From the NCBI RefSeq assembly GCF_900167555.1, contig NZ_FUYF01000011.1, positions 16,483 through 80,482 of the forward strand: a DNA stretch of 64,000 bases, written 5' to 3'. Each line of letters starts with the position of its first letter. The first letter of the stretch is position 1. The notes under the pieces were generated by a model. It was not told where the DNA came from. It saw only the letters and a program-made list of their open reading frames with translations, and searched no databases. The DNA comes from Gemmiger formicilis. GTDB taxonomy: Bacteria; Bacillota; Clostridia; Oscillospirales; Ruminococcaceae. A program made the translations under genes and the position numbers. This document shows positions 1-64,000 of this stretch, piece after piece.

Positions 1-226
1 GGCCCGCAGCCTTGCCATTGCCGCCCCTTTATCTTTTGCATCGTAGGGAGGGGTCTTGACCCCTCCGCGGGGCGTCGAGGACGCCGCCCCCTACATCCTT
101 GGCCGCGAACCTTCCGCCACCCGTCCACGCCACCCCGTAGGGGCCGGGCATGCCCGGCCCGCAGCCTTGCGTCAGCTCCCGGTTTCGTTTTGCATCCCCT
201 TTATCTTTTGCATCGTAGGGAGGGGT

Positions 227-362
227 TGCGGGGTTGCGAACAGGGGCCACGGTTGAGCGGAGCGAAACCGGGGTGTGAGCAATGTTTGCCCCTGCGGGGC
301 AAACAACCGCACGAGCGTGTTTGCGAAGCAAACTGGCGGCGCTCGTTGTGCGCCGCCAAGCG
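227..362 (+). repeat. 137-nt structured repeat, copy 1
   Basis: This copy resembles 23184-23320 and the reverse complement of 33795-33930. It contains hairpins CGGTT/AACCG (250-254 with 266-270), a GTTTGC/GCAAAC hairpin, a GTTTGCCCC/GGGGCAAAC hairpin and GGCGGCGC/GCGCCGCC near the end. It sits inside a GTAGGGAGGGG...TTGACCCCTCC palindrome, as if inserted there. Copies differ by paired changes in the stems, which suggests selection for RNA or DNA structure. Function unknown. Confidence 0.7.
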
Positions 363-469
363 TTGACCCCTCCGCCGCTTCACGCCAAATCCCGTCAATG
401 TTCCGCCCGCAGAGAGAAAATTCATCCCCCGCCGTCCACCTCCCGCCGCCGCGATCCTACCCACAAAAC

Positions 470-510
470 AGCCAGCCCCTTCCGAATCCCACTTCGGAAG
501 GGGCTGGCTT
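470..510 (-). terminator. Rho-independent terminator of amt
   Basis: A 15-16 bp stem with a short loop (470-485 with 493-510) lies about 36 nt past the amt stop codon. On the minus strand it is followed by GTTTTGTG, a short T tract, which fits intrinsic termination of amt. Confidence 0.8.
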
Positions 511-545
511 ACTGACCTTTATACCTTATTATAATAGGGAGACGT

Positions 546-2261
546 TTACTCTACGTCCTGCAGCGCGGCGTAATCCTGTTCGCCGGTGCGGACCTTCACG
601 ACCTTTGCTACATTGTAGACAAAGATCTTGCCGTCGCCGATGTGGCCGGTGTACAGGGCCTTCGTGGCCGTGTCGATGATCTTATCCACGGGAATCTTGC
701 TCACGACGACCTCGACCTTGACCTTCGGCAGGAGCGTGGCGTCAACCTCGGCGCCGCGATACTTCTCGCCGCTGCCCTTCTGCAGGCCGCAGCCCATGAC
801 CTGGGTCACGGTCATGCCGGTAACGCCAATGTCGTTCAGCGCCTTCTTCAGGGTCTCAAACTTGGCCAGCTGCACGATGATGGAAACCTTGTGCATACCG
901 GAATCCAGCCCGGCGGGCAGCGGGGCGTCCTTGACGACCTTGACCGCAGCGGAGATCTTCTCGGGGCTGGCCTTGGTGATGTCGTCCTCGCCCAGATCGG
1001 TGTTCTCGTTCACGTCCAGCTCGGCGTAGGTCGGATCATTGATGGCGAAGCCTGCATAGGCGCTGGCCAGGCCGTGCTCGTGGTAATCCAGGCCGTCGAT
1101 CTCCTCCTTCTCGGAGACGCGCAGGCCGATGGTCTTTTTGATGACCGTGAAGATGATGAACATCGTGGCCAGCACCCAGACCGCCACGCTGACAATGCCC
1201 AGCAGCTGGATGCCCAGCTTGGCAAAGCCGCCGCCGTAGAACAGGCCGCCCTCGGTGGCAAACAGGCCGACGGCGATGGTGCCCCACGCACCGTTCATGC
1301 AGTGCACCGAGACAGCGCCGACGGGGTCATCGATCTTGGCAACGTTGTCGAAGAACTCAACCGAGAAGATGCAGAGCACACCGGCGACGATGCCGATGAT
1401 GGCCGCGCCGAACGGGTCAACGACGTCGCAGCCCGCGGTGGTGGCGACCAGACCGGCCAGCGCACCGTTGAAGGTCAGGGAGACATCGGGCTTGCCGTAG
1501 CGCACCCAGGAGACGATCAGCGCCGCAACGGTAGCCAGCGCGGCGGCCAGGTTGGTGTTGAAGCAGATCAGACCTGCGGAAACCATCGTGTCATCGCCGG
1601 TCATGCTGACGGTGGAGCCGCCGTTGAAGCCGAACCAGCAGAACCACAGGATGAAAACGCCCAGAGCCATCGCGGTCAGGTTGTGGCCGGGGATAGCGCG
1701 GGCCTTGCCGGCCTTGTTGTACTTGCCGATGCGGGGGCCGAGCATCCAGGCGCCCAGGCAGGCCGTGACGCCGCCGACGAAGTGAACTGCGGCGGAGCCG
1801 GCAAAATCATGGAAGCCGAGCTGTGCCAGCCAGCCGCCGCCCCAGATCCAGTGGCCGGAGATGGGGTAGACGATCAGGCTGATGGCGGCGGAGTAGCAGC
1901 AGTAGGCGCTGAACTTCGTGCGCTCGGCCATCGAGCCGGAGACGATGGTCGCGGCAGTGGCGCAGAACACAGTCTGGAACACCGCGTAGACCCAGACCGG
2001 CAGCGTGCCGAAGTCATAGCTGCCGCGGATGAACGGATCAAACCCGCCGATGAGCGCACCGGAACCGGCAAACATGATGCCGAAACCGACGAGCCAGTAG
2101 CACGGCGTACCGATACAAAAGTCCATCATATTCTTCATCAGAATATTGCCGGTATTTTTTGCACGGGTCAGACCAGCCTCGCACAAGGCAAAGCCCGCTT
2201 GCATGAAGAACACCAGAAACGCTGCAACCAGTGTCCATGTAACGTCTGCGGAATTGTACAT
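546..2261 (-). CDS. amt: Ammonium transporter with C-terminal PII domain
   Basis: This is a 571-residue Amt/MEP channel that conducts ammonium across the cytoplasmic membrane. About eleven hydrophobic segments fill residues 8-380. The twin pore histidines of the family are at H160 (GSAAVHFVGG) and H320 (GAVSVHCMNG). After an acidic linker, residues 456-560 form a GlnB/GlnK-like PII domain, with a T-loop region around Y501 and the C-terminal TGHIGDGKIFV signature. PII normally gates Amt as a separate protein; here it is covalently attached. The start was set at 2261 because AGAGAGGGG lies upstream and MYNSADVTW begins the first membrane helix; a longer frame to 2315 lacks support. The upstream leader carries a terminator-like hairpin. 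Confidence 0.95.
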   Translation of the reverse strand: MYNSADVTWTLVAAFLVFFMQAGFALCEAGLTRAKNTGNILMKNMMDFCIGTPCYWLVGFGIMFAGSGALIGGFDPFIRGSYDFGTLPVWVYAVFQTVFCATAATIVSGSMAERTKFSAYCCYSAAISLIVYPISGHWIWGGGWLAQLGFHDFAGSAAVHFVGGVTACLGAWMLGPRIGKYNKAGKARAIPGHNLTAMALGVFILWFCWFGFNGGSTVSMTGDDTMVSAGLICFNTNLAAALATVAALIVSWVRYGKPDVSLTFNGALAGLVATTAGCDVVDPFGAAIIGIVAGVLCIFSVEFFDNVAKIDDPVGAVSVHCMNGAWGTIAVGLFATEGGLFYGGGFAKLGIQLLGIVSVAVWVLATMFIIFTVIKKTIGLRVSEKEEIDGLDYHEHGLASAYAGFAINDPTYAELDVNENTDLGEDDITKASPEKISAAVKVVKDAPLPAGLDSGMHKVSIIVQLAKFETLKKALNDIGVTGMTVTQVMGCGLQKGSGEKYRGAEVDATLLPKVKVEVVVSKIPVDKIIDTATKALYTGHIGDGKIFVYNVAKVVKVRTGEQDYAALQDVE

Positions 2262-2294
2262 AGAACAGAACCCCTCTCTTACTTTGCAAAACAG

Positions 2295-2331
2295 AAAGGC
2301 GCCGGACAGAATCACACTGTCCGGCGCCTTT
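2295..2331 (-). terminator. Leader hairpin or attenuator upstream of amt
   Basis: A perfect 15-bp inverted repeat (AAAGGCGCCGGACAG and its complement, 7-nt loop) lies between the predicted amt promoter and the amt start. On the minus strand it is followed by CTGTTTTGC, a modest T tract. Its place in the leader suggests attenuation or antitermination. It could instead be a plus-strand terminator remnant, because TGCCGTTCTTT follows on that strand. Confidence 0.55.
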
Positions 2332-2351
2332 GCCGTTCTTTCGTTGCGCTT

Positions 2352-2380
2352 ATGCTATCACAGAGTTGCGGCCTAGTCAA
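2352..2380 (-). promoter_or_regulatory. Probable amt promoter
   Basis: On the minus strand TTGACT (2375-2380) and TAGCAT (2352-2357) are separated by 17 nt. The predicted start point lies just upstream of the leader hairpin at 2295-2331. Confidence 0.5.
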
Positions 2381-2460
2381 GAGGGCAGGGACATATTCTG
2401 TTCATATTTGTGGAAAATGCTGTACAACCAGCCGAAAATACCGCTGAAAAATTGTGCATC

Positions 2461-2900
2461 CTGTAGGGGCCGGGCATGCCCGGCCCGCAGCTTACCGCCA
2501 TATCCCTTTTACGGTTCAATTCGTAGGGGAGGGATTTATCCCTCCCGCACACCCTCCCGCCACCGCAGGCGGCCACGGCGGCCAGAGGGCTGGCCGCCCT
2601 ACACCCCCACATCAAACCCGTGCGTAGGGCGGGGTGCCCTCACCCCGCCGAAACTTACCGCCATATCCCATTTCCCCATCGCCGCCCTGTAGGGGCCGGG
2701 CATGCCCGGCCCGCAGCTTACCGCCATATCCTTTTTACGATTCAATCCGTAGGGGAGGGATTCATCCCTCCCGGGCACCTTCCCGCCGCCGCAGACGGCC
2801 ACGGCGGCCAGAGGGCTGGCCGCCCTACACCCCCACATCAAACCCGTGCGTAGGGCGGGGTGCCCTCACCCCGCCGAAACCTTCCGCCATATCTTTTCCC
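2461..2900. repeat. Tandem duplication of a ~210-nt repeat block
   Basis: Two near-identical blocks start at 2461 and 2687 (offset 226). Each holds a GGCCGGGCATGCCCGGCC palindrome, a GTAGGGGAGGGAT...ATCCCTCCC hairpin, a GGCCAGAGGGCTGGCC hairpin with CCCTAC, and a GTAGGGCGGGGTG...CACCCCGCC hairpin. Small differences between copies fall mostly outside the stems. No gene is seen between amt and oadG, a gap of about 780 nt. Confidence 0.75.
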
Positions 2901-2973
2901 CTACATGCACCATCTGTACATTTCCCTAAATTTATTCATTTTTTTGTAAAAAAATCTACCCAAAAAATTTTCT

Positions 2974-2985
2974 TTGTGCTATAAT
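2974..2985 (+). promoter_or_regulatory. Extended -10 promoter of oadGB
   Basis: TATAAT at 2980-2985 is preceded by TGC, giving an extended -10. No good -35 hexamer is visible. An A/T-rich tract (2930-2975) lies upstream and may act as an UP element. Confidence 0.55.
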
Positions 2986-3038
2986 ATCATCAAATAGCCC
3001 TTTATCGGGGGCTGCTACCATTCAAAGGAGGATCATCC

Positions 3039-3449
3039 ATGCCCAACCTAGCTCTTCTTGCCCTTGAAGCCAGTGACGGTACCGTTGTGCTGACCAGCAT
3101 CACACTGGTTTTCGCGATGCTGGTGGCCCTGTGCCTCATCATCACGCTGGAAGGCAAGATCTTCGACAACATCAACAATAAGAAGAACGGCAAGCCTGCC
3201 GCGCCGAAGGCCCCCGCGGCCAAGGCTGCTCCTGCCCCCGCTGCCAAGCCCGCCGCCCCTGCGGCCAAGGCTGACAACGGCTCCATTCCCGGCGAGATCA
3301 TCGCCGCGATCTCCGCTGCCGTGGCCACGGTCTGCGGCGGCAATGCCGTCATTCGCGGCATCAAGCGCGTTTCCAAGCCTGCCGCCGGTTCCCGCCGCGG
3401 TGCCTGGGGCGACGCCGGTGTGCGTGAGCACACGACGCCCTTTATGTAA
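3039..3449 (+). CDS. OadG-family sodium-pump decarboxylase gamma subunit
   Basis: This is a 136-residue small membrane protein. One transmembrane helix covers about residues 15-38. An Ala/Pro/Lys-rich flexible linker (about 52-78) follows, then a second hydrophobic stretch near 84-103 and the RRGAWGDAGVREHTTPF tail typical of OadG-like subunits. The gamma subunit stabilises the decarboxylase-beta complex. A strong AAAGGAGG site lies 8 nt before the ATG. It is followed 12 nt later by the beta subunit, so they form an operon. No biotin attachment motif (MKM) is present; the linker resembles those of biotin carriers but ends without that domain. Confidence 0.8.
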   Translation: MPNLALLALEASDGTVVLTSITLVFAMLVALCLIITLEGKIFDNINNKKNGKPAAPKAPAAKAAPAPAAKPAAPAAKADNGSIPGEIIAAISAAVATVCGGNAVIRGIKRVSKPAAGSRRGAWGDAGVREHTTPFM

Positions 3450-3461
3450 GGAGGTACGGAA

Positions 3462-4652
3462 ATGGGTGCTATTTTTACCAATATTGCAGAGATTTTTGCC
3501 AAGTCCGGCTGGGCACAGATCTTCTTCACCGAGGGCGGCTGGAAGTACGCTGTCATGCTGGCTGTGGCCTGCGTGCTGCTGTATCTGGCCATCGTCAAGC
3601 AGTTTGAGCCTCTGCTGCTGCTGCCCATCGGCTTCGGTATGCTGATGACCAACCTGCCCCTCGACGGCATCTTCCACATGGACATCTTCATCAACTCCAC
3701 CAACCACATCGACTGGGCGCTGCTCGGCTCGTCCGGCGGCATGGTCGACTATATCTACTTAGGCGTTAAGCTGGGCATCTACCCGCCGCTGATTTTCCTC
3801 GGCATCGGCACGATGACCGACTTTGAGCCGCTGATCGCCCGCCCGTCCAGCCTGCTGCTGGGCGCTGCCGCGCAGCTGGGCATCTTCTTCACCTTCGTCG
3901 GCGCTAAGATCCTGGGCTTTACGAACCAGGAGGCCGGTGCTATCGGCATCATCGGCGGCGCGGACGGCCCCACCGCTATCTACGTCACCACCAAGTTGGC
4001 CCCGCACCTGCTGGGCTCCATCGCGGTTGCCGCGTACTGCTACATGGCGCTGGTGCCGGTTATCCAGCCGCCCATCATGAAGGCTCTGACCACTGAAAAA
4101 GAGCGTCAGATCGTCATGACGGCCCCCCGCCGTGTCTCCAAGACCGAGAAGATCCTGTTCCCCATCATCGTCACCATCATCGTTGCCCTGACCCTGCCTG
4201 ACGCCGCCATTCTGGTCGGCTGCCTGATGATGGGCAACCTGATGAAGGAGTCCGGCGTTGTTGAGCGTATCACCAAGACCGCCGGCAATGAGCTGATGAA
4301 CATCATCACGATCTTCCTCGGCTTCTCCGTCGGCTGCACCACCAACGCCGCCACCTTCCTGAACATCCAGACCGTTGAGATCATCGTTCTGGGCATCGTC
4401 GCCTTCGGTGTCGGCACCGCCGGCGGTGTTCTCCTGGGCAAGGTCATGTGCGTTGTCACCCACGGCAAGATCAACCCGCTCATCGGCTCCGCCGGTGTTT
4501 CTGCCGTTCCCATGGCCGCCCGCGTTTCCCAGAAGGTCGGCCAGGAGTACAACCCCCGCAACTACCTGCTCATGCACGCCATGGGCCCCAACGTTGCCGG
4601 TGTTATCGGCTCCGCCGTTGCCGCTGGTATCCTGATCAATATGTTCGGCTGA
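3462..4652 (+). CDS. Sodium-translocating decarboxylase beta subunit
   Basis: This is a 396-residue polytopic membrane protein of the OadB/GcdB/MmdB family. It couples carboxybiotin decarboxylation to sodium export. The conserved [17 protein letters not shown] segment is at about residues 165-181; its Asp is the family's sodium/proton ligand. The [14 protein letters not shown] and [16 protein letters not shown] regions are also present. RBS AAGGAGGTACGGAA precedes the ATG. Only gamma and beta are here: the carboxyltransferase alpha subunit and biotin carrier needed for a complete pump are not in the window, so the substrate (oxaloacetate, glutaconyl-CoA or methylmalonyl-CoA) cannot be told. 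Confidence 0.88.
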
Positions 4653-4668
4653 TACTGACATAAAAAGT

Positions 4669-4706
4669 AAGCACCCGCATGGTTCGCGCCATGCGGGTGC
4701 TTTTCT
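4669..4706 (+). terminator. Terminator after the beta subunit gene
   Basis: A 14-bp stem (AAGCACCCGCATGG with its complement, 6-nt loop) is followed by TTTTCTCTTT. On the other strand AA-rich sequence also gives T residues, so it may end the convergent 4804-5862 gene as well. Confidence 0.9.
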
Positions 4707-4803
4707 CTTTGGCTTCTCCCTCGGGACTGCGCCCGCGCAGCAAGCCGCCCCTTACAGGGGAGGTGGCCGAGCGTCAGCGATGGCCGGAGGGGCTTTACCG
4801 CGT

Positions 4804-5862
4804 TCACTCCACCTCAAACCTCTCCCCGTCGATCTCGACCCATGCCACGGCCTCGGGGTCGAGGATGTCGTAGCTGTCAACACGCAAGGTCATCTGTCCG
4901 GAATTTTTGTCCCCGCGGCCATAGGAACCCTTGTAAAATTCCCCGTCCCAGCCGTAGGTCAACTCGGTGCCGTCGGCGCGGAACAGCTTTACGCGGGACT
5001 GCACATCGTATCGCGAGGTCCCGCCCAGCGGCAGACTGCCGTGATTCATGCCGATGACGCTGACCGCCAGCGGTTCAATACGAACCTCTTGAATGTCAAA
5101 CGTTGCGTCGGGATATTGCTCGGCTTCTTCGTCGGTCATATCATAATGGAACCAGTGTCCACCCTTCAGCGCGATGGTTTTCTTCACATCCACTGTCAGT
5201 GTTGGGGGCGCATCCGGCAGCGTGATTTTTACGCTTGCCTTGGCGCTATAGTTTGTCAGGTCGCCGATATACAGTGTTCGATTGTTGCCTTTCTCGTACA
5301 AAAGAGGTATATCCACAAAGCAGGATAGAGTGTCGTTCTCGCTTGCTTCATAACGGCCATCCCACGGGCCGACGGCATAGCCGCTGATCGGCCCGACATC
5401 GACGTTGCTTGCGCCGTAGTCCCACTTCCGCTCGCTGGCGCCTTTGGGCTTGTACAGCGTAAAATTCGCGGTGTCCCACACCAAATCATCGCCTTCCATT
5501 CCGCGCGCATTATCCACATCGTACAATATCCGTAATGTGTACTGCCCGCGCAGCAGCGCCCGCACGGTGACCGTGTGGCCGTTGATTTCGGCGGTCAGCG
5601 GTTCGTCCAGCACCTCGCCGTATTTCTGCACCAGTGCGTTCGTCTCGTTGGCGGCGCTCATGGGGTGGAAAAGCCCCAGCACTACGGCCCCTGCGGCCAC
5701 CAAACACAGCGCTGCTGCGGCGGCCATCACCCGCCAGCCGCGCAAAGCGTGCAGCTTGGGGCGGCGCGCCAGCACTTTTGCCCGCAGTGCCGCGGTTTCC
5801 TCCGCCGTCAGGGCGTCTGCCAGCGGCGGGTGGTCGTTCATCCAGCGTTCCAGTTCGGTCAT
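4804..5862 (-). CDS. Membrane-anchored anti-sigma-like protein
   Basis: This is a 352-residue protein with a short cytoplasmic N-terminus, one transmembrane helix at about 43-65 and a large extracytoplasmic region rich in beta-strand-like sequence. The ECF sigma gene ends 3 nt before its start codon, so the two are co-transcribed. That is the usual layout of sigma/anti-sigma pairs. The extracellular part resembles the DUF4179-type proteins often found next to such sigma factors, but this is recognition by eye. The likely job is to hold the sigma factor at the membrane until an envelope signal arrives. A repeat with CCCCTTACAGGGG lies between this gene and oadB. Confidence 0.65.
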   Translation of the reverse strand: MTELERWMNDHPPLADALTAEETAALRAKVLARRPKLHALRGWRVMAAAAALCLVAAGAVVLGLFHPMSAANETNALVQKYGEVLDEPLTAEINGHTVTVRALLRGQYTLRILYDVDNARGMEGDDLVWDTANFTLYKPKGASERKWDYGASNVDVGPISGYAVGPWDGRYEASENDTLSCFVDIPLLYEKGNNRTLYIGDLTNYSAKASVKITLPDAPPTLTVDVKKTIALKGGHWFHYDMTDEEAEQYPDATFDIQEVRIEPLAVSVIGMNHGSLPLGGTSRYDVQSRVKLFRADGTELTYGWDGEFYKGSYGRGDKNSGQMTLRVDSYDILDPEAVAWVEIDGERFEVE

Positions 5863-5865
5863 AGG

Positions 5866-6354
5866 TCAGCCCTCCTTCAATAGCTTTTGCAGTGCCAGCC
5901 GTGCGCGGTGCAGCCGGGTACGCACCGTGGCGGCAGGCATGTTGAAATGTACGCCCAGCTGGGCCGCGGTCTCGCCATACACGTACCTGCGCAGAAAAAG
6001 CTCCCCGTCGGGCGGCGGCAGCGCCATGACCTGCGCCATCAGCTCGCGGGTTTCCAGCTCGCTTTCCAGCGCAACGGCCAGCTCGGCGTCGTCACGGTCA
6101 TCCAGCGGCAGCGTCTCGCCCCGGCGCAGCAGCGCACGGTAGCGGTCAATGGCGCACTGCCGCGCCGTCCGTACCACCAGCCGCCGCCGATGGGTCTCGT
6201 CTGCGGGCAGGTGTGCCCCGCGCCAGAGCTTGTAAAATGTGTCGGCCTCGGCCTCCTCGGCGTCCTGCGGGTGGCCGGGCAGAATGGCCCGGCAGACGGA
6301 CCGCACTGCGCCGCCGTAGTCCCGCAGCAGGGTGTCCAACTCGTGCTCTGTCAT
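5866..6354 (-). CDS. ECF-type RNA polymerase sigma factor
   Basis: This is a 162-residue sigma-70 family protein with only regions 2 and 4. Region 2 covers about residues 8-75, including DAEEAEADTFYKLWR and the RQCAIDRYRALLRR helix. Region 4 covers about 105-160, with ETAAQLGVHFNMPAATVRTRLHRARLALQ as the -35 binding helix-turn-helix. It redirects RNA polymerase to a small regulon. The next gene downstream is the probable anti-sigma factor. A TATAAT (plus-strand ATTATA at 6378-6383) lies upstream. RBS AAAGGGGG precedes the ATG. The N-terminus around residues 8-40 is divergent from textbook ECFs. Confidence 0.85.
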   Translation of the reverse strand: MTEHELDTLLRDYGGAVRSVCRAILPGHPQDAEEAEADTFYKLWRGAHLPADETHRRRLVVRTARQCAIDRYRALLRRGETLPLDDRDDAELAVALESELETRELMAQVMALPPPDGELFLRRYVYGETAAQLGVHFNMPAATVRTRLHRARLALQKLLKEG

Positions 6355-6453
6355 GGGCGTCGCCCCCTTTCATAAAGATTATACGACAAAAACGGGCGGG
6401 GTGTTTCAACTTTTTTCGGTTTCCCCCAAGGGGGAAGGCTTCCGCACCGCCCC

Positions 6454-6482
6454 TTTACCGCCCGCCCGATTTGTGCTATAAT
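6454..6482 (+). promoter_or_regulatory. Promoter of rnz
   Basis: TTTACC (6454-6459), a 17-nt spacer and TATAAT (6477-6482) preceded by TGC form an extended -10 promoter about 40 nt before the rnz start codon. Confidence 0.7.
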
Positions 6483-6522
6483 ACGCTTGATAATGGGGAA
6501 GTATTGGAAAAGAGGTGCATAC

Positions 6523-7416
6523 ATGCTGAAAGTAACCCTGCTGGGCACGGGCGGCACGCAGCCGCTGCCGGACCGCGCACTGGCCGCCGCCGCGGTCACG
6601 GTGGGCGGGCGCAGCGTGCTGCTGGACTGCGGCGAGGGCACGCAGGTCGGCCTGCGGCGGTACGGCGTCAGCGCGTATCGGCTTTCGGCGGTGCTGCTGA
6701 CCCACTACCACGGCGACCATATTCTGGGCCTGCCCGGTCTTTTGCAGACCTTGAGCAGCCTGAACCGCACCGAGCCGCTGACGATCTACGGCCCCAAGGG
6801 CATCGAGCCTGTGGCGCAGGCCGTCACGGCACTGGCCGGGCCGCAGGTGTACCCGGTGCGCTGGCAGGTCGCAGACGAACCATTCCACATAGACACGCTG
6901 AAAATCACCCCGTTCCCGCTGACCCACCGCGTACCCTGCTGCGGCTATGTGCTTGCGCTGCCCCGCGCCGGGCGGTTCGACCCCGCAAGGGCACGGGCTG
7001 CGGGTATCCCGATGCCCTACTGGAAAACGCTGCAAAGGGGCGAGCCCGTCGGCGGCTGCACGCCGGAGCAGGTGCTGGGTGCGCCGCGCCGCGGGCTGAA
7101 GGTGGTCTACGCCACCGACACCCGCCCCTGCGCCGCGCTAGAGGCCGCCGCCCGGGACGCCGACCTGCTCTGCATGGACGCGACCTACGCCGACGACGCC
7201 GACCTGCCCAAGGCGGAGCTGTACGGCCACGCCACCTGCCGGGAGACCGGCGCACTGGCCGCCGCGGCCAACGTGCGCCGCCTCTGGCTGACCCACTACA
7301 GCGCCGCCGTGACCGACCCCGCGCCGGGCCTGGCCGCCGCGCGCACCGCGTACCCCACCGCCGTGGCCGGGTATGACGGCCTGACCGAAGAACTGGAATT
7401 TGACAGAGAGCCATGA
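6523..7416 (+). CDS. rnz: Ribonuclease Z
   Basis: This is a 297-residue metallo-beta-lactamase-fold endonuclease that trims the 3' trailer of tRNA precursors in the cytoplasm. The zinc motif HYHGDH is at residues 61-66, with upstream DCGEGTQ (35-41). Later ligand regions are TDTRP, DATYADDADLPKAELYGHAT and LTHYSA. Length is normal for the bacterial family. The start was chosen at 6523 because AGAGGTG lies 7 nt upstream and MLKVTLLGTGG matches the family N-terminus. Its stop overlaps the ATG of the next gene (ATGA), so the two are translationally coupled. Confidence 0.92.
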   Translation: MLKVTLLGTGGTQPLPDRALAAAAVTVGGRSVLLDCGEGTQVGLRRYGVSAYRLSAVLLTHYHGDHILGLPGLLQTLSSLNRTEPLTIYGPKGIEPVAQAVTALAGPQVYPVRWQVADEPFHIDTLKITPFPLTHRVPCCGYVLALPRAGRFDPARARAAGIPMPYWKTLQRGEPVGGCTPEQVLGAPRRGLKVVYATDTRPCAALEAAARDADLLCMDATYADDADLPKAELYGHATCRETGALAAAANVRRLWLTHYSAAVTDPAPGLAAARTAYPTAVAGYDGLTEELEFDREP

Positions 7417-7745
7417 CCGAGAAACGAAAAAATCTGCTGTTTATCGCTGTAATTCTGGCGCTGGCCGCGGTGCTGTGGCTGGCCGCCCACCACGGCGGCA
7501 CGGGTCGCACGGCGGTGCTGCGCTACGGCGACCCGCAGGTCGAGCAGCGCATTGATCTGCGTAAAAACGCCGAATATGACATTGACACCGGCCTGTACAC
7601 GATCCACCTGCGGGTGGAAAACGGCGGCATCGCCTTTGTAGACAGCCCCTGCCCCGACCACCTGTGCGAGGGCTTCGGCACCCTGAAAAACGAGGGCGAC
7701 TGGGCCGCGTGCATGCCGGCGAAGGCAAGTATAACGGTGGAATAG
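7413..7745 (+). CDS. NusG domain II-containing protein
   Basis: This is a 110-residue protein with an N-terminal membrane helix (about residues 8-25) and an extracytoplasmic NusG-II-type domain. The domain carries the family's cysteine pattern CPDHLCE and a later ACMP. Such small membrane-tethered proteins are common in Firmicutes and their function is not established. Despite the domain name, the helix argues against a role in transcription elongation. The ATG overlaps the rnz stop codon. Confidence 0.75.
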   Translation: MTEKRKNLLFIAVILALAAVLWLAAHHGGTGRTAVLRYGDPQVEQRIDLRKNAEYDIDTGLYTIHLRVENGGIAFVDSPCPDHLCEGFGTLKNEGDWAACMPAKASITVE

Positions 7746-7762
7746 AACAAACGCGCTGCCGG

Positions 7763-7912
7763 GCAAATAATAAATAAAAAATAATAAATAATAAATGTTG
7801 TGGAACGCGGCGCTGTGCACCGCTCAAAAAATCCTCTACAAAATTTTGTTTTCGACCAGAGGGAGAAAACTCCACCAAATTTATTATTTATTATTTATTC
7901 TTTCTTATTTAT
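7763..7912. repeat. AT-bordered inverted-repeat element, copy 1
   Basis: About 150 nt flanked by arms made of AATAATAAATA-type units on the left and their complement on the right. The interior contains GCGGCGCTGTGCACCGCTC (7807-7825). A second copy in opposite orientation at 27835-27989 keeps this 19-mer with one change, and a partial left end is at 17722-17755. It resembles a miniature inverted-repeat element. No coding potential is seen. Confidence 0.6.
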
Positions 7913-7926
7913 AAAAAGGAGTTCCC

Positions 7927-8427
7927 ATGAATCCAACCTTCAAGCAAGTAACCAAGACCCGCTACGTCCAGCTGGTTTCCGAGCTGGCGCAGGAAATTTT
8001 CGTCCAGCATTACACCAAGCTGACGCCCAAGGTCGCCGCTGCACTGGCCGATAAGTACCAGAGCGACATCCTGACCGACGACGAGATCCACAGCGGCGTC
8101 ATCAACTACTTCTTAATTTACCTCGGCACCGAGCCGGTGGGCTATTTCGCGCTCGACCTCGGCCCCGCGGGTGCCATGTGCCTGAGCCGCCTTTTCTTAA
8201 AGGAAAAGGCCCGCGGGCAGGGCATTGGCCGCAGCATCGTGGCTTATGCGCAGAAGCTGGCCGAGGGCGATGGCCGCAGCCGCCTGTATATGCGGGTGTG
8301 GGCACGCGACCTGAAGGCCGAGGGCTTTGCCAAAAAGTGCCGCTTCCGCAAGGCCGAGACAGCCCCCGTGGAGGTCCTGCCCGGCACCACGCTGGACATC
8401 ACGACCTGGGAGAAGCTGTGGCGGTAA
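7927..8427 (+). CDS. GNAT family N-acetyltransferase
   Basis: This is a 166-residue protein of the Gcn5-related acetyltransferase fold. Strand beta-4 (GAMCLSRLFLKEKA) is followed by the acetyl-CoA pyrophosphate loop RGQGIG near residues 96-101, then the helix of motif A. It transfers an acetyl group from acetyl-CoA to an unknown amine; the acceptor cannot be read from sequence. RBS AAAAAGGAG lies 7 nt before the ATG. The AT-bordered repeat directly upstream may supply part of its leader. Confidence 0.85.
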   Translation: MNPTFKQVTKTRYVQLVSELAQEIFVQHYTKLTPKVAAALADKYQSDILTDDEIHSGVINYFLIYLGTEPVGYFALDLGPAGAMCLSRLFLKEKARGQGIGRSIVAYAQKLAEGDGRSRLYMRVWARDLKAEGFAKKCRFRKAETAPVEVLPGTTLDITTWEKLWR

Positions 8428-8431
8428 AGCT

Positions 8432-8486
8432 GTAGGGGCCGATGCTTGCATCGGCCCGCGGGGCGTCGAGGACGCCGCCTCCCTAC
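8432..8486. repeat. GTAGGG...CCCTAC two-hairpin element
   Basis: GTAGGG and CCCTAC form the ends. Inside are a GGCCGATG/CATCGGCC hairpin and a GGCGTC/GACGCC hairpin. It is one of the modular palindromes found throughout the window. Confidence 0.7.
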
Positions 8487-8518
8487 AGCGCGGTAAAAGC
8501 AAAATCTGGAGATACACC

Positions 8519-9652
8519 ATGAAATTTCTGCACCTTGCAGACCTGCACCTGGGCAAACGGGTCAACGGGTTTGATATGCTGGAGGATCAGCGGTTCATCC
8601 TTGAACAAATTCTGACCCTCTGTGAAAAACACGGCGTCGAGGCCGTCGTCATCGCAGGCGACATCTACGACACGCCGGTGCCGCCCGCCGCGGCCTGCAC
8701 GCTGCTGGACTGGTTCCTGACCCAGCTGGCCGCACGCCGTATTCCGGTGCTGGCCGTCTCCGGCAACCATGATAGCGCCGAGCGGCTCGACTTTGCCAGC
8801 AGTCTGCTGGCCGAACAAAACGTACACATTGCCGGGCGTTTCACCGGCTGCCCCAAGCAGGTCGTACTCAATGACCGCCACGGCCCCATCGAGTTCACGC
8901 TGCTGCCCTTTGTGCGGGCGGCCACGGTGCGCCACTACCTGCCCGACGCCGACATCACCGACTACGACTCCGCCGTCGGCGCGGCGCTGGCCGTCTGTGA
9001 GCCCGCCGCCCCGCGCCGGGTGCTCGTCGCCCACCAGATGGTGGTCTCCGGCGTCTGCCCGCCGCAGCTCTCCGGCAGCGAGACTGCGCCCCTGACCGTC
9101 GGCACGGTGGATTCCATCGATGCAGCGCGGTTTGCGGGCTTCTGCTATGCGGCGCTCGGCCATATCCACCGCGCCCAGCGCGTCGGCATCGACGCCGTGC
9201 GCTATGCGGGTGCGCCGCTCTGCTACCATCTGGACGAGTGCGGGATGCAGAAATCCGTCACCCTCGTGCGGGTCGGCAAGCGCGGCGTGGAAAAAATCGA
9301 GCAGCTGCCGCTGACGCCCCGCCGCGCCATGCGCCACCTGACCGGCCCGCTGGCCCGGCTGACCGCCCGGCCAACCGACACCGAGGACTACATCTGGGCG
9401 ACCCTGACCGACCCGACGCCGCTGCCCGACGCCATGGCGCAGCTGCGCGCCGCCTATCCCAACGCCATGCGGCTCGACTACCTGCCCCAAGGTGAGGTCG
9501 CGCACCCGCTGGACATGACCCAGGCTGTGCGCGGCAAGCCCTTTGTCGAGCTGTTCCAGGACTTTTTCACCAAGATGAACGGACGCCCCCTGACAGTGGA
9601 GGAGACCGTGGCTGTGAAAAGATTGCGCGAGGAGGCGTCAAAAAGCGAATGA
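8519..9652 (+). CDS. sbcD: Exonuclease SbcD (Mre11-like subunit)
   Basis: This is a 377-residue calcineurin-like phosphoesterase, the nuclease subunit of SbcCD. The complex cleaves DNA hairpins and processes blocked double-strand ends. Metal-binding motifs are in order: HLADLHLG (D8, H10), GDIYDTPVP near residue 50, SGNHDSAERL near 82, then VAHQMVV and YAALGHIHRAQ. The ATG at 8519 begins MKFLHLADLH, the normal family start; the longer frame to 8327 is not supported. It overlaps sbcC by ATGA, showing translational coupling. A hairpin nuclease is notable in a genome full of palindromes. Confidence 0.95.
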   Translation: MKFLHLADLHLGKRVNGFDMLEDQRFILEQILTLCEKHGVEAVVIAGDIYDTPVPPAAACTLLDWFLTQLAARRIPVLAVSGNHDSAERLDFASSLLAEQNVHIAGRFTGCPKQVVLNDRHGPIEFTLLPFVRAATVRHYLPDADITDYDSAVGAALAVCEPAAPRRVLVAHQMVVSGVCPPQLSGSETAPLTVGTVDSIDAARFAGFCYAALGHIHRAQRVGIDAVRYAGAPLCYHLDECGMQKSVTLVRVGKRGVEKIEQLPLTPRRAMRHLTGPLARLTARPTDTEDYIWATLTDPTPLPDAMAQLRAAYPNAMRLDYLPQGEVAHPLDMTQAVRGKPFVELFQDFFTKMNGRPLTVEETVAVKRLREEASKSE

Positions 9653-12144
9653 AACCCCAAAAGCTGATCCTGACCGCCTTCGGCCCCTACGCGGGCCGCA
9701 CCGAGCTGGACTTCTCGGCGTTCGGCGGCAGCGGACTGTTTCTGATCGGCGGCGACACCGGCGCGGGCAAGACCGCCCTGTTTGACGCCATCACGTTTGC
9801 GCTCTACGGCGAGACCTCCGGTGAGAACCGAAAAACAACGATGCTGCGCAGTGATTTTGCCGCCCCCGACGCCGAGACGAGCGTCGAGCTGGCCTTTACC
9901 CACCGCGGGCGCAGCTACACCGTGCGCCGCTGGCCCGACCAGCAGCGCGCCGCCAAGCGCGGCACCGGCATGGTCAAGGTGCCCGCCAAGGCCGAGCTGA
10001 ACCGTGAGCCGGACGAGCCGGTCAGCGGTGCGTCAGCCGTGACCGACGCCGTGGTCAAGCTGCTGGGCATCGACGCCAAACAGTTTGCCCAGGTGTCGAT
10101 GCTGGCGCAGAACGACTTTACCCGGCTGCTCAACGCGCCGTCCGCGGACCGCGCGGCCATCCTGCGCCGCATTTTTGACACTGCCGACCACCAGCGCCTG
10201 GGGCAGGCCGCCGTCGAGCACGCCCGCAAGGCTGACGAGGAATGCAAGCGTCTGGACGATGTACTTTTGATGCACGTCGGCACACTAATCGGCGACGGCG
10301 CCGATGAGGAAACCGCCGCCGACCTGGCCGAAATGCAGGCTGAGCGCGACCCGTTTGCCGCAGGGGCTGCCGCCGAGCTGGGCAGGCTGCTGCTGGAGGC
10401 CGACGACGCCAACGAAAAACGACAGACCAACGTTATGAACGAGCTGGACGAGAAGATCGCCCGCGGTGACGCCGGCCTGAAAATTGCCGAGGAACGCGCC
10501 GCCCGCCGCCGCCAGCTGGCCGGGCTGGTGGCCGAGGAGCAACGCGCCGCCGATGTGGAGCACCAGACCGACCTCATTATGACCGATCTGGAAAAGCGCA
10601 CGGCGAACGTGAAGGAGAATATTGCCAAAAACGAGGCGGACCGCGCCGCGCTGAGCCAGGCCGAGGCCGACCTGCTCAAGACCGACCACCGCATTGAGCT
10701 GGCCGAGGGGCTTTCCGCCGACTGCAGGCAGCTCTTGCAAAATCTGGCGGACGCCGACAAGGCCGACGAGGACGCCGCCGCGCGTCAGGCAGAGTATGTG
10801 GCCGCACAGGCTGCACTGGACAGCGCCGAGGAAGAATACAGCACGATGCAGCGCCAATTAAACGCCAACCGCGCGGGCCTGCTGGCCAAGGACCTGCAAA
10901 AGGGCAAGCCGTGCCCGGTCTGCGGCTCCACCAAGCACCCGAAGATCGCCGCGCTGCCCAAGGACCACATCACCGAAAAGCAGCTGGAGGAGCGGGAGAA
11001 GGCGCTGACGGCCCAGCGCCGCAGCACTGCCGCGGCCAGCCGCACCGCCGGTGACGCCGCCGCCCACGCGCATGAGCTGCGGGCGGCTTTGCAGCGGGAC
11101 GCGGATGGATTTTTCGCGCGCCGCGGGGACCGCTACACCGGCAAGCCCGCCGCCGAGCTGACGCCCGACGAGCTGAAAATCGCGCTGACCGCCCAACAGA
11201 CCAGCCTGACCGAGGGTCTGCGCGGCCTGCAGGCCGACCACCTGAAGCTGAAGCAAAAGACGGACCGCGCCCGCAGCCTGGCCAAGCAGGCCGACCTTTT
11301 GAACGGCCAGCTGACAGACCTGGAAAAGCAGCGCTTTGCGGCCACCCGCCGCGCCGCCAACGCCAAGGCCGGGCACGCTGCCGCCAGCGCCCGCGTGCAG
11401 CAGATGCGCGAGACGATGCCCAAGCGCGACAACCCCGACGCACTGACCCAGCTGCAGGACGCGCTGGCCCGCCTGCGCCGGGACCGCGCTGCCGCCATGG
11501 CCGCCCGGGACGCTGCCGTGCACCGTCTGCACACGAACCGCGCCGCCATCGACGCGCTGCAAAAAACGATGCGGGAGAGCGCCGCCGCCCGCGAGAAGCG
11601 CGCCATGTGGGACAATCTGTCCAAAACGATCAATGGTAATTTGACCGGAAAAATCAAACTTCCGTTTGAACAGTACGTACAGGCGTTCTATTTTGACGGC
11701 GTGGTCGAGGCCGCAAACCTGCGCTTCACCCGCATGACCGACGGCCAGTACCGATTGCTGCGCCGCAAGAGTGAGGCCGTCGGCGGCAAGACCGCGCTGG
11801 ACCTCGACGTGTTCGACGCCTACACCGGCAAGACCCGCCCCGTGGGCAGCCTGTCCGGCGGCGAGAGCTTCATGGCCGCGCTGAGCCTGGCACTGGGCAT
11901 CAGCGACACGATCCAACAGAACGCGGGCGGCGTCGTCATTGAGACGCTGTTCATCGACGAGGGCTTCGGTTCGCTGGACTCCGACAGTCTGGAAAAGGCC
12001 GTGGACACGCTGGCCGGGCTGGCCGGGGGCGATAAGCTCATCGGCGTCATCTCCCACGTCGAGGCGCTGCAGGACCGCCTGACGAGACAGATCCACGTGA
12101 CCAAAACGCGGGCTGGCAGTAAGGCGGAAATTGAGATTTCGTAA
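9649..12144 (+). CDS. sbcC: Exonuclease SbcC (Rad50-like ATPase)
   Basis: This is an 831-residue SMC-like ATPase that partners SbcD. Walker A GGDTGAGKT is at 34-42. Long coiled coils flank the zinc-hook CPVC at C422-C425. The C-terminal lobe carries the ABC signature SLSGGES and Walker B/D-loop LFIDEGFGSLD near 766-776. The ATPase head opens and closes to give SbcD access to DNA, and the hook joins two complexes. The coiled coil is shorter than in E. coli (about 1048 residues in total), a variation common in Firmicutes. It is rich in Ala, Arg and Asp as expected of GC-rich coding. Confidence 0.95.
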   Translation: MKPQKLILTAFGPYAGRTELDFSAFGGSGLFLIGGDTGAGKTALFDAITFALYGETSGENRKTTMLRSDFAAPDAETSVELAFTHRGRSYTVRRWPDQQRAAKRGTGMVKVPAKAELNREPDEPVSGASAVTDAVVKLLGIDAKQFAQVSMLAQNDFTRLLNAPSADRAAILRRIFDTADHQRLGQAAVEHARKADEECKRLDDVLLMHVGTLIGDGADEETAADLAEMQAERDPFAAGAAAELGRLLLEADDANEKRQTNVMNELDEKIARGDAGLKIAEERAARRRQLAGLVAEEQRAADVEHQTDLIMTDLEKRTANVKENIAKNEADRAALSQAEADLLKTDHRIELAEGLSADCRQLLQNLADADKADEDAAARQAEYVAAQAALDSAEEEYSTMQRQLNANRAGLLAKDLQKGKPCPVCGSTKHPKIAALPKDHITEKQLEEREKALTAQRRSTAAASRTAGDAAAHAHELRAALQRDADGFFARRGDRYTGKPAAELTPDELKIALTAQQTSLTEGLRGLQADHLKLKQKTDRARSLAKQADLLNGQLTDLEKQRFAATRRAANAKAGHAAASARVQQMRETMPKRDNPDALTQLQDALARLRRDRAAAMAARDAAVHRLHTNRAAIDALQKTMRESAAAREKRAMWDNLSKTINGNLTGKIKLPFEQYVQAFYFDGVVEAANLRFTRMTDGQYRLLRRKSEAVGGKTALDLDVFDAYTGKTRPVGSLSGGESFMAALSLALGISDTIQQNAGGVVIETLFIDEGFGSLDSDSLEKAVDTLAGLAGGDKLIGVISHVEALQDRLTRQIHVTKTRAGSKAEIEIS

Positions 12145-12275
12145 AGGCTCCCCTTTGAGGGGAGCTCCGCCCGCAGGCGGTGAGGGGTGGCCGGGTGTAG
12201 ACCTGTAAAGTGTGTGTCTCCCGCCCACCCCTCCGCCCCGCGGGCACCTCCCCTCAAAGGGGAGGCTTTTTAGCT
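12145..12275. repeat. Long branched palindrome after sbcC
   Basis: GGCTCCCCTTTGAGGGGAGC is mirrored by CCTCCCCTCAAAGGGGAGG, and inside them GAGGGGTGG pairs with CCACCCCTC. The right arm ends in GGCTTTTTAG, so it may terminate sbcC. It is one of the family of intergenic branched elements. Confidence 0.65.
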
Positions 12276-12303
12276 TGCACTTATTTATAAAAAGTATAAA
12301 AAT

Positions 12304-13713
12304 ATGACAAAATCAACGCTGCAACAACAATTGGAAACCCTCTCCGCGGCGCGTTACCCGCTGCACATGCCCGGGCATAAGCGGCGGCTGCCGCCCGCAC
12401 CGGGACTGGGCTGCTATGCCTGGGACCTGACCGAGATCGACGGCGCGGACGACCTGCACGACGCGGACGGCATTCTGGCCGACGCCATGGCTCGCACGGC
12501 GGCGCTGTACGGCGCGCGGCGGTGCTGGTACCTCGTCGGCGGGTCCACCGTCGGCCTGCTGGCGGGCATCCGCGCACTGGCACCGTTCGGCAGCACGGTC
12601 ATTGCGGCGCGCAACTGCCACAAGGCCGTCTACCACGCGATTGAGCTGGGGCAGCTGACGGCCCGCTGGCTCACGCCGCCCGTGGACCCGCAGTTTGGCA
12701 TCTACGGCAGTGTGCGCCCCGCCGATGTGGCCGCCGCACTGGACGCTGCGCCCGATGCCCGCTGCGTGATCCTGACCAGCCCGACTTATGAGGGCGTTTT
12801 GAGCGACATACGTGCTATCGCGGAAATCTGCCACGCCCGCGGCGTGCCGCTGCTGGTGGACGAGGCCCACGGTGCGCACTACCTGCCCTTTGCCGCCCGG
12901 TACGGCTGGCGCGGCGGGGCCGTAGCCGCAGGGGCCGATCTGGTCGTGCAGAGCGCCCACAAGACGCTGCCCAGCCTGACCCAGACCGCGTTTTTGCAGC
13001 TGAACGGCGATCTGGCCGACCCTGCCGAGGTCGAGCGCCAGCTGGACGTGTTCGAAACGAGTTCACCGAGCTACCCGCTCATGGTCAGTCTGGACGGCTG
13101 CACCCGCTGGCTGGCCGACGAGGGGGAGGCCGCCTTTGCCGCGTGGCGCGCCCGGCTGGATGCCTTTGACGCGGCGGTGCGGGATCTGAAAAATACCAAA
13201 ATACTGTGCTGCGGCGCGGACGCACTGACGGCGCATCCTGACTTTTTTGCGCATGACAGCGGCAAAATTTTGCTGCAAATCGGCGCGGCGGGGGCGGCGT
13301 ACCTGCGAGCCGACGGCTTTGAGCCCGAGATGGTCTGCGGCCCGAACGTGCTGGCCATGACCAGCCCCTGCGACGACGCCGACGCGCTGGAACGGCTGGC
13401 CGATGTGCTGCACGCCTGGGACAAAACGGCGGCCCCGCCCGCGGCCCCGCGGCATATTCTGCCCGCCCCCGGCGCAGCCCGCTGCACGATTGCCGCGGCG
13501 CTGCTGCGCCCCGCGCGGGCCGTAAGGATGCGGGACGCGGTGGGGGAGACCGCCGCGGAGTATCTCTGGGCCTATCCCCCCGGCGTGCCGCTGGTGGCAC
13601 CGGGCGAGGAAGTGACGGCAGAGCTGGTGACGGCCTGCCGTGCATTGGAGCAGGCCGGGACCGCGCTGAAGCATACGGGCGGCAGCGGGGCGGAGGAGAT
13701 TGCGGTTTTGTAA
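12304..13713 (+). CDS. Orn/Lys/Arg decarboxylase family PLP enzyme
   Basis: This is a 469-residue fold-type I pyridoxal-phosphate enzyme of the short Firmicutes branch of Orn/Lys/Arg decarboxylases (SpeA-like). PLP contacts include LVDEAHGAHY, and the cofactor lysine is K220 in SAHKTLPSLTQ. The N-terminal MPGHKRR motif is characteristic of the family. It probably makes cadaverine, agmatine or putrescine; the substrate cannot be assigned by eye. No strong ribosome binding site precedes the ATG, which follows an A/T-rich stretch. Length fits the short form without the inducible enzymes' N-terminal wing domain. Confidence 0.85.
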   Translation: MTKSTLQQQLETLSAARYPLHMPGHKRRLPPAPGLGCYAWDLTEIDGADDLHDADGILADAMARTAALYGARRCWYLVGGSTVGLLAGIRALAPFGSTVIAARNCHKAVYHAIELGQLTARWLTPPVDPQFGIYGSVRPADVAAALDAAPDARCVILTSPTYEGVLSDIRAIAEICHARGVPLLVDEAHGAHYLPFAARYGWRGGAVAAGADLVVQSAHKTLPSLTQTAFLQLNGDLADPAEVERQLDVFETSSPSYPLMVSLDGCTRWLADEGEAAFAAWRARLDAFDAAVRDLKNTKILCCGADALTAHPDFFAHDSGKILLQIGAAGAAYLRADGFEPEMVCGPNVLAMTSPCDDADALERLADVLHAWDKTAAPPAAPRHILPAPGAARCTIAAALLRPARAVRMRDAVGETAAEYLWAYPPGVPLVAPGEEVTAELVTACRALEQAGTALKHTGGSGAEEIAVL

Positions 13714-13729
13714 TTTGTAAAGGGAGGCA

Positions 13730-13885
13730 GCGGCAAGGCCCGTCGGAACCCTTCCGGCCTGCGCTGCGCGCGGCCACCTCCCCTGATGGGGAGGCTTTAT
13801 TCGGGCATGCGCCCGCGAAAGGCTCCCCATCAGGGGAGCTGGCCGCGAAGCTGGCCTGAGGGGTTCCGACGGGCCTCCCGCTGTC
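13730..13885. repeat. Branched palindromic element upstream of scfA
   Basis: Two mirrored halves: GGCAGCGG, CCCGTCGGAACCC and CCTCCCC on the left reappear as complements on the right (GGGGTTCCGACGGG, CTGTC). CCTCCCCTGATGGGGAGG and GGCTCCCCATCAGGGGAGC form adjacent hairpins. The element probably ends the decarboxylase transcript before the SCIFF promoter. Confidence 0.6.
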
Positions 13886-13907
13886 TGTTGTTTTCCTTCC
13901 GCCCCTA

Positions 13908-13936
13908 TTGACAAACCCCGGATTTCCGTGTACAAT
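13908..13936 (+). promoter_or_regulatory. Strong promoter of the SCIFF precursor gene
   Basis: A perfect -35 TTGACA (13908-13913), a 17-nt spacer and TACAAT (13931-13936) lie 38 nt before the start codon. This is the best sigma-A match in the window, as expected for an abundant small peptide. Confidence 0.8.
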
Positions 13937-13974
13937 AATAATAATTCTAAAATGTATAAAGGGGTGACTGTTTT

Positions 13975-14121
13975 ATGAAGCACATCCAGACTCTCGAGAC
14001 CCGCGACATGGCTAAGAGCCTGCTGAACGGCGGCTGCGGCGAGTGCCAGACTTCCTGCCAGAGCGCCTGCAAGACCAGCTGCGGCATTGCCAACCAGCCT
14101 TGCGAGAAGACCGACAAGTAA
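13975..14121 (+). CDS. scfA: SCIFF ranthipeptide precursor
   Basis: This 48-residue peptide has six cysteines at positions 21, 24, 28, 32, 36 and 43, the six-cysteines-in-forty-five pattern of SCIFF, nearly universal in Clostridia. The N-terminal MKHIQTLETRDMAKSL is the leader recognised by the maturase; the core is CGECQTSCQSACKTSCG. The maturase next door is expected to join cysteine sulfurs to other side-chain carbons by thioether bonds. AAAGGGGTG lies 8 nt before the ATG. A hairpin terminator follows, so precursor transcript should exceed maturase transcript. The biological role of SCIFF is still unsettled; quorum-like and regulatory roles have been proposed. Confidence 0.93.
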   Translation: MKHIQTLETRDMAKSLLNGGCGECQTSCQSACKTSCGIANQPCEKTDK

Positions 14122-14137
14122 TTTTTGCTGGCTTTGA

Positions 14138-14169
14138 TGCCGGGATGCCGTGTGGCAGCCCGGCATTTT
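14138..14169 (+). terminator. Terminator between scfA and scfB
   Basis: TGCCGGG and CCCGGCA form a 7-bp stem around a 14-nt loop that can pair further, followed by TTTTC. It probably lets only some transcripts run into the maturase gene. Confidence 0.6.
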
Positions 14170-14205
14170 CTATGATACAAAAAGGGAAAAGGGCGGTAAA
14201 GGCAA

Positions 14206-14284
14206 GGTTCTCTCCCCCACCCGCTGCGGCGGGAGCCCCCTCTGCGAGGGAGCTGTCGCCCGCAGGCGACTGAGGGAGAGAACC
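14206..14284. repeat. Three-hairpin palindrome in the scfA-scfB gap
   Basis: GGTTCTCTCCC pairs with GGGAGAGAACC. Inside are CCGCTGCGGCGG, CCCCTCTGCGAGGG and GTCGCCCGCAGGCGAC hairpins. This branched structure separates precursor and maturase genes and is of the same style as other intergenic elements. Confidence 0.65.
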
Positions 14285-14331
14285 CCGCCATTGCCACTCC
14301 CTTTCCAAGACATAACAAAACGGAGAAAATC

Positions 14332-15792
14332 ATGATCCATCAATACAAATTAAGCGGTTACAACATTGTGCTGGATGTCTACAGCGGCAGCGTGCATGCG
14401 GTGGATGACGTCGCCTATGACGCCATCGCCCTGATCGACCAAGGCAGCAGCCGGGAGCAGGCTGCTGCAGCCCTTGCCAAAAAGTACGCGGACCGCGCCG
14501 ATGTGACCGCCGCCGACATCAGCGACGTGCTCGACGACATCGACGAGCTGACCGCCGCGGGCCAGCTGTTTGCGCCCGACGCCTACGCCGACCACGCCTT
14601 TGACTTCAAAAACCGCTCCAACGTTGTCAAGGCGCTCTGCCTGCACGTCGCCCACACCTGCAACCTGAATTGCAGCTACTGCTTCGCCGCGCAGGGCAAG
14701 TTCCACGGCGAGGCCGGTCTCATGAGCTTCGAGACCGGCAAGCGCGCGCTGGATTTCCTCATCGAAAACTCCGGCACCCGCCGCAACCTCGAGGTCGATT
14801 TCTTCGGCGGCGAACCGCTGATGAACTTTGAGGTCTGCAAGCAGCTGGTCGCCTATGCACGCAGCATCGAGAAAAAGTACAACAAAAACTTCCGCTTCAC
14901 GATGACGACCAACGGCATCGGCATCACGGACGAGGTCATCGACTGGTGCAATAAAGAATGCCACAACGTTGTTTTGTCGCTGGATGGCCGCAAGGAGGTC
15001 AATGACCGCTTCCGCGTCGACCTCGCTGGCAACGGCAGCTATGACCGCATCGTGCCCAAGTTCCAGAAGCTCGTCAAGGCGCGCGGCGGCCAGGGCTACT
15101 ATATGCGCGGCACGTTTACGCATCACAACGTTGATTTTACGAAGGACCTGTTCCACATGGCCGACGACCTCGGCTTTACTGAGCTGTCCATGGAGCCGGT
15201 TGTCGCCCCGCCGGACTCCCCCGAGGCCCTGACCGAGGAGGACCTGCCCAAGCTGTTCGACCAGTATGAGCTGCTGGCCAACGACATGCTGCGCCGCCAG
15301 AAGGCCGGCAAGCCGATCACGTTCTATCATTATATTTTGGACCTCAAGCACGGCCCCTGCATCTACAAGCGCATTTCGGGCTGCGGCTCCGGCACCGAGT
15401 ACATGGCCGTGACCCCCTGGGGCGACCTGTACCCCTGCCACCAGTTTGTCGGCGACCCGGCGTACAAGCTGGGCAACGTCTGGGACGGCGTGACCAACAC
15501 CGCCCTGCGTGACGAGTTCAAGCTGTGCAACGTCTATGCCCGCCCCGACTGCAAGGACTGCTGGGCACGCCTGTACTGCGCGGGCGGCTGCGCGGCCAAC
15601 GCCCTGCACGCTACCGGCGACATCCACGGCACTTATGAGTACGGCTGCAAGGTGTTCCGCAAGCGGATGGAGTGCGCCCTGATGATGCAGGTCGCCCAGC
15701 GCCTTGACCCCGAGCTGGCGAAGAACGCCGTCCGGTTTGAGAGTGACTGCGACGGGTGTGGTGAGGGCAACGACGGCGCGTGCGAGAAGTAA
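14332..15792 (+). CDS. scfB: Radical SAM/SPASM SCIFF maturase
   Basis: This is a 486-residue enzyme that installs sactionine/ranthionine-type thioether bridges on the SCIFF peptide. Residues 1-90 look like the RiPP recognition element. The radical SAM cluster motif is C110-NLN-C114-SY-C117. The SPASM region lies in the last third: SGCGSGTEY, WGDLYPCHQF, CKDCWARLYCAGGCAAN and a final CDGCGEG, which supply ligands for two auxiliary iron-sulfur clusters. Length and motif order match the SCIFF maturase family. It directly follows its substrate gene, the invariant arrangement in Clostridia. GGAGAAAATC precedes the ATG. Confidence 0.95.
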   Translation: MIHQYKLSGYNIVLDVYSGSVHAVDDVAYDAIALIDQGSSREQAAAALAKKYADRADVTAADISDVLDDIDELTAAGQLFAPDAYADHAFDFKNRSNVVKALCLHVAHTCNLNCSYCFAAQGKFHGEAGLMSFETGKRALDFLIENSGTRRNLEVDFFGGEPLMNFEVCKQLVAYARSIEKKYNKNFRFTMTTNGIGITDEVIDWCNKECHNVVLSLDGRKEVNDRFRVDLAGNGSYDRIVPKFQKLVKARGGQGYYMRGTFTHHNVDFTKDLFHMADDLGFTELSMEPVVAPPDSPEALTEEDLPKLFDQYELLANDMLRRQKAGKPITFYHYILDLKHGPCIYKRISGCGSGTEYMAVTPWGDLYPCHQFVGDPAYKLGNVWDGVTNTALRDEFKLCNVYARPDCKDCWARLYCAGGCAANALHATGDIHGTYEYGCKVFRKRMECALMMQVAQRLDPELAKNAVRFESDCDGCGEGNDGACEK

Positions 15793-15875
15793 ATAGCCAT
15801 TGAGTATGCCGCTCTGTAGGGGCCGGGCATGCCCGGCCCCTACAGGAATATAAAAGATAAACACCTGTCAGCTGT

Positions 15876-17663
15876 TTATCTGCCAATCGCCGCGCACTTC
15901 TCCTTCAGCCAGACCTTCTCGTCCTCGTTCAGGCGGGGGCTGAGCATCTCGTAGACGTGGGCGTGGTAGTCGTTCAGCCAGTTGATCTGGTCGCGGCTCA
16001 GCTCGTCCACAAGGACCGGCTCGGTGGAGATGGGCACCAGCGTCAAAGGCGCAAAGCCCAGCCAGTGGCCGTACTGGTTCTCGCCCAGGTCGACGCACTC
16101 CAGCTCGTTCTCAATGCGGATGCCGACCTCGTCGGTCTCGTAGATGCCCGGCTCGTCGGTGATGGTCATGCCGGGCTTAAAAATCACGGGGTTGTTCGGG
16201 CGCAGGCTCTGCGGGCCCTCGTGCACGCCGGAGATAAAGCCGACGCCGTGGCCGGTGCCGCAGCGGTAGTTGACCTTGTGCGCCCAGACCGGGCCGCGGG
16301 CAAAGGTATCCAGTGCAAAGCCGGTGCAGTAGTCCAGGAACACCGCGCGGGCCATGTCGATGTGGCTCTGCAGCACCCAGGTGTAATAGCGGCGCTCGTT
16401 GTCGGTCAGCGGGCCGACGGGGTAGGTGCGGGTGATGTCGGTGGTGCCGCAGTCGTACTGGCCGCCGTTGTCCACCAGCAGGAAGCCGCGCGGCTCGATG
16501 GCGCTGTTCACGTCGCCCTCGGCGTGGTAGTGCATCATGGCGGCGTTGGCGCCGTAGGCCGCAATCGTGGAGAAGCTGTCCTCAAAGTAGCCGGGCATCT
16601 CGGCGCGGCGCTTCTGCAGCATCGTGTCGATGTCGATCTCGGTCAGCTGCTTACCCTCGGCCAGCGCCTTTTCCAGATCCATCTGGAACCGCACCACGGC
16701 GATGCCGTCGCGGATATGGCACTCGCGGAGGTTCTTCAGCTCGGTCTCGTTCTTGATGCCCTTCAGGGCAAAAATCGGGTCGGCACCGGCCACGGTCTTG
16801 TGGGCAGTCAGGGCCTCGTACAGGGCGTAGTTGGTGGCCTTCTCGTCCACCAGGAACACCTCGTCGGCGGGCAGGGCGTGGACGGCGTCGATAATTTCCT
16901 CGTAGCCGCGCAGCGTCACGCCGCTCTCGGCCAGCGTGGCGGTGTCAGCGTCGGACAGGCGGCCCGGCGCGATAAACAGCGTGCAGGCGTCCATCGTGAC
17001 CAGCGCGTAGGCGACGGCCAGCGGGGTGCAGGGCAGGTCGCGGGCGCGCAGGTTCAGCAGCCAGCCCACGCAGTCCAGACCGGTCACGGCCAGCGCGGTG
17101 GCACCGGCCTTCTGCAGCTCGGCACGCACCATGGCGATGCGGTCCGCGGCAGTCGCGCCGGTCTGGGCCGGGGTCAGCAGTTCACAGGGGGTGTCGGGCA
17201 GGGCCGGACGCTCGCCGGTGGCGTCCCAGATCGGGCTGGCCACGTCCTGGCTCTTGAGGGCGGCACCCTTCTTGGCCAATGCGTCGATGTACTCCTTGGC
17301 AATCGTGGCGGGCACGCAGCTGCCGTCCAGCAGCAGGGTCTGGCCGTCCGCAAAGTGGCTCCCGAGGTACTCGGCCACGGTGGGCACGCCCGCGGAGCCC
17401 GCGTGCATGCACTCGATCTCGCTGCCGGCCAGCTGCTTGTCGGCCTGCACGTAGAAGCGGCCATCGCACCACAGGGCGCTGCGGTCTTGAGTCACAACGA
17501 GGGTCGAGTTCTCGCCGATGAAGCCGGAGAACCACGGCAGAGCGTTATAATAGCCGGGCAGGTACTCGCTGCAATGGGGGTCGCTGGTCATGATGAGCAC
17601 GCCGTCCGCGCCCGCCGCTTTGGCAGCGGCACGCAGCGCGGCGATTTTTTCATTGGTAGTCAA
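15876..17663 (-). CDS. Aminopeptidase P (Xaa-Pro aminopeptidase)
   Basis: This is a 595-residue M24 metallopeptidase that removes N-terminal residues preceding proline. Two creatinase-like N-terminal domains (about 1-310) precede the pita-bread catalytic domain. Metal-ligand segments are LLVDNGGQYDCGTTDITRTYPVG, GTGHGVGF and TDEPGIYETDEVGIRIENE, and a C-terminal M24-C extension follows. The three-domain size matches the eukaryotic-like APP1 class found in Clostridia. The start is inferred as TTG at 17661-17663, 9 nt after AAAAAGGAG; no ATG lies near it in frame, and the longer open frame crosses repeats. A TGGTATGAT extended -10 (17706-17711) lies upstream. Confidence 0.9.
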   Translation of the reverse strand: MTTNEKIAALRAAAKAAGADGVLIMTSDPHCSEYLPGYYNALPWFSGFIGENSTLVVTQDRSALWCDGRFYVQADKQLAGSEIECMHAGSAGVPTVAEYLGSHFADGQTLLLDGSCVPATIAKEYIDALAKKGAALKSQDVASPIWDATGERPALPDTPCELLTPAQTGATAADRIAMVRAELQKAGATALAVTGLDCVGWLLNLRARDLPCTPLAVAYALVTMDACTLFIAPGRLSDADTATLAESGVTLRGYEEIIDAVHALPADEVFLVDEKATNYALYEALTAHKTVAGADPIFALKGIKNETELKNLRECHIRDGIAVVRFQMDLEKALAEGKQLTEIDIDTMLQKRRAEMPGYFEDSFSTIAAYGANAAMMHYHAEGDVNSAIEPRGFLLVDNGGQYDCGTTDITRTYPVGPLTDNERRYYTWVLQSHIDMARAVFLDYCTGFALDTFARGPVWAHKVNYRCGTGHGVGFISGVHEGPQSLRPNNPVIFKPGMTITDEPGIYETDEVGIRIENELECVDLGENQYGHWLGFAPLTLVPISTEPVLVDELSRDQINWLNDYHAHVYEMLSPRLNEDEKVWLKEKCAAIGR

Positions 17664-18122
17664 AATGGATCGCTCCTTTTTGTGATAGATATTGGGGTTA
17701 GGTATATCATACCACGAATGCTGCAAATAATAAATAGATAATAGATAATAAACAGGTAGAGTTTGCGCCCGGGGGCACAAACAAAAATGCGGCGCTTTGC
17801 AGGGACCGGGCATGGCGGCAGGTATGCCGCCCCTACGGGCCAACCCGCTAACGTCTGCCTACCCGGCGGAGCGGTCAAGACCGCTCCCTACAAAGCACCC
17901 GTGAACGATAGCCCGTAGGGAGGGGTCTTGACCCCTCCGAGGCAGTGTCCCATTAGCGCCAGCCCCCTGCAAATCCCACAAATTTTGCAAAAAATTCAAA
18001 ATTTCCCGCGCAAAATGGCGCAAAACCCCTTGACGTGTTTGTTATAATAGTATTAGCAGTTAGTGTAATAGATTGCCAACCAACTGAACATCTGAACACA
18101 TCTTGAATAGAGGTACCCAACT
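17664..18122. repeat. Divergent intergenic region with repeats
   Basis: From left to right: the aminopeptidase leader; a partial AT-bordered element (17722-17755); a GTTTGCGCCC/GGGGCACAAAC-like hairpin; and a doublet of palindromes, GGAGCGGTC...GACCGCTCCCTAC and GTAGGGAGGGGTC...GACCCCTCC, joined by a linker with CACCCGTGAACG (about 17870-17940). A/T-rich promoter DNA for the CobW gene follows. No gene was found. Confidence 0.7.
18040..18048 (+). promoter_or_regulatory. Extended -10 promoter of the CobW-type gene
   Basis: TGTTATAAT (18040-18048) is an extended -10. TTGACG at 18030-18035 is too close to be its -35. The start codon lies about 75 nt downstream. Confidence 0.55.
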
Positions 18123-19325
18123 ATGGCTGAAAAGAAAACCAAAATCGACATTTTCTCCGGCTTCCTCGGCGCCGGCAAGACCACCCTTATCAAAAAGCTC
18201 ATCAAGGAGGCCTTCGCCGGTGAGCAGATCGTCCTGATCGAGAACGAATTCGGCGAGATCGGCATCGACGGCGGCTTCATGCGCGAGGCCGGCATTCAGG
18301 TCAATGAGCTGAACTCCGGCTGCATCTGCTGCAGCCTGGTCGGTGATTTCCGCGAGGCACTGAAGAAGGTCGTCGAGACCTACCACCCGGACCGCATCCT
18401 CATTGAGCCGTCGGGCGTCGGCAAGCTGTCCGACGTGACCCGCGCCGTCGAGGGCGTCGCCGAGGATCTGCCCGTCATCCTGAACAGCTTTGTCACCGTC
18501 GCCGACGTGAACAAGGTCAAGATGTATATGAAGAACTTCGGTGAGTTCTATGATGACCAGGTCAGCCATGCGTCCTGCATCATCCTGAGCCGCACCGGCA
18601 ACGCCAGTGAGGAGAAGGTCGCTGCCGCCGTCGCCCTGCTGGCCGAGAAGAACCCCACCGCCACCATCGTCACCACCGACTGGACCGTCCTGACCGGCGC
18701 ACAGATCGTCTCCGTCATGGACGGCAAGCGCGACCTCGTCGCCGAGCTGCTGACCGAGGCCCGCGCTGCCAACGTGGCCCATGCCGACGAGGATGAGCAC
18801 GAGCACCACCATCATCACCATCACGACCACGATGAGGACGACCACGACTGCTGCTGCCATCATCATCACGACGAGGACGACGATGAGGACGAGCATGAGC
18901 ATCACCACCATCACGACCATGATGACGATGACCACGACTGCTGCCATCACCACGACGACGAGGACGAGGACGAGCACGAGCATCACCATGAGCACCACTA
19001 CGACGAGCACGGCGTCTGCTCCTGCGGGCATCATCACCACCACGACCACGACGCCGACGAGGTGTTCACGAGCTGGGGCAAGGAGACGGCCCACAAATAC
19101 AGCCGTGAGGATCTGGACAAGGCCCTGCACGCGCTGGACGAGGGCGCTTACGGCATGATCCTGCGCGCCAAGGGCATTGTGGACGGCGGCGACACCTGGT
19201 ACGAGTTCGACATGGTCCCCGGCGAGCACGAGATCCGCCCCTGCGGCCCCGACGTCACCGGCAAGCTCTGCGTCATCGGCTCCCAGCTGAAGGAGCATGA
19301 GATCGCGGAATTGTTCCACGTTTGA
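18123..19325 (+). CDS. CobW/COG0523 GTPase with histidine-rich metal-binding tract
   Basis: This is a 400-residue G3E-family GTPase thought to deliver metal ions, usually zinc, to target proteins. Walker A GFLGAGKT is at 13-20. Metal-binding CICC (C67, C69, C70) follows NELNSG. ENEFGEIGIDG and LIEPSGVGKLSDV are the switch-like segments. Residues about 219-312 are an extreme His/Asp/Glu run with CCCHHHH and CSCGHHHH clusters, a probable metal store or chaperone arm. The C-terminal CobW domain includes GAYGMILRAKGIVDG. It is followed after a repeat by a second GTPase-like gene. No Zur box was recognised. Confidence 0.9.
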   Translation: MAEKKTKIDIFSGFLGAGKTTLIKKLIKEAFAGEQIVLIENEFGEIGIDGGFMREAGIQVNELNSGCICCSLVGDFREALKKVVETYHPDRILIEPSGVGKLSDVTRAVEGVAEDLPVILNSFVTVADVNKVKMYMKNFGEFYDDQVSHASCIILSRTGNASEEKVAAAVALLAEKNPTATIVTTDWTVLTGAQIVSVMDGKRDLVAELLTEARAANVAHADEDEHEHHHHHHHDHDEDDHDCCCHHHHDEDDDEDEHEHHHHHDHDDDDHDCCHHHDDEDEDEHEHHHEHHYDEHGVCSCGHHHHHDHDADEVFTSWGKETAHKYSREDLDKALHALDEGAYGMILRAKGIVDGGDTWYEFDMVPGEHEIRPCGPDVTGKLCVIGSQLKEHEIAELFHV

Positions 19326-19344
19326 TGTAAACCGCTGCCCGGTA

Positions 19345-19500
19345 AGAATGCCTTCCCCCTTGGGGGAAGGTGCCCGAGGCCCCGCCCGAGGGCGGATGAG
19401 GGGCGAGCCTGCCGCAGCAGCCCACGAATGGCAGGCCGCGATTCGCTCTCCCCTCATCAGTCCGCTTCGCGGACAGCTTCTCCCCCGGGGGAGAAGCCTT
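19345..19500. repeat. Long branched palindrome between the two GTPase genes
   Basis: CTTCCCCCTTGGGGGAAG and TTCTCCCCCGGGGGAGAA hairpins form the ends. GTCCGCTTCGCGGAC and GGCCCCGCCCGAGGGC hairpins lie next inside. GGATGAGGGG pairs with CCCCTCATC in the middle. The same architecture recurs at 59340-59500, 61120-61278 and 63875 to the window end. Confidence 0.7.
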
Positions 19501-19530
19501 TGACTGCTACTAACCGAAAGGACGTCCCCT

Positions 19531-20508
19531 ATGCCTAAACAAATCCCCGTATATCTCTTCGTCGGCCAGCTGGAGAGCGGCAAGACGAAATTCATTCAGG
19601 AAACGATGGAGGACCCCAACTTCGACTCCGGCGACAAGACCCTGCTGCTGGTCTGCGAGGAGGGCGAGATCGAGTACGACCCGTCCAAGTTCGCCTTCGG
19701 CGGCGTGCACGTTGCCCAGATCGAGGATAAGAGCGAGCTGACCGCCGAGAACCTGACCGCGCTCGAAAAGAAGTCCGGCTGTGGCCGCGTCATCATCGAG
19801 TACAACGGTATGTGGCTCATTCAGGAGCTGTACGACGCCCTGCCCGACAACTGGCTCGTCTACCAGTGCCTGGCCACCGCCGACGGTACGACCATCAAGA
19901 CCTACGCGGGCGACAGCGCCATGCGCAGCCTGCTGCTGGACAAGCTGCGCGGCAGTGAGCTGCTGGTCGTCAACCGCGCCGAGGCTGTCAACGACGACGA
20001 GAGCCGCCAACTCATCCACAAGCTGGTGCGCCAGGCCAGCCGCCGCTGCGACATCGCCTACGAGTTCAAGGACGGCAGCGTCGCCTATGACGACATCCCC
20101 GACCCGCTGCCCTTCGACGTGGACGCGCCGGTCATTGAGATCCCCGAGGAGTTCTTCGGTATATGGTACATGGACTGCATGGACGACCCGAAGAAATATG
20201 ACGGCAAGACGGTCAAATATCTGGCTCAGGTCTGCCAGACCCCCCAGGCCGGCAAGGGCGCGTTTGTGCCCGGACGCTTTGCCATGACCTGCTGCGTGCA
20301 GGACATCCAGTTTGTGGGCATGCCCTGCAAGTACGACGATTACAAGTCGCTGGAGCAGCGCAGCTGGATCAACATTACGGCCAAGGTCAACGTCAAGTAC
20401 CACCCCATCTACAAGGGCCAGACCCCCGATTCCACCGGCCCTGTCCTGACCGCCATCTCCGTCGAGCCGGGCGAAAAGCCCGCGCAGGACGTGGTGATGT
20501 TCAGCTGA
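19531..20508 (+). CDS. GTPase-like protein fused to a YcgQ/DUF1980-like domain
   Basis: This is a 325-residue protein. The N-terminal part (about 1-195) looks like a CobW-type P-loop domain with GQLESGKT at 12-19 but lacks the CxCC metal motif and has IIEYNGMW where IEPSG is usual. The C-terminal part (about 200-325), with FFGIWYMDCMDDPKKYDGKTV, PGRFAMTCCVQDIQFVG and later strands, resembles the soluble domain of the YcgQ/TIGR03943 family, normally attached to a membrane protein and found beside YciC-type GTPases. The fusion beside a His-rich CobW protein suggests a joint metal-handling role. Assignment of the C-terminal domain is by eye. RBS AAAGGACG precedes the ATG. Confidence 0.75.
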   Translation: MPKQIPVYLFVGQLESGKTKFIQETMEDPNFDSGDKTLLLVCEEGEIEYDPSKFAFGGVHVAQIEDKSELTAENLTALEKKSGCGRVIIEYNGMWLIQELYDALPDNWLVYQCLATADGTTIKTYAGDSAMRSLLLDKLRGSELLVVNRAEAVNDDESRQLIHKLVRQASRRCDIAYEFKDGSVAYDDIPDPLPFDVDAPVIEIPEEFFGIWYMDCMDDPKKYDGKTVKYLAQVCQTPQAGKGAFVPGRFAMTCCVQDIQFVGMPCKYDDYKSLEQRSWINITAKVNVKYHPIYKGQTPDSTGPVLTAISVEPGEKPAQDVVMFS

Positions 20509-20520
20509 TAATGCAATAGA

Positions 20521-20556
20521 AAAGCACCTGCCTTCGATAAAAAGGCAGGTGCTTTT
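20521..20556 (+). terminator. Terminator after the GTPase fusion gene
   Basis: AAAGCACCTGCC and GGCAGGTGCTTTTT form a 12-bp stem with a T run, 12 nt past the stop codon. Confidence 0.92.
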
Positions 20557-20583
20557 TGATTGACAGGCATTTTCCGAAACGTG

Positions 20584-20738
20584 CCGCGGAGCGGTCAAGA
20601 CCGCTCCCTACGGGCTGACGTTCACGGGTGCTTTGTAGGGAGGGGTCTTGACCCCTCCGTCGGGTAGACAGGGCACTGATGTGGCGTCTGCTAACGGAAA
20701 ACCTCCGGGCCGGGCATGCCCGGCCCCTACGGCGCAAA
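20584..20738. repeat. Palindrome doublet and GGCCGGGCATGCCCGGCC repeat
   Basis: GGAGCGGTC...GACCGCTCCCTAC and GTAGGGAGGGGTC...GACCCCTCC face away from a linker with CGTTCACGGGTGC. A second palindrome with GGGCCGGGCATGCCCGGCCC and CTAC follows at about 20706-20730. No gene is seen between the convergent neighbours. Confidence 0.7.
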
Positions 20739-20740
20739 AA

Positions 20741-21715
20741 TCAACCGCGCGTCCCCGCGATCTTGGAATCGGTGCTCCACCCCTGCAAATCGGTGGGCGT
20801 CAGGCTGCTCATCCAATTTTCGCGCTCGGTCTCCCACTGGTCCCAGGCTGCCTGGCTGCGGATGGCGGTGCCGCTCTCAAAGGCATCGTCCCACGGGTTG
20901 GCCGGGTCGGGGTCGGTGGGGTCCCAGCCGCGTTTCTCGGTGTCGGCGGGGTCGGTGTAGATCGTGCCGGGCTTTCCCATCGGGCCGGGGTCGTCGGCGT
21001 CGTTGTAGATGATGACCGGCGTGCCCAGCGGGCAGTTGTCGTAGATCCACTTCACGTCCACCACGGCCAGCCGGATGCAGCCCAAGCTGGCGCGGGTGCC
21101 CAGCAGGTTGAACTCGTCGTACTCCACATCGTCCTTGTGCTGGCTGTAATAGGGCACGCTGTGGAACAGGTAGCTGTCATAGATGCGGGTCGCGTACTGG
21201 CCGTAGCTCGGGCCCATCAACAGCCGCCAACTGTAGTCCACAGGGGTCGAAAAATACCCGGTGGGGGTATCCATGCCGCCGCTGCACACCATCGCCATGA
21301 ACGGCACAGCGTACTTTTTTGCGGCAGAATCCACGGCGTAGACCGTGACCACGCCGCCTGCGTTGTTGACCGCCAGCAGGTAGGGGAAGCCCTCCTTCGC
21401 GTCCAGCGTCAGGCCGTAGGCGGCAAACTGCGTTTCCAGCCCGGCCAGCGTCTCGGCGGCGTTATCGTCCCAGGTCGTCGGGTCCTTGATCTGCGGCGCG
21501 TCCTTGGTGGCGTTGCTCGTGGCCGTCGCCATCGCGGGGGCCACCGTCGGCTCGGGCGTCGGCGTGGGGCTTGTCTCCGGCGTGGCGGCGGGGGCCGCCG
21601 TGGTCTGCGGCGTCGTGGCGGGCAGCACGTCCTGTGGGGTGTTGGGCATCTGCACGCAGGCACACAGCAGCGCAGCCGTCAGCAGAAGCGGAAAAATGCG
21701 GCGTAGAATCGACAT
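20741..21715 (-). CDS. L,D-transpeptidase (YkuD) lipoprotein
   Basis: This is a 324-residue secreted lipoprotein. The lipobox LLCAC (residues 17-21) ends the signal peptide. A long Thr/Pro/Ala linker (about 22-75) reaches into the wall. The YkuD domain carries the catalytic signature SLGCIRLAVVDVKWIYDN; its Cys attacks peptidoglycan stem peptides to make 3-3 cross-links. The residue before the GC is Leu rather than the usual His (SHGC). A later PxDPADTEKRGWDPTDPDPANPW region is acidic. The gene starts 9 nt after the stop of the aminotransferase gene and is probably co-transcribed with it. Confidence 0.85.
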   Translation of the reverse strand: MSILRRIFPLLLTAALLCACVQMPNTPQDVLPATTPQTTAAPAATPETSPTPTPEPTVAPAMATATSNATKDAPQIKDPTTWDDNAAETLAGLETQFAAYGLTLDAKEGFPYLLAVNNAGGVVTVYAVDSAAKKYAVPFMAMVCSGGMDTPTGYFSTPVDYSWRLLMGPSYGQYATRIYDSYLFHSVPYYSQHKDDVEYDEFNLLGTRASLGCIRLAVVDVKWIYDNCPLGTPVIIYNDADDPGPMGKPGTIYTDPADTEKRGWDPTDPDPANPWDDAFESGTAIRSQAAWDQWETERENWMSSLTPTDLQGWSTDSKIAGTRG

Positions 21716-21724
21716 AAAATCTCC

Positions 21725-22924
21725 TTAGTGTTTGGTGACGCCGTACTCCTCGGCCACGAATTTCTCCAGCGCGGCAAAGCTGCGGCGGACTTTTTCGGTC
21801 TCGATGCAGTATGCCATGCGGAAGTAGCCGGGGCAGCCGAAGCTGTCACCGGGGACCAGCGCCAGGTCATATTTCAGCGCCTTTTGGCAGAACGCCTTTG
21901 CGTCGTCCTCCAGCGCCTTCGGGAAGATGTAGAACGTGCCGTCCGGCTTGACGACGGTGAAGCCCAGCGCGATCAGCTCGTCGTAGATCAGGTTCATGTT
22001 CGTCTCGTAGACGGACAGGTCGCTGGTCATGTCGAGGCAGCGCTCGACGGCCATCTGGATGAGGGACGACGGGCAGTTGTGGCCGGTCCCGCGGGAGATC
22101 TGGCCGCACATCGGCACGATGTACGCGGCGTCCTCGCACCGCGGTTTGGCGGCCACATAGCCGATACGCTCGCCCGGCACGCTCAGACTCTTGGAGAAGG
22201 AGTAGCAGGTGAGCGTATCATCGTAGAATTTTGCGGGGTAGGGCGTGACCCTGCCGCCGAACGAAATCTCGCGGTACGGCTCGTCGGAAATCAGGAAGAT
22301 GTGGTGGCCGTATTTGGTGCTTGTCGCGGTCAAAAAGTCGGCCAGCTGCTGCAGGGTCTCCTCGCTGTAGGCGGTGCCGCTGGGGTTGTTGGGGCTGTTG
22401 ATGAGCACGGCGGCGGTGTTCTCGTCCACGAGCTGCGCGAACGCCTCAAAGTCGATCTGAAAGTCCGCGCACCGCGGCGGCGTCACGCGCAGGGTAAGCC
22501 CCGCGCCCTCGATGTACGGCTTGTACTCGGGGAAGAACGGCGCAAACGTTACGATGTTCTGCCCGGGCACGCCGACGCAGCGCACAGCATGGGCCAGCGC
22601 ACCCGCCGCGCCCGTCGTCATAAAGATATGGTCGGCGGTATAGTCCATGCCGAACCGGCGGTTCAGGCTTTCGGCCACGGCCTTGCGGGCGGACGGCAGC
22701 GTCAGCGTCGGCGTATAGCCATGCAGCTTGACGGGGTCTGTGTGGGCCAGCAGGTCCTCGCAAGCCGCGGTGAACTGCGGCGGGCAGGGGACAGACGGGT
22801 TGCCCAGCGAGTAATCGAACACGTTCTCATAGCCGATCTCCGCGCCGCGGGCGGTGCTCCATTCAGAAATCTGACGGATAACCGACTTGGCGCCCAGCAT
22901 ATCTTTATAGTGCTGTGCAATCAT
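21725..22924 (-). CDS. PLP-dependent class I/II aminotransferase
   Basis: This is a 399-residue fold-type I aminotransferase of the AspB/AAT type. Landmarks are GNPSVPCPP near the N-terminus, TTGAAGALAH (cofactor phosphate loop), INSPNNPSGT, ISDEPYREI and the PLP lysine in SFSKSLSVPGERIGY. It moves amino groups between amino acids and 2-oxo acids; the exact substrate is not evident. The start at 22924 follows AAAAAGGAGCTG by a normal distance and begins MIAQHYKDMLG, so 28 upstream in-frame residues were left out. A ~210-nt structured repeat lies directly upstream. Confidence 0.88.
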   Translation of the reverse strand: MIAQHYKDMLGAKSVIRQISEWSTARGAEIGYENVFDYSLGNPSVPCPPQFTAACEDLLAHTDPVKLHGYTPTLTLPSARKAVAESLNRRFGMDYTADHIFMTTGAAGALAHAVRCVGVPGQNIVTFAPFFPEYKPYIEGAGLTLRVTPPRCADFQIDFEAFAQLVDENTAAVLINSPNNPSGTAYSEETLQQLADFLTATSTKYGHHIFLISDEPYREISFGGRVTPYPAKFYDDTLTCYSFSKSLSVPGERIGYVAAKPRCEDAAYIVPMCGQISRGTGHNCPSSLIQMAVERCLDMTSDLSVYETNMNLIYDELIALGFTVVKPDGTFYIFPKALEDDAKAFCQKALKYDLALVPGDSFGCPGYFRMAYCIETEKVRRSFAALEKFVAEEYGVTKH

Positions 22925-22970
22925 AATAACAGCTCCTTTTTGTGAAAAATGTTGTAATTTGACCCGGAAA

Positions 22971-23183
22971 CGGCAGCCTCCCGGGAACTCGCTTTCTTTT
23001 GGCAGCAAAAGAAAGCTCGCAAAGAAAACTGCCGCTGTTTCGACGCAGCGGACCCGCGACTTAGGGGCTGCACGCCCCTAAGAACCCCAAAGAGGAGGTC
23101 GGAAGTCTCGGCGGCTAAACGGACGCAGTATTACTGTCCGTTCTTAACGCCGCCGAGCCTTCCTCCACCTTAAATTCGGGAGT
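22971..23183 (+). ncRNA. Candidate structured RNA element, copy A
   Basis: This element is shared with 29903-30131. Conserved parts are an outer CGGCAG/CTGCCG stem, a GCTTTCTTTTG/CAAAAGAAAGC hairpin, the CTTAGGGGCTGCACGCCCCTAAG-like hairpin near 23059-23081, and a long stem whose arms are CTCGGCGGC (23107-23115) and GCCGCCGAG (23149-23157), enclosing AACGGAC (23118-23124)/GTCCGTT (23136-23142). In the other copy these arms have different bases that still pair. The loop GCAGTATTACT is unchanged. The right end appears interrupted by the 23184-23320 repeat and resumes as CCCCCGAACCCCCGC. Orientation is uncertain. Confidence 0.6.
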
Positions 23184-23320
23184 TGCGGGGTTGCGAGCGT
23201 GGGGCCACAGTTGAGCGCAGCGAAACTGGGGAGCGAGCAATGTTTGCCCCTGCGGGGCAAACAACCGCACGAGCGGGTTTGCGTAGCAAACTGGCGGCGC
23301 TCGTTGTGCGCCGCCAAGCG
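23184..23320 (+). repeat. 137-nt structured repeat, copy 2
   Basis: The sequence follows copy 1 (227-362) closely. CAGTT (23208-23212)/AACTG (23224-23228) replaces the CGGTT/AACCG of copy 1, a compensatory pair. It appears inserted into the right end of the structured element that starts at 22971, since that element's downstream sequence continues after this copy. Confidence 0.7.
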
Positions 23321-23631
23321 CCCCCGAACCCCCGCTGCCGGAAACAGCAGTCCGTAGGGGCCGGGCATGCCCGGCCCGCAGCCTTGCCATTGTATCCCCT
23401 TTACTGGTTTGCATCGTAGGGAGGGGTCTTGACCCCTCCGCGGGGCGTCGGGGACGCCGCCCCCTACAACGATCCGCAAGGCTTCTCCTTATCGCAAACG
23501 GGCACGGCGGCCTGTGGGCAGGCCGCCCTACGCATGGTCCGTAAACTTCTGCCCCGGAACGGTCCGGTCAAATCCCGTCTCCGGGCAATCTCCCGGCATT
23601 CCAGGCGTTTCGGGTGCCCTGGTCACTCACG
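23321..23631. repeat. Repeats before the HAD phosphatase gene
   Basis: Holds a GGCCGGGCATGCCCGGCC palindrome near 23361, a GTAGGG...CCCTAC two-hairpin element at about 23417-23466 and a GGCGGCCTGTGGGCAGGCCGCC hairpin near 23507-23528. The last ~100 nt have no recognised structure or gene. Confidence 0.65.
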
Positions 23632-24288
23632 TCACCCCAAAACAACCTTTTCCAACCCCTGGGTATCCTCGGCCAAATATTCTGCCCCGGCTTCGGTCAG
23701 CTCCTCGCGGGTCCGGAACCCCCACAAGACCCCGCAGCAGGGCAGGCCCGCGTTGTGGGCGGTCTCCACGTCCACATTGCTGTCACCGACGTACAGCACA
23801 CTGCCGTCGGCCTCGACGCCAAGGTGCGCCATCAGGGCGCGCGTCCCTTCGGGGGCGGGCTTCGTGGGTACGTCGGGCAATGCGCCGCGGACGACTTCAA
23901 ACAGGTCGGCGTCAAAGTACCGCGCGACCACGGCGCGGGCAAACTCGTCCGCCTTGTTGGAGAACACCGCCATCCGCACCCCGGCGGCCTTCAGCCGGGC
24001 CAGCAGCGCCGGCATGCCGGGGTACGGCGCAGTCTTGTCGTGCATGTGCGCGCCGTAGACCTTATCAAACTCGGCCAGCGTCGCGGCCAGCTGCTCCGGG
24101 CTGCGGCAGCTTGCGGGGCTGAACCGCTCCACCAGCTTCGGGATGCCGTTGCCCACAAAATAGCGGTACTGCGCAGTTTCATACTGCGGCCAGCCGTGGG
24201 CGGCGCAGACGCGGTTCGCGGAGTCGGCCAGGTCGTCAATCGTGTTCAGCAGGGTCCCATCCAAATCAAACAGTACGGTTTTATACAT
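23632..24288 (-). CDS. HAD hydrolase, phosphoglycolate phosphatase-like
   Basis: This is a 218-residue haloacid dehalogenase-superfamily phosphatase with the small C1 helical cap. Motif I is LFDLDGTLLNT (nucleophile and acid Asp), motif II VFSNKADE, motif III lysine in PTKPAPEG and motif IV VGDSNVDVETA. The pattern fits Gph-type enzymes that remove phosphate from 2-phosphoglycolate or similar small molecules. It is transcribed away from uppP and has its own promoter at 24323-24351. Confidence 0.85.
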   Translation of the reverse strand: MYKTVLFDLDGTLLNTIDDLADSANRVCAAHGWPQYETAQYRYFVGNGIPKLVERFSPASCRSPEQLAATLAEFDKVYGAHMHDKTAPYPGMPALLARLKAAGVRMAVFSNKADEFARAVVARYFDADLFEVVRGALPDVPTKPAPEGTRALMAHLGVEADGSVLYVGDSNVDVETAHNAGLPCCGVLWGFRTREELTEAGAEYLAEDTQGLEKVVLG

Positions 24289-24322
24289 TTCTCAAAACCT
24301 CTTTGCACAAGAAATCACTCTT

Positions 24323-24351
24323 ATTATAGTTGCATTTGACGAAAACAGCAA
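24323..24351 (-). promoter_or_regulatory. Promoter of the HAD phosphatase gene
   Basis: On the minus strand TTGCTG (24346-24351), a 17-nt spacer and TATAAT (24323-24328) lie about 35 nt before the start codon. Confidence 0.65.
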
Positions 24352-24419
24352 GCCGCCGCGCCCATTTACCGTAAAAAAGATGTAAATTCTCAAAAAGCTG
24401 TTCCCATTTGCACGATTTA

Positions 24420-24428
24420 TGGTATTAT
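24420..24428 (+). promoter_or_regulatory. Extended -10 promoter of uppP
   Basis: TGGTATTAT at 24420-24428 gives an extended -10 about 30 nt before the start codon; TTCCCA upstream is a poor -35. Confidence 0.5.
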
Positions 24429-24457
24429 ATAAGGTAGCACGTAAGGAGGTTTCTCGA

Positions 24458-25318
24458 ATGGATTTGTTTTTTGATTTGCTGCGTTCGGTCATCTACGGTG
24501 TGATCGAAGGCATTACCGAGTGGCTGCCCATCTCCAGCACCGGCCACATGATCCTGGCCGAGCAGGTACTTAAATTCAGCTTCAGCGCCGAATTTATGGA
24601 GATGTTCCGCGTCGTCATTCAGCTGGGCGCGATCCTGGCTGTTGTGGTCATGTATTTCAAAAAGCTGTGGCCCTTCTGCGTTGACAATGGCCGCGACTCC
24701 GGCCTGGCGAAGCACGTCCGCTGGCCGGTCATGCGGCTGTGGTTCAAAATCATCGTCGCCTGCCTGCCCGCCGCCGTGCTGGGTCTGGCGCTGGACGACT
24801 GGATCGACGCACATTTTTATAACAGCGTCGTCGTCGCGGTCATGCTGATCGTCTACGGCATCGCGTTCATCCTCATCGAGCGCCGCCCCCGTGTGCCCAC
24901 CACCACCAAGCTGAGCCGCATCACCTACAGGCAGGCGATTATCGTCGGTGCGTGGCAGGTGCTGGCGCTCATCCCCGGCACGTCCCGCAGCGGCTCCACC
25001 ATCATCGGCGGCCTGCTCTGCGGCATGAGCCGCGCCTGCGCGTCCCAGTTCACCTTCTTCCTGGCCATCCCGGTCATGGCGGGCGCGTCGGGCCTCAAGC
25101 TCGTCAAGTTCCTGGCGGGCGGCGGCGTCTTTACGGTTGGCGAGATCGGCGCGCTGCTGGTCGGCTGCATCGTGGCGTTTGTCGTCTCCATTCTGGCCAT
25201 CCGCTTCCTGATGGACTACGTCAAGAAGCACACCTTCACGGCCTTCGGCTGGTACCGCATCGCCCTGGGCATCGTCGTCCTGGGTGTCTGGGCCCTGCAG
25301 ACATTCGTGCTGGCGTAA
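24458..25318 (+). CDS. uppP: Undecaprenyl-diphosphatase
   Basis: This is a 286-residue integral membrane phosphatase (BacA/UppP) that recycles the lipid carrier undecaprenyl diphosphate for peptidoglycan and surface polysaccharide synthesis. The two catalytic signatures are present: EGITEWLPISSTGHM near residues 17-31 and PGTSRSGSTI near 179-188. About eight hydrophobic helices are visible. The start follows AAGGAGG by 7 nt; 13 more in-frame residues upstream belong to the promoter region. Overproduction of this family gives bacitracin tolerance. Confidence 0.95.
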   Translation: MDLFFDLLRSVIYGVIEGITEWLPISSTGHMILAEQVLKFSFSAEFMEMFRVVIQLGAILAVVVMYFKKLWPFCVDNGRDSGLAKHVRWPVMRLWFKIIVACLPAAVLGLALDDWIDAHFYNSVVVAVMLIVYGIAFILIERRPRVPTTTKLSRITYRQAIIVGAWQVLALIPGTSRSGSTIIGGLLCGMSRACASQFTFFLAIPVMAGASGLKLVKFLAGGGVFTVGEIGALLVGCIVAFVVSILAIRFLMDYVKKHTFTAFGWYRIALGIVVLGVWALQTFVLA

Positions 25319-25328
25319 CATTGTAAAT

Positions 25329-25371
25329 AAAAAGCTGCTGTCTCCCGGCATGGGGGGACAGCAGCTTTTTT
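25329..25371 (+). terminator. Terminator of uppP
   Basis: AAAAGCTGCTGTC pairs with GACAGCAGCTTTT across a short CCC/GGG-flanked loop and ends in a T run, 10 nt after the stop codon. Confidence 0.92.
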
Positions 25372-25387
25372 GTTTGGTGGGTACAAA

Positions 25388-25666
25388 GCCTCCCTTGTCA
25401 AAGGGAGGTGCCGCCAAGGGCGGCGGAGGGATTCCGTCGGGCTTTACGGGGGCTGCTTGCCCGGGCAAGCGGGCAGAGCCCCTCCGGCCTGCTTCGCGGC
25501 CACCTCCCCACCGTGTGGGGAGGCTTGCTTCGGGCGGCTTCGCCGTCCGCGAAAGGCTCCCCTTACAGGGAAGCTGGCCAAGCCCGCGAGGCCTGAGGGG
25601 CTTTGGCACTGCACGGGTGCAGCGGATGCCTCCGGGAACGCGCGGGCCGGGCATGCCCGGCCCCTA
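25388..25666. repeat. Branched palindromes between uppP and the kinase gene
   Basis: CCTCCCTTGTCAAAGGGAGG, GGGGAGGC/GCTCCCC pairs, a GAGGGGCTTTG...CAGAGCCCCTC long-range pairing and a GGGCCGGGCATGCCCGGCCC palindrome near 25644. No gene is seen in the ~360 nt between convergent genes. Confidence 0.65.
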
Positions 25667-25679
25667 CCGCGTTGCGAAG

Positions 25680-27125
25680 TTACGAATTTTTCGGGAACGT
25701 CACCCGTATGGTCGTCCCGGTGCCGACCTGGCTTTGCAGGTCAATTTTTGCGTCGTGCAGCAGGGCAATGTGCTTGACGATGGCAAGCCCTAAGCCCGTG
25801 CCGCCCGTGGCCTTGGAGCGGCTCTTGTCCACGCGGTAGAACCGCTCAAACACGCGGGTCTGGCTGTCCTGCGGGATGCCGATGCCGTTGTCCTCGACCT
25901 CAAAATACGGGCAGCCGTCGCCGCCTACACCGCAGCGCAGCTCCACATGGCCGCCCGGGCGGTTGTAGCGGATGGCATTGTCGCACAAATTCTGCGTCAG
26001 TTCGCTCAATTGGTCGCGGCTGCCGCGCACGGTGGCGGGTCTGGCATCGTATTGCAGCGTCACGTAGGCCCGGCGGGCGTTGACCGTCATGTTCTGGGCC
26101 GTCTCCTTGACCAGCGCGGCCAGATCCACAGGGGCCATCTCGGTCACAGGCTCGCGGCTGTGGCTGGCCTGGGTGCTGTCCAGCTCACTCAATTGCAGAA
26201 TGTCGCTGACCAGCGCGATCATCCGCTGAGCCTCCTTGTGGATGCGCGTGGCGAAGGTCGGCACGTCGGCGGGCTTTGCCATGCCGGTCTCGATCAGCTC
26301 GGCATAGCCGGAAATGCTCGTCAGCGGGGTTTTCAGCTCGTGGCTGACGTTGGCCGTGAACTCGCGGCGCATCGTCTCGTTGTCCTCGCGCAGCTTGCGG
26401 TCCGTCTGGATCGTCCGCGCCAGCGGGATCAATTCTTCATAGGGCACATCGGCCTCGATCGTGTCCAGATGCTCGGCCAGATGGTTGATGGGCTGCACCA
26501 TGCGGCGGGTCAGCCACCAGCTGAACAGCGTGGCAGCGAGCAAAATCAGCACGACTGCGCCGCACAGCAGCGGCAGGGTGTCGGTGCTCAGGCCCCAGAT
26601 GTTCGCGACGTCCTCGCCCACGCGCAGCACCTGTGCGCCCTCCGGCAGGTCGATGCGCACGGCATAGTAGTGCGTCTCCAGCTGCAGCGTCTCGCTCTCG
26701 CGGGTGATGCACGCGGAACCGTTCGCCATTGCCTGTTGAAATTCCGGGCGGTCGGCGTGATTGGGCAGGTCGGTCTGGGCCGCGTAGATGTCGCCGTTTA
26801 CGTCCACGATGTAGGAACCGAGCTTCGTGTCGTACAGCACCGTGCCGTCTGTGTCGATGAGGGTGATGCGCAGGGGGCGGTCCTCAGGCAGCAGGTTCAG
26901 CAGCGTGGTAGCGTTGTGGGTGTCCTGCGCCTCGTAGGCAGCGGCGTAGCCATGGCAGATCTGCATCAGGTAATTGTCAATGCGTTCTGCGTAGCTGCGC
27001 TGAAAAAGCACCGTCGCCGCCGCCAGCACGGCCAGCGCGCAGAGCAGCCCGGTCAGGATCAGGCCGCGCCGGTAGCGGCGGGTCATGCTGAGGGGCTGGC
27101 GCGTGCGGCGTTCGTCGTCAGTCAT
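25680..27125 (-). CDS. phoR: Sensor histidine kinase, PhoR-like
   Basis: This is a 481-residue membrane kinase. Transmembrane helices are at about 21-42 and 184-206, with an extracytoplasmic sensor between them. A HAMP-like linker follows (about 205-255). The phosphorylated histidine is H262 in FTANVSHELKTPLTS. The C-terminal ATPase carries the N box NLCDNAIRYN, G1 VEDNGIGIP and G2 GGTGLGLAIVKHI. It overlaps the response-regulator gene by 8 nt. Position beside phosphate transport genes with Pho boxes makes a phosphate-starvation role likely, but the signal is inferred. Confidence 0.88.
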   Translation of the reverse strand: MTDDERRTRQPLSMTRRYRRGLILTGLLCALAVLAAATVLFQRSYAERIDNYLMQICHGYAAAYEAQDTHNATTLLNLLPEDRPLRITLIDTDGTVLYDTKLGSYIVDVNGDIYAAQTDLPNHADRPEFQQAMANGSACITRESETLQLETHYYAVRIDLPEGAQVLRVGEDVANIWGLSTDTLPLLCGAVVLILLAATLFSWWLTRRMVQPINHLAEHLDTIEADVPYEELIPLARTIQTDRKLREDNETMRREFTANVSHELKTPLTSISGYAELIETGMAKPADVPTFATRIHKEAQRMIALVSDILQLSELDSTQASHSREPVTEMAPVDLAALVKETAQNMTVNARRAYVTLQYDARPATVRGSRDQLSELTQNLCDNAIRYNRPGGHVELRCGVGGDGCPYFEVEDNGIGIPQDSQTRVFERFYRVDKSRSKATGGTGLGLAIVKHIALLHDAKIDLQSQVGTGTTIRVTFPKNS

Positions 27126-27810
27126 CGCTGCCCTCCGTGCTCAGCTTGTAGCCCACCTTGCGCACGGTGCGGATGGCCTCGCCCGCCGCGCCGAGCTTCT
27201 GGCGCAGCGTGCGGACGTGCATGTCGATGGTGCGGGATTCCAGTAAATCGTCGGTGTCCCAGACGTCCTTCATGATGCGCTCGCGGGCCAGGACCTCCTC
27301 CGGGTGCTCCAAAAACAGATGCAGCAGCGCGTATTCCTTGAAGGTCAGCTCCACGGGCACGCCGCCCACCCGGACGGTGCGGGACACGTCGTCCAGCACG
27401 ATGTCCCCGAAGCGCAGCGTGGACGCGGCGGGCGCGGGGACGGCAGCGGCGGCGCGGCGCAGCACGGCCCGCACGCGGGAGATGAACTCCATGATGCCGA
27501 ACGGCTTGCACAGGTAGTCGTCCGCGCCGTGGTCCAGCCCCTTGACGACGTCGATCTCGCTGGTTTTGGCCGTGACCATGATGACCGGCGTTGCGGCGCA
27601 GGCCGGGTCGGCGCGCAGCTTGGCCAAAATCTGGTAGCCGTCCTCGTCGGGCAGCATGACGTCCAGAATGACGAGGTCGGGCCGCCCGCTGCGCAGCGCC
27701 GCCCAGAAGCTGGCTGCGTCCTCGCAGCCCGTGGTCTCGTACCCGTTGGATTGCAAAGCGTATTGCTCCAGCTCACGGATGCTGGAGTCGTCCTCAACGA
27801 TGTAGATCAT
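27118..27810 (-). CDS. phoB: OmpR/PhoB-family response regulator
   Basis: This is a 230-residue DNA-binding regulator. The receiver domain (1-120) has acidic pocket D7-D8, phosphoacceptor D50 in VILDVMLPDEDG, and lysine in the CKPF motif. The winged helix (about 130-228) ends with SRTIDMHVRTLRQKLG and VRKVGYKL, the recognition and wing elements of OmpR-type proteins. The start follows GAGGTATTTTCT. It is the likely binder of the 11-nt-spaced TTTACA repeats upstream of the Na/Pi cotransporter gene and pstS. The long upstream in-frame extension crosses an AT repeat and was dropped. Confidence 0.88.
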   Translation of the reverse strand: MIYIVEDDSSIRELEQYALQSNGYETTGCEDAASFWAALRSGRPDLVILDVMLPDEDGYQILAKLRADPACAATPVIMVTAKTSEIDVVKGLDHGADDYLCKPFGIMEFISRVRAVLRRAAAAVPAPAASTLRFGDIVLDDVSRTVRVGGVPVELTFKEYALLHLFLEHPEEVLARERIMKDVWDTDDLLESRTIDMHVRTLRQKLGAAGEAIRTVRKVGYKLSTEGSDD

Positions 27811-27834
27811 AGAAAATACCTCATGTGTGTGGTT

Positions 27835-27989
27835 TGCAAATAATAAATAATAAATAAAAAATAATAAAGAAGGATGCGCGCCGCGCGCGCAAATTGAAAA
27901 AGCGCTGCGAACTTCCCGAAACACACCGTTCCGAGCGGTGCGCAGCGCCGCAAAATATTTATTATTTATTATTTCTTATTTATTCTTTC
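27835..27989. repeat. AT-bordered inverted-repeat element, copy 2
   Basis: GCAAATAATAAATAATAAATA begins the left arm in part, and TTATTTATTA-type units form the right. The interior holds the 19-nt core (27933-27951) in reverse orientation to copy 1. It lies between phoB and the Na/Pi cotransporter gene, whose last codons it overlaps. Confidence 0.6.
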
Positions 27990-29773
27990 GAATCTGCGGG
28001 AGCAGATTCGGTGTACGCCTCCGGCGGGAAGGTGTAGCGGCCACGGTATTTCTCGTAGCGGCGCTCAAACTTCACGCTGCCGCCGTGCTTGACGTTGTTC
28101 AGGTACTCGTGGGTGTCGAACTTGTCCGCCGCGACCTCGATCATGGCCACCGCAATGTTCGAGCAATGGTCGGCGATGCGCTCGTAGTTTGTCAGCAAAT
28201 CGTCCAGCACAAAGCCGTACTCGATCGTGCAGACACCGGCCTGCAGACGTGCGATGTGGCGGGTCTTGACCTCGCGCACCAGGCCGTCCACGACCTGCTC
28301 CAGCGGCTCGATCTTGCCGGCGGCGTAGGTGTCGCACTTCTGGAACGCATCCACCGTGCGGTTGACGATGTCCTGCACGGCGGCCTCCAGAACCGACAGA
28401 TCGTTGAGCGCTTCTTCGCTGAATTTGATGTCCTTGTCGCGGATCTCCTGCGCCGTTTTGATAATGTTCACGGCGTGGTCGGAGACGCGCTCAAAGTCGC
28501 CGATGGTGTGCAGCAGCGTGTTGACGGAGCGGTTATCCTCCACGGACAGATGCTTGGCGCTCAATTTGACAAGGTAGGTGCCCAGCACGTCCTCATAGTG
28601 GTCAACGGCGTCCTCCTTGCGGATGACCTCGTCGGCGATGGCGTCATTCCAGACGCGGGTGGTGGACATGGCCTGCAAGAGCGCGGTGCGGCAGATCTCG
28701 GCCATATCGCCGCCGGTCAGCATGGCGCGGCCCACGGCCACGGACGGCGTAGTCAGCAGACGCTCGTCCAGCAGGGTGTTCTCCTGCTTCGTGTCGGACG
28801 GGGAGTCTGGCACGGTCAAAATGGCCAGTTTTTCCAGCAGGCGGTTGAACGGCAGCAGAATAGCTGTCGTTACTATGTTAAAAATTGTGTGTACGATGGC
28901 GATGCCGAAGGTGTTGGCCGTCTCGTTGAAGAAGGCAAAACTGATCAGCGCGTTCAGTCCGTAGAACCCGCACAGGAAGAGGATCGTGCCGATAACGTTA
29001 AAATAGAGATGGACGAAGGCGGTGCGCTTTGCGTTCTTGTTTGCACCCGCCGAGGAGATCAGCGCCGTGACGGTGGTGCCGATGTTCTGGCCCATGATGA
29101 TGGGCACGGCAGCGGAGTAGGTGACCGCGCCGGTGCTGGTCAGGGCCTGCAGGATACCGACGGACGCCGACGAGGACTGCAAAACCGCCGTCAGCACCGC
29201 GCCCGCGATGACGCCGAGGATCGGGTTTTTGAAGCTGAGGAACAGATCCATGAACCACGGCTCGTCGGCCAGCGGGGACATGGCATGGGACATCGTGTTC
29301 ATGCCGGCCATCAAAATAGAGAAGCCCAGCAGGATTTTACCGACGCCGCGCTTGCGGTCCTTGCCGATCATATACATCCAGATGCCGATAAAGCCGAGGA
29401 TCGGGCTCCACGCGGTAGGGTTCATCATTTGGGTGAGGAAGCTGTCGCCTTCCAGACCGGACAGCGAGAGCAGCCAGCCGGTGACAGTTGTACCGACGTT
29501 TGCGCCCATAATGACGCTGATGGCCTGATGCAGCTCCATCAGGCCGGAGTTGACGAAGCCGACGGCCATAACGGTGGTGGCACCGCTGGACTGAATGACG
29601 GCAGTGACGGCCATGCCGAGCAGCAAACCGCGGATGGGGCTGCTGGTCATGGTGGACAGAATGCCCTGCAGCTTACTGCCGGCGGTCTGTTCCAGAGCTT
29701 TCCCCATCAGGTCCATGCCATACAGGAACATGGCAATGCCGCCCATCAAGGTGAACACATTAAAAATGGTCAT
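27980..29773 (-). CDS. Na/Pi cotransporter with C-terminal PhoU domain
   Basis: This is a 597-residue phosphate importer of the NptA/PNaS family. Residues 1-310 hold two repeated membrane modules, each with a QSS motif (VIQSSGATTVMAVG and VLQSSSASVGI) that binds sodium and phosphate. Residues about 345-545 are a PhoU-like helical domain (FERVSDHAVNI, ERIADHCSNIAV), thought to gate uptake. The promoter upstream has three TTTACA-type repeats at 11-nt spacing, so it belongs to the phosphate regulon. Expression from the minus strand together with phoBR is possible, but the AT element separates them. Confidence 0.93.
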   Translation of the reverse strand: MTIFNVFTLMGGIAMFLYGMDLMGKALEQTAGSKLQGILSTMTSSPIRGLLLGMAVTAVIQSSGATTVMAVGFVNSGLMELHQAISVIMGANVGTTVTGWLLSLSGLEGDSFLTQMMNPTAWSPILGFIGIWMYMIGKDRKRGVGKILLGFSILMAGMNTMSHAMSPLADEPWFMDLFLSFKNPILGVIAGAVLTAVLQSSSASVGILQALTSTGAVTYSAAVPIIMGQNIGTTVTALISSAGANKNAKRTAFVHLYFNVIGTILFLCGFYGLNALISFAFFNETANTFGIAIVHTIFNIVTTAILLPFNRLLEKLAILTVPDSPSDTKQENTLLDERLLTTPSVAVGRAMLTGGDMAEICRTALLQAMSTTRVWNDAIADEVIRKEDAVDHYEDVLGTYLVKLSAKHLSVEDNRSVNTLLHTIGDFERVSDHAVNIIKTAQEIRDKDIKFSEEALNDLSVLEAAVQDIVNRTVDAFQKCDTYAAGKIEPLEQVVDGLVREVKTRHIARLQAGVCTIEYGFVLDDLLTNYERIADHCSNIAVAMIEVAADKFDTHEYLNNVKHGGSVKFERRYEKYRGRYTFPPEAYTESAPADSKE

Positions 29774-29824
29774 CCGGTGTTACACATCCATTCTCTTATT
29801 GAGTTTTACACTATACCGCCTTCT

Positions 29825-29890
29825 ATTATAATGTATGCGCCGCAGGTACACCACCACGGGAAGGTAAATGTTGTGTAAAATTTGTGTAAA
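29825..29890 (-). promoter_or_regulatory. Pho box and promoter of the Na/Pi cotransporter gene
   Basis: On the minus strand TTTACA, TTTACA and TTTACC (plus-strand 29885-29890, 29874-29879, 29863-29868) are spaced exactly 11 nt, the PhoB/PhoP-type direct repeat. TATAAT (29825-29830) lies 32 nt past the last repeat, the same distance as at pstS. No -35 consensus is present, as expected for an activated promoter. Confidence 0.8.
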
Positions 29891-29902
29891 ACGGGCTATT
29901 AA

Positions 29903-30131
29903 CGGCAGTCTCCCGGGAGGTTGTTCTTTCTTTTGCCAACAAAAGAAAGAACCAAAGAAAATTGCCGCTGTTGCGACGCAGCGGACCCGCGCCTTAGGGG
30001 CTGCACGCCCCTAAGAACCCCAATAAGGAAGTCGGAAGGGGCGGGGGCTAAACGAAAGCAGTATTACTTTTCGTTCTTAACGCCCCCGCCCCTTCCTCCA
30101 CCTTTGAGTCGGGTGTTCCCCCGAACCCCCG
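29903..30131 (+). ncRNA. Candidate structured RNA element, copy B
   Basis: This is the second copy of the element at 22971. The long stem arms are here 30034-30048 (GGAAGGGGCGGGGGC) and 30082-30096, with inner AACGAAA (30051-30057)/TTTCGTT (30069-30075). The first hairpin is longer (GTTCTTTCTTTTG with CAAAAGAAAGAAC). Loop GCAGTATTACT and the CTTAGGGGCTGCACGCCCCTAAG-type hairpin are identical to copy A. It sits between the two Pho-regulated promoters. Strand is not established; neither copy contains an open frame with a ribosome site. Confidence 0.6.
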
Positions 30132-30147
30132 CAGGGGGGAGAGGAAG

Positions 30148-30410
30148 GCCCCCTTGTCAAAGGGGGCTGTCACCGTTAGGTGACTGGGGGATTCCGGCGG
30201 GCCTTGCGTGGCCGCCCGTTACACCCGCAGACGGCCAGGAATCCCTCCGCCTCGCTTGCGCTCGGCACCTCCCTTTGACAAGGGAGGCTCTCCTCGCGGG
30301 CTCCGCCCGCGCAAAAGGCTCCCCACTGCGTGGGGAGCTGGCCGCGCCAGCCGGCCTGAGGGGCTTTGTCGGGTTTTCCGCCGCCGCCCGTCACCCCTTT
30401 GCCGCCCAAT
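30148..30410. repeat. Branched palindromes upstream of pstS
   Basis: GCCCCCTTGTCAAAGGGGGC and CCTCCCTTTGACAAGGGAGG face each other, with GTCACCGTTAGGTGAC, GGGGGATTCC/GGAATCCC and GGCTCCCCACTGCGTGGGGAGC inside or beside them. About 60 nt of plain C/T-rich sequence follows before the Pho box. Confidence 0.65.
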
Positions 30411-30469
30411 CCACTCCTAACTCCTCTCTCCTAACTCCACCCCTCTCCCTTTCCCAAAACTTTACAAAC

Positions 30470-30566
30470 TTTACACGCGCTACACAAAACCTGCCCCCTC
30501 TTTGCAAAACCTTTACCGCGATTGTACAGTACTATGGTCGAAACCGGCGCAAAACCGCGGTACAAT
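30470..30566 (+). promoter_or_regulatory. Pho boxes and promoter of the pst genes
   Basis: TTTGCA (30501), TTTACC (30512) and TGTACA (30523) are spaced 11 nt. A further pair TTTACA (30470) and TACACA (30481) lies upstream with the same period. TACAAT (30561-30566) is 32 nt past the last repeat, matching the geometry of the Na/Pi cotransporter promoter. The pstS start codon lies 77 nt further. Confidence 0.75.
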
Positions 30567-30643
30567 TAGCTTGCTTCCGGTGAAGCACTGGCAAAACATC
30601 CAAACTATACCACATAAATTTGGGAAAAAGGGAGAATACACAC

Positions 30644-31579
30644 ATGAAACGTACTTCTGCTATCGCTGCCGTTACCGCTGCTGCGCTGGCTCTGAGCCTG
30701 GCTGCCTGCGGCTCTGCCGATTCCGCCGCTGCTTCCTCTGCCCCTGCAGAGGGCACCGCCGCTTCCACCGAGGCTGCCCCTGCCGGTGACTTCGACGCCG
30801 ACCAGGACATCACGGTCATCTCCCGTGAGGACGGCTCCGGCACCCGCGGCGCCTTCATCGAGCTGACCGGTGTCGAGGAGAAGAACGCCGACGGCAAGAA
30901 GGTCGATAACACCACCGAGGCCGCCGCCATCCAGTCCAGCACCAACGGCGTCATGACCGCCGTCGCCAACGATGAGACCGCTATCGGTTACATCAGCCTC
31001 GGCTCTCTGAGCAATGACGTCAAGGCTGTCACCGTCGGCGGCGTCGAGGCCTCCGCTGAGACCGTCAAGGACGGCAGCTACGTTCTGTCCCGTCCGTTCA
31101 ACATCGTCACCAACGGCGACGCGACGGACCCCGTGGCCGTCGATTTCATCGCCTATGTCTTGAGCAAGGACGGCCAGGCCATCGCTACCGACAACGGCTA
31201 CATCGGTGAGGACGGCGCGGACTTTACCTCCGCCCAGCCCGAGGGCAAGATCGTCGTCGGCGGTTCTTCCTCCGTCTCTCCGCTGATGGAGAAGCTGATC
31301 GAGGCTTACAAGACCGTCAACCCCAACGCCGAGCTGGAGCTCCAGACCACCGATTCCACCACCGGCGTCTCCGGTGCGCTGGAGGGCACCTACACCATCG
31401 GCATGGCCAGCCGTGAGCTGAAGGACTCCGAGGTCGAGGGCGGTGCCAAGGCTACCGTCCTGGCACTGGATGGCATCGCCGTCGTCGTCAACCCCGGCAA
31501 CACCACCGACGACCTGACCGTTGACCAGATCAAGGGCATCTACACCGGCGAGCTGACCACCTGGGCGGATGTGCAGTAA
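30644..31579 (+). CDS. pstS: Phosphate-binding lipoprotein PstS, circularly permuted
   Basis: This is a 311-residue lipoprotein with lipobox LSLAAC (C22) and an Ala/Ser linker to about residue 50. It captures phosphate for the PstCAB transporter. Segment order is unusual. Residues 55-187 match the second half of ordinary PstS: DITVISREDGSGTRGAF, AIGYISLGSLSNDVKAV, YVLSRPF, and the near-terminal FIAYVLSKDGQAI. Residues 201-311 match the first half: GKIVVGGSSSVSPLMEKL, EGTYTIGMASRELKDSE, ALDGIAVVVNP, DQIKGIYTGELTTWADV. It ends exactly where the other half would normally begin. Both halves appear complete, so this looks like circular permutation, not truncation. Confidence 0.9.
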   Translation: MKRTSAIAAVTAAALALSLAACGSADSAAASSAPAEGTAASTEAAPAGDFDADQDITVISREDGSGTRGAFIELTGVEEKNADGKKVDNTTEAAAIQSSTNGVMTAVANDETAIGYISLGSLSNDVKAVTVGGVEASAETVKDGSYVLSRPFNIVTNGDATDPVAVDFIAYVLSKDGQAIATDNGYIGEDGADFTSAQPEGKIVVGGSSSVSPLMEKLIEAYKTVNPNAELELQTTDSTTGVSGALEGTYTIGMASRELKDSEVEGGAKATVLALDGIAVVVNPGNTTDDLTVDQIKGIYTGELTTWADVQ

Positions 31580-31591
31580 AGTATAGCGGCA

Positions 31592-31680
31592 TCGTAGGGG
31601 CGGGGCATGCCCCGCCCGCAGCGTACCCGTGACCGCGCGGTTATGGGAAGGCTGCGGGCCGGACATGTCCGGCCCCTACA
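31592..31680. repeat. Palindromes between pstS and pstC
   Basis: GTAGGGGCGGGGCATGCCCC and GCGGGCCGGACATGTCCGGCCC hairpins, the second ending in CCCCTAC. They show paired base changes relative to the common GGCCGGGCATGCCCGGCC form. They could limit transcription from the abundant pstS message into pstC. Confidence 0.7.
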
Positions 31681-31708
31681 TGGCATGTAACCAAAGGAGT
31701 ATAGGAAA

Positions 31709-32602
31709 ATGACCTCCAAGCTAAAAGAAGGCGTTATGCAGGGCGTGTTCACTCTCTGCGCCTGTGTGTCCATCCTGGCGGTGGCACTGATCTGCATCTT
31801 CCTGTTTGCCAACGGCGTGCCCACCCTGTTCAAGATCGGCCCGCTCAAGTTCCTGCTGGGCACGACATGGAAGCCCGGCAACGACATCTTCGGCATCCTG
31901 CCGATGATCCTGGGCAGCATCTACGTCACGGCGGGGGCTATCCTCGTCGGCGTGCCCATCGGCCTGCTGACGGCCATCTACATGTCCAAGTTCGCGTCGC
32001 CCCGCATCAATAAGGTCATGCTCCCGGCGGTGCAGCTGCTGGCCGGCATCCCGTCCGTCGTCTACGGCTTCTTCGGCATGATCGTGCTTGTGCCCGCCGT
32101 GCAGGCCATGGTCAAGTCGCCGTTCTTCAAAACCGTGCTCCACGTCAAGAGCGGCAAGGGCATGAGCCTGTTTACCGCTGCCGTGCTGCTGGGCATCATG
32201 ATCCTGCCCACCATCATCACGGTCAGCAAGACGAGCCTCGACGCCGTGCCCGACAGCTACTACGAGGGCAGCCTTGCCCTTGGCGCGACGCATGAGCGCA
32301 GCGTGTTCTACGCCGTGTTGCCCGCCGCAAAATCCGGCGTGCTGTCGGCAGTCATCCTCGGCATTGGCCGCGCCATCGGTGAGACGATGGCTGTCGTCAT
32401 GGTCGCGGGCAACCAGACCTGGATGCCCAAGGGTCTGTTCCAGGGCCTGCGCACGATGACCTCGAACATCGTCATCGAGATGGGCTACGCCGCCGACCTC
32501 CACCGCGAGGCGCTGATCGCCACCGGCGTTGTGCTGTTCGTATTCATCCTGCTTATCAACCTCTGCTTCAGCCTTGTGAAAGGGGGTAAGGACTATGCCT
32601 GA
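31709..32602 (+). CDS. pstC: Phosphate ABC transporter permease PstC
   Basis: This is a 297-residue inner-membrane permease with six hydrophobic segments. The binding-protein-dependent transport loop is in the C-terminal half (SYYEGSLALGATHERSVFYAVLPAAKSG, EAA-like). It forms the channel heterodimer with PstA. AAAGGAG lies 10 nt before the ATG. The 3' end overlaps pstA by 8 nt, so the two are translationally coupled. Confidence 0.93.
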   Translation: MTSKLKEGVMQGVFTLCACVSILAVALICIFLFANGVPTLFKIGPLKFLLGTTWKPGNDIFGILPMILGSIYVTAGAILVGVPIGLLTAIYMSKFASPRINKVMLPAVQLLAGIPSVVYGFFGMIVLVPAVQAMVKSPFFKTVLHVKSGKGMSLFTAAVLLGIMILPTIITVSKTSLDAVPDSYYEGSLALGATHERSVFYAVLPAAKSGVLSAVILGIGRAIGETMAVVMVAGNQTWMPKGLFQGLRTMTSNIVIEMGYAADLHREALIATGVVLFVFILLINLCFSLVKGGKDYA

Positions 32603-33503
32603 GATCGCCGCAACGCAAACAGCCGCCGATATGACCTACGCAAAACCGCATGCGTTCCTGCCCACCGGCGGCAGCAACCGCCGCGCCGCCCGTATGCAGG
32701 CCGCCGCGCTGCGCTGGCTTGTGCGCATGGCCGCCCTGCTGACCGCCGCGGTGCTGGTCTTCCTCATCGGCTACATTCTGGTCATGGGCATCCCCAATTT
32801 GAAGCCCGAGCTGTTCGCCTGGGAGTATAACTCCGAGAACGTCTCGCTGACGCCCGCGCTCATCAACACGGTGCTGATGACGGCCTTCTCGCTGGCGATC
32901 TCGACGCCGCTGGGCATCTTTGCGGCCATCTGGCTGGTCGAGTACGCACACCGCGGCAGCAAGCTGGTCAAGGTCGTGCGCGTCACCACCGAGACGCTGC
33001 AGGGCATCCCGTCCATCGTCTACGGCCTGTTCGGTATGCTGTTCTTCGTTACCAAGCTGCACTGGGGCTATTCGATGATCGCCGGTGCGTTCACGCTGGC
33101 CATCATGGTTCTGCCCGTCATCATGCGCACGACGGAGGAGGCGCTGATCGCAGTGCCCGACTCCTACCGCGAGGGCAGCTTTGGTCTGGGCGCGGGCAAG
33201 CTGCGCACGGTGTTCACGATCGTGCTGCCGTCCGCCATGCCCGGCATTTTGTCCGGCGTCATTCTGGCCACGGGCCGCATCGTCGGCGAGACCGCCGCGC
33301 TGATCTATACCGCAAGCTCTGTGGCAAAGATCCCGTCCAGCGTGTTCAGCTCCACCCGCACCCTGGCCGTACACATGTACCTGCTCTCCAACGAGGGCCT
33401 GTACATCGGCCAGACCTACGGCACGGCAGTGGTCCTGCTGGTGCTGGTGCTGGTCATCAACGGCCTGTCCGGGCTGGTAGCCGGGAAACTGGCAAAACGG
33501 TAA
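32595..33503 (+). CDS. pstA: Phosphate ABC transporter permease PstA
   Basis: This is a 302-residue permease, partner of PstC. An unusually long cytoplasmic N-terminus of about 40 residues precedes the first helix. The EAA-type loop is SYREGSFGLGAGKLRTVFTIVLPSAMPG. Six membrane segments are visible. The gene is followed by a 655-nt repeat-rich gap before pstB, which is odd because pstA and pstB are normally adjacent. Confidence 0.93.
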   Translation: MPEIAATQTAADMTYAKPHAFLPTGGSNRRAARMQAAALRWLVRMAALLTAAVLVFLIGYILVMGIPNLKPELFAWEYNSENVSLTPALINTVLMTAFSLAISTPLGIFAAIWLVEYAHRGSKLVKVVRVTTETLQGIPSIVYGLFGMLFFVTKLHWGYSMIAGAFTLAIMVLPVIMRTTEEALIAVPDSYREGSFGLGAGKLRTVFTIVLPSAMPGILSGVILATGRIVGETAALIYTASSVAKIPSSVFSSTRTLAVHMYLLSNEGLYIGQTYGTAVVLLVLVLVINGLSGLVAGKLAKR

Positions 33504-34158
33504 AGGACATTGCACCGGTAGGGGCCGGGCGGCAGACACCGGCTGCCCGGAGGGGTCAAGACCCCTCCCTACGATTCGCCGTTCACGGGTGCTATGTAGG
33601 GAGCGGTCTTGACCGCTCCGGGAACCTTCCGTCCGGCAGCCCCTTCCCCGGCGCCGGGCATGCCCGGCCCCTGCCGATACAGGAAACAGCTTTCCGGGTC
33701 GATGAGGAGCATCGACCCCTATACCGTAGGGGCGGATTCCATATCCGCCCGTGGGAGTATGCGGCAGCGCAAACCCCGCGGAGGGGTCAAGACCGCTTGG
33801 CGGCGCACAACGAGCGCCGCCAGCCAGCAAAGCTGGCCCGCTCATGCGGTTGTTTGCCCCGCAGGGGCAAACATTGTTCGCTCCCCGGTTTCGCTACGCT
33901 CAACCGTGGTCCCACGCTTACAACCCCGCACCTCCCTACGATTCGCCGTTCACGGGTGCCATGTAGGGAGCGGTCTTGACCGCTCCGGGAACCTTCCGTC
34001 CGGCAGCCCCTTCCCCGGCGCCGCGCATGTAGGGGCCGCATATATGCGGCCCGCAGGTGTACGGAAAACGGGTGCTCGCGGTCCGGGCCGCGGGCCGGGC
34101 ATGCCCGGCCCCTACCGACACATGGAACAGAGCAGAGATAAAAATGTGAGGTCATTTC
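33504..34158. repeat. Repeat-rich gap between pstA and pstB
   Basis: Two ~95-nt direct copies start near 33547/33566 and 33933, each with the linker GATTCGCCGTTCACGGGTGC, a GTAGGGAGCGGTC/GACCGCTCC hairpin and CCGTCCGGCAGCCCC. The second copy's left palindrome is split by the 137-nt element at 33795-33930. Also present are GGGGCGGATTCCATATCCGCCC, GGCCGCATATATGCGGCC and GGGCCGGGCATGCCCGGCCC hairpins. No gene is supported. Confidence 0.75.
33795..33930 (-). repeat. 137-nt structured repeat, copy 3
   Basis: The reverse complement follows copies 1 and 2. The hairpin GTTTGC/GCAAAC of those copies is replaced by GCCAGC/GCTGGC, a full paired substitution. Removing 33795-33930 restores an uninterrupted GAGGGGTCAAGACC-CCTCCCTACG palindrome identical to the one at about 33551-33574, a natural empty site. 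Confidence 0.75.
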
Positions 34159-34911
34159 ATGAACAAATTTGAAGTGCGCAATATGGACCTGTACTATGGC
34201 AGCTTCCATGCGCTGAAAAATATCAATATCGACATCCCGGAAAAGGAGATCACCGCGTTCATCGGTCCGTCCGGCTGCGGCAAATCCACGTTTTTGAAAA
34301 GCCTGAACCGCATGAACGACCTCGTCGAGGGCTGCCGCATCTCCGGCGGCATCAAGCTCGACGGCGTGGACATCTACAAGGACAAGATGGACGTCAACGT
34401 CCTGCGCAAGCGCGTCGGCATGGTGTTCCAGAAGCCGAACCCCTTCCCGATGTCCATCTATGACAACATCGCCTACGGCCCGCGCACCCACGGCATCCAT
34501 AATAAAGCGCAGCTGGATGAGATCGTGGAAAGATCCCTGCGCGGCGCGGCCATCTGGGACGAGGTCAAGGACCGCCTGAACAAGAGCGCCCTGGGCATGT
34601 CGGGCGGCCAGCAGCAGCGCCTCTGCATTGCGCGCGCCCTGGCCGTTGAGCCCGAGGTCCTGCTGATGGATGAGCCGACGAGCGCTCTGGACCCCATCTC
34701 GACATCCAAGGTCGAGGAGCTGGCCACGGAGCTGAAAGAGAATTACACCATCGTCATGGTCACCCACAACATGCAGCAGGCCGCGCGTATCAGCGATAAG
34801 ACGGCATTTTTCCTGCTGGGCGAGCTGGTGGAGATGGGCCCGACGGAGCGTGTGTTCGCCACGCCCGTGGATAAGCGCACCGAGGATTACATCTCGGGCC
34901 GCTTCGGCTAA
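34159..34911 (+). CDS. pstB: Phosphate ABC transporter ATPase PstB
   Basis: This is a 250-residue ABC ATPase energising PstCA. Walker A is GPSGCGKST near residues 36-44, the Q-loop [11 protein letters not shown], the signature [15 protein letters not shown] and Walker [13 protein letters not shown], followed by the H-loop VTHNMQQA. Length is typical. GTGAGGTCATTTC precedes the ATG. phoU follows after 13 nt with its own AAGGAGG. Confidence 0.96.
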
Positions 34912-34924
34912 GGAGGTACGACAA

Positions 34925-35599
34925 ATGGGTACGAGTGTACGAAAAATGTACGACGCCGAGCTGCTGCAGCTTGACACGATGCTGGCCCGCATGGGCCACG
35001 CCGCCGGCGGCGCGATCGAGAGCGCCATGACCGCCCTGCGCACCGGCGACACCGAGCTGGCCCGCAGCGTTATTGCCCGGGACAGCGAAATCGACTCCGC
35101 CGAGCATGAGATCGAGCACCGCTGCTTAACGCTGTTTCTGCGCCAGCAGCCCGTGGCGGGCGACCTGCGCAAGGTCTCCACGGCGCTGAAGATGGTCACC
35201 GACATTGAGCGCATCGCCGACCAGGCCAGCGACATTGCCGAGATAACGCTCCATCTCCACCCGGACGGCGCGCGCACCGTCGGCGTGCTGGACGACCTGT
35301 ACGCGATGGGCGACATTGCCCTGCACATGGTCAAGGACGCCATTGCCGCCTACGTGCAGGTGGATCTGTCCACCGCCGCGCAGGTCATTGCCCGCGACGA
35401 CGACTGCGACGCGATGTTCAGCCGCATTTCCAAGGAAATTGCGGCCTACATCGCCGCCCACCCCAGCGATGCCGAGACGGCGCTGGACTTATTTATGATC
35501 GATAAGTACCTTGAGCGCCTGGGCGACCACGCCGTGAACATTGCGGAATGGGTCGAGTTCCTCAAGACCGGCGTCCACAAATCCCGCAAGATCGTGTAA
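34925..35599 (+). CDS. phoU: Phosphate signalling protein PhoU
   Basis: This is a 224-residue all-helical protein made of two PhoU repeats, each with an E/DxxxD metal-binding motif (TDIERIADQASDIAE and YLERLGDHAVNIAEW). It links the Pst transporter to the PhoR kinase and restrains the regulon when phosphate is plentiful. The start at 34925 has AAGGAGG 9 nt upstream; the longer frame overlaps pstB and was rejected. It ends the pst operon before a terminator. Confidence 0.93.
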   Translation: MGTSVRKMYDAELLQLDTMLARMGHAAGGAIESAMTALRTGDTELARSVIARDSEIDSAEHEIEHRCLTLFLRQQPVAGDLRKVSTALKMVTDIERIADQASDIAEITLHLHPDGARTVGVLDDLYAMGDIALHMVKDAIAAYVQVDLSTAAQVIARDDDCDAMFSRISKEIAAYIAAHPSDAETALDLFMIDKYLERLGDHAVNIAEWVEFLKTGVHKSRKIV

Positions 35600-35644
35600 T
35601 GCGGGGATAAACAAGCCATTATCTTATTATTTTCCTATACCAAC

Positions 35645-35681
35645 CAAAACGGGACCTGCCGAAAAGCGGGCCCCGTTTTGG
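35645..35681 (+). terminator. Terminator of the pst operon
   Basis: CAAAACGGGNCC pairs with GGNCCCGTTTTG around a short loop, about 45 nt past phoU. The T run is short, so termination may be partial. Confidence 0.7.
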
Positions 35682-35693
35682 CGTGGAGGGAGG

Positions 35694-35850
35694 CTGCCCG
35701 GAGGGGTCAAGACCCCTCCCTACAAGGCACCCGTGAGCGGCAGTTCGTAGGGAGCGGTCTTGACCGCTCCGGGTGCTTTGCGGCAACGTCAGCTCCCTGT
35801 AGGGGCCGCGCGGCGGCAAAAAAGCAGCCGTCCCTTTCCGGAACGGCTGC
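35694..35850. repeat. Palindrome doublet after phoU
   Basis: GGAGGGGTC...CCCTAC and GTAGGGAGCGGTC...GACCGCTCC flank a linker with CACCCGTGAGCGGCAG. A GTAGGGGCCGCGCGGC element and an AGCAGCCGT/ACGGCTGCT hairpin around CCCTTTCCGGA (about 35822-35852) follow; the last could terminate the convergent glycosyltransferase gene. Confidence 0.65.
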
Positions 35851-35856
35851 TTGCTA

Positions 35857-37308
35857 TCATTTCGCCCCTTTCCCTGCGAACACAACGTAAATCGTTTTGA
35901 ACAAAATCTTTACGTCGCCCCAGAGGGACCAGTTGTCGATATAGGCTACGTCGAGCTTGACGACCTCCTCAAAATCCTCGATGTCGCTGCGCCCGCTGAC
36001 CTGCCACAGGCCGGTGATGCCCGGCTTCATCGACAGGCGGCGCTTGTGGTGGCTCTCGTACTGCTTGTACTCGTCCACCGTCGGCGGGCGGGTGCCCACC
36101 AGGCTCATATCGCCCCGCAGCACGTCAAAAAACTGCGGCAGCTCGTCAATGCTGGTGCGGCGGATGAATTTACCCACCTTGGTCACGCGGGGGTCATCCT
36201 CCATTTTGAACATCAGGCCGTTCATTTCATTCTGGGCCATCAGCTCCTTCTTGCGGGCCTCGGCGTCCACGTACATGCTGCGCAGCTTGTGGATGTAAAA
36301 ATACCGCCCGTTGCGGCCCACACGCTTTTGTTTAAAAAACAGCGGGCCGGGGCTTTCGAGCTTGAGCGGGATGGCGACCACCGCGATGATCGGGATGCTG
36401 ATGATACAGCCGATGACAGCGCCCACCACGTCCATGCAGCGCTTGGCGATCTGGTCGCGCAGCTGCAATTCAACGGTGCCCATCGTGACGATGTTGCCCC
36501 CGGCGCAGCGCCCCAGGGACCGGCTCAGCCGCGCGGCGCTCGTCTCGTCGCAGCAGGCTTCCTCAATGCGGTCCAGCAGCGGCAGACGGAAGTGCACGGT
36601 CAAGCCCATGCTCTCCATCTCGTCCAGATAGGGGATGAAGCTCTCGCCGCTGTCCATCGGCACATCGACATAGACCTCGTCGAGCGCCTCGCGCCGGATC
36701 CAGTCCATGAAGTCGTCGAACGTCGCCTTGACCTCGACGCCGCAGACTTTGGTGGAGATCGCGGCGGGTGTGGCCTCCAGCAGCGAGACGCCCACGACCC
36801 GGCGGGACCAGTCCTTTCGGATCTCGGAGATCAGCCGCTCGGCCCGGTCCGACGTTGTGACGACGCCGACGAGCGTCTCCATGCCCCAGCTGCGCTGGAA
36901 CCGGATGAGCAGTCGCTTTAAAATCGCATGGGAGAACGGCAGCAGCACCGCGTTGACCGCGGGCACTGTGACCGCAAAATAACGGGAGTCCAGCATCGTG
37001 GCCTTGGCCAGCAGCATGCAGCCTGCATAAACAAGGCCGAGCGCGATGTTGAACCGGAGGGAAAGGCTGATTTCCTCGTTTTCAGACCGTGTTACGATGT
37101 TTTTGTCCTGGTCGAAGAAGAAGAAGGTGACGACGAACGCCACAAACAGCAGGCACAAGGTCTGGAGCCAATCGGTGCTGGTGTAGGGGATCAGCACGCC
37201 GAACAGCCCGTCGGTGATGAGCCACGCCAGCAGAACGCTGACGGCCATCGTGAGCAGGTCGGCGAAAAATACATAAGCGTATTGCAGCTTTTCGCGTTTA
37301 CTTGTCAT
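35857..37308 (-). CDS. Polyprenyl glycosylphosphotransferase (initiating sugar transferase)
   Basis: This is a 483-residue membrane enzyme of the WbaP/WcaJ group. It starts exopolysaccharide or capsule units by moving a sugar-1-phosphate to undecaprenyl phosphate. Four to five N-terminal helices (about 10-130) precede a CoA-binding-like fold. The C-terminal bacterial sugar transferase domain (about 275-480) begins with KRCMDVVGAVIG and holds SPGPLFFKQKRVGRNG, DELPQFFDVLRGDMSLVGTRPP and PGITGLWQVSGRSD. No other polysaccharide genes adjoin it here. Substrate sugar unknown. The promoter at 37345-37373 is well formed. Confidence 0.9.
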   Translation of the reverse strand: MTSKREKLQYAYVFFADLLTMAVSVLLAWLITDGLFGVLIPYTSTDWLQTLCLLFVAFVVTFFFFDQDKNIVTRSENEEISLSLRFNIALGLVYAGCMLLAKATMLDSRYFAVTVPAVNAVLLPFSHAILKRLLIRFQRSWGMETLVGVVTTSDRAERLISEIRKDWSRRVVGVSLLEATPAAISTKVCGVEVKATFDDFMDWIRREALDEVYVDVPMDSGESFIPYLDEMESMGLTVHFRLPLLDRIEEACCDETSAARLSRSLGRCAGGNIVTMGTVELQLRDQIAKRCMDVVGAVIGCIISIPIIAVVAIPLKLESPGPLFFKQKRVGRNGRYFYIHKLRSMYVDAEARKKELMAQNEMNGLMFKMEDDPRVTKVGKFIRRTSIDELPQFFDVLRGDMSLVGTRPPTVDEYKQYESHHKRRLSMKPGITGLWQVSGRSDIEDFEEVVKLDVAYIDNWSLWGDVKILFKTIYVVFAGKGAK

Positions 37309-37344
37309 GAAGAAGGAGAAGTCCTCTCTAATAGTTATCTTCTT

Positions 37345-37373
37345 ATTTTACCATAGACAGAGGATATTTTCAA
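37345..37373 (-). promoter_or_regulatory. Promoter of the sugar transferase gene
   Basis: On the minus strand TTGAAA (37368-37373), a 17-nt spacer and TAAAAT (37345-37350) preceded by TGG, about 36 nt before the start codon. Confidence 0.65.
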
Positions 37374-37417
37374 CAAAATCCGCAATATCATAACAATTAC
37401 ACAATTTATAAGGGCGC

Positions 37418-37560
37418 GGTAGGGGAGGGCTTCATCCCTCCCGGGGAGGTTTCTGCCGCCGCGCACGGGCACGGAGCGGTCAAGACCGCTCCCTACAAAC
37501 CGCTCGTTATCGTGGCATCGTAGGGAGGGGTCTTGACCCCTCCGCAGAGGTTTCCGCCGC
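37418..37560. repeat. Palindromic repeats between two minus-strand genes
   Basis: A GTAGGGGAGGGCTT...CATCCCTCCC hairpin, then a doublet GGAGCGGTC...CCCTAC and GTAGGGAGGGGTC...GACCCCTCC joined by a diverged linker (AACCGCTCGTTATCGTGGC). No gene is seen. Confidence 0.65.
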
Positions 37561-37580
37561 CGCGAGCTAAAAATATACCG

Positions 37581-39509
37581 TTACTCCGATTCGTTCCCCC
37601 GCCCAACAATCTCGGCCTTTAAGACGTCCTGAATATCCACCAGGCATTCCAGCAGCAGGGGGTTGAACTGCCCGCAGTCGCCGTGCAGGATCATCTGCAC
37701 CGCGGTGTCCGGTGAGTAGGCGGCCTTGTAGACGCGCTTGCTGACCAGCGCGTCGTAGACGTCCGCTATCGAGACGATCTGCGCCGAAATCGGGATGTCG
37801 TCCCCGGCCAGGCCGTCGGGGTAACCGCGGCCGTCCCAGCGCTCGTGGTGCCAGCGGCAGATGTCGTGGGCGGTCTTGACAAGCGCTTCGTTTTTATAGC
37901 GGCCCAGATGGTCCAGCATGTTTGCGCCCACAACGGTGTGGGTTTTCATAAGATCGAACTCCTCCGGGGTAAGCCGCCCGGGCTTGTTCAGGATCTTATC
38001 GTCTATCGCAACCTTTCCGATGTCGTGCAGCGCCGATGCCATGACGATCAGCTCCTGCGTTTCGGGCGGCAGGTCATACTTGTCGGTTTTCTGCGTCAGC
38101 CGCTCCAGAAGGCGCTGGGTCAGCGTGCCGATGTGCAGCACGTGCTGGCCGCTCTCACCGTTGCGGAACTCGACGACCTCGCTCAGGATCGAGATCATCA
38201 TCTTGGTGTTTTTCTCTTTTTCCTTGATCTGGCTCGTCACCAGCGAGGCGAGCCGCCGCTGCTTGGCGTAGAGCTTGATCGTGTTGAAAACGCGGCGGTA
38301 GACGACGCCCGCATCGAACGGGCGGCTGACATAGTCCGAGACGCCCAGCTCGTAGGCGCGGCGCACAACGGTGTCGGCGTCCTCACTCGAGATCATGATG
38401 ACGGGGATGTCCTCGATCCAGTGGCTGCGGTTCATCTCGCTCAGCACCGCAAAGCCGTCCATGACCGGCATGACGATGTCCAGCAGGATCAGCGCAATGC
38501 CGGTGCCGTACTGCTCCAGCATGGCCAGGCATTCCCTGCCGTTCGTCGCCTCCAGAATGTTGTAGTCGCTGCCCAGAATTTCCGCCAGAATGGCGCGGTT
38601 CATCTCGGAGTCGTCCACAATTAAAATGCTCTGGCGGGAATGGCTTTCGCGCCCGGCAGCGCTCAAAGCGCCGTCTCGGGCGTTGTCCTCGGTCACGACC
38701 ATGTTTTTGCGGTTCTTGGCCTGGTACATCAGCTTGTCGGCGCGGGAGACTGCCTGCTCCACGGTCTCGCCGGGCTGCGTTATCACGCCGCCGATGCTGG
38801 CGGACAGCTGCAGACGGGAATACCCCGGCACGCTGGCGGCGTGCAGCTGCTCCCGGATGCGGTCCAGCTTGGCCAGGAACGCCGCGCGCTCAATGCCCGG
38901 CAGCACCAGCAGGAATTCGTCGCCGCCGTAGCGGATGAGCACGTCCGATTTGCGGATGCTGGTGCGCACCACGTCAACGCAGGTGCGCAGCGCCATGTCG
39001 CCGGCCTGATGGCCGTAGGTGTCGTTGATCAATTTAAAGTCGTCCAGATCCATCACGGCCACACCGGCGGGGTCGGTCTTGTCCTTGAGCTCGTCCTCAA
39101 AGTAGAGGCGGTTGTAGCTGTCGGTCAGTGCATCGTGGTAGAGCTTGGTGTGGTAGCGCGTGATGCTGTCTATCAGGCGGTCCCCGTTTTCGGGGTCAAT
39201 GAGGGTCTCGCCGTCCAGCTTCTGGACCAGCTCCATGACACAGGGAACGCCGTCGACCTCGCGGTAGACGGCGGTGACCTGAAAGACCTCGCTGCCCATG
39301 TATTCCAGCTTGGTGCGTTGGCGGTGATCCTCCAGCACCTGCCGGGAGATGCAGTTCCGGCAGGGGGTGTTTTTGCCCCAATAGCTGTAGCAGCTGCAAA
39401 AGCTGTTGATGGACTCCTCGCCGCCGACCTGCGCAGCATCCAGCAGCCGCACCACAGTAAAGATGGTGCGGTATTGGGCCATTTCCGTTTCGACCTGTTC
39501 TCTGGTCAT
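37581..39509 (-). CDS. GGDEF-REC-HD-GYP cyclic-di-GMP protein
   Basis: This is a 642-residue cytoplasmic protein. After an N-terminal region with several Cys (CSCYSYWGKNTPCRNC, residues about 38-53), a diguanylate cyclase domain spans about 125-280. It has an intact RYGGDEF active site and a feedback I-site RKSD. A receiver domain (about 295-410) starts ILIVDDSEMN and has LLDIVMPVMDG. The C-terminal HD-GYP phosphodiesterase (about 430-620) has HDIGK and HHERWDGRGYP. Both synthesis and breakdown modules look active, with a phosphorylation switch between them. The Cys cluster may bind a metal or sense redox state. Confidence 0.9.
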   Translation of the reverse strand: MTREQVETEMAQYRTIFTVVRLLDAAQVGGEESINSFCSCYSYWGKNTPCRNCISRQVLEDHRQRTKLEYMGSEVFQVTAVYREVDGVPCVMELVQKLDGETLIDPENGDRLIDSITRYHTKLYHDALTDSYNRLYFEDELKDKTDPAGVAVMDLDDFKLINDTYGHQAGDMALRTCVDVVRTSIRKSDVLIRYGGDEFLLVLPGIERAAFLAKLDRIREQLHAASVPGYSRLQLSASIGGVITQPGETVEQAVSRADKLMYQAKNRKNMVVTEDNARDGALSAAGRESHSRQSILIVDDSEMNRAILAEILGSDYNILEATNGRECLAMLEQYGTGIALILLDIVMPVMDGFAVLSEMNRSHWIEDIPVIMISSEDADTVVRRAYELGVSDYVSRPFDAGVVYRRVFNTIKLYAKQRRLASLVTSQIKEKEKNTKMMISILSEVVEFRNGESGQHVLHIGTLTQRLLERLTQKTDKYDLPPETQELIVMASALHDIGKVAIDDKILNKPGRLTPEEFDLMKTHTVVGANMLDHLGRYKNEALVKTAHDICRWHHERWDGRGYPDGLAGDDIPISAQIVSIADVYDALVSKRVYKAAYSPDTAVQMILHGDCGQFNPLLLECLVDIQDVLKAEIVGRGNESE

Positions 39510-39568
39510 AGTGCTTCCGCCTTTGTGTGAAGGAATGGGTAGATAAAAATTGTGTTACATATAAGAAC

Positions 39569-39598
39569 ATTATAGCATTGCAGGGCGTTTTTTGTCAA
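39569..39598 (-). promoter_or_regulatory. Promoter of the GGDEF/HD-GYP gene
   Basis: On the minus strand a perfect TTGACA (39593-39598), an 18-nt spacer and a perfect TATAAT (39569-39574) preceded by TGC. Confidence 0.8.
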
Positions 39599-39704
39599 TG
39601 TGGTAAGGGGGAACCCCATGACCGCCCGGCAACGGGCAGCCCCCCGACGGCCCTGTCCTACCCGCTGCCCGCCCCGCATATACATACCGCAGGAGGTACA
39701 TGCC

Positions 39705-40907
39705 ATGCGTCGGATCGGATTCTACTTATTTATAATGGCCGTCTTTCTGCTTGCGCCGCTGCTTGCACTGCCGCAAAAGGCTGTCCCGGCCCCCGCTGCG
39801 GCGCCGACCCCCACCCCAACCGCCGTCGCCCGGGCCGCCGCGCCCTACCGCGCTGTGTGGGTCAGCTATCTGGAATGGGAGCGGGTCGATTTCTCGTCGG
39901 CGGAGGCGTTCACGCAGGCAATCGGCACAATGCTGGACAATATACAGTCGATTGGCGCAACCGTCGTGCTGGCGCAGGTGCGGCCCTTCGGCGATGCGCT
40001 CTACCCCAGCGACTACTTTCCGTTCAGCCACCTCTGCACCGGCACGCAGGGGCAGGACCCCGGGTTTGACCCGCTGGCACTGCTGGTGGACGCCGCCCAC
40101 GCGCGGGACTTACAGCTGGAAGCCTGGGTCAACCCTTACCGTATCCAGGCCGGGCAGACCCCGGCTCTGTGCGGCGCAAGCCCGGCGCGGCTGCACCCGG
40201 ACTGGGTCAGGTACACCGACACCGGCGCGTATCTCGACCCCGCCAGCGCGGACGTGCGGCAGTACATTGCCGACGGGGTGGGGGAGCTGTGCGCAAGGTA
40301 CGCTGTGGACGGCATCCACTTTGACGACTATTTTTACCCCACCACCGACCCGGCCTTTGACGCGGCGGACTACGCGGCCAGCGGCAGCACACGGACGCAG
40401 GACGACTGGCGGCGGGAGAACGTGAACGCCCTGATGGAGCTTTGCCACGCCGCGGCCCGGCGGTACGGCGTGCGGTTCGGCGCAGCCCCGGCGGGCGACC
40501 CGGAGCAGAACTACACCCTGCAATACAGCGACGCGGCCCGCTGGCTGCGGCAGGGGACTGTGGATTACCTGATGCCCCAGCTTTATTGGGGGCAGGAATA
40601 TATAAAAAACGGCGATGCGTCGCACAGCTTTGCGCAGCTGGCCGCCGCGTGGGCCGCACTGCCCCGCGCGGCGGGCGTGAAGCTGTACGCCGGGCTGGGA
40701 GCCTACCGCGTCGGCGCAGGGGATGGGTCCGATGCCGGCTCCGAGTGGTTTTCCGGCCATGCGCTGGCCGACCAGCTTGCTTTGCTTGCCCGCATAGGGG
40801 TGCAGGGCGCGGGGCTCTACCGCTACGGCAGCCTGTTTGCCAATTCCGACGCCCCGGCGCTGGCGGAAAGTGAAGCGGAGGCAATAAAAGGTGTCTGGCA
40901 GGGCTGA
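39705..40907 (+). CDS. Secreted GH10-like glycosyl hydrolase (GHL10/DUF187)
   Basis: This is a 400-residue exported protein with a signal peptide or anchor (residues 1-24) and a Pro/Thr-rich linker (about 25-45). The barrel domain resembles the GHL10 group: RAVWVSYLEWERVDF, VVLAQVRPFGDALYPS, EAWVNPYRIQ, DGIHFDDYFYP and DYLMPQLYWG. These proteins are thought to cleave wall or surface glycans; the substrate is unknown. The start at 39705 has AGGAGG 8 nt upstream. An ATG at 39700 is in another frame, and the longer in-frame start at 39600 has no signal sequence. Confidence 0.82.
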   Translation: MRRIGFYLFIMAVFLLAPLLALPQKAVPAPAAAPTPTPTAVARAAAPYRAVWVSYLEWERVDFSSAEAFTQAIGTMLDNIQSIGATVVLAQVRPFGDALYPSDYFPFSHLCTGTQGQDPGFDPLALLVDAAHARDLQLEAWVNPYRIQAGQTPALCGASPARLHPDWVRYTDTGAYLDPASADVRQYIADGVGELCARYAVDGIHFDDYFYPTTDPAFDAADYAASGSTRTQDDWRRENVNALMELCHAAARRYGVRFGAAPAGDPEQNYTLQYSDAARWLRQGTVDYLMPQLYWGQEYIKNGDASHSFAQLAAAWAALPRAAGVKLYAGLGAYRVGAGDGSDAGSEWFSGHALADQLALLARIGVQGAGLYRYGSLFANSDAPALAESEAEAIKGVWQG

Positions 40908-40939
40908 CCGGAAAATCCGGTGCAGACTGTCGAAAAACT

Positions 40940-41050
40940 CTTGTAGGGGCGAGCATTGCTCGCCCGTGCCCGTTTGCCTTGTAAGCAAACCACCCGGAAA
41001 AATGCGTTGCTGCGGTAAGTTGGCGGGCGACCAATGGTCGCCCCTACATA
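40940..41050. repeat. Palindromic pair upstream of the phosphomutase gene
   Basis: GTAGGGGCGAGCATTGCTCGCCC (40942 on) and GGGCGACCAATGGTCGCCCC-TAC (41024 on) are hairpins of the GTAGGGGC family with altered but paired arms. The ~75 nt between them hold nothing recognised. A short CTTGACCGGAAAATCCG motif occurs near both 40906 and 41087. Confidence 0.65.
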
Positions 41051-41124
41051 CGCAATAAGGCAGGAATGCAATTTTTTGACAGTCTTGACCGGAAAATCCG
41101 GCGGTGCCGACAAAGATTTGGTAC

Positions 41125-41153
41125 TTGCAAAAGCGGTAAAAATGCAAGATAAT
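41125..41153 (+). promoter_or_regulatory. Promoter of the phosphomutase-isomerase pair
   Basis: TTGCAA (41125-41130), a 17-nt spacer and GATAAT (41148-41153), about 60 nt before the start codon. Confidence 0.6.
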
Positions 41154-41213
41154 AGAGAGGCGGGCGGCTTGCGGCTGCCCGCAGGACCCAAGGGAAGATA
41201 AAGGAGAAACTCC

Positions 41214-42899
41214 ATGAACAATACAAACGACCTCTATAACCGCTGGCTAGCCCAGCCGGATCTGGACGACGCCGTCAAAGCCGAGCTCGTCTCCATCGCG
41301 GGCGACAGCGACGCCGTCACGGACCGCTTTTACCGCGATCTGGAATTCGGCACCGGCGGCCTGCGCGGCGTGATCGGCGCGGGCACGAACCGGATGAACC
41401 TCTACACCGTGCGCAAGGCAACGCAGGGGCTGGCGGACTACCTCAATGCGTCCGGCCTGCCCAAAAAGGTAGCCATCGCCCACGACAGCCGCCATAACGG
41501 TGCGCTGTTCGCCCGCGAGACCGCCCGCGTGCTGGCCGCGAACGGCATTACCGCCTGCATGTACCCCCGGCTTGAGCCGACCCCGGCGCTTTCGTGGGCG
41601 GTGCGGTACCTCGGCTGCGGTGCGGGCGTCTGCGTGACGGCCAGCCACAACCCCGCTAAGTACAACGGCTACAAGGTCTACGGCGCGGACGGCTGCCAGA
41701 TCACGCTGGAGGCTGCCGAGAAAATTCTGGCAGCTATCGAAAAAATTGATTGCTTTGACGATGTCCGGCTGGCAGATTTTGACGCCGCCGCCGCCGCGGG
41801 CCGCATTGTGACAATTGACGAAAAATGCCTCGATGATTTTGTGCAGGCTGTCTATGACCAGCGCGTCGGCGACGGCGCGGGCATCGACGCGCTCAAGCTC
41901 GTCTACACCCCGCTGAACGGCACGGGTCTGGAATGTGTGAAAAAGCTGCTGAAAAAGCTCGGCGTGACCCATGTGACCGTTGTGCCCGAGCAGGAAAAGC
42001 CCGACGGCGACTTCCCGACCTGCCCCTACCCGAACCCCGAGATCCGCGAAGCTATGCAAAAAGGCTTGGAGCTGTGCGACAAGGTCCGCCCCGATCTGCT
42101 GCTGGGCACCGACCCCGACTGTGACCGCTGCGGCACCGCCGTGCCCGACGGCAAGGGCGGCTACCGGCTGATTACCGGCAATGAGATGGGCATCATCCTG
42201 CTGGACTATATCTGCCGCACCCGTCTGGCACAGGGCACGATGCCCGCCGACCCCGTGGCGGTAACGACGATCGTCTCCACCGATATGGCAGCGCCGGTGG
42301 CAAAAAAATACGGCGTTGAGCTGCGCCGCACCCTGACCGGCTTTAAGTTCATCGGCGAGCAGATCGGCAAGCTGGAGGCCGAGGGGCGTCCCGAACGCTA
42401 TATCTTCGGCTTTGAGGAGAGCTACGGCTACCTGTCCGGCGGCCACGTCCGCGACAAGGACGCTGTCAACGCGACGCTGCTGGTCTGCGAGGCCGCGGCC
42501 TGGTACGCCCAGCAGGGCAAGACGCTGCTGGACGCCATCGAGGCGTTGTACAGGGAGTTCGGTTACTACCGCAATGCGCTGTGCAGCTTTGCCTTTGAGG
42601 GCGAGAGCGGCATGCGCACGATGCAGGAGCTGATGAAGAAGCTGCGCGCCAACGCCCCGGAGGACATTGCCGGGTACAAGGTGGAGTCCGTCGTGGACTA
42701 CGACACCGACGGCACCGGGCTGCCCCGCGCCAACGTGCTGGAATACCATCTGGACGGCGGGCATAAGCTGATGGTCCGCCCCTCCGGCACCGAGCCGAAA
42801 ATTAAAGTTTATCTTTCCGCCGTTGGCGACAGTGAAGCAGCCGCCGATGCCGTGAACGCCGCGCTGGCCAAAGCCGCCGCAGACATGATGAGAGCGTGA
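41214..42899 (+). CDS. Phosphoglucomutase/phosphomannomutase
   Basis: This is a 561-residue alpha-D-phosphohexomutase that interconverts hexose 1- and 6-phosphates. The phosphoserine is S144 in VTASHNPAKYNG. The metal loop is GTDPDCDRCG, the sugar-binding loop FGFEESYGYLSGG and the phosphate-binding tail VRPSGTEPKIKVYL. Length fits the long PgcA-type enzymes. AAAGGAGAAACTCC precedes the ATG. The mannose-6-phosphate isomerase gene follows 5 nt after the stop (or overlaps it if a GTG start is used), so together they feed sugar nucleotide precursors for surface glycans. Confidence 0.94.
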   Translation: MNNTNDLYNRWLAQPDLDDAVKAELVSIAGDSDAVTDRFYRDLEFGTGGLRGVIGAGTNRMNLYTVRKATQGLADYLNASGLPKKVAIAHDSRHNGALFARETARVLAANGITACMYPRLEPTPALSWAVRYLGCGAGVCVTASHNPAKYNGYKVYGADGCQITLEAAEKILAAIEKIDCFDDVRLADFDAAAAAGRIVTIDEKCLDDFVQAVYDQRVGDGAGIDALKLVYTPLNGTGLECVKKLLKKLGVTHVTVVPEQEKPDGDFPTCPYPNPEIREAMQKGLELCDKVRPDLLLGTDPDCDRCGTAVPDGKGGYRLITGNEMGIILLDYICRTRLAQGTMPADPVAVTTIVSTDMAAPVAKKYGVELRRTLTGFKFIGEQIGKLEAEGRPERYIFGFEESYGYLSGGHVRDKDAVNATLLVCEAAAWYAQQGKTLLDAIEALYREFGYYRNALCSFAFEGESGMRTMQELMKKLRANAPEDIAGYKVESVVDYDTDGTGLPRANVLEYHLDGGHKLMVRPSGTEPKIKVYLSAVGDSEAAADAVNAALAKAAADMMRA

Positions 42900-42904
42900 A
42901 CGGT

Positions 42905-43810
42905 ATGGCAATTCTGAAATTGACCCCGAGCTGCCAGGATTATCTGTGGGGCGGCAGCCGCCTGCGCACCGATTTCGGCATCAAGAGCGACCTTGAACCG
43001 CTGGCCGAAGCGTGGGTGCTGTCCTGCCACCCGGACGGCCCGAGCTACCTGCCCGACGGCACGACGCTGGCGGACTACGTGGCCGCGCACCCCGAAGCTC
43101 TGGGCACGGACTGCGCAAAATTTGAGCAGTTCCCGATCCTGACAAAGTTCATCGACGCCAGCAAGAACCTGTCCATTCAGGTACACCCGTCCAACGACTA
43201 CGCGCTGAAAAACGAACACCAGTACGGCAAAAGCGAGATGTGGTATGTGCTGGACTGCGTGCCGGGGGCGTATCTCTACTACGGCTTTACGCACGAAATC
43301 TCCAAAGAGGAGTTTGCGGAGCGCATCAAAAATAACACCCTGACCGAGGTCCTGAACGCCGTGCCCGTACACAAGGGCGACTGCTTTTTTATCCCGTCCG
43401 GCACGCTGCACGCCATCGGCCAGGGCATCGTCGTGGTCGAGGTGCAGCAGAACTCCAACGTGACCTACCGCGTCTACGACTACGGGCGCGTCGGTGCGGA
43501 CGGCAAGCCCCGCGCCCTGCACATTGAAAAGGCGCTGGACGTGACCCGCCGCACGCCGCCGCAAAAGCACGACTTCGGCAGCCATCTCGCGCAGTGCGAG
43601 TATTTCACGGTGGACGTGAAAAAAGGCGCGTTTGACGGTGCGGCTGACGAAAAGAGCTTTGTCTCGCTGCTCATCACCGACGGCGCAGGCACGCTGACCT
43701 GCGGCGGCGAGACCGTGAAGGTCAAAAAGGGCGAAAGCTATTTTATCCCCGCGGGCAGCGGCAAGTACGCCGTGACCGGCGACTGTGAGACGCTGGTGAC
43801 GGTGGTGTAA
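42905..43810 (+). CDS. manA: Mannose-6-phosphate isomerase, class I
   Basis: This is a 301-residue zinc cupin enzyme that interconverts fructose 6-phosphate and mannose 6-phosphate. Zinc ligands are Q92 and H94 in IQVHPSNDYA and E111 in KSEMWYVLD, with a later His in PSGTLHAIG. Length matches the short Firmicutes class I form. The ATG at 42905 was chosen because MAILKLTPSCQDYLWGG is the normal family start. A GTG at 42896 would add three residues and overlap the upstream stop codon. It ends before a cluster of palindromes and a terminator. Confidence 0.92.
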   Translation: MAILKLTPSCQDYLWGGSRLRTDFGIKSDLEPLAEAWVLSCHPDGPSYLPDGTTLADYVAAHPEALGTDCAKFEQFPILTKFIDASKNLSIQVHPSNDYALKNEHQYGKSEMWYVLDCVPGAYLYYGFTHEISKEEFAERIKNNTLTEVLNAVPVHKGDCFFIPSGTLHAIGQGIVVVEVQQNSNVTYRVYDYGRVGADGKPRALHIEKALDVTRRTPPQKHDFGSHLAQCEYFTVDVKKGAFDGAADEKSFVSLLITDGAGTLTCGGETVKVKKGESYFIPAGSGKYAVTGDCETLVTVV

Positions 43811-43844
43811 AGCGGGGGAGCGGTGCTGTATCCCCCAGCCGAGC

Positions 43845-44000
43845 GGTAGGGGCCGGGCATGCCCGGCCCGCCAGTGTGCCCTTACAGCGCATTTCCCCAT
43901 TGCAGAGACAGTAGGGGCCGGGCATGCCCGGCCCGCAGGTGTCCCATAGGCGGGCGCTTGCGGAAAGGTGCAGGGCCGGGCATGCCCGGCCCCTACAGGG
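43845..44000. repeat. Three GGCCGGGCATGCCCGGCC palindromes
   Basis: Copies lie near 43852, 43917 and 43975, about 60 nt apart, with unrelated short spacers. The even spacing recalls an array, but only the hairpin cores repeat and spacers carry no sign of CRISPR structure. Confidence 0.7.
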
Positions 44001-44016
44001 CAGAAGTGAATACAGA

Positions 44017-44057
44017 AAAGACGCACTACGGAAAAACTTCCGTGGTGCGTCTTTTTT
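44017..44057 (+). terminator. Terminator before the pilus operon
   Basis: AAAAGACGCAC and GTGCGTCTTTT form the stem with inner ACGG/CCGT, followed by TTTTTTG. It probably ends the manA transcript and insulates the pilus genes. Confidence 0.88.
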
Positions 44058-44176
44058 GTAACCTTTTAGCAGAAAGCAGCCCTCGACGTGTTCCGCGGGC
44101 AGCGGACGGTATACTCCCAATTGACCCGGCGGGGAGACAAGCCCCGCGCGGGAAACCAGCAAAGGAGGAACCGTAC

Positions 44177-46753
44177 ATGAAAAAACGTCTGTTGGCTGTG
44201 CTGCTGGCCTGCTGTATGGCGGCAGGCATGGCCAACGCTGTGTTTGCGGCGGATGAGCTGCCCGCCACGGCGGAATCTGCGGCGGCGATTGCGCCCGCCG
44301 ACCCGGACCCGCCTGCCCCGGAACCCGAAATAGAGGCGGAGCCGACCCCGGCAGCTGCCCCCGCGGCAACGCCCGAGACCGCACGCACCCTCGTGATGGA
44401 GACGCTGCTCGCCGCGCCCGACACCGCGGCGCAGACTGCCGTTGTCACAAGCGCAGAGCTGGTGGACAGCATTCGGACCGACGGCTGCTTTACAGCGAAG
44501 GTCAACGGCAGCACGGACAGACTCGACGGCGCTGTGTACACCTGGTACCGCAGCAAGGACGGCACCAACTGGGAGGAGGTCCCGCAGCAGCTCTGCTCCG
44601 GCGATGCGTGGAACATCACGCCGGGCAGCGAGCACCGGCTGAACGCTGCGCTGGATGCCTGCATTGCCGGTGTCAGGGATGCGGAACGGCTGTACTATAA
44701 GGTCGAGGTCACCGGCACCGACGGCGCAAAACTCACCGCCGCGGCCATGCAGGTGCCCTACTGCATCCAGCTGCAGAACGGCAGCTTTGAAACGCCGGAT
44801 ATTGCCGGGCTGAAGGCGTATCACAACAAAAACAACAATACGCCCGCATCCCGGCTGTATTATTCCCCGGACGGTGAGACCGGCAGCTTCTTTACCCAGT
44901 ACCCGTCGGGGGAAGGGGGCATCGTCTGGCAGACCACCGGCGTGGCCAGGCACTGGCAAACCGGAAGCGCCGGCCTGTACATTGAGCTGGCGGACGGCTC
45001 CAACCGCAGCTATAACGGCACGCGGAACTACCCCGAGGCCAGCTACAGCATCGACGGCGCTTACGACGGCCGGCAGTTTGCCGAGCTGAACTGCGAGGCC
45101 TACGGCGCACTGTATCAGGATGTGCTGACCGCGCCCGGCACCACGCTGCACTGGTCGCTGGCCCACCGCGCCCGCGGCAGGGGGATGCAGGACTCAATGG
45201 CGCTGCTCATCGCGCCGGTGGATGTGGCAGCGCAGATCACCGACATTCTGGCGGGCGTTTCCAGCGAGGACGACAACAGGGGACTTCTGGTGCGCGCGGC
45301 GCTGGACCGGACCGTGCAATACAACGGCGAGGAGGTCCCCATCCGCAGCTTCATGGTCGGCGGTGAGATCACCGACGGCAGCGACCAGTGGGGCGTCCAC
45401 AGCGGCGACTACACGGTCCGGGCGGGGCAGTATGTCAGCCGGTTCTTCTTCCTGGCGCTGTCCAGCGGCAAGGGGGACCGGCGCGAGGGCAACCTGCTGG
45501 ACAAGGTCTGGTTCAGCACCGAGCCTGCGCCGCCCGTGGCCGGGCATGCCAACCTGACGCTGCGCAAGACGCTGGCGGGCAGCCTGACCGCCGACGAGCT
45601 GACCGCCGTGCGCGCGGGGCTGACCTTCACTGTGACCCGCTCCGACGGCACGGCTGTGGCCGTCATAAGCGGCGCGGATATGACCGTCGGCACCGACCCG
45701 GCCCAGTGCAGCTATACTATACAGGATCTGCCTGTGGCGTCGGAGAGCGGCACACCCTACACCTACACCGTGACCGAGACCGCCCACGCCGCCCCGGCGG
45801 CGGTGCTCTATTTGGCGAGCCGCGCCGCCGTCAACGGCGACGCGCTGCAGCCCGCGGGTGACCCACCGACGCTGGCCAACATAACGCTGCTGCAAAACGG
45901 CACGACCTACGCCGATTTTGAGAACACCTACGCCCGGCAGACCGGCAGCCTGCGGCTGACGAAGGCCGTGGACGACACGGCCCTGCGCGATGAGGCCGAG
46001 GCCGTGACGAACACTTTCACCGTCGGCAGCCTGCCCATCGGCAGCTATACGCTGGTCTATGACGACGGCACGGCCCGCACCGTCACGCTGGACGCGCCCG
46101 GCGCACTGACCGTGCCGCTCAAGGGGCTGCACAGCGTAACGGTGGAGGATGTGCCCGTGGGCAGCTACACCGTGACCGAGACCGACCACCCCGACTTAGC
46201 CGGCTGGTACTGCACGACCACCGCCGCCGCGGCGGCCGGGACGGTGCAGGTGCCGTCCGGCGGCGTGGGGGAGGCTGTCATCACCAACACCTACGCGCCG
46301 TTCCTGCGCGTCACTGTGACCAAGCAGGTCACGGGCGGCATGGGCGACACGCGCCGCGGCTTTGCGTTTACGGCGGCCATTGACGGCGCGGCGGTCACCG
46401 CGGATACCCCCTATGTACAGCCCTACGGCGGCGCGGCACTGACCGCGGACGGCTTCACGATCCCGCACAAGGGCAGCATCGTCATCGGGCATCTGAAGCC
46501 CGGCCAGACCGTGACCGTCACCGAGGAGACGCTGACCGACTACGAAACGACAATGGACGACGGCAGCAGCGTCACGCTGGGCAGCAGCTATACCGCGACC
46601 CTGACCGGCGACGCGGCGCTGACCTGCGTCAACAATAAGGACGGCGTGCCGCCCACGGGTCTTGCGCAGGACGCGGCCCCGGCAGTCTGGCTGCTGGCGG
46701 CGGGCGCGGCGCTGGCCGTGGTCTGCCGCCGCCGAAGGGAGGCTGCACCGTGA
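44177..46753 (+). CDS. Large sortase-anchored pilus adhesin or tip protein
   Basis: This is an 858-residue surface protein. The signal peptide ends near VFA (about residue 24). A Pro/Glu/Ala-rich stalk follows (about 25-75). Residues about 195-455 look like a lectin-type sandwich starting LQNGSFETPDIAG. Three or more pilin-type immunoglobulin modules follow (ANLTLRKTLAG, SLRLTKAVDD, LRVTVTKQVTG), each with a Lys and later Asn/Glu patterns that permit isopeptide bonds. The sorting signal is VPPTG (824-828), then a hydrophobic helix and CRRRREAAP. First gene of the operon, so probably the tip adhesin. AAAGGAGG precedes the ATG. The ligand is unknown. Confidence 0.85.
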   Translation: MKKRLLAVLLACCMAAGMANAVFAADELPATAESAAAIAPADPDPPAPEPEIEAEPTPAAAPAATPETARTLVMETLLAAPDTAAQTAVVTSAELVDSIRTDGCFTAKVNGSTDRLDGAVYTWYRSKDGTNWEEVPQQLCSGDAWNITPGSEHRLNAALDACIAGVRDAERLYYKVEVTGTDGAKLTAAAMQVPYCIQLQNGSFETPDIAGLKAYHNKNNNTPASRLYYSPDGETGSFFTQYPSGEGGIVWQTTGVARHWQTGSAGLYIELADGSNRSYNGTRNYPEASYSIDGAYDGRQFAELNCEAYGALYQDVLTAPGTTLHWSLAHRARGRGMQDSMALLIAPVDVAAQITDILAGVSSEDDNRGLLVRAALDRTVQYNGEEVPIRSFMVGGEITDGSDQWGVHSGDYTVRAGQYVSRFFFLALSSGKGDRREGNLLDKVWFSTEPAPPVAGHANLTLRKTLAGSLTADELTAVRAGLTFTVTRSDGTAVAVISGADMTVGTDPAQCSYTIQDLPVASESGTPYTYTVTETAHAAPAAVLYLASRAAVNGDALQPAGDPPTLANITLLQNGTTYADFENTYARQTGSLRLTKAVDDTALRDEAEAVTNTFTVGSLPIGSYTLVYDDGTARTVTLDAPGALTVPLKGLHSVTVEDVPVGSYTVTETDHPDLAGWYCTTTAAAAAGTVQVPSGGVGEAVITNTYAPFLRVTVTKQVTGGMGDTRRGFAFTAAIDGAAVTADTPYVQPYGGAALTADGFTIPHKGSIVIGHLKPGQTVTVTEETLTDYETTMDDGSSVTLGSSYTATLTGDAALTCVNNKDGVPPTGLAQDAAPAVWLLAAGAALAVVCRRRREAAP

Positions 46754-47262
46754 ACGAGACACAGCGCCGCCGTGCGCTGGCGGACGTGAAGGAGTTTTTT
46801 CTGCGCGCCGGGGCGCTGGCCGCACTGCTGCTGGTGCTGTTCGGCGTCGTGTTCGGGCTGGCGATCCAGCCGGACGACACGATGTACCCGCACTTCAAGC
46901 CCGGCGACCTGCTGCTCTACTACCGGCTGCCGCGCAGCTTTGCAGCGGGGGAGGTGGTCGTCTTTACACAGGATGACCGGCGCTGCACGGGGCGTGTTGC
47001 GGCCCGCGGCGGCGACACCGTGGAGGTGACAGAAAACGCGCTGCTGCGCATCAACGGCAGCCTTGTGGCCGAGCCGGACATTTACGAGACGACCCCCCGC
47101 TACGACAGTGACGTGACCTACCCCCTGACCCTGGCCGACGGCGAGTATTTTATCCTCTGCGACGCCCGCGAGGGTGCGCCCGACAGCCGCCGGTACGGCC
47201 CTGTGACGGCAGAAAATATCGCCGGGCGGGTCATTGCGATTGTGAGGAGGAATGAGATTTGA
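46750..47262 (+). CDS. Signal peptidase I-like protein with altered catalytic residues
   Basis: This is a 170-residue protein with one N-terminal membrane helix (about 16-38) and an S26 fold. In active signal peptidases the segment reads SMxP with nucleophile Ser and the next box carries a general-base Lys before RV. Here they read DTMYP with T44 and TGRVAARGGD with G81 at the Lys position. The later GDNxxxSxDSRxYG box is present as CDAREGAPDSRRYGPV. Similar loss of both residues is known for SipA of streptococcal pilus loci, which acts in pilus assembly without normal catalysis. The GTG start overlaps the previous stop codon. Confidence 0.82.
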   Translation: MNETQRRRALADVKEFFLRAGALAALLLVLFGVVFGLAIQPDDTMYPHFKPGDLLLYYRLPRSFAAGEVVVFTQDDRRCTGRVAARGGDTVEVTENALLRINGSLVAEPDIYETTPRYDSDVTYPLTLADGEYFILCDAREGAPDSRRYGPVTAENIAGRVIAIVRRNEI

Positions 47263-47289
47263 TAAGGGCAAGAAGGAGATACAGGTGAA

Positions 47290-47408
47290 CTTTGCCCTCA
47301 TCCGCCGCTGCGGCGGCACCTTCCCCCGAGGGGGAAGGCTTGGGGCGGGATGCCTTCCCCTGCGGGGGAAGGTGGCCGAGGCCCCGCCCGAGGCCGGATG
47401 AGGGCCGA
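47290..47408. repeat. Branched palindrome inside the pilus operon
   Basis: CTTCCCCCGAGGGGGAAG and CTTCCCCTGCGGGGGAAG are tandem hairpins. GCCCTCATCC at the left pairs with GGATGAGGGC at the right, closing the structure. It may lower or adjust transcription between the accessory genes and the major pilin. Confidence 0.7.
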
Positions 47409-47462
47409 CCTACCGGAAACCACCCACATAACCATACACCACCCCGAAAGGAGCACATACTT

Positions 47463-48536
47463 ATGAACACCATCAAGCTTTCCGCCGTTCTGACCGCTGC
47501 TTTGCTCACGGGTGCACTCTCCGCCACGGCGTTTGCGGCAGAGACCCTGACCACGACCACCGGCAGCATCACCTTCCGCAAGGCCATCGACGTGACGAAC
47601 GCCGAGGGCGCGGGCGGCATCACGGGCACGATTGCCTTTGACGTCACCGCCGCCGACGAGAGCGACCTGCCCGACGACGGAGAGAAAAACTATGTCGGCA
47701 GCGTGGATCAGCTGGACGGCAGCGACATCATCGCCACGTTTGCGGCGGATGACAGCGGCATTGCCAACAAGGAGAGCGATGTAAGCGTCGGCTTTGACAC
47801 CTCGAAGTTCGAGGCCCCCGGCGTCTACTACTACCACCTGACCGAGCGCGACCCCGGCATCCACGGCCTGACCGCCACGACGGCGACCTACCTGCTAAAG
47901 GTGCGCGTTGTCAACGACAATACGTCCGACCCGGACGGTGCAACGTTCAAAATCGACTACGCTACGCTGACCTCGCTCGATGACAATACCAAGAGCGACC
48001 TCATCACCAATACCTACACGACCCACGGCCTGACCGTGACCAAGGCGCTGGCGGGCGACTGGGCCGACTACACCGACCACTTTATCTTCACGCTGGAGAT
48101 CACCGACCCGGACGCAGACCCGAGCCGCATGGCGTCGGTCACGGTCCAAACCACAAGCGCGGCGGGCGTGAGGAGCAACGCCGAGGTGAAGCCCTTTACA
48201 AACGGCAAGGTCAGCTTCTCGGAGACGATCCGGGGCGGCGATATGATCCAGGTGACCGGCCTGCCCACCGGCGCGGCCTACACGATCACCGAGAGCGGCC
48301 TGGACGCTGAGAAGTATACGACGGCCTGGACGCTGGACGGCGAAACGCTGAGCACCGAAAGGGCCCTGCCCACGCAGACGGTGGGTGCCGCCGACACGGC
48401 CCTGACCGTCACGAATACCCGCAGCTCGATTGCCCCCACCGGCCTGCTGCTGGACGCCGCCCCCTACGGCGCGATGCTGGCGCTGGCCGCGGGCAGCGGG
48501 CTGGTGTTCTTCCGCAAGCGCCGCCGTGAGGACTGA
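47463..48536 (+). CDS. Major pilin subunit (isopeptide-type)
   Basis: This is a 357-residue secreted pilin. The signal peptide ends at TAFA (about residue 22). Two pilin domains follow. The first (about 28-185) has TFRKAIDVTN and the VYYYHLTERDPG strand, like the Spy0128-type isopeptide domain. The second (about 188-315) begins LTVTKALAGDW and ends in an AYTITESGLDAE strand. The sorting signal IAPTG (323-327) is followed by a hydrophobic segment and FRKRRRED. GAAAGGAGC precedes the ATG. Position next to the sortase gene marks it as the polymer-forming backbone. The second residue of the sorting motif is Ala, not Pro. Confidence 0.88.
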   Translation: MNTIKLSAVLTAALLTGALSATAFAAETLTTTTGSITFRKAIDVTNAEGAGGITGTIAFDVTAADESDLPDDGEKNYVGSVDQLDGSDIIATFAADDSGIANKESDVSVGFDTSKFEAPGVYYYHLTERDPGIHGLTATTATYLLKVRVVNDNTSDPDGATFKIDYATLTSLDDNTKSDLITNTYTTHGLTVTKALAGDWADYTDHFIFTLEITDPDADPSRMASVTVQTTSAAGVRSNAEVKPFTNGKVSFSETIRGGDMIQVTGLPTGAAYTITESGLDAEKYTTAWTLDGETLSTERALPTQTVGAADTALTVTNTRSSIAPTGLLLDAAPYGAMLALAAGSGLVFFRKRRRED

Positions 48537-49297
48537 TGCCGGACCGCGCGGCGCGGCTGGCACGCCTGGGCACACGGCTGGTCAGTGCGCTGGCCGGGCT
48601 GCTGATGCTGGCGCTGCTGGCTTTCGGCGGGTTCGCGCTCTGGCAGGACGCCGCGCTGCGCCGCGGGGCGTTTGTGGGCGCGGAGCTTTTGCAGTATAAG
48701 CCCGCCGCACCGGCTGCCGACAACCCGACGCTGGCCGGGCTGCAAACCGTCAACCCCGATGTCTGCGGCTGGCTGACGGTGGACGGCACGGGCATCGACT
48801 ACCCCGTTGTGCAGGGCGCGACGAACATGGACTACGTCAACCGCGACGTCTACGGTGATTTTTCCCTGTCGGGCGCGATTTTTCTCGACAGTCGCTGTGC
48901 CGCCGACCTGACCGACCCGTACACGGTGATTTACGGCCACCACATGGACAACAGCGCGATGTTCGGCGATGTGGCGCGGTTTGCGGAGGCAGACTATTTT
49001 GCCGCGCACCCCGCGGGCAGCATAAGTCTGCCCAACGCCGCCTATACGATCGAGCTGTTCGCCTGTGTGGTGACAGATGCCTACGACACCGCCATTTACA
49101 CGCCGGAGCGTTACCCCGACGACGTGGGGGCGCTGCTGGACTATGCGGCGGCGCAGGCCGTGCAGCAGCGGGACATCGGTGTGACGGCGCAGGACCGGCT
49201 GGTGGCGCTTTCGACCTGCGCCGGAAGCGAGACAAACGGGCGGGTCGTCGTGCTGGGGCGGCTCTGCCCCCTGAAAGAAGGAGATGAAATGCAATGA
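48536..49297 (+). CDS. Class B sortase
   Basis: This is a 253-residue membrane-anchored transpeptidase with one N-terminal helix (about 14-38). Class B features are NPDVCGWLTVDGTGIDYPVVQG, YGHHMDNSAMFGDV with catalytic H135 or H136, and LSTCAGSETNGRVVVLGRL with catalytic C228. It cuts sorting motifs of the three neighbouring surface proteins and joins them to each other or to the wall. Clostridial class B enzymes often take xPxTG-type motifs, which fits the VPPTG, IAPTG and LPQTG set here. It overlaps the pilin stop by 1 nt and the next gene by 4 nt. Confidence 0.92.
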   Translation: MPDRAARLARLGTRLVSALAGLLMLALLAFGGFALWQDAALRRGAFVGAELLQYKPAAPAADNPTLAGLQTVNPDVCGWLTVDGTGIDYPVVQGATNMDYVNRDVYGDFSLSGAIFLDSRCAADLTDPYTVIYGHHMDNSAMFGDVARFAEADYFAAHPAGSISLPNAAYTIELFACVVTDAYDTAIYTPERYPDDVGALLDYAAAQAVQQRDIGVTAQDRLVALSTCAGSETNGRVVVLGRLCPLKEGDEMQ

Positions 49298-49923
49298 CCT
49301 TTGGCAAAACGGCCCTGCGGTGCTGGCTGCCCGCAGCGGCCCTGCTGCTGGCGCTGCTCTGCCCGCTGCCCGTGGCGGCTGCGCGGGCGGGCACGGCGAT
49401 CCCCGTCAGTGTCCGCACCGACGGCGCGGCGGCGGACGCCGTCTATACGGTGGAGCTGACGCCGCTGGACGCGGCCCCCGTGCCTGTGCAGCGTGCCCTG
49501 ACCGTAAAAAACGGCGGCACCGTGTATTTTACGGGCTTCGCCTTTGACGAGCCGGGGGATTACCGGTATCTGATTGCCGAGCGCAGCGGCGGCGCTGCCC
49601 ACACGACCTACGATGCGCACAGCTACACGGTCACGGTCCGGGTGACGGGCCGCCCGGACGGCGGTCTTGCCGCCGGGCTCTGGGCCGTGCGCAGCGGGGA
49701 GACCGCGAAGGCCGACGGCGTGCTGTTTGTGAACCGGTATGACCCGCCGGAGACCGCCGCGGCAGCGGTGACTGCGTCAGCCGCGGCAGCTGGCACACGG
49801 ACCGTGAAGGCTGCCGCCCCGGCGGCGCTGCCGCAAACCGGGGACGGCTTCCCCGTCGAGGCGCTGGCCGCCGCGTTTTGCGCAAGCGTCATCGGGTTTG
49901 GCACGGCGTGGAAAAGGAGGTGA
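49294..49923 (+). CDS. Minor pilin or basal anchor subunit
   Basis: This is a 209-residue secreted protein. The signal peptide ends near VAA (about residue 30). One beta-rich domain (about 33-150) has pilin-like YTVELTPLDA, FTGFAFDEPGDYRYLI and SYTVTVRVTG strands. An Ala-rich stalk precedes a canonical LPQTG (179-183), a hydrophobic segment and KRR. The canonical motif, unlike the other two subunits, suggests that it is the base attached to peptidoglycan, perhaps by a housekeeping sortase encoded elsewhere. The ATG overlaps the sortase stop codon. Confidence 0.8.
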   Translation: MTFGKTALRCWLPAAALLLALLCPLPVAAARAGTAIPVSVRTDGAAADAVYTVELTPLDAAPVPVQRALTVKNGGTVYFTGFAFDEPGDYRYLIAERSGGAAHTTYDAHSYTVTVRVTGRPDGGLAAGLWAVRSGETAKADGVLFVNRYDPPETAAAAVTASAAAAGTRTVKAAAPAALPQTGDGFPVEALAAAFCASVIGFGTAWKRR

Positions 49924-49939
49924 ACCCATTAACGGCTGC

Positions 49940-50105
49940 CTCCGCCCACTGCAAAGGGGGTGGGCTGCCGCCCTCCCTTGCCCCTCTCGTCCACAACCCA
50001 TTTGGGGCACCCCGTAGGGGCCGGGCATGCCCGGCCCTCCACCTTGCCATTACCGCCCATGTATCTTTTGCCCCGTAGGGAGGGGGTCTTGACCCCTCCG
50101 CAGCC
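49940..50105. repeat. Palindromes after the pilus operon
   Basis: A GTAGGGGCCGGGCATGCCCGGCC palindrome begins at about 50015, and a GTAGGGAGGGGGTC...GACCCCTCC hairpin at about 50077. Earlier sequence (49924-50010) has no recognised structure. Confidence 0.6.
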
Positions 50106-50138
50106 TCCCGCCGCCGCTCTCTCGCCCCAACAAAAAAA

Positions 50139-50172
50139 TCGCCCCCATCCGGTTGCGGCTCCGGATGGGGGC
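50139..50172 (-). terminator. Minus-strand terminator-like hairpin
   Basis: CCCCCATCCGG and CCGGATGGGGG pair around TTGCGGCT. On the minus strand the stem is followed by CGATTTTTTTG, a good T run, yet no minus-strand gene ends here. On the plus strand no T run follows. Confidence 0.5.
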
Positions 50173-50202
50173 TTGGGGTATCGGTTTGTGTGAGGAGGAA
50201 TC

Positions 50203-50259
50203 ATGTTCCAGAATTACGGTTGCGGCTCCGTAACCCTGTGCCTATATACTACCGGATAA
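50203..50259 (+). CDS. Possible 18-residue peptide
   Basis: A strong GAGGAGGAATC site precedes ATG at 50203, and the frame runs 18 codons to TAA with two Cys. A ACGG/CCGT hairpin with loop TTGCGGCT lies inside, the same loop as in the hairpin at 50139-50172. A terminator follows at 50304. It could be a leader peptide, a free small protein or chance. No promoter was found for it. Confidence 0.25.
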   Translation: MFQNYGCGSVTLCLYTTG

Positions 50260-50303
50260 CTGCTAAAAAACTATGTTTTTCCTATGAACAATTTGTAAAT
50301 TAC

Positions 50304-50346
50304 CGCGCAGCCGGGCCCAACGCCCCGGCTGCGCCTTTTTTTGCGG
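50304..50346 (+). terminator. Strong terminator before the transglutaminase gene
   Basis: GCGCAGCCGGG pairs with CCCGGCTGCGC (with one offset base), followed by CTTTTTTTG. It probably ends the transcript that includes the pilus operon and the small frame. Confidence 0.9.
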
Positions 50347-50352
50347 TTTTAC

Positions 50353-50382
50353 TTGTATTGCAATGCCGGTTCGCGGTATAAT
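50353..50382 (+). promoter_or_regulatory. Promoter of the lipoprotein-pilus locus
   Basis: TTGTAT (50353-50358), an 18-nt spacer and TATAAT (50377-50382), 33 nt before the start codon of the transglutaminase-like gene. Confidence 0.65.
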
Positions 50383-50415
50383 TACCCTGTATTCTTACGG
50401 AAAGGGGCTGCGGCC

Positions 50416-51366
50416 ATGCGTATTTCTACCCGGCGGCGGGCTGTGTGTCTGGCGCTGTGCCTGGCGCTGCTCACGGCCTGCGGGAATACCGCGGCGGCCT
50501 CCACGCCCCCGGCGGCACAGTCGGCGGCAGACGAACAACCCGAGCCTACGCCCCCCGCCGACCCCTACCGGGCCCCGGCGCCGGCGCTGAGCGAGTTCCA
50601 TCAGGACGCGGCCATCGGCACGGCGGCGGTGGGCATTGATGTGTCCTGTGTCAATCAGGGCTATGTCGCCGTCAGTGCCACCGACGATGCCCGCCTGAAA
50701 TTTCAGGTCGAGTGCGGCGGCACAAAGTACAACTACGACCTGCCCGGCGACGGCACGCCCGAGAGCTTCCCGCTGCAGATGGGCGACGGGACCTACAGCT
50801 TCCGCGTGCTGGAAAATACATCCGGTACAAAATACGCGGCAATATACGAAACGTCCGCCAGCGTTACGCTGGACGATGAATTCCAGCCCTACATCCGCCC
50901 CAGCGAGATGGTCAATTATACCGCCGACTCCGCCTGTGTGGCGAAGGCCGCCGAGCTGGCCCAAATGGCCGGGGACGATGCGGGCGTTGCGGCGCAGGTG
51001 TTTGCCTATGTGACGCAAAACATCACCTACGATTCCGCCAAGGCTGCGTCGGTGGAGGACGGCTATCTGCCCGACCCCGACGCGACGCTGGCCGCGGGCA
51101 CCGGCATCTGCTACGACTACGCCGCCCTGACCGCCGCCATGCTGCGCAGTCAGGGCATCCCCGCCAAGCTCATCACGGGCTATGTGGAGCCGGGCGAGAT
51201 CTACCACGCCTGGAATATGATCTGGCTGGAAAACACCGGCTGGATCACCGTCGACTTTGAGGCTCCGGCCCACAGCTGGCAGCGCATCGACACCACGTTT
51301 GCCGCCGGAGCAGGTGCCGATTTTACCGGCGACGGCACAAGCTACACAGACCGCTATACATATTAA
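50416..51366 (+). CDS. Transglutaminase-like lipoprotein
   Basis: This is a 316-residue exported lipoprotein with lipobox LLTAC (C22) and a Pro/Ala-rich linker (about 23-55). The transglutaminase-like core lies at about 180-300. Catalytic C232 is in GTGICYDYAALTAAMLRSQG, His in IYHAWNM and Asp in ITVDFEAP, the Cys-His-Asp triad. Bacterial members act as peptidases or cross-linkers on the cell surface. A beta-rich domain (about 70-170) precedes the core. The next gene begins 10 nt downstream with its own AAGGAGG, so it is the likely first gene of the type IV-like pilus transcript. Confidence 0.85.
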   Translation: MRISTRRRAVCLALCLALLTACGNTAAASTPPAAQSAADEQPEPTPPADPYRAPAPALSEFHQDAAIGTAAVGIDVSCVNQGYVAVSATDDARLKFQVECGGTKYNYDLPGDGTPESFPLQMGDGTYSFRVLENTSGTKYAAIYETSASVTLDDEFQPYIRPSEMVNYTADSACVAKAAELAQMAGDDAGVAAQVFAYVTQNITYDSAKAASVEDGYLPDPDATLAAGTGICYDYAALTAAMLRSQGIPAKLITGYVEPGEIYHAWNMIWLENTGWITVDFEAPAHSWQRIDTTFAAGAGADFTGDGTSYTDRYTY

Positions 51367-51376
51367 GGAGGCTATC

Positions 51377-52420
51377 ATGGCACAGGAATTGCAGAGCATG
51401 GCCGTGAGCGCATTTTGTGAAAATATGGCCATGCTGCTCGCCGCGGGCATCGGCCCCGAGGAGGGCACGGCCCTCCTGAGCGACACCGGCGTCGAGAGTG
51501 AGTTCCACGACGCCGCGAAGGCCGTGCACGACCACCTGACCGCAAACGGCGGCACGCTGGCCGACGCCTGCGCGGCCACCGGGTATTTCCCCGGTTATGC
51601 CTGCCGGATGCTGGCTGCGGGCGAGCTGACGGGCCGCACCGAGCAGGTGCTCCGGGGCCTTGCGCGCTACTACGCGGATCGGGCCCGGTTCAATAAACAG
51701 CTGCGCAGCGCCGTGGCCTACCCGGCGGTATTGCTCTGCCTGATGGCCGTGATCCTGGTTGTGCTGCTGGTGCAGGTGCTGCCGGTGTTCAGCCGCGTTT
51801 ACGCCGCCATGGCGGGCGGCACCGCGGCGGCGGGCTACCGCTATCTGCAGGTGGGCTATGTCGTGGGCGGCGTGGCGCTGGCCGTCACGGCGGTCATCGC
51901 GGCGGTGCTGGCGGTCACGCTGCTGCAGGCCCGCACGGCCCGGGGCTGCGTTAAGCTGGAGGCCGCGGCGGAGAAGATCCCCGCGCTGCGCGGTGTCGTC
52001 CGCAAGCAGGCGCTGGCGCGGTATGTCTGGGTGCTGGATCTGTACCTTGCCAGCGGTATGCCCGCCGAGGACTCGCTGCGTGCTGCCGCCGAGGTCGTGA
52101 CCTGCGGGCAGCTGAAAAAGGCTGCCCGGGGCTGCGCCGATGCCGTCGCCGCCGGCAAGCCGCTGGAGGAGGCCGTGCTGGAGCAGCAGCTGTTTGAGCC
52201 GCTCTATGCGCGGATGCTGGTCACAGGCGCCAAGAGCGGCACGATGGACCAGGTCGTCACCCGCTTGAGCGAGCTGTTCAGCGAGGACGCCGCCGAGGCC
52301 ACCGAACACCTGACCGGGCTGGTCGAGCCGGTATTGTCCGGGTTATTGACGCTGGCCGTCGGCGTGACCCTCATCGCCGCCATGCTCCCGCTGGTGGGCA
52401 TGCTCGGGGCAATCGGGTAA
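51377..52420 (+). CDS. Type II secretion F / PilC-like platform protein
   Basis: This is a 347-residue membrane protein with three strong hydrophobic segments (about 117-140, 155-185, 318-340) and two cytoplasmic T2SSF helical domains, before and after the middle helices. Such platform proteins anchor the pilus base in the membrane and contact the ATPase. Length is slightly short of typical PilC (about 400). It is the only platform protein in the window. AAGGAGGCTATC precedes the ATG. A repeat block separates it from the small pilin-like genes. Confidence 0.82.
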   Translation: MAQELQSMAVSAFCENMAMLLAAGIGPEEGTALLSDTGVESEFHDAAKAVHDHLTANGGTLADACAATGYFPGYACRMLAAGELTGRTEQVLRGLARYYADRARFNKQLRSAVAYPAVLLCLMAVILVVLLVQVLPVFSRVYAAMAGGTAAAGYRYLQVGYVVGGVALAVTAVIAAVLAVTLLQARTARGCVKLEAAAEKIPALRGVVRKQALARYVWVLDLYLASGMPAEDSLRAAAEVVTCGQLKKAARGCADAVAAGKPLEEAVLEQQLFEPLYARMLVTGAKSGTMDQVVTRLSELFSEDAAEATEHLTGLVEPVLSGLLTLAVGVTLIAAMLPLVGMLGAIG

Positions 52421-52444
52421 GCTTTCTCAGTGGAAAGCCGCGTG

Positions 52445-52559
52445 GCAGGGGCCGGGCATGCCCGGCCCGCAGCCCTTCGTGTATTACCCGTTTAACGGTT
52501 TGCTTTGTAGGGAGGGGTCTTGACCCCTCCGCGGGGCGTCGGGGACGCCGCCCCCTACA
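52445..52559. repeat. Repeats between the platform and pilin-like genes
   Basis: A GGGCCGGGCATGCCCGGCCC palindrome near 52449 and a GTAGGG...CCCTAC two-hairpin element at about 52507-52557. Confidence 0.7.
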
Positions 52560-52609
52560 AACTACATTGCATGTTTCCCTACGAACCACAAATTACAAGG
52601 TATACGCTT

Positions 52610-52921
52610 ATGATGTATCACGAAAAACCCAGGCAGCGCAAGGTGCCGCTGGCGTCGCTTTTGCTGGCGGTGCCGGTGGTGGCGGTGGCTGCCGCTGCCG
52701 GGCAGGTCAGCCGCGATATGGATGCGCAGGCCGCCGCGGCGCTCAAGGACAGCGTTGTGCAGGCCGCTGTGCAGTGCTACGCCGTCGAGGGGGCTTACCC
52801 CGAGAGCGTGGACTATCTGGAGCAAAACTATGGCCTGCATATCAATCATAAACGCTACATCGTCAGTTATTCGGCCTTCGCGTCCAACGTCATGCCCGAC
52901 GTGCAGGTACTGGAAAAGTGA
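52610..52921 (+). CDS. Small pilin-like membrane protein
   Basis: This is a 103-residue protein (or 102 if the second ATG is used). A basic N-terminus (KPRQRKV) is followed by one hydrophobic helix (about 12-28), then a helix and a short domain with QCYAVEGAYPESVDYLEQNYG and a Ser/Asn-rich end. The layout resembles small type IV pilin-like proteins, but no type III signal peptide site (G|F-T-x-x-E) is present. Place in the locus supports a pilus role. The ribosome site is weak (CAAGGTA). Confidence 0.6.
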   Translation: MMYHEKPRQRKVPLASLLLAVPVVAVAAAAGQVSRDMDAQAAAALKDSVVQAAVQCYAVEGAYPESVDYLEQNYGLHINHKRYIVSYSAFASNVMPDVQVLEK

Positions 52922-52942
52922 GTGAGAAAGGGGGTGCGGCCC

Positions 52943-53404
52943 ATGCAGGAGCGCGCTGAAAAATTCGCGCCCGCCGCTGCGCTGGCGCTGTATCTGGTGC
53001 TGCTGGGCACTGTGCTGGTGCTGGCCGGTGTTGGCGGGCGGCTCTACGGTGCGCTGTCGGACAGCCGCGCCGCCAACGATGCCCGCCGCGCCAGCCTGAC
53101 CTACGTCGCGGCCCGTCTGCGTGCCGCCGACGCCGCAGGGGCCGTGCGGGTGAAAGGCCGCCCCGAGGGCGATGCGCTGGTGCTGGACGACGGCAGCGGC
53201 TACGAAACGCGCCTCTACCTTTATAACGGTGCGCTGGTCGAGGAGTACGCCGCCGCCGACACCGACTATAGGCCCGCTGCGGCGGAGAAGGTGGCCGACA
53301 CGCGCACCTTTACCGTTGTGCAGGACGGGGCGCGGTACATCATCACCACCGACGACGGCGAGGTCCATGTGACCTTGCACAGCGCAGGGAGGGCCGACGA
53401 ATGA
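52943..53404 (+). CDS. Pilus-locus membrane protein of unknown function
   Basis: This is a 153-residue protein with one N-terminal helix (about 11-35) and an extracytoplasmic domain rich in short strands (RLYLYNGALVEEYAA, TFTVVQDGARYIITTDDGEVHVTL). It has the size and single-helix plan of minor pseudopilins. No classical prepilin cleavage motif is seen. AAAGGGGGTG lies upstream of ATG 52943; GTG at 52922 is an alternative start. The 3' end overlaps the next gene by 4 nt. Confidence 0.65.
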   Translation: MQERAEKFAPAAALALYLVLLGTVLVLAGVGGRLYGALSDSRAANDARRASLTYVAARLRAADAAGAVRVKGRPEGDALVLDDGSGYETRLYLYNGALVEEYAAADTDYRPAAAEKVADTRTFTVVQDGARYIITTDDGEVHVTLHSAGRADE

Positions 53405-53826
53405 AGCAGAACCATACCCGCGTATTTTTCATCGAGACAGCGTTCTTAACGCTCTTTGTGCTGCTGGCGCTGACCGTGCTGGTGCAGGTGTTCGGCAAGG
53501 CGCGCCAGCTGGGCGAGCAGGCCGCGCACACCAGCGCCGCCGCGCTGATCTTGCAGAACGTGGACGCGGATCTTCAGGCCGGGGCCGGGGTGTTTGCTGC
53601 CCTGACGGAGCCGTCCGCCGCCGCGCAGAGCTTTACCATCTGCTATAACGCCGAGGGTGAGCAGGACGCGGACGGCGCGTACCGGGTGCAGGTGCGGGCA
53701 GAGCCTGCGTCCGCGGGCAAAAACGGGCGCTACTGGACCGCGGAGATCGTCATATCCGACGCGGACCGGACGACCCGCTACACCGTTGCCAACACAGCCT
53801 GCTATTACAAAAAGGGGGCGGCATGA
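53401..53826 (+). CDS. Pseudopilin-like protein
   Basis: This is a 141-residue protein. Its N-terminus FFIETAFLTLFVLLALTVLVQVF is split here as a helix beginning F-I-E, recalling the F-T-L-I-E start of type IV pilins, though the preceding residues lack the Gly of the cleavage site. A variable domain with a Cys pair (TICYN and NTACYY) follows. It overlaps both neighbours by 4 nt (ATGA), giving tight coupling. Probably a minor pilin. Confidence 0.65.
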   Translation: MKQNHTRVFFIETAFLTLFVLLALTVLVQVFGKARQLGEQAAHTSAAALILQNVDADLQAGAGVFAALTEPSAAAQSFTICYNAEGEQDADGAYRVQVRAEPASAGKNGRYWTAEIVISDADRTTRYTVANTACYYKKGAA

Positions 53827-54218
53827 TGCGGCGCAGGAATCAACAGGCTGACCCGCCGCCGCTGCGGGCCGCGACGCTGACCCTGCTGCTGGCGGCAGTT
53901 GTCGTCTGCCTGGCGCTGCTGGGCGTACTCTGCCTGGCCACGGCGCGGGCCGATTTGGCCCTGGCCGAGCGCCAGCTGAACAGCGCCTATGACACTGCCG
54001 CCGCCGAGCTGGTCGGCGCGCAGTGGTACCGCGAGGCCGACCAGCGCAGCTATGACGAGGGCACCACCCTGACCGCCGATTTGGACGCGGGTGTGAAGGG
54101 TGACCTGACCCTGCACATCGAGGCCCGCGGCACAGAAAACGGCGTGGAGATTACCCAATGGTATTTGCAGCGCGACTGGAACCCCGATGAGGGCACGAAG
54201 CTGTGGGATGGGCAATAG
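53823..54218 (+). CDS. Pilus-locus membrane protein of unknown function
   Basis: This is a 131-residue protein. A basic, Pro-rich N-terminus (MMRRRNQQADPPPLR) is followed by one helix (about 18-42), then AERQLNSAYDTAAAELVGAQWYREA and a short strand-rich end. It overlaps the previous gene. The pattern fits a minor pilin or pilus assembly partner. A repeat-filled gap of 215 nt separates it from the ATPase gene. Confidence 0.6.
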   Translation: MMRRRNQQADPPPLRAATLTLLLAAVVVCLALLGVLCLATARADLALAERQLNSAYDTAAAELVGAQWYREADQRSYDEGTTLTADLDAGVKGDLTLHIEARGTENGVEITQWYLQRDWNPDEGTKLWDGQ

Positions 54219-54234
54219 CTTCTCCAAGTGGGAC

Positions 54235-54412
54235 GTAGGGCGGCCTGCCCACAGGCCGCCGCGGCGGGGTGAGGTCCCCCCACCCTACCTGACGTGGGAA
54301 ATGGGCAGCCCTGTAGGGGCCGGGCATGCCCGGCCCTGCGGTGAAAGGCAGACGGGCGCTTATGGGAAGGCCGCGGGCCGCACATGTGCGGCCCCTACAG
54401 CGCGGCGGTCCG
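54235..54412. repeat. Four palindromes before pilT
   Basis: GTAGGGCGGCCTGCCCACAG with matching GGCCGCC and a following GGGGTGAGGTCCCC end in CACCCTAC (54236-54283 or so). GTAGGGGCCGGGCATGCCCG and GGGCCGCACATGTGCGGCCC with CCTAC follow. Arms differ but stay paired. Confidence 0.7.
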
Positions 54413-54433
54413 GGGGCCAAGAAAGGCAATTTT

Positions 54434-55501
54434 ATGGAACTCACCGAAATTTTACGTATTGCAGTCAACGAGGGCGCGTCGGATGTGTTCGTCGTGGCGG
54501 GCCTGCCGCTGACGTTCAAGATCAACGGCCATCAGGACCGCCGCGGCGCGGTGCTGATGCCCGATGACACCGAGGTGGTCATCCGCGCACTGTACCAGCA
54601 GGCACGGCGCGACCCGGAGCAGCGTTTGAACAGCCCGTCCGTGGACGACGATTTTTCGTTTTCCATGCGCGACTTGGGCCGCTTCCGCGCCAATGTGCTG
54701 CGCCAGCGCGGCAGTCTGGCCGCGGTGCTGCGCGTCATCCGGTTCGGCCTGCCCGACCCGGCAGCGCTGGGCATCCCGCCGCAGGTGCTGAGCTTTGCCC
54801 GCCGCCGTCAGGGGCTTGTGCTGGTCACGGGGCCTGCGGGCAGCGGCAAATCCACGACGCTGGCCTGTATGATCGACGCCATCAACCGCGAACGCGAGGG
54901 CCACATCATCACGATGGAGGACCCCATCGAGTTCATCCACCACCACAACCGCTGCATCGTGACCCAGCGTGAGATCGGCACCGACACGCGCACCTACGTG
55001 CAGGCGCTACGCGGTGCCCTGCGCGAAAGCCCCGACGTGATCTTGCTGGGCGAGATGCGCGACGACGAGACGATGGAGGTCGCCATGCAGGCCGCCGAGA
55101 CCGGGCAGCTGCTGTTCTCAACGCTGCACACCACCGGCGCGGCCAACACGATGGACCGCATCATCGACGCCTTCCCCGCCGCGCGGCAGGGGCAGGTGCG
55201 GGTGCAGCTTGCCATGATTTTGCAGGGCGTCATCAGCCAGCAGCTCGTCCCCACCACCGACGGCGGGCAGACCGTGGCGTTCGAGATCATGGACTCGACC
55301 CCCGCCATCAGGACCCTCATCCGCGAGGGCCGCACCCACCAGATCGATGCGTCGATCCAGGCCGGTGCCGCGCTGGGCATGTGTACGATGGACGACAGCC
55401 TGGCCGCCCTGTGCCGGGCGGGGAGAATTACGAAAGAAACCGCGCTGACCTATTGTTTGCATTTGGAAACGATGCAAAGGAAGCTGGCGGCGGTGAGATA
55501 A
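54434..55501 (+). CDS. pilT: PilT-type pilus retraction ATPase
   Basis: This is a 355-residue secretion ATPase of the PilT branch. Walker A is GPAGSGKST from residue 133. The Asp box is MEDPIEFIHHH, Walker B PDVILLGEMRDDETM and the His box STLHTTGAANTMDRIIDAFP. AIRTLIREGRTHQI is the PilT-specific AIRxLIRE motif. It powers pilus disassembly. No PilB-type assembly ATPase is in the window, so PilT may serve both directions or the partner is elsewhere. The start was chosen at 54434 where MELTEILRIAVNEGASDV matches the family. Confidence 0.9.
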   Translation: MELTEILRIAVNEGASDVFVVAGLPLTFKINGHQDRRGAVLMPDDTEVVIRALYQQARRDPEQRLNSPSVDDDFSFSMRDLGRFRANVLRQRGSLAAVLRVIRFGLPDPAALGIPPQVLSFARRRQGLVLVTGPAGSGKSTTLACMIDAINREREGHIITMEDPIEFIHHHNRCIVTQREIGTDTRTYVQALRGALRESPDVILLGEMRDDETMEVAMQAAETGQLLFSTLHTTGAANTMDRIIDAFPAARQGQVRVQLAMILQGVISQQLVPTTDGGQTVAFEIMDSTPAIRTLIREGRTHQIDASIQAGAALGMCTMDDSLAALCRAGRITKETALTYCLHLETMQRKLAAVR

Positions 55502-55514
55502 ACGGCTGCTGGCC

Positions 55515-55682
55515 CGCGGCGGGGTGAGGGCACCCCGCCCTACGTATATACGGTTGAATGTAGGCCTGACCCCAGGCTGCCGCGCAGTTCCCGGGCGGTT
55601 TGTAGGGAGCGGTCTTGACCGCTCCGGGCAGCTTGCAAATACCGCCAACCTCCTGCGGAGGGGTCAAGACCCCTCCCTACGC
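55515..55682. repeat. Repeats between pilT and oleate hydratase
   Basis: A GCGGGGTGAGG/CACCCCGCCCTAC hairpin, a GTAGGGAGCGGTC/GACCGCTCC hairpin at about 55602 and a GGAGGGGTC/GACCCCTCCCTAC hairpin at about 55654. The last two are arranged head to head, unlike the doublets elsewhere. Confidence 0.65.
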
Positions 55683-55691
55683 AATACCCCA

Positions 55692-55730
55692 AAAACGGGC
55701 AGTCACCCATTTTGAGTGACTGCCCGTTTG
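55692..55730 (-). terminator. Terminator of oleate hydratase gene
   Basis: AAACGGGCAGTCAC and GTGACTGCCCGTTT form a 14-bp stem. On the minus strand TTTTTGGGG follows. It lies 9 nt past the stop codon and may also act on pilT transcripts. Confidence 0.9.
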
Positions 55731-55738
55731 GCCTACAT

Positions 55739-57514
55739 TCAGATAACGTTATACTCCTTCAGCAGCTTCTCCACCTCGGTGCCCTCGATCTTCTTGAGGG
55801 CCTCCTTCATGGCGAGCTTGCCGACGAGAGGCATCTCCATATCGGTGATCTTGCGTCCGTCGCGGAGCTTGACCGTGGCATCCAGCAGGCAGCGGATGTC
55901 GTAGACGCTGCCCCAGACCTCGGGCACGCCGCGGTCCACGTTCAGCAGGGTGTAGACGGCCTCCATGCCGGTGCGGATGGAATACTCGGTGGTGAAGATC
56001 GTGTCGCGGGCGGTCTCGGCAAACTGGCCCAGGAACGCGAAGTTGACAGCGCCTTCAGGCACGATGTCGGGGCGGTCACCCGCAGCGCGCGGCATAAAGA
56101 ACGCATCAATATACGGCATCATGCAGGGCACGGTGTTGGCGCTGTTCGCGGCCATGTCCTCGATCTGATCCTCGGGCACGCCCAGGTGGTACAGCCACTC
56201 CATGCAGATCTCCTTGCCGGTGCAGTCGCGCATGGGCTTCTTGATATAGTTGCCGGGCTTGTCGGTGAACAGGCTGTAGACCCAGACGCAGAGCTGATCC
56301 TTGGGCTGGTCGCGGAACTGCTGCTGACGGTTCAGCGTCCAGCTCAGCAGCCAGTTGGAGTCGGTGACCGTGACAATGCCGCCGGTGACGACCTTGCCGC
56401 TGAACGGGTCGCGCTTGCAGATCTTCTTGATATAGGGCACGATGCGCTGGTCCAGCGTCGTGACGGTGGCGCTCATCCAGTTGGACAGCTCGGGGTCATA
56501 GCAGAACTTGTCGGGGTGGCCGAAGCTCGGGTCCTGCGCGGCAATCTTGCGCCACAGGTCCCAGCCGCCGCCCTCCTTGATTTCGGGCTTGAACTCGGCG
56601 GGGGTGTCCTGGCTGCCCAGGGTGGAGTTCTCGACGCAGCCGCCGTTCGTGATAAAGACGAGGTCGTTCTCGGTCAGGTCGATGGAGCTCTCCTGACCGT
56701 CGTGCAGGATGTCGATGCGGGTCGCCTGCTTCTTGCTGCCCGCGCAGTCGAACGCAATGTTCGTGACCTTTGTATCGTAGTGGAACTGCACGCCGAAGCC
56801 CTCGAGGTACTTGACCATGGGCAGGATCATCGACTCGTACTGGTTGTAGCGGGTGAAGCGCAGCGCCGTAAAGTCGGGCAGACCGCCGATGTGGTGGATG
56901 TAGCGCTGCAGATAGCGCTTCATCTCCAGTGCGCTGTGCCAGTTCTCAAAAGCGAACATCGTGCGCCAGTACATCCAGAAGTTGGAGTTCAGCACCTCAT
57001 CGTCAAAGAAGTCGGTGATCTTCTTGTCGTACAGCTTCTCATCGGGGGACATGAACAGGTTCATGATCTCCATGGCGGCCTTGTCGGACAGGCCGAACTT
57101 GCCGTCGGTGTGGGCGTCCTCGCCGCGGTTGCGGGTGGCGCGGCAGAGGCTGTAGTTGGGGTCGGCCTTGTTCAGCCAGTAGTACTCATCCAGAACGGTG
57201 TGGTTCTCGTCCTCGATGGACGGGATGGAGCGGAACAGATCCCACATACACTCAAAGTGGTTGTCCATCTCGCGCCCGCCGCGCATGACGTAGCCGAGGT
57301 TCTCGTAGTGGTAGCCGTCGCAGGCACCGCCCGGGATGGGGTCTTTCTCGAGAATGTGGACGTGCTCGCCCTTCATCTGGGCATCGCGGACGAGATAGCA
57401 CGCCGCAGACAGCGCCGCCAGGCCGGAGCCGACGATGTAGGCGGACTTGCCGTCCACGTTGGCGGGCTTTTTGGGGGTTGCAAAGGCTTCATAGTTACCG
57501 GCGGAATAATACAT
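55739..57514 (-). CDS. ohyA: Oleate hydratase
   Basis: This is a 591-residue FAD-dependent fatty acid hydratase that adds water to the cis-9 double bond of oleate to give 10-hydroxystearate, detoxifying unsaturated fatty acids. The FAD-binding start is YIVGSGLAALSAACYL. The catalytic region GGREMDNHFECMWDLF holds the conserved Glu. Later SNWLLSWTLNRQQQF and DPFSGKVVTGG segments are family landmarks. Length matches other bacterial enzymes. AGGAGG lies 7 nt before the ATG. The upstream TetR-type regulator and palindrome suggest fatty-acid-responsive control. Confidence 0.95.
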   Translation of the reverse strand: MYYSAGNYEAFATPKKPANVDGKSAYIVGSGLAALSAACYLVRDAQMKGEHVHILEKDPIPGGACDGYHYENLGYVMRGGREMDNHFECMWDLFRSIPSIEDENHTVLDEYYWLNKADPNYSLCRATRNRGEDAHTDGKFGLSDKAAMEIMNLFMSPDEKLYDKKITDFFDDEVLNSNFWMYWRTMFAFENWHSALEMKRYLQRYIHHIGGLPDFTALRFTRYNQYESMILPMVKYLEGFGVQFHYDTKVTNIAFDCAGSKKQATRIDILHDGQESSIDLTENDLVFITNGGCVENSTLGSQDTPAEFKPEIKEGGGWDLWRKIAAQDPSFGHPDKFCYDPELSNWMSATVTTLDQRIVPYIKKICKRDPFSGKVVTGGIVTVTDSNWLLSWTLNRQQQFRDQPKDQLCVWVYSLFTDKPGNYIKKPMRDCTGKEICMEWLYHLGVPEDQIEDMAANSANTVPCMMPYIDAFFMPRAAGDRPDIVPEGAVNFAFLGQFAETARDTIFTTEYSIRTGMEAVYTLLNVDRGVPEVWGSVYDIRCLLDATVKLRDGRKITDMEMPLVGKLAMKEALKKIEGTEVEKLLKEYNVI

Positions 57515-57584
57515 AGTGTACCTCCTGTGATGATAAGGCCGCGTGCTTGTTGGGGGCGGCCTGTGATTTACTTGGTATGTCTGT

Positions 57585-57651
57585 AGTATACCCGGCGGGC
57601 GGAACGGTTACAATCAGCAAAAAATCCCCTTTGATAAGAATTTTATCAAAG
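57585..57651 (-). promoter_or_regulatory. ohyA promoter with upstream operator palindrome
   Basis: On the minus strand TTGTAA (57608-57613), a 17-nt spacer and TATACT (57585-57590) form the promoter. Fifteen nt further upstream CTTTGATAA-N5-TTATCAAAG (57629-57651) is a perfect 9-bp-arm palindrome, a likely site for the TetR protein encoded at 57898-58458. Its upstream position leaves activation or looping possible as well as repression. Confidence 0.7.
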
Positions 57652-57694
57652 AGGACGGATTGTATAGAGTATGGCGATTTTGTGAATGGGAGAG

Positions 57695-57893
57695 GAAAAG
57701 GCCCCCTTGTCAAAGGGGGGCTGTCCGCGTGAGCGGACTGGGGGATTCCGACGGGCCGCCCGGGAGGATGGCGCTGCCCGAATGCGGCCCGGAATCCCTC
57801 CGGCCTCGCAGGCTCGGCCACCTGTTCCCCCTCTGGCGCTACGCGCCACCTCCCCCGGCGCGGGGGAGTCTGTCTTTGACAAGGGAGACTTTT
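57695..57893. repeat. Branched palindromes between tetR gene and ohyA
   Basis: GCCCCCTTGTCAAAGGGGG pairs at long range with CTTTGACAAGGG, with GTCCGCGTGAGCGGAC, GGGGGATTCC/GGAATCCC and CTCCCCCGGCGCGGGGGAG hairpins between. They resemble the elements near 30148 and 25388. Confidence 0.65.
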
Positions 57894-57897
57894 ACCG

Positions 57898-58458
57898 TTA
57901 CTTATCGATCCGGCACGCCTCCAGAGCCTTTGTAATATCCCCGTGGATAAGGGTCGATACCCGCTCGATGAGGGCGGCGGGGTCGTCCTTCATGCCGGTG
58001 CGCACCCATTCCAGCGTCAGGCCGACGAAGGCGTACTTGTAAAAATTCGCGATGAACTCCTTGTCCTCAGGGCGCACGGTCATCCCGGCCGCCTTCTCCT
58101 CGACGACGCCGATCATCAAATCGTAGGTCAGGCGGTAGAGGTAGTTCTCGATATGCTCGCGGCTGATGGAATGATACACTTTGGTGACAAAGACCTTGTC
58201 CTTCTGCACGGCCTGCAGGATCTGCAAAAAGCCCTGCTGCCAGGTGTCGTAGGTCTTTTGCCCGGCCAGCGCACGGGTCGCGCTCTCGATGCAGGCCCAC
58301 TCGACCAGATCGTAGATGTCCTTGAAATGGTAGTAGAACGTCATGCGGTTCACGCCGCAGTGTTCGGTCAGGTCGGTCACGGTGATTTTGTCCAGCGGCT
58401 TTTCGGCCAGCAGGTCCTTTAAGGATGCGACCAGCGCGCGCTTTGTCATTTGGGACAT
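57898..58458 (-). CDS. TetR-family transcriptional regulator
   Basis: This is a 186-residue regulator. The N-terminal helix-turn-helix (about 8-55) reads TKRALVASLKDLLAEKPLDK, ITVTDLTEHCGVNRMTFYYHF, the TetR recognition pattern. The C-terminal ligand domain (about 75-180) resembles the C-terminal type found with DhaS-like members. It lies upstream of ohyA on the same strand; the CTTTGATAA palindrome between them is the candidate operator. The ligand could be a fatty acid or acyl-CoA, by context only. The start at 58458 follows AAGGAGAACG; upstream in-frame residues come from repeats. Confidence 0.85.
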   Translation of the reverse strand: MSQMTKRALVASLKDLLAEKPLDKITVTDLTEHCGVNRMTFYYHFKDIYDLVEWACIESATRALAGQKTYDTWQQGFLQILQAVQKDKVFVTKVYHSISREHIENYLYRLTYDLMIGVVEEKAAGMTVRPEDKEFIANFYKYAFVGLTLEWVRTGMKDDPAALIERVSTLIHGDITKALEACRIDK

Positions 58459-58491
58459 GGGTGCGTTCTCCTTATTATAAGCGTTACGGCG

Positions 58492-58560
58492 GATGCGGGG
58501 CGTCGGGTACGCCGCCCCCCTGCAACCGTAGGGGCGGATTCCATATCCGCCCGCGGCCGT
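58492..58560. repeat. Palindromes upstream of the TetR gene
   Basis: A GGGGCGTCGGGTACGCCGCC hairpin and a GTAGGGGCGGATTCCATATC with matching CGCCC hairpin, the latter identical in core to the one near 33725. Confidence 0.65.
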
Positions 58561-58681
58561 TTGCGGCAATATCATTATTATAAAAGAAGATTATGAATTT
58601 TTAAACCCCTGCACCCGCTCCCATAGCGTCACGACCCGCTTGCGGGCCATGCAAGAAAAAATTGCGGAAAGGGCGAAACTG

Positions 58682-58690
58682 TGGTATAAA
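58682..58690 (+). promoter_or_regulatory. Possible extended -10 for the NUDIX gene
   Basis: TGGTATAAA at 58682-58690 lies 33 nt before the start codon. GATAAT at 58694 is an alternative. No good -35 is present. Confidence 0.4.
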
Positions 58691-58723
58691 AAGGATAATA
58701 AATCTGTTAAGGAAGTGTTCCCC

Positions 58724-59290
58724 ATGCCTGAAATGCTTGATATTGTCGATGAAAACGGCGTTCCCACCGGTCAGAGCGTGCCGCGCACGACGGCCCATGC
58801 CGAGGGGCTGCGCCACCGCACCAGCCATGTCTGGATCGTGCGGCGCAAAAACGGCAGGGTGCAGGTGCTTTTGCAGATGCGCTGTGCCGCCAAGGATTCC
58901 TACCCCGGCTGCTACGATATTTCCTCTGCCGGGCACATCCCGGCGGGCGCGGAGTTCGTCGGCTCGGCTCTGCGGGAGCTGCGCGAGGAGCTGGGCGTGA
59001 CCGCCGCCCCCGCCGACCTGCACGAATGCGGCCTGCGGCGGTTCCGCTTTGAGGCTGAATTCCACGGTAAACCGTTCAAAGACAATCAGGTCAGCAAGGT
59101 GTTCTGCCTCTGGCTGGACCGCGAGGCCGAGGACTTTGCCGTGCAGAAGTCGGAGATCGACTATGTAAAATGGTTCGACCTGGACGAGGCCGTTGCCGCC
59201 GTGGAGCAGGGCACAATCCCCAACTGCATCTTCCCGGAGGAGCTGGGGATGGTGAAGAAGTTTGTGGGGCAGACCGGGGGCGGCTGCTGA
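58724..59290 (+). CDS. NUDIX hydrolase
   Basis: This is a 188-residue pyrophosphohydrolase. The Nudix box is complete: G(H)IPAGAE, FVGSALRELREELGV, with the metal-binding REELG glutamates. The N-terminal LDIVDENGVPTG and HRTSHVWIV resemble the Idi/YfcD group that act on isopentenyl or nucleoside diphosphate derivatives; the substrate is not known. The start at 58724 follows TTAAGGAAG; a longer frame from 58640 lacks a ribosome site. It ends before a branched palindrome. Confidence 0.87.
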   Translation: MPEMLDIVDENGVPTGQSVPRTTAHAEGLRHRTSHVWIVRRKNGRVQVLLQMRCAAKDSYPGCYDISSAGHIPAGAEFVGSALRELREELGVTAAPADLHECGLRRFRFEAEFHGKPFKDNQVSKVFCLWLDREAEDFAVQKSEIDYVKWFDLDEAVAAVEQGTIPNCIFPEELGMVKKFVGQTGGGC

Positions 59291-59339
59291 CGCTGACTGC
59301 GGCGGGGTGAGGGCGTGTGCAAAAGAATGAACAGCCTGG

Positions 59340-59500
59340 GTGAAGCGGCTTCCCCCTCGGGGGAAGCTGTCAGCGGCCCCGCCCGCTGACTGATGAGGGC
59401 GAGGCTTGTCTCTGCTGCCCGTTTATGGTCTGCCGCCCGGAAACTTACCCCCTCATCCGGCCCTGCGGGGCCACCTTCCCCCTTGGGGAAAGGCAAAGGC
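59340..59500. repeat. Long branched palindrome after the NUDIX gene
   Basis: Ends GGCTTCCCCCTCGGGGGAAG and CTTCCCCCTTGGGGAAAG. Inner hairpins are CAGCGGCCCCGCCCGCTG and GGCCCTGCGGGGCC. TGATGAGGG pairs with CCCTCATC around a variable middle. It is a full example of the branched family. Confidence 0.7.
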
Positions 59501-59534
59501 TTTCCTCCGGTGTTGCCAAATCCGCAATTTTGTG

Positions 59535-59563
59535 TTGCCTAATGCTGAAAACCGTGCTATAAT
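59535..59563 (+). promoter_or_regulatory. Upstream promoter P1 of argG
   Basis: TTGCCT (59535-59540), a 17-nt spacer and TATAAT (59558-59563) preceded by TGC. It gives a long leader of about 240 nt. Confidence 0.6.
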
Positions 59564-59694
59564 ACATACGTCAACGCTGGATATACACGAGGGATTGCAT
59601 ATTTTTGCAGGCACGGGCAGCATAAATGTATAACTATTCGTCAACCTGCCTAAAACAACCGCGAAAATGGAGAATCCTTTGGCAGTTTTACCGC

Positions 59695-59749
59695 TTGCAA
59701 AATGTATAAAAGAGTGTATAATATACAGCAATGAATGAATAAATATTCA
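59695..59749 (+). promoter_or_regulatory. argG promoter P2 with ARG box
   Basis: TTGCAA (59695-59700), a 16-nt spacer and TATAAT (59717-59722) are followed by the perfect palindrome TGAATAAATATTCA (59736-59749), which matches the ArgR operator and would cover the start point. A weaker match TGTATAACTATTCG lies at 59627-59640, 109 nt upstream, allowing cooperative repression by an ArgR hexamer. Confidence 0.75.
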
Positions 59750-59811
59750 AGGCAAACGGCAAGCAACATACCCCGCGCGTCTTGATGAAGAAACAGAGAG
59801 GGGATTTCATC

Positions 59812-61050
59812 ATGAAAAAGGATAAGAAAGACATCAAAAAGGTAGTTCTGGCGTACTCCGGCGGTCTGGACACCTCCATCATCATTCCCTGGCTGAAGGA
59901 AAACTACAACAACTGCGAGGTCGTCGCAGTCTCCGGTGATGTCGGCCAGGGCACCGAGCTGGACGGCCTGGAGGAGAAGGCCATCAAGACCGGCGCGTCC
60001 AAGCTGTACGTCCTCGACCTGAAGAAGGACTACGTCGAAAACTACATCTGGCCCTGCCTGAAGGCCGACGCCAAGTATGAGGACTACCTGCTGGGCACCT
60101 CCCACGCGCGTCCCTGCATCGCCGCCGCGCTGGCCGAGATCGCCAAGAAGGAGAACGCCGACGCTATCTGCCACGGCTGCACCGGCAAGGGCAACGACCA
60201 GGTCCGCTTTGAGCTGACCCTGAAAGCGCTGGCCCCCGATATAGCCATCATCGCCCCGTGGCGTGAGTGGAGCATCAAGAGCCGTGACGAGGAGATCGAC
60301 TACGCCGAGGCCCACAACATCCCCCTGAAGATCAACCGTGAGACCAACTACTCCAAGGACAAGAACCTGTGGCACCTGAGCCATGAGGGCCTCGACCTCG
60401 AGAAGCCGTCCCTGGAGCCGCAGTACAATAAGCCGGGCTTCCTGGAGCTGGGCGTTTCCCCCGAGCAGGCCCCCGACACCCCGACCTACGTCACCATCCA
60501 CTTTGAGAAGGGCATCCCCACCGCTGTGGACGGCAAGGAGATGGAGAGCGTCGAGCTGGTCGAGTACCTGAACAAGCTGGGCGGTGCCAACGGCATCGGC
60601 CTGCTGGACATCGTCGAGAACCGTCTCGTCGGCATGAAGAGCCGCGGCGTCTATGAGACCCCCGGCGGTGCCATCCTGTACAAGGCGCACGATGTTCTGG
60701 AAACCATCACGCTGGACAAGGAGTCTATGCACTTCAAGGCACAGCTGGCCCAGAAGATGGGCGAGCTGGTCTACAACGGCCAGTGGTTCACCCCGCTGCG
60801 TGAGGCCATCAGCGCCTTCACCGACGACCTGCAGAAAACCGTCACCGGCGACGTCAAGCTGAAGCTCTACAAGGGCAACATGATCAACGCCGGTGTCACC
60901 AGCCCGTACACCCTGTACGATGAGCAGACCGCGTCCTTCGGTGAGGATGAGGACTACAATCAGGCAGACGCCAACGGCTTTATCAACCTGTTCGGCCTGC
61001 CCATTGCCGAGCGCGCCAAGCTGGCCAAGAACTGGCCCGCACAGGACTAA
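59812..61050 (+). CDS. argG: Argininosuccinate synthase
   Basis: This is a 412-residue enzyme that condenses citrulline and aspartate with ATP. The ATP loop AYSGGLDTS is at residues 14-22. Citrulline/aspartate-binding segments [24 protein letters not shown] and NLWHLSHEG follow. Length is typical. The start at 59812 follows AGAGAGGGG; an in-frame ATG 30 nt upstream is less likely. It is the first gene of the arg block. Confidence 0.97.
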
Positions 61051-61074
61051 TAAGCGAACGAACGCCGAATAAGC

Positions 61075-61110
61075 AACCGCCAAGGGGCGTGGAAACCCTT
61101 TGGCGGTTTT
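61075..61110 (+). terminator. Terminator-like hairpin after argG
   Basis: AACCGCCAAGGG pairs with CCCTTTGGCGGTT, followed by TTGG. The T run is short, so some read-through into argH is expected. Confidence 0.65.
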
Positions 61111-61119
61111 GGCATTCTA

Positions 61120-61278
61120 CAAAAAAGCCTTCCCCTGAGGGGGAAGGTGGCCGAGCGAAGTGAGGCCGGATGAGGGACGGCGCGCCCGCGATTGCCCATG
61201 AATGGGTCGTGTCGGCAGGTCTGCCCCTCATCAGTCCGCTTCGCGGACAGCTTCCCCCAAGGGGGAAGCCTTTAGAAA
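61120..61278. repeat. Long branched palindrome between argG and argH
   Basis: CTTCCCCTGAGGGGGAAG and CTTCCCCCAAGGGGGAAG end hairpins, GTCCGCTTCGCGGAC inside, and GGATGAGGG pairing with CCCTCATC around a variable middle. Nearly the same plan as 19345-19500. Confidence 0.7.
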
Positions 61279-61293
61279 GCGGAGGTAAAACCT

Positions 61294-62670
<1,377 letters not shown>

Positions 62671-62671
62671 A

Positions 62672-62885
62672 AGCCTTCCCCATCGGGGGAAGGTGGCCGA
62701 ACCTGCGAGGCCGGATGAGGGCCGAACCTGCTGCGGCTGCCCGTTTACAGGGCGGCGGCGGAAACTTTGCCCTCATCAGCCGCCTGCGGGCGGCAGCTTC
62801 AGTCTACGCGCTAAGAGCCGCCTTCGGCGGTTGCGCTCCGACACGCGCCTGCGGGCGCAGCCCCTCGGGGAAGCCTTTAGAACTG
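62672..62885. repeat. Branched palindromes between argH and argC
   Basis: CTTCCCCATCGGGGGAAG at the left, GGATGAGGGC pairing with GCCCTCATC, and GCCGCCTGCGGGCGGC inside. CCGCCTTCGGCGG, GCGCCTGCGGGCGC and repeats of GGGGAAGCCTTTGGAA-like ends follow. This copy looks duplicated and degraded on its right side. Confidence 0.6.
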
Positions 62886-62930
62886 GCGGCAGCCCCACGG
62901 GGGAAGCCTTTGGAAGTAAGGGGTGTAACA

Positions 62931-63872
62931 ATGGGAAAATACAAAATCTTCGTGGACGGTTCCTCCGGGACCACCGGTCTGCGCATTGCGGACCGGCTGG
63001 CGGAACGGGACGAATTTGAAATTCTGAAAATCTCCGAGGCGGACCGCAAGGATGTCCGCGCCCGGGCGGCGGTCATCAATGAGAGCGACCTCTCGTTCCT
63101 CTGCCTGCCGGACGACGCCGCGCGTGAGGTCGTGCCGCTGCTGCGGGATGATGTGCGCATTCTCGACACGAGCACGGCGCACCGCACCGCGCCCGGCTGG
63201 GTCTACGGCCTGCCCGAGCTGCACGGCACCCGCGAGGCGCTGAAAACCGCGACCCGCGTCGCCGTGCCGGGCTGCCACGCCACCGGCTTTATCGCGCCCG
63301 TCGCGCCGCTGGTGGAGCTGGGGATCATCCCTAAGGCCGCGCACCTGAACGTGACGAGCCTGACCGGCTACAGCGGCGGCGGCAAAAAGATGATCGCCGA
63401 GTACGAGGCCGAGCGCACCAACAAGGCGCTGAACGCCCCGCGCCCCTACGGCCTGGCGCTGCACCACAAGCATCTGCCCGAGATGGCCGCCGTCACGGGG
63501 CTGGACACCGCACCGAATTTCGTCCCCGTTGTGGCCGACTACTACGCGGGCATGGAGACGATGATCCCGCTGGATGTAACGGCGCTGGGTGTTTCCGCGC
63601 CGCAGGTCGCGTCCGCGCTGGCGGAATATTACGACGGTCAGCCGATGGTGAAGGTGCATCCCCTGTGCGAGGGCACGGACGGCGGCTTTTTGGCCGCCAA
63701 CAAGCTGGCGGGTAAGGACACGCTGGAAATTTACTGCCTGGCCAACCCGGACGGCACCCGGATGCAGCTTATCAGCCTGTTTGACAACCTCGGCAAGGGC
63801 AGCTCGGGCGCGGCAGTGCAGTGCATGAATCTGATGCTGGGGCTGGAGGAGACCAAGGGCTTAGCGCGGTGA
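62931..63872 (+). CDS. argC: N-acetyl-gamma-glutamyl-phosphate reductase
   Basis: This is a 313-residue NADP-dependent reductase of arginine synthesis that makes N-acetylglutamate semialdehyde. The Rossmann start is KIFVDGSSGTTGLRI. The catalytic Cys is C115 in AVPGCHATGF, and a later His is in LALHHKHLPEM. The length matches the short class of ArgC. TAAGGGGTGTAACA lies before the ATG. The position after argH suggests that other arg genes (argJ, argB, argD) follow outside the window. Confidence 0.95.
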   Translation: MGKYKIFVDGSSGTTGLRIADRLAERDEFEILKISEADRKDVRARAAVINESDLSFLCLPDDAAREVVPLLRDDVRILDTSTAHRTAPGWVYGLPELHGTREALKTATRVAVPGCHATGFIAPVAPLVELGIIPKAAHLNVTSLTGYSGGGKKMIAEYEAERTNKALNAPRPYGLALHHKHLPEMAAVTGLDTAPNFVPVVADYYAGMETMIPLDVTALGVSAPQVASALAEYYDGQPMVKVHPLCEGTDGGFLAANKLAGKDTLEIYCLANPDGTRMQLISLFDNLGKGSSGAAVQCMNLMLGLEETKGLAR

Positions 63873-63874
63873 AT

Positions 63875-64000
63875 GGCTTCCCCCTTGGGGGAAGCTGTCA
63901 GCGGCCCCGACCGCTGACTGATGAGGGGCGGCCTTGCCGGAACAACCCGTTTACGGGCGGTAATGGCGGACTTTGCCCTCATCCGGCCTGCGGCCACCTT
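63875..64000. repeat. Branched palindrome cut by the window end
   Basis: CTTCCCCCTTGGGGGAAG, CAGCGGCCCCGACCGCTG, then TGATGAGGG pairing with CCCTCATCC, GGCCTGCGGCC, and an incomplete right end. Same plan as 59340-59500. Confidence 0.65.

Follow-up and report, generated by a model that had tools for sequence, protein, structure and literature searches.

The closest described counterpart of the system reported here is the Pst1 phosphate importer of Streptococcus pneumoniae. In the available part of PMC6722419, SP_2084-8 form Pst1 together with PhoU and adjoin PnpR/S (SP_2082/2083); SP_2084 is likewise named pstS in the available parts of PMC8540371 and PMC11075461. The accessible passages of PMC4913102 state that pneumococcal Pst1 is induced through PnpRS at low Pi, that initial Pi uptake at 200 uM drops about twofold when pst1-phoU1 is deleted, that encapsulated cells need a working Pst1 or Pst2, and that pstS1 has a Pho box (TTTACACAATCTTTACA) 92 bp upstream. 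The identification of this pstS1 with SP_2084 was made here by combining those passages of PMC6722419 and PMC4913102. The names conflict: the structure of SP_2084 from strain TIGR4 (4H1X by its PDB title, released 2012-10-17) is called 'pstS 2' in the PDB, and the same system is Pst1/PstS1 in the passages of PMC4913102.

No description of a permuted PstS in print was found in the open-licence literature, although one may exist elsewhere, and '4H1X' was mentioned in no paper of that literature searched. Among ABC binding proteins, TpMglB-2 was the only further case of natural circular permutation found there. Permutants of its type (proposed 'Type Ic') occur in treponemes and Gram-positives, according to the available part of PMC4990184.

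An earlier note had proposed that a pstS gene in the window, that is, the whole 64-kb stretch of DNA analysed here, carries the two halves of its product in swapped order. We followed up this proposal by profile, structure, genome and tree comparisons.

Half order of the window PstS

The features of the locus are collected in Table 1. Four family profiles (PF12849, TIGR02136, TIGR04505 and TIGR00975) each matched the pstS product in two stretches, and in the best of these matches the start of the profile paired with the end of the protein. Both profile halves were present (PF12849/TIGR02136), and the ordinary PstS half order was not found. As written, the protein reached 182.8 bits against TIGR02136 in two stretches and missed the curated cut-off of 206.6, a formal miss that is explained by the swapped order, from which such under-scoring is expected.

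Table 1. Features of the pst locus in the window (positions in the window; numbers in the element column are residues of PstS unless stated otherwise).
Element	Position	Strand	Basis
Whole pstS gene (311 aa, permuted order)	30644..31579	+	ORF, rotation test, model, structure match
Signal peptide; lipobox LAAC, Cys22 (codon 30707-30709)	30644..30706	+	sequence
Low-complexity tether, residues 22-51	30707..30796	+	sequence
PstS C-half in first place, residues 52-188 (ITVISREDGSGTR ... LSKDGQ)	30797..31207	+	profile, PDB and rotation matches
Link from original C-terminus to original N-terminus, residues 189-201 (13 residues), high pLDDT	31208..31246	+	rotation test, model
PstS N-half in last place, residues 202-310 (VVGGSSSVSP ... 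TTWAD)	31247..31573	+	profile, PDB and rotation matches
pstC permease	31709..32602	+	PF00528; PstC+PstA tree
pstA permease	32595..33503	+	PF00528
pstB ATPase	34159..34911	+	PF00005
phoU, start assumed at ATG 34925 within ORF 34850-35599	34925..35599	+	PF01895, two stretches
Divergent nptA-type Na/Pi cotransporter with PhoU domain	27980..29773	-	PF02690, PF01895
PhoB/PhoR-like pair: response regulator 27118-27924, histidine kinase 25680-27125	25680..27924	-	PF00072, PF00486, PF00512, PF02518
Four Pho-box-like sites (30450, 30470, 30501, 30512) before pstS	30450..30528	+	2 mismatches each

A profile built from 58 ordinary PstS was used to score every one of the 263 rotations of the mature protein. 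The protein as written gave two swapped domains of 135.4 and 124.9 bits. When residues 195-311 were put ahead of 49-194, one domain of 266.8 bits was obtained, covering profile positions 2-240 of 240, and the eight best rotations listed, with cut residues 189-196, all tied at this score. With a profile made from 112 permuted relatives, the unrotated protein scored best (378.3 bits, one domain). A chance similarity of the halves to PstS was ruled out by the rise in score on rotation. The earlier note had placed the second PstS half ahead of the first, behind the lipobox, and its coordinates, frame and order were all correct. It had also taken both halves to be complete, which agrees with the full profile coverage once they are joined in ordinary order, and the rearranged alignment indeed outscored the one as written.

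Fold and phosphate site

A phmmer search of the PDB returned one collinear sequence, 4h1x, which matched window residues 52-309 in a single stretch (E 9.4e-65). Nine other PDB PstS (4gd5, 4q8r, 1twy, 4n13, 4pqj, 4omb, 4exl, 4jwo and 4ecf) matched in two stretches, which stand in swapped order in the two cases whose alignments were inspected (4gd5 and 4q8r). Residues 50-311 were modelled by AlphaFold2 from an alignment of 30 permuted sequences (mean pLDDT 96.6, pTM 0.87). When the predicted model was searched by Foldseek and VIA-align, 4h1x came first by far (TM 0.93; Z 36.0 and rmsd 1.4 over 255 residues at 47-48% identity), and the strands of the model follow the same order in space. Ordinary PstS structures aligned with only about half of the model. 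The second half of the chain of 1twy, 4gd5 and 4q8r fell on model residues 1-141 (1twy_A chain 138-276 on 1-140), and chain 2-117 of 9l8j fell on 148-262. Structure prediction, which the earlier note had named as a check, thus gave a confident model with an end-to-end match to 4H1X; since that entry was released in 2012, the permuted fold is a known structure.

The Pfam matches of the protein were PBP_like_2 and other type II families. R61, S65-G66-T67, G207-S208, S210 and D276-G277 were invariant in 30 of 30 permuted rows (alignment A1). The window protein carries the phosphate-site residues expected of PstS: an Arg, an SGT loop, an N-half Ser and an Asp-Gly pair. The Arg, R61, aligns with Arg125 of 4Q8R, which is described as phosphate-contacting in the available part of PMC12421899.

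Operon and regulation

The window pstS heads a pstS-pstC-pstA-pstB-phoU operon. Pho boxes were scored with the consensus TTTACA-N5-TTTACA. At 2 mismatches or fewer, 8 sites occur in the 64-kb window against 0.71 expected. Besides the four ahead of pstS, a pair precedes the nptA-like gene (29863-29890, minus strand), one of them perfect. A further strong match was observed at 24370-24386 (minus strand). The sites at these three places perhaps mark a local Pho regulon. With pstSCAB-phoU complete and four sites in front of it, the Pho-box-controlled pst operon described in the earlier note was recovered, and its control would be of the PhoB/PhoR type.

The same setting was found in relatives. Ahead of distinct permuted pstS genes, 101 of the 111 upstream regions scored held a site that matched the consensus at 10 or more of its 12 positions, compared with 12 of 417 random 200-base stretches of the loci concerned. 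Of the 141 distinct permuted genes, 134 are followed by PstC-PstA, and 114 show a simple lipobox motif ahead of the C-half, which was not found in the other 27.

Two kinds of repeat were also observed. A palindrome family, mostly GGGCCGGGCATGCCCGGCCC, has 17 matches in the window at up to 3 mismatches to GGGCCGGACATGTCCGGCCC (0.01 expected); one copy lies in the pstS-pstC gap (31656-31675) and 16 lie elsewhere. Direct repeats of 91-99 bases occupy 33541-33662 and 33908-34029 in the pstA-pstB gap and 35692-35782 past phoU.

Distribution among genomes

In the window's genus, by manual count, a single match across both halves was found in 25 of 35 genomes, the window's own included. The others had a match in pieces (2), the ordinary order (3, confirmed on inspection) or no match at E<=1e-8 (5). 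The spanning match was also present in two single-contig, 99%-complete genomes of the genus (G004 and G026). Wider samples were tallied manually from the listed matches, at a cut-off that misses distant ordinary PstS: in the class sample at least 59 of 293 genomes (own included) had a spanning match and at least 148 had any match at 1e-10; in the phylum sample at least 13 of 348 (own included) had a stand-alone spanning match, at least 2 more had one inside a double gene, and at least 186 had any match. Named carriers among the best 80 of 202 matches include Gemmiger, Dorea, Faecalicatena, Coprococcus, Agathobaculum and Butyricicoccus, and the closest named ones would place the window in Gemmiger. 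The earlier note had suggested searching relatives for the same half order, and it was found across all three samples, which rules out a recent event in this genome.

Initially 226 loci, picked as matches or as ordinary controls, were parsed. They held 160 permuted, 58 ordinary, 2 double and 1 half ORFs. Nineteen of the permuted genes were included twice from overlapping collections, and the 141 distinct ones are counted throughout. Two permuted pstS ORFs per locus were seen in L083, L113, L149 and L150, adjacent to each other in the last two.

Permuted pstS genes were also found on two plasmid records labelled complete, from Treponema saccharophilum and Monoglobus pectinilyticus. Both are annotated merely as 'substrate-binding domain-containing protein', and the adjoining pstC, pstA and pstB carry names. 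This vague annotation fits the permuted order, which makes family profiles split such genes in two and under-score them. The Treponema plasmid, pTS2, holds a complete permuted pst operon (L252, 4923-8941). Its PstS pairs with that of a Treponema MAG (L112, support 87) inside an otherwise clostridial group, and this nesting suggests a transfer. Nine phage records matched as well. Eight of them are unannotated faecal 'Bacteriophage sp.' scaffolds, and five matches are collinear (MT837530, MT837962, MT838145, MT838544 and MT837061); MT837530, the one inspected, is marked UNVERIFIED. These scaffolds are probably bacterial contigs filed as phage.

Origin of the permuted order

Trees were built by quick searches with both PstS halves set in one common order. 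The first trees kept 31 of 161 permuted and 53 of 58 ordinary rows after thinning by identity and length. L167_NC, a long branch, was excluded from the larger PstS analysis and from both PstC+PstA analyses, and the half-only ORF L037 was unused. The permease trees dropped loci without reachable PstC/PstA (200 of 221 PstS ORFs had both), excluded the pneumococcal PstC/PstA, and used 70 and 77 rows.

In the first PstS tree a single clade (SH-aLRT 98.6) took in 29 of 31 permuted rows, including 4h1x; in the larger tree a single clade (SH-aLRT 98), again with 4h1x, took in 31 of the 32 permuted rows outside a group labelled f46. In these quick trees the window protein shares the clade with SP_2084/4H1X, and the permuted proteins from Clostridia, pneumococcus and Treponema cluster with one another. 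In the PstC+PstA tree, 25 permuted-operon rows likewise formed one clade (99.6).

Repeated origins of the permuted order, in the main clade, in f46 and perhaps in L153, are possible but the less likely case. In the free PstS trees, L153 and six rows of f46 form long branches apart from the main permuted clade, f46 lying among the ordinary proteins; the f46 PstC/PstA stand nearest ordinary ones, and f46 holds a tandem triple of its own. Against repeated origins, trees in which all permuted rows were held together scored higher, without rejection: the gain was 39 lnL units over the free tree for PstS with 38 permuted rows (p-AU 0.867), 34.9 log units with 31 rows (p 0.782), and 9.2 units for PstC+PstA with all 29 permuted rows (p-AU 0.606). 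In addition, the same W-containing loop ends the chain in 139 of 141 distinct permuted genes, and the inspected f46 proteins also end in it. A single origin, as judged from these sequence comparisons, is favoured but unproven.

The presence of both half orders in the window's genus would be accounted for by operon-level transfer. Reversion to the ordinary order within the genus was rejected, as PstS and PstCA of L169 group with ordinary ones; of the three ordinary members only L169 was placed, L167 being an unstable long branch and L168 having been thinned out.

Tandem pstS genes exist in living genomes. Double N-C-N-C PstS of 544 and 531 aa, with copies 73-77% identical, occur in G623 (single contig) and G642, which belong to the same genus (L147, 3350-4981, and L148, 3632-5224, both minus strand); pstC-pstA-pstB follow. 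Within a gene of this kind, the inner C-N pair has the permuted order. A triple C-N-C-N-C-N PstS of 990 aa, with units 93-96% identical, was found in the f46 draft genome G690 (L242, 3196-6165, minus strand) and belongs to the f46 group; single relatives of it are L243 and L244. The requirement of a duplication-and-trimming route, an in-frame tandem gene, is thus present in nature. The double genes sit among or near ordinary PstS, which does not support them as direct ancestors of the permuted clade, and the triple gene is likewise no more than a possible ancestor. Most likely the permuted form would have been born once, by in-frame tandem duplication of pstS and later loss of the outer halves, and the operon would since have spread with its own PstC/PstA lineage.

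Lobe topology and lipid anchor

In an ordinary type II binding protein, lobe I is split and holds both chain ends, and lobe II is continuous. Judged by this topology and by the long strands of the predicted model (100-108 and 219-233), TTWADV would be a loop inside lobe II. The window PstS would then have a continuous lobe I and a split lobe II, and the lipid anchor would be shifted from lobe I to lobe II. The earlier note had called the permuted pieces lobes, a reading that probably does not hold, since with the cut inside lobe II pieces and lobes would differ. It was right that the chain ends at TTWADV; its view of TTWADV as the inter-lobe hinge gives way to a probable loop within lobe II.

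The permutation may be adaptive, with anchoring by lobe II suiting surface tethering or altering docking to PstCA, but we consider this rather unlikely. It would agree with the matching clades formed by permuted PstS and their partner PstC/PstA, and the authors of the TpMglB-2 work raised adaptation to tethering for their permutant (in the available part of PMC4990184). In contrast, many members of the class have an ordinary PstS, as do three genomes of the genus, and co-inheritance within an operon requires no adaptation.

Functional state of the window gene

A degenerate or neofunctionalised PstS-like protein that has lost its role in phosphate uptake is quite improbable. The TIGR02136 score under the cut-off is the point in its favour. 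Against it, the operon is intact with Pho-box-like sites in front, and the phosphate-site residues are invariant in the 30 rows. No second pstS was found in the window's genome with the window protein as query (E<=1); the 12 other matches at this cut-off were confined to query residues 1-78, that is, the signal peptide, the tether and a few residues more. Finally, the pneumococcal relative is part of a working Pi importer in the available text of PMC6722419 and PMC4913102, from which it follows that a permuted PstS can serve working Pi import. A wrong joining of the halves in assembly or annotation has a negligible chance, for although the window lies in a draft assembly with 92 contigs, the same order recurs in 141 distinct permuted genes (from loci mostly chosen as matches) and in independent single-contig genomes, the two plasmids labelled complete and the crystal structure 4H1X.

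Taken together, the gene most probably (probability about 0.92) encodes a functional PstS lipoprotein of a distinct, old, circularly permuted subfamily with SP_2084 (4H1X) as its solved representative. The earlier note had seen a working permuted protein and an intact gene, and the 4H1X match, the model, the conserved residues, the operon and the Pho boxes are all consistent with that. In this protein the original ends would be joined by the short link, and the new ends would lie in the loop TTWADV / ITVISRE within lobe II. The mature protein would be secreted and lipidated at Cys22, with about 30 flexible residues tethering the anchor to lobe II. By analogy with its relatives it would bind and transport phosphate, the usual residues closing on the ligand before its transfer to PstC/PstA/PstB of the same operon. 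Being old and widespread, common in gut Clostridia and present in pneumococcus, with a structure deposited in 2012, the permuted form is no novelty of this genome.

A more far-reaching scenario is that the permuted PstS was born once via tandem duplication, carries its anchor on lobe II, is locked to its own PstC/PstA and docks or is restrained differently, with the double and triple genes as snapshots of the route, and that all this is unpublished. We regard this combination as speculative and rather unlikely as a whole. If true, the permuted importer would dock or be restrained unlike the textbook Pst system. Because the form is old and common and double and triple pstS genes are living, the duplication route and the move of the lipid anchor are directly testable.

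Comparison with known systems

The window protein resembles S. pneumoniae SP_2084 (4H1X) in half order, in cut site and in being collinear with it over residues 52-309. Both head pstSCAB-phoU near a PhoB-type system with a Pho box present, as far as the available passages on the pneumococcal operon go. They differ in that the window belongs to Clostridia and SP_2084 to Bacilli, in the sequences of tether and linker, and in that the search of the window's genome yielded a single pstS, whereas the pneumococcus has a second pst system. With ordinary clostridial PstS (4GD5, and 4Q8R of C. perfringens) the protein shares both halves and the aligned phosphate-site Arg. It differs from them in half order, and lobe II would be continuous, lobe I split and the anchor on lobe I in those proteins. 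Like TpMglB-2 (Tp0684), as described in the available part of PMC4990184, the window protein is a natural circular permutant and a tethered ABC binding protein. TpMglB-2 differs in its Type I glucose-binding fold, its other cut site and its extra inter-lobe crossing. The window protein, with type II Pfam matches and a PstS fold, lacks the Type I sugar-binding fold of the Type Ic group, and the permutation of TpMglB-2 is an event separate from that of PstS.
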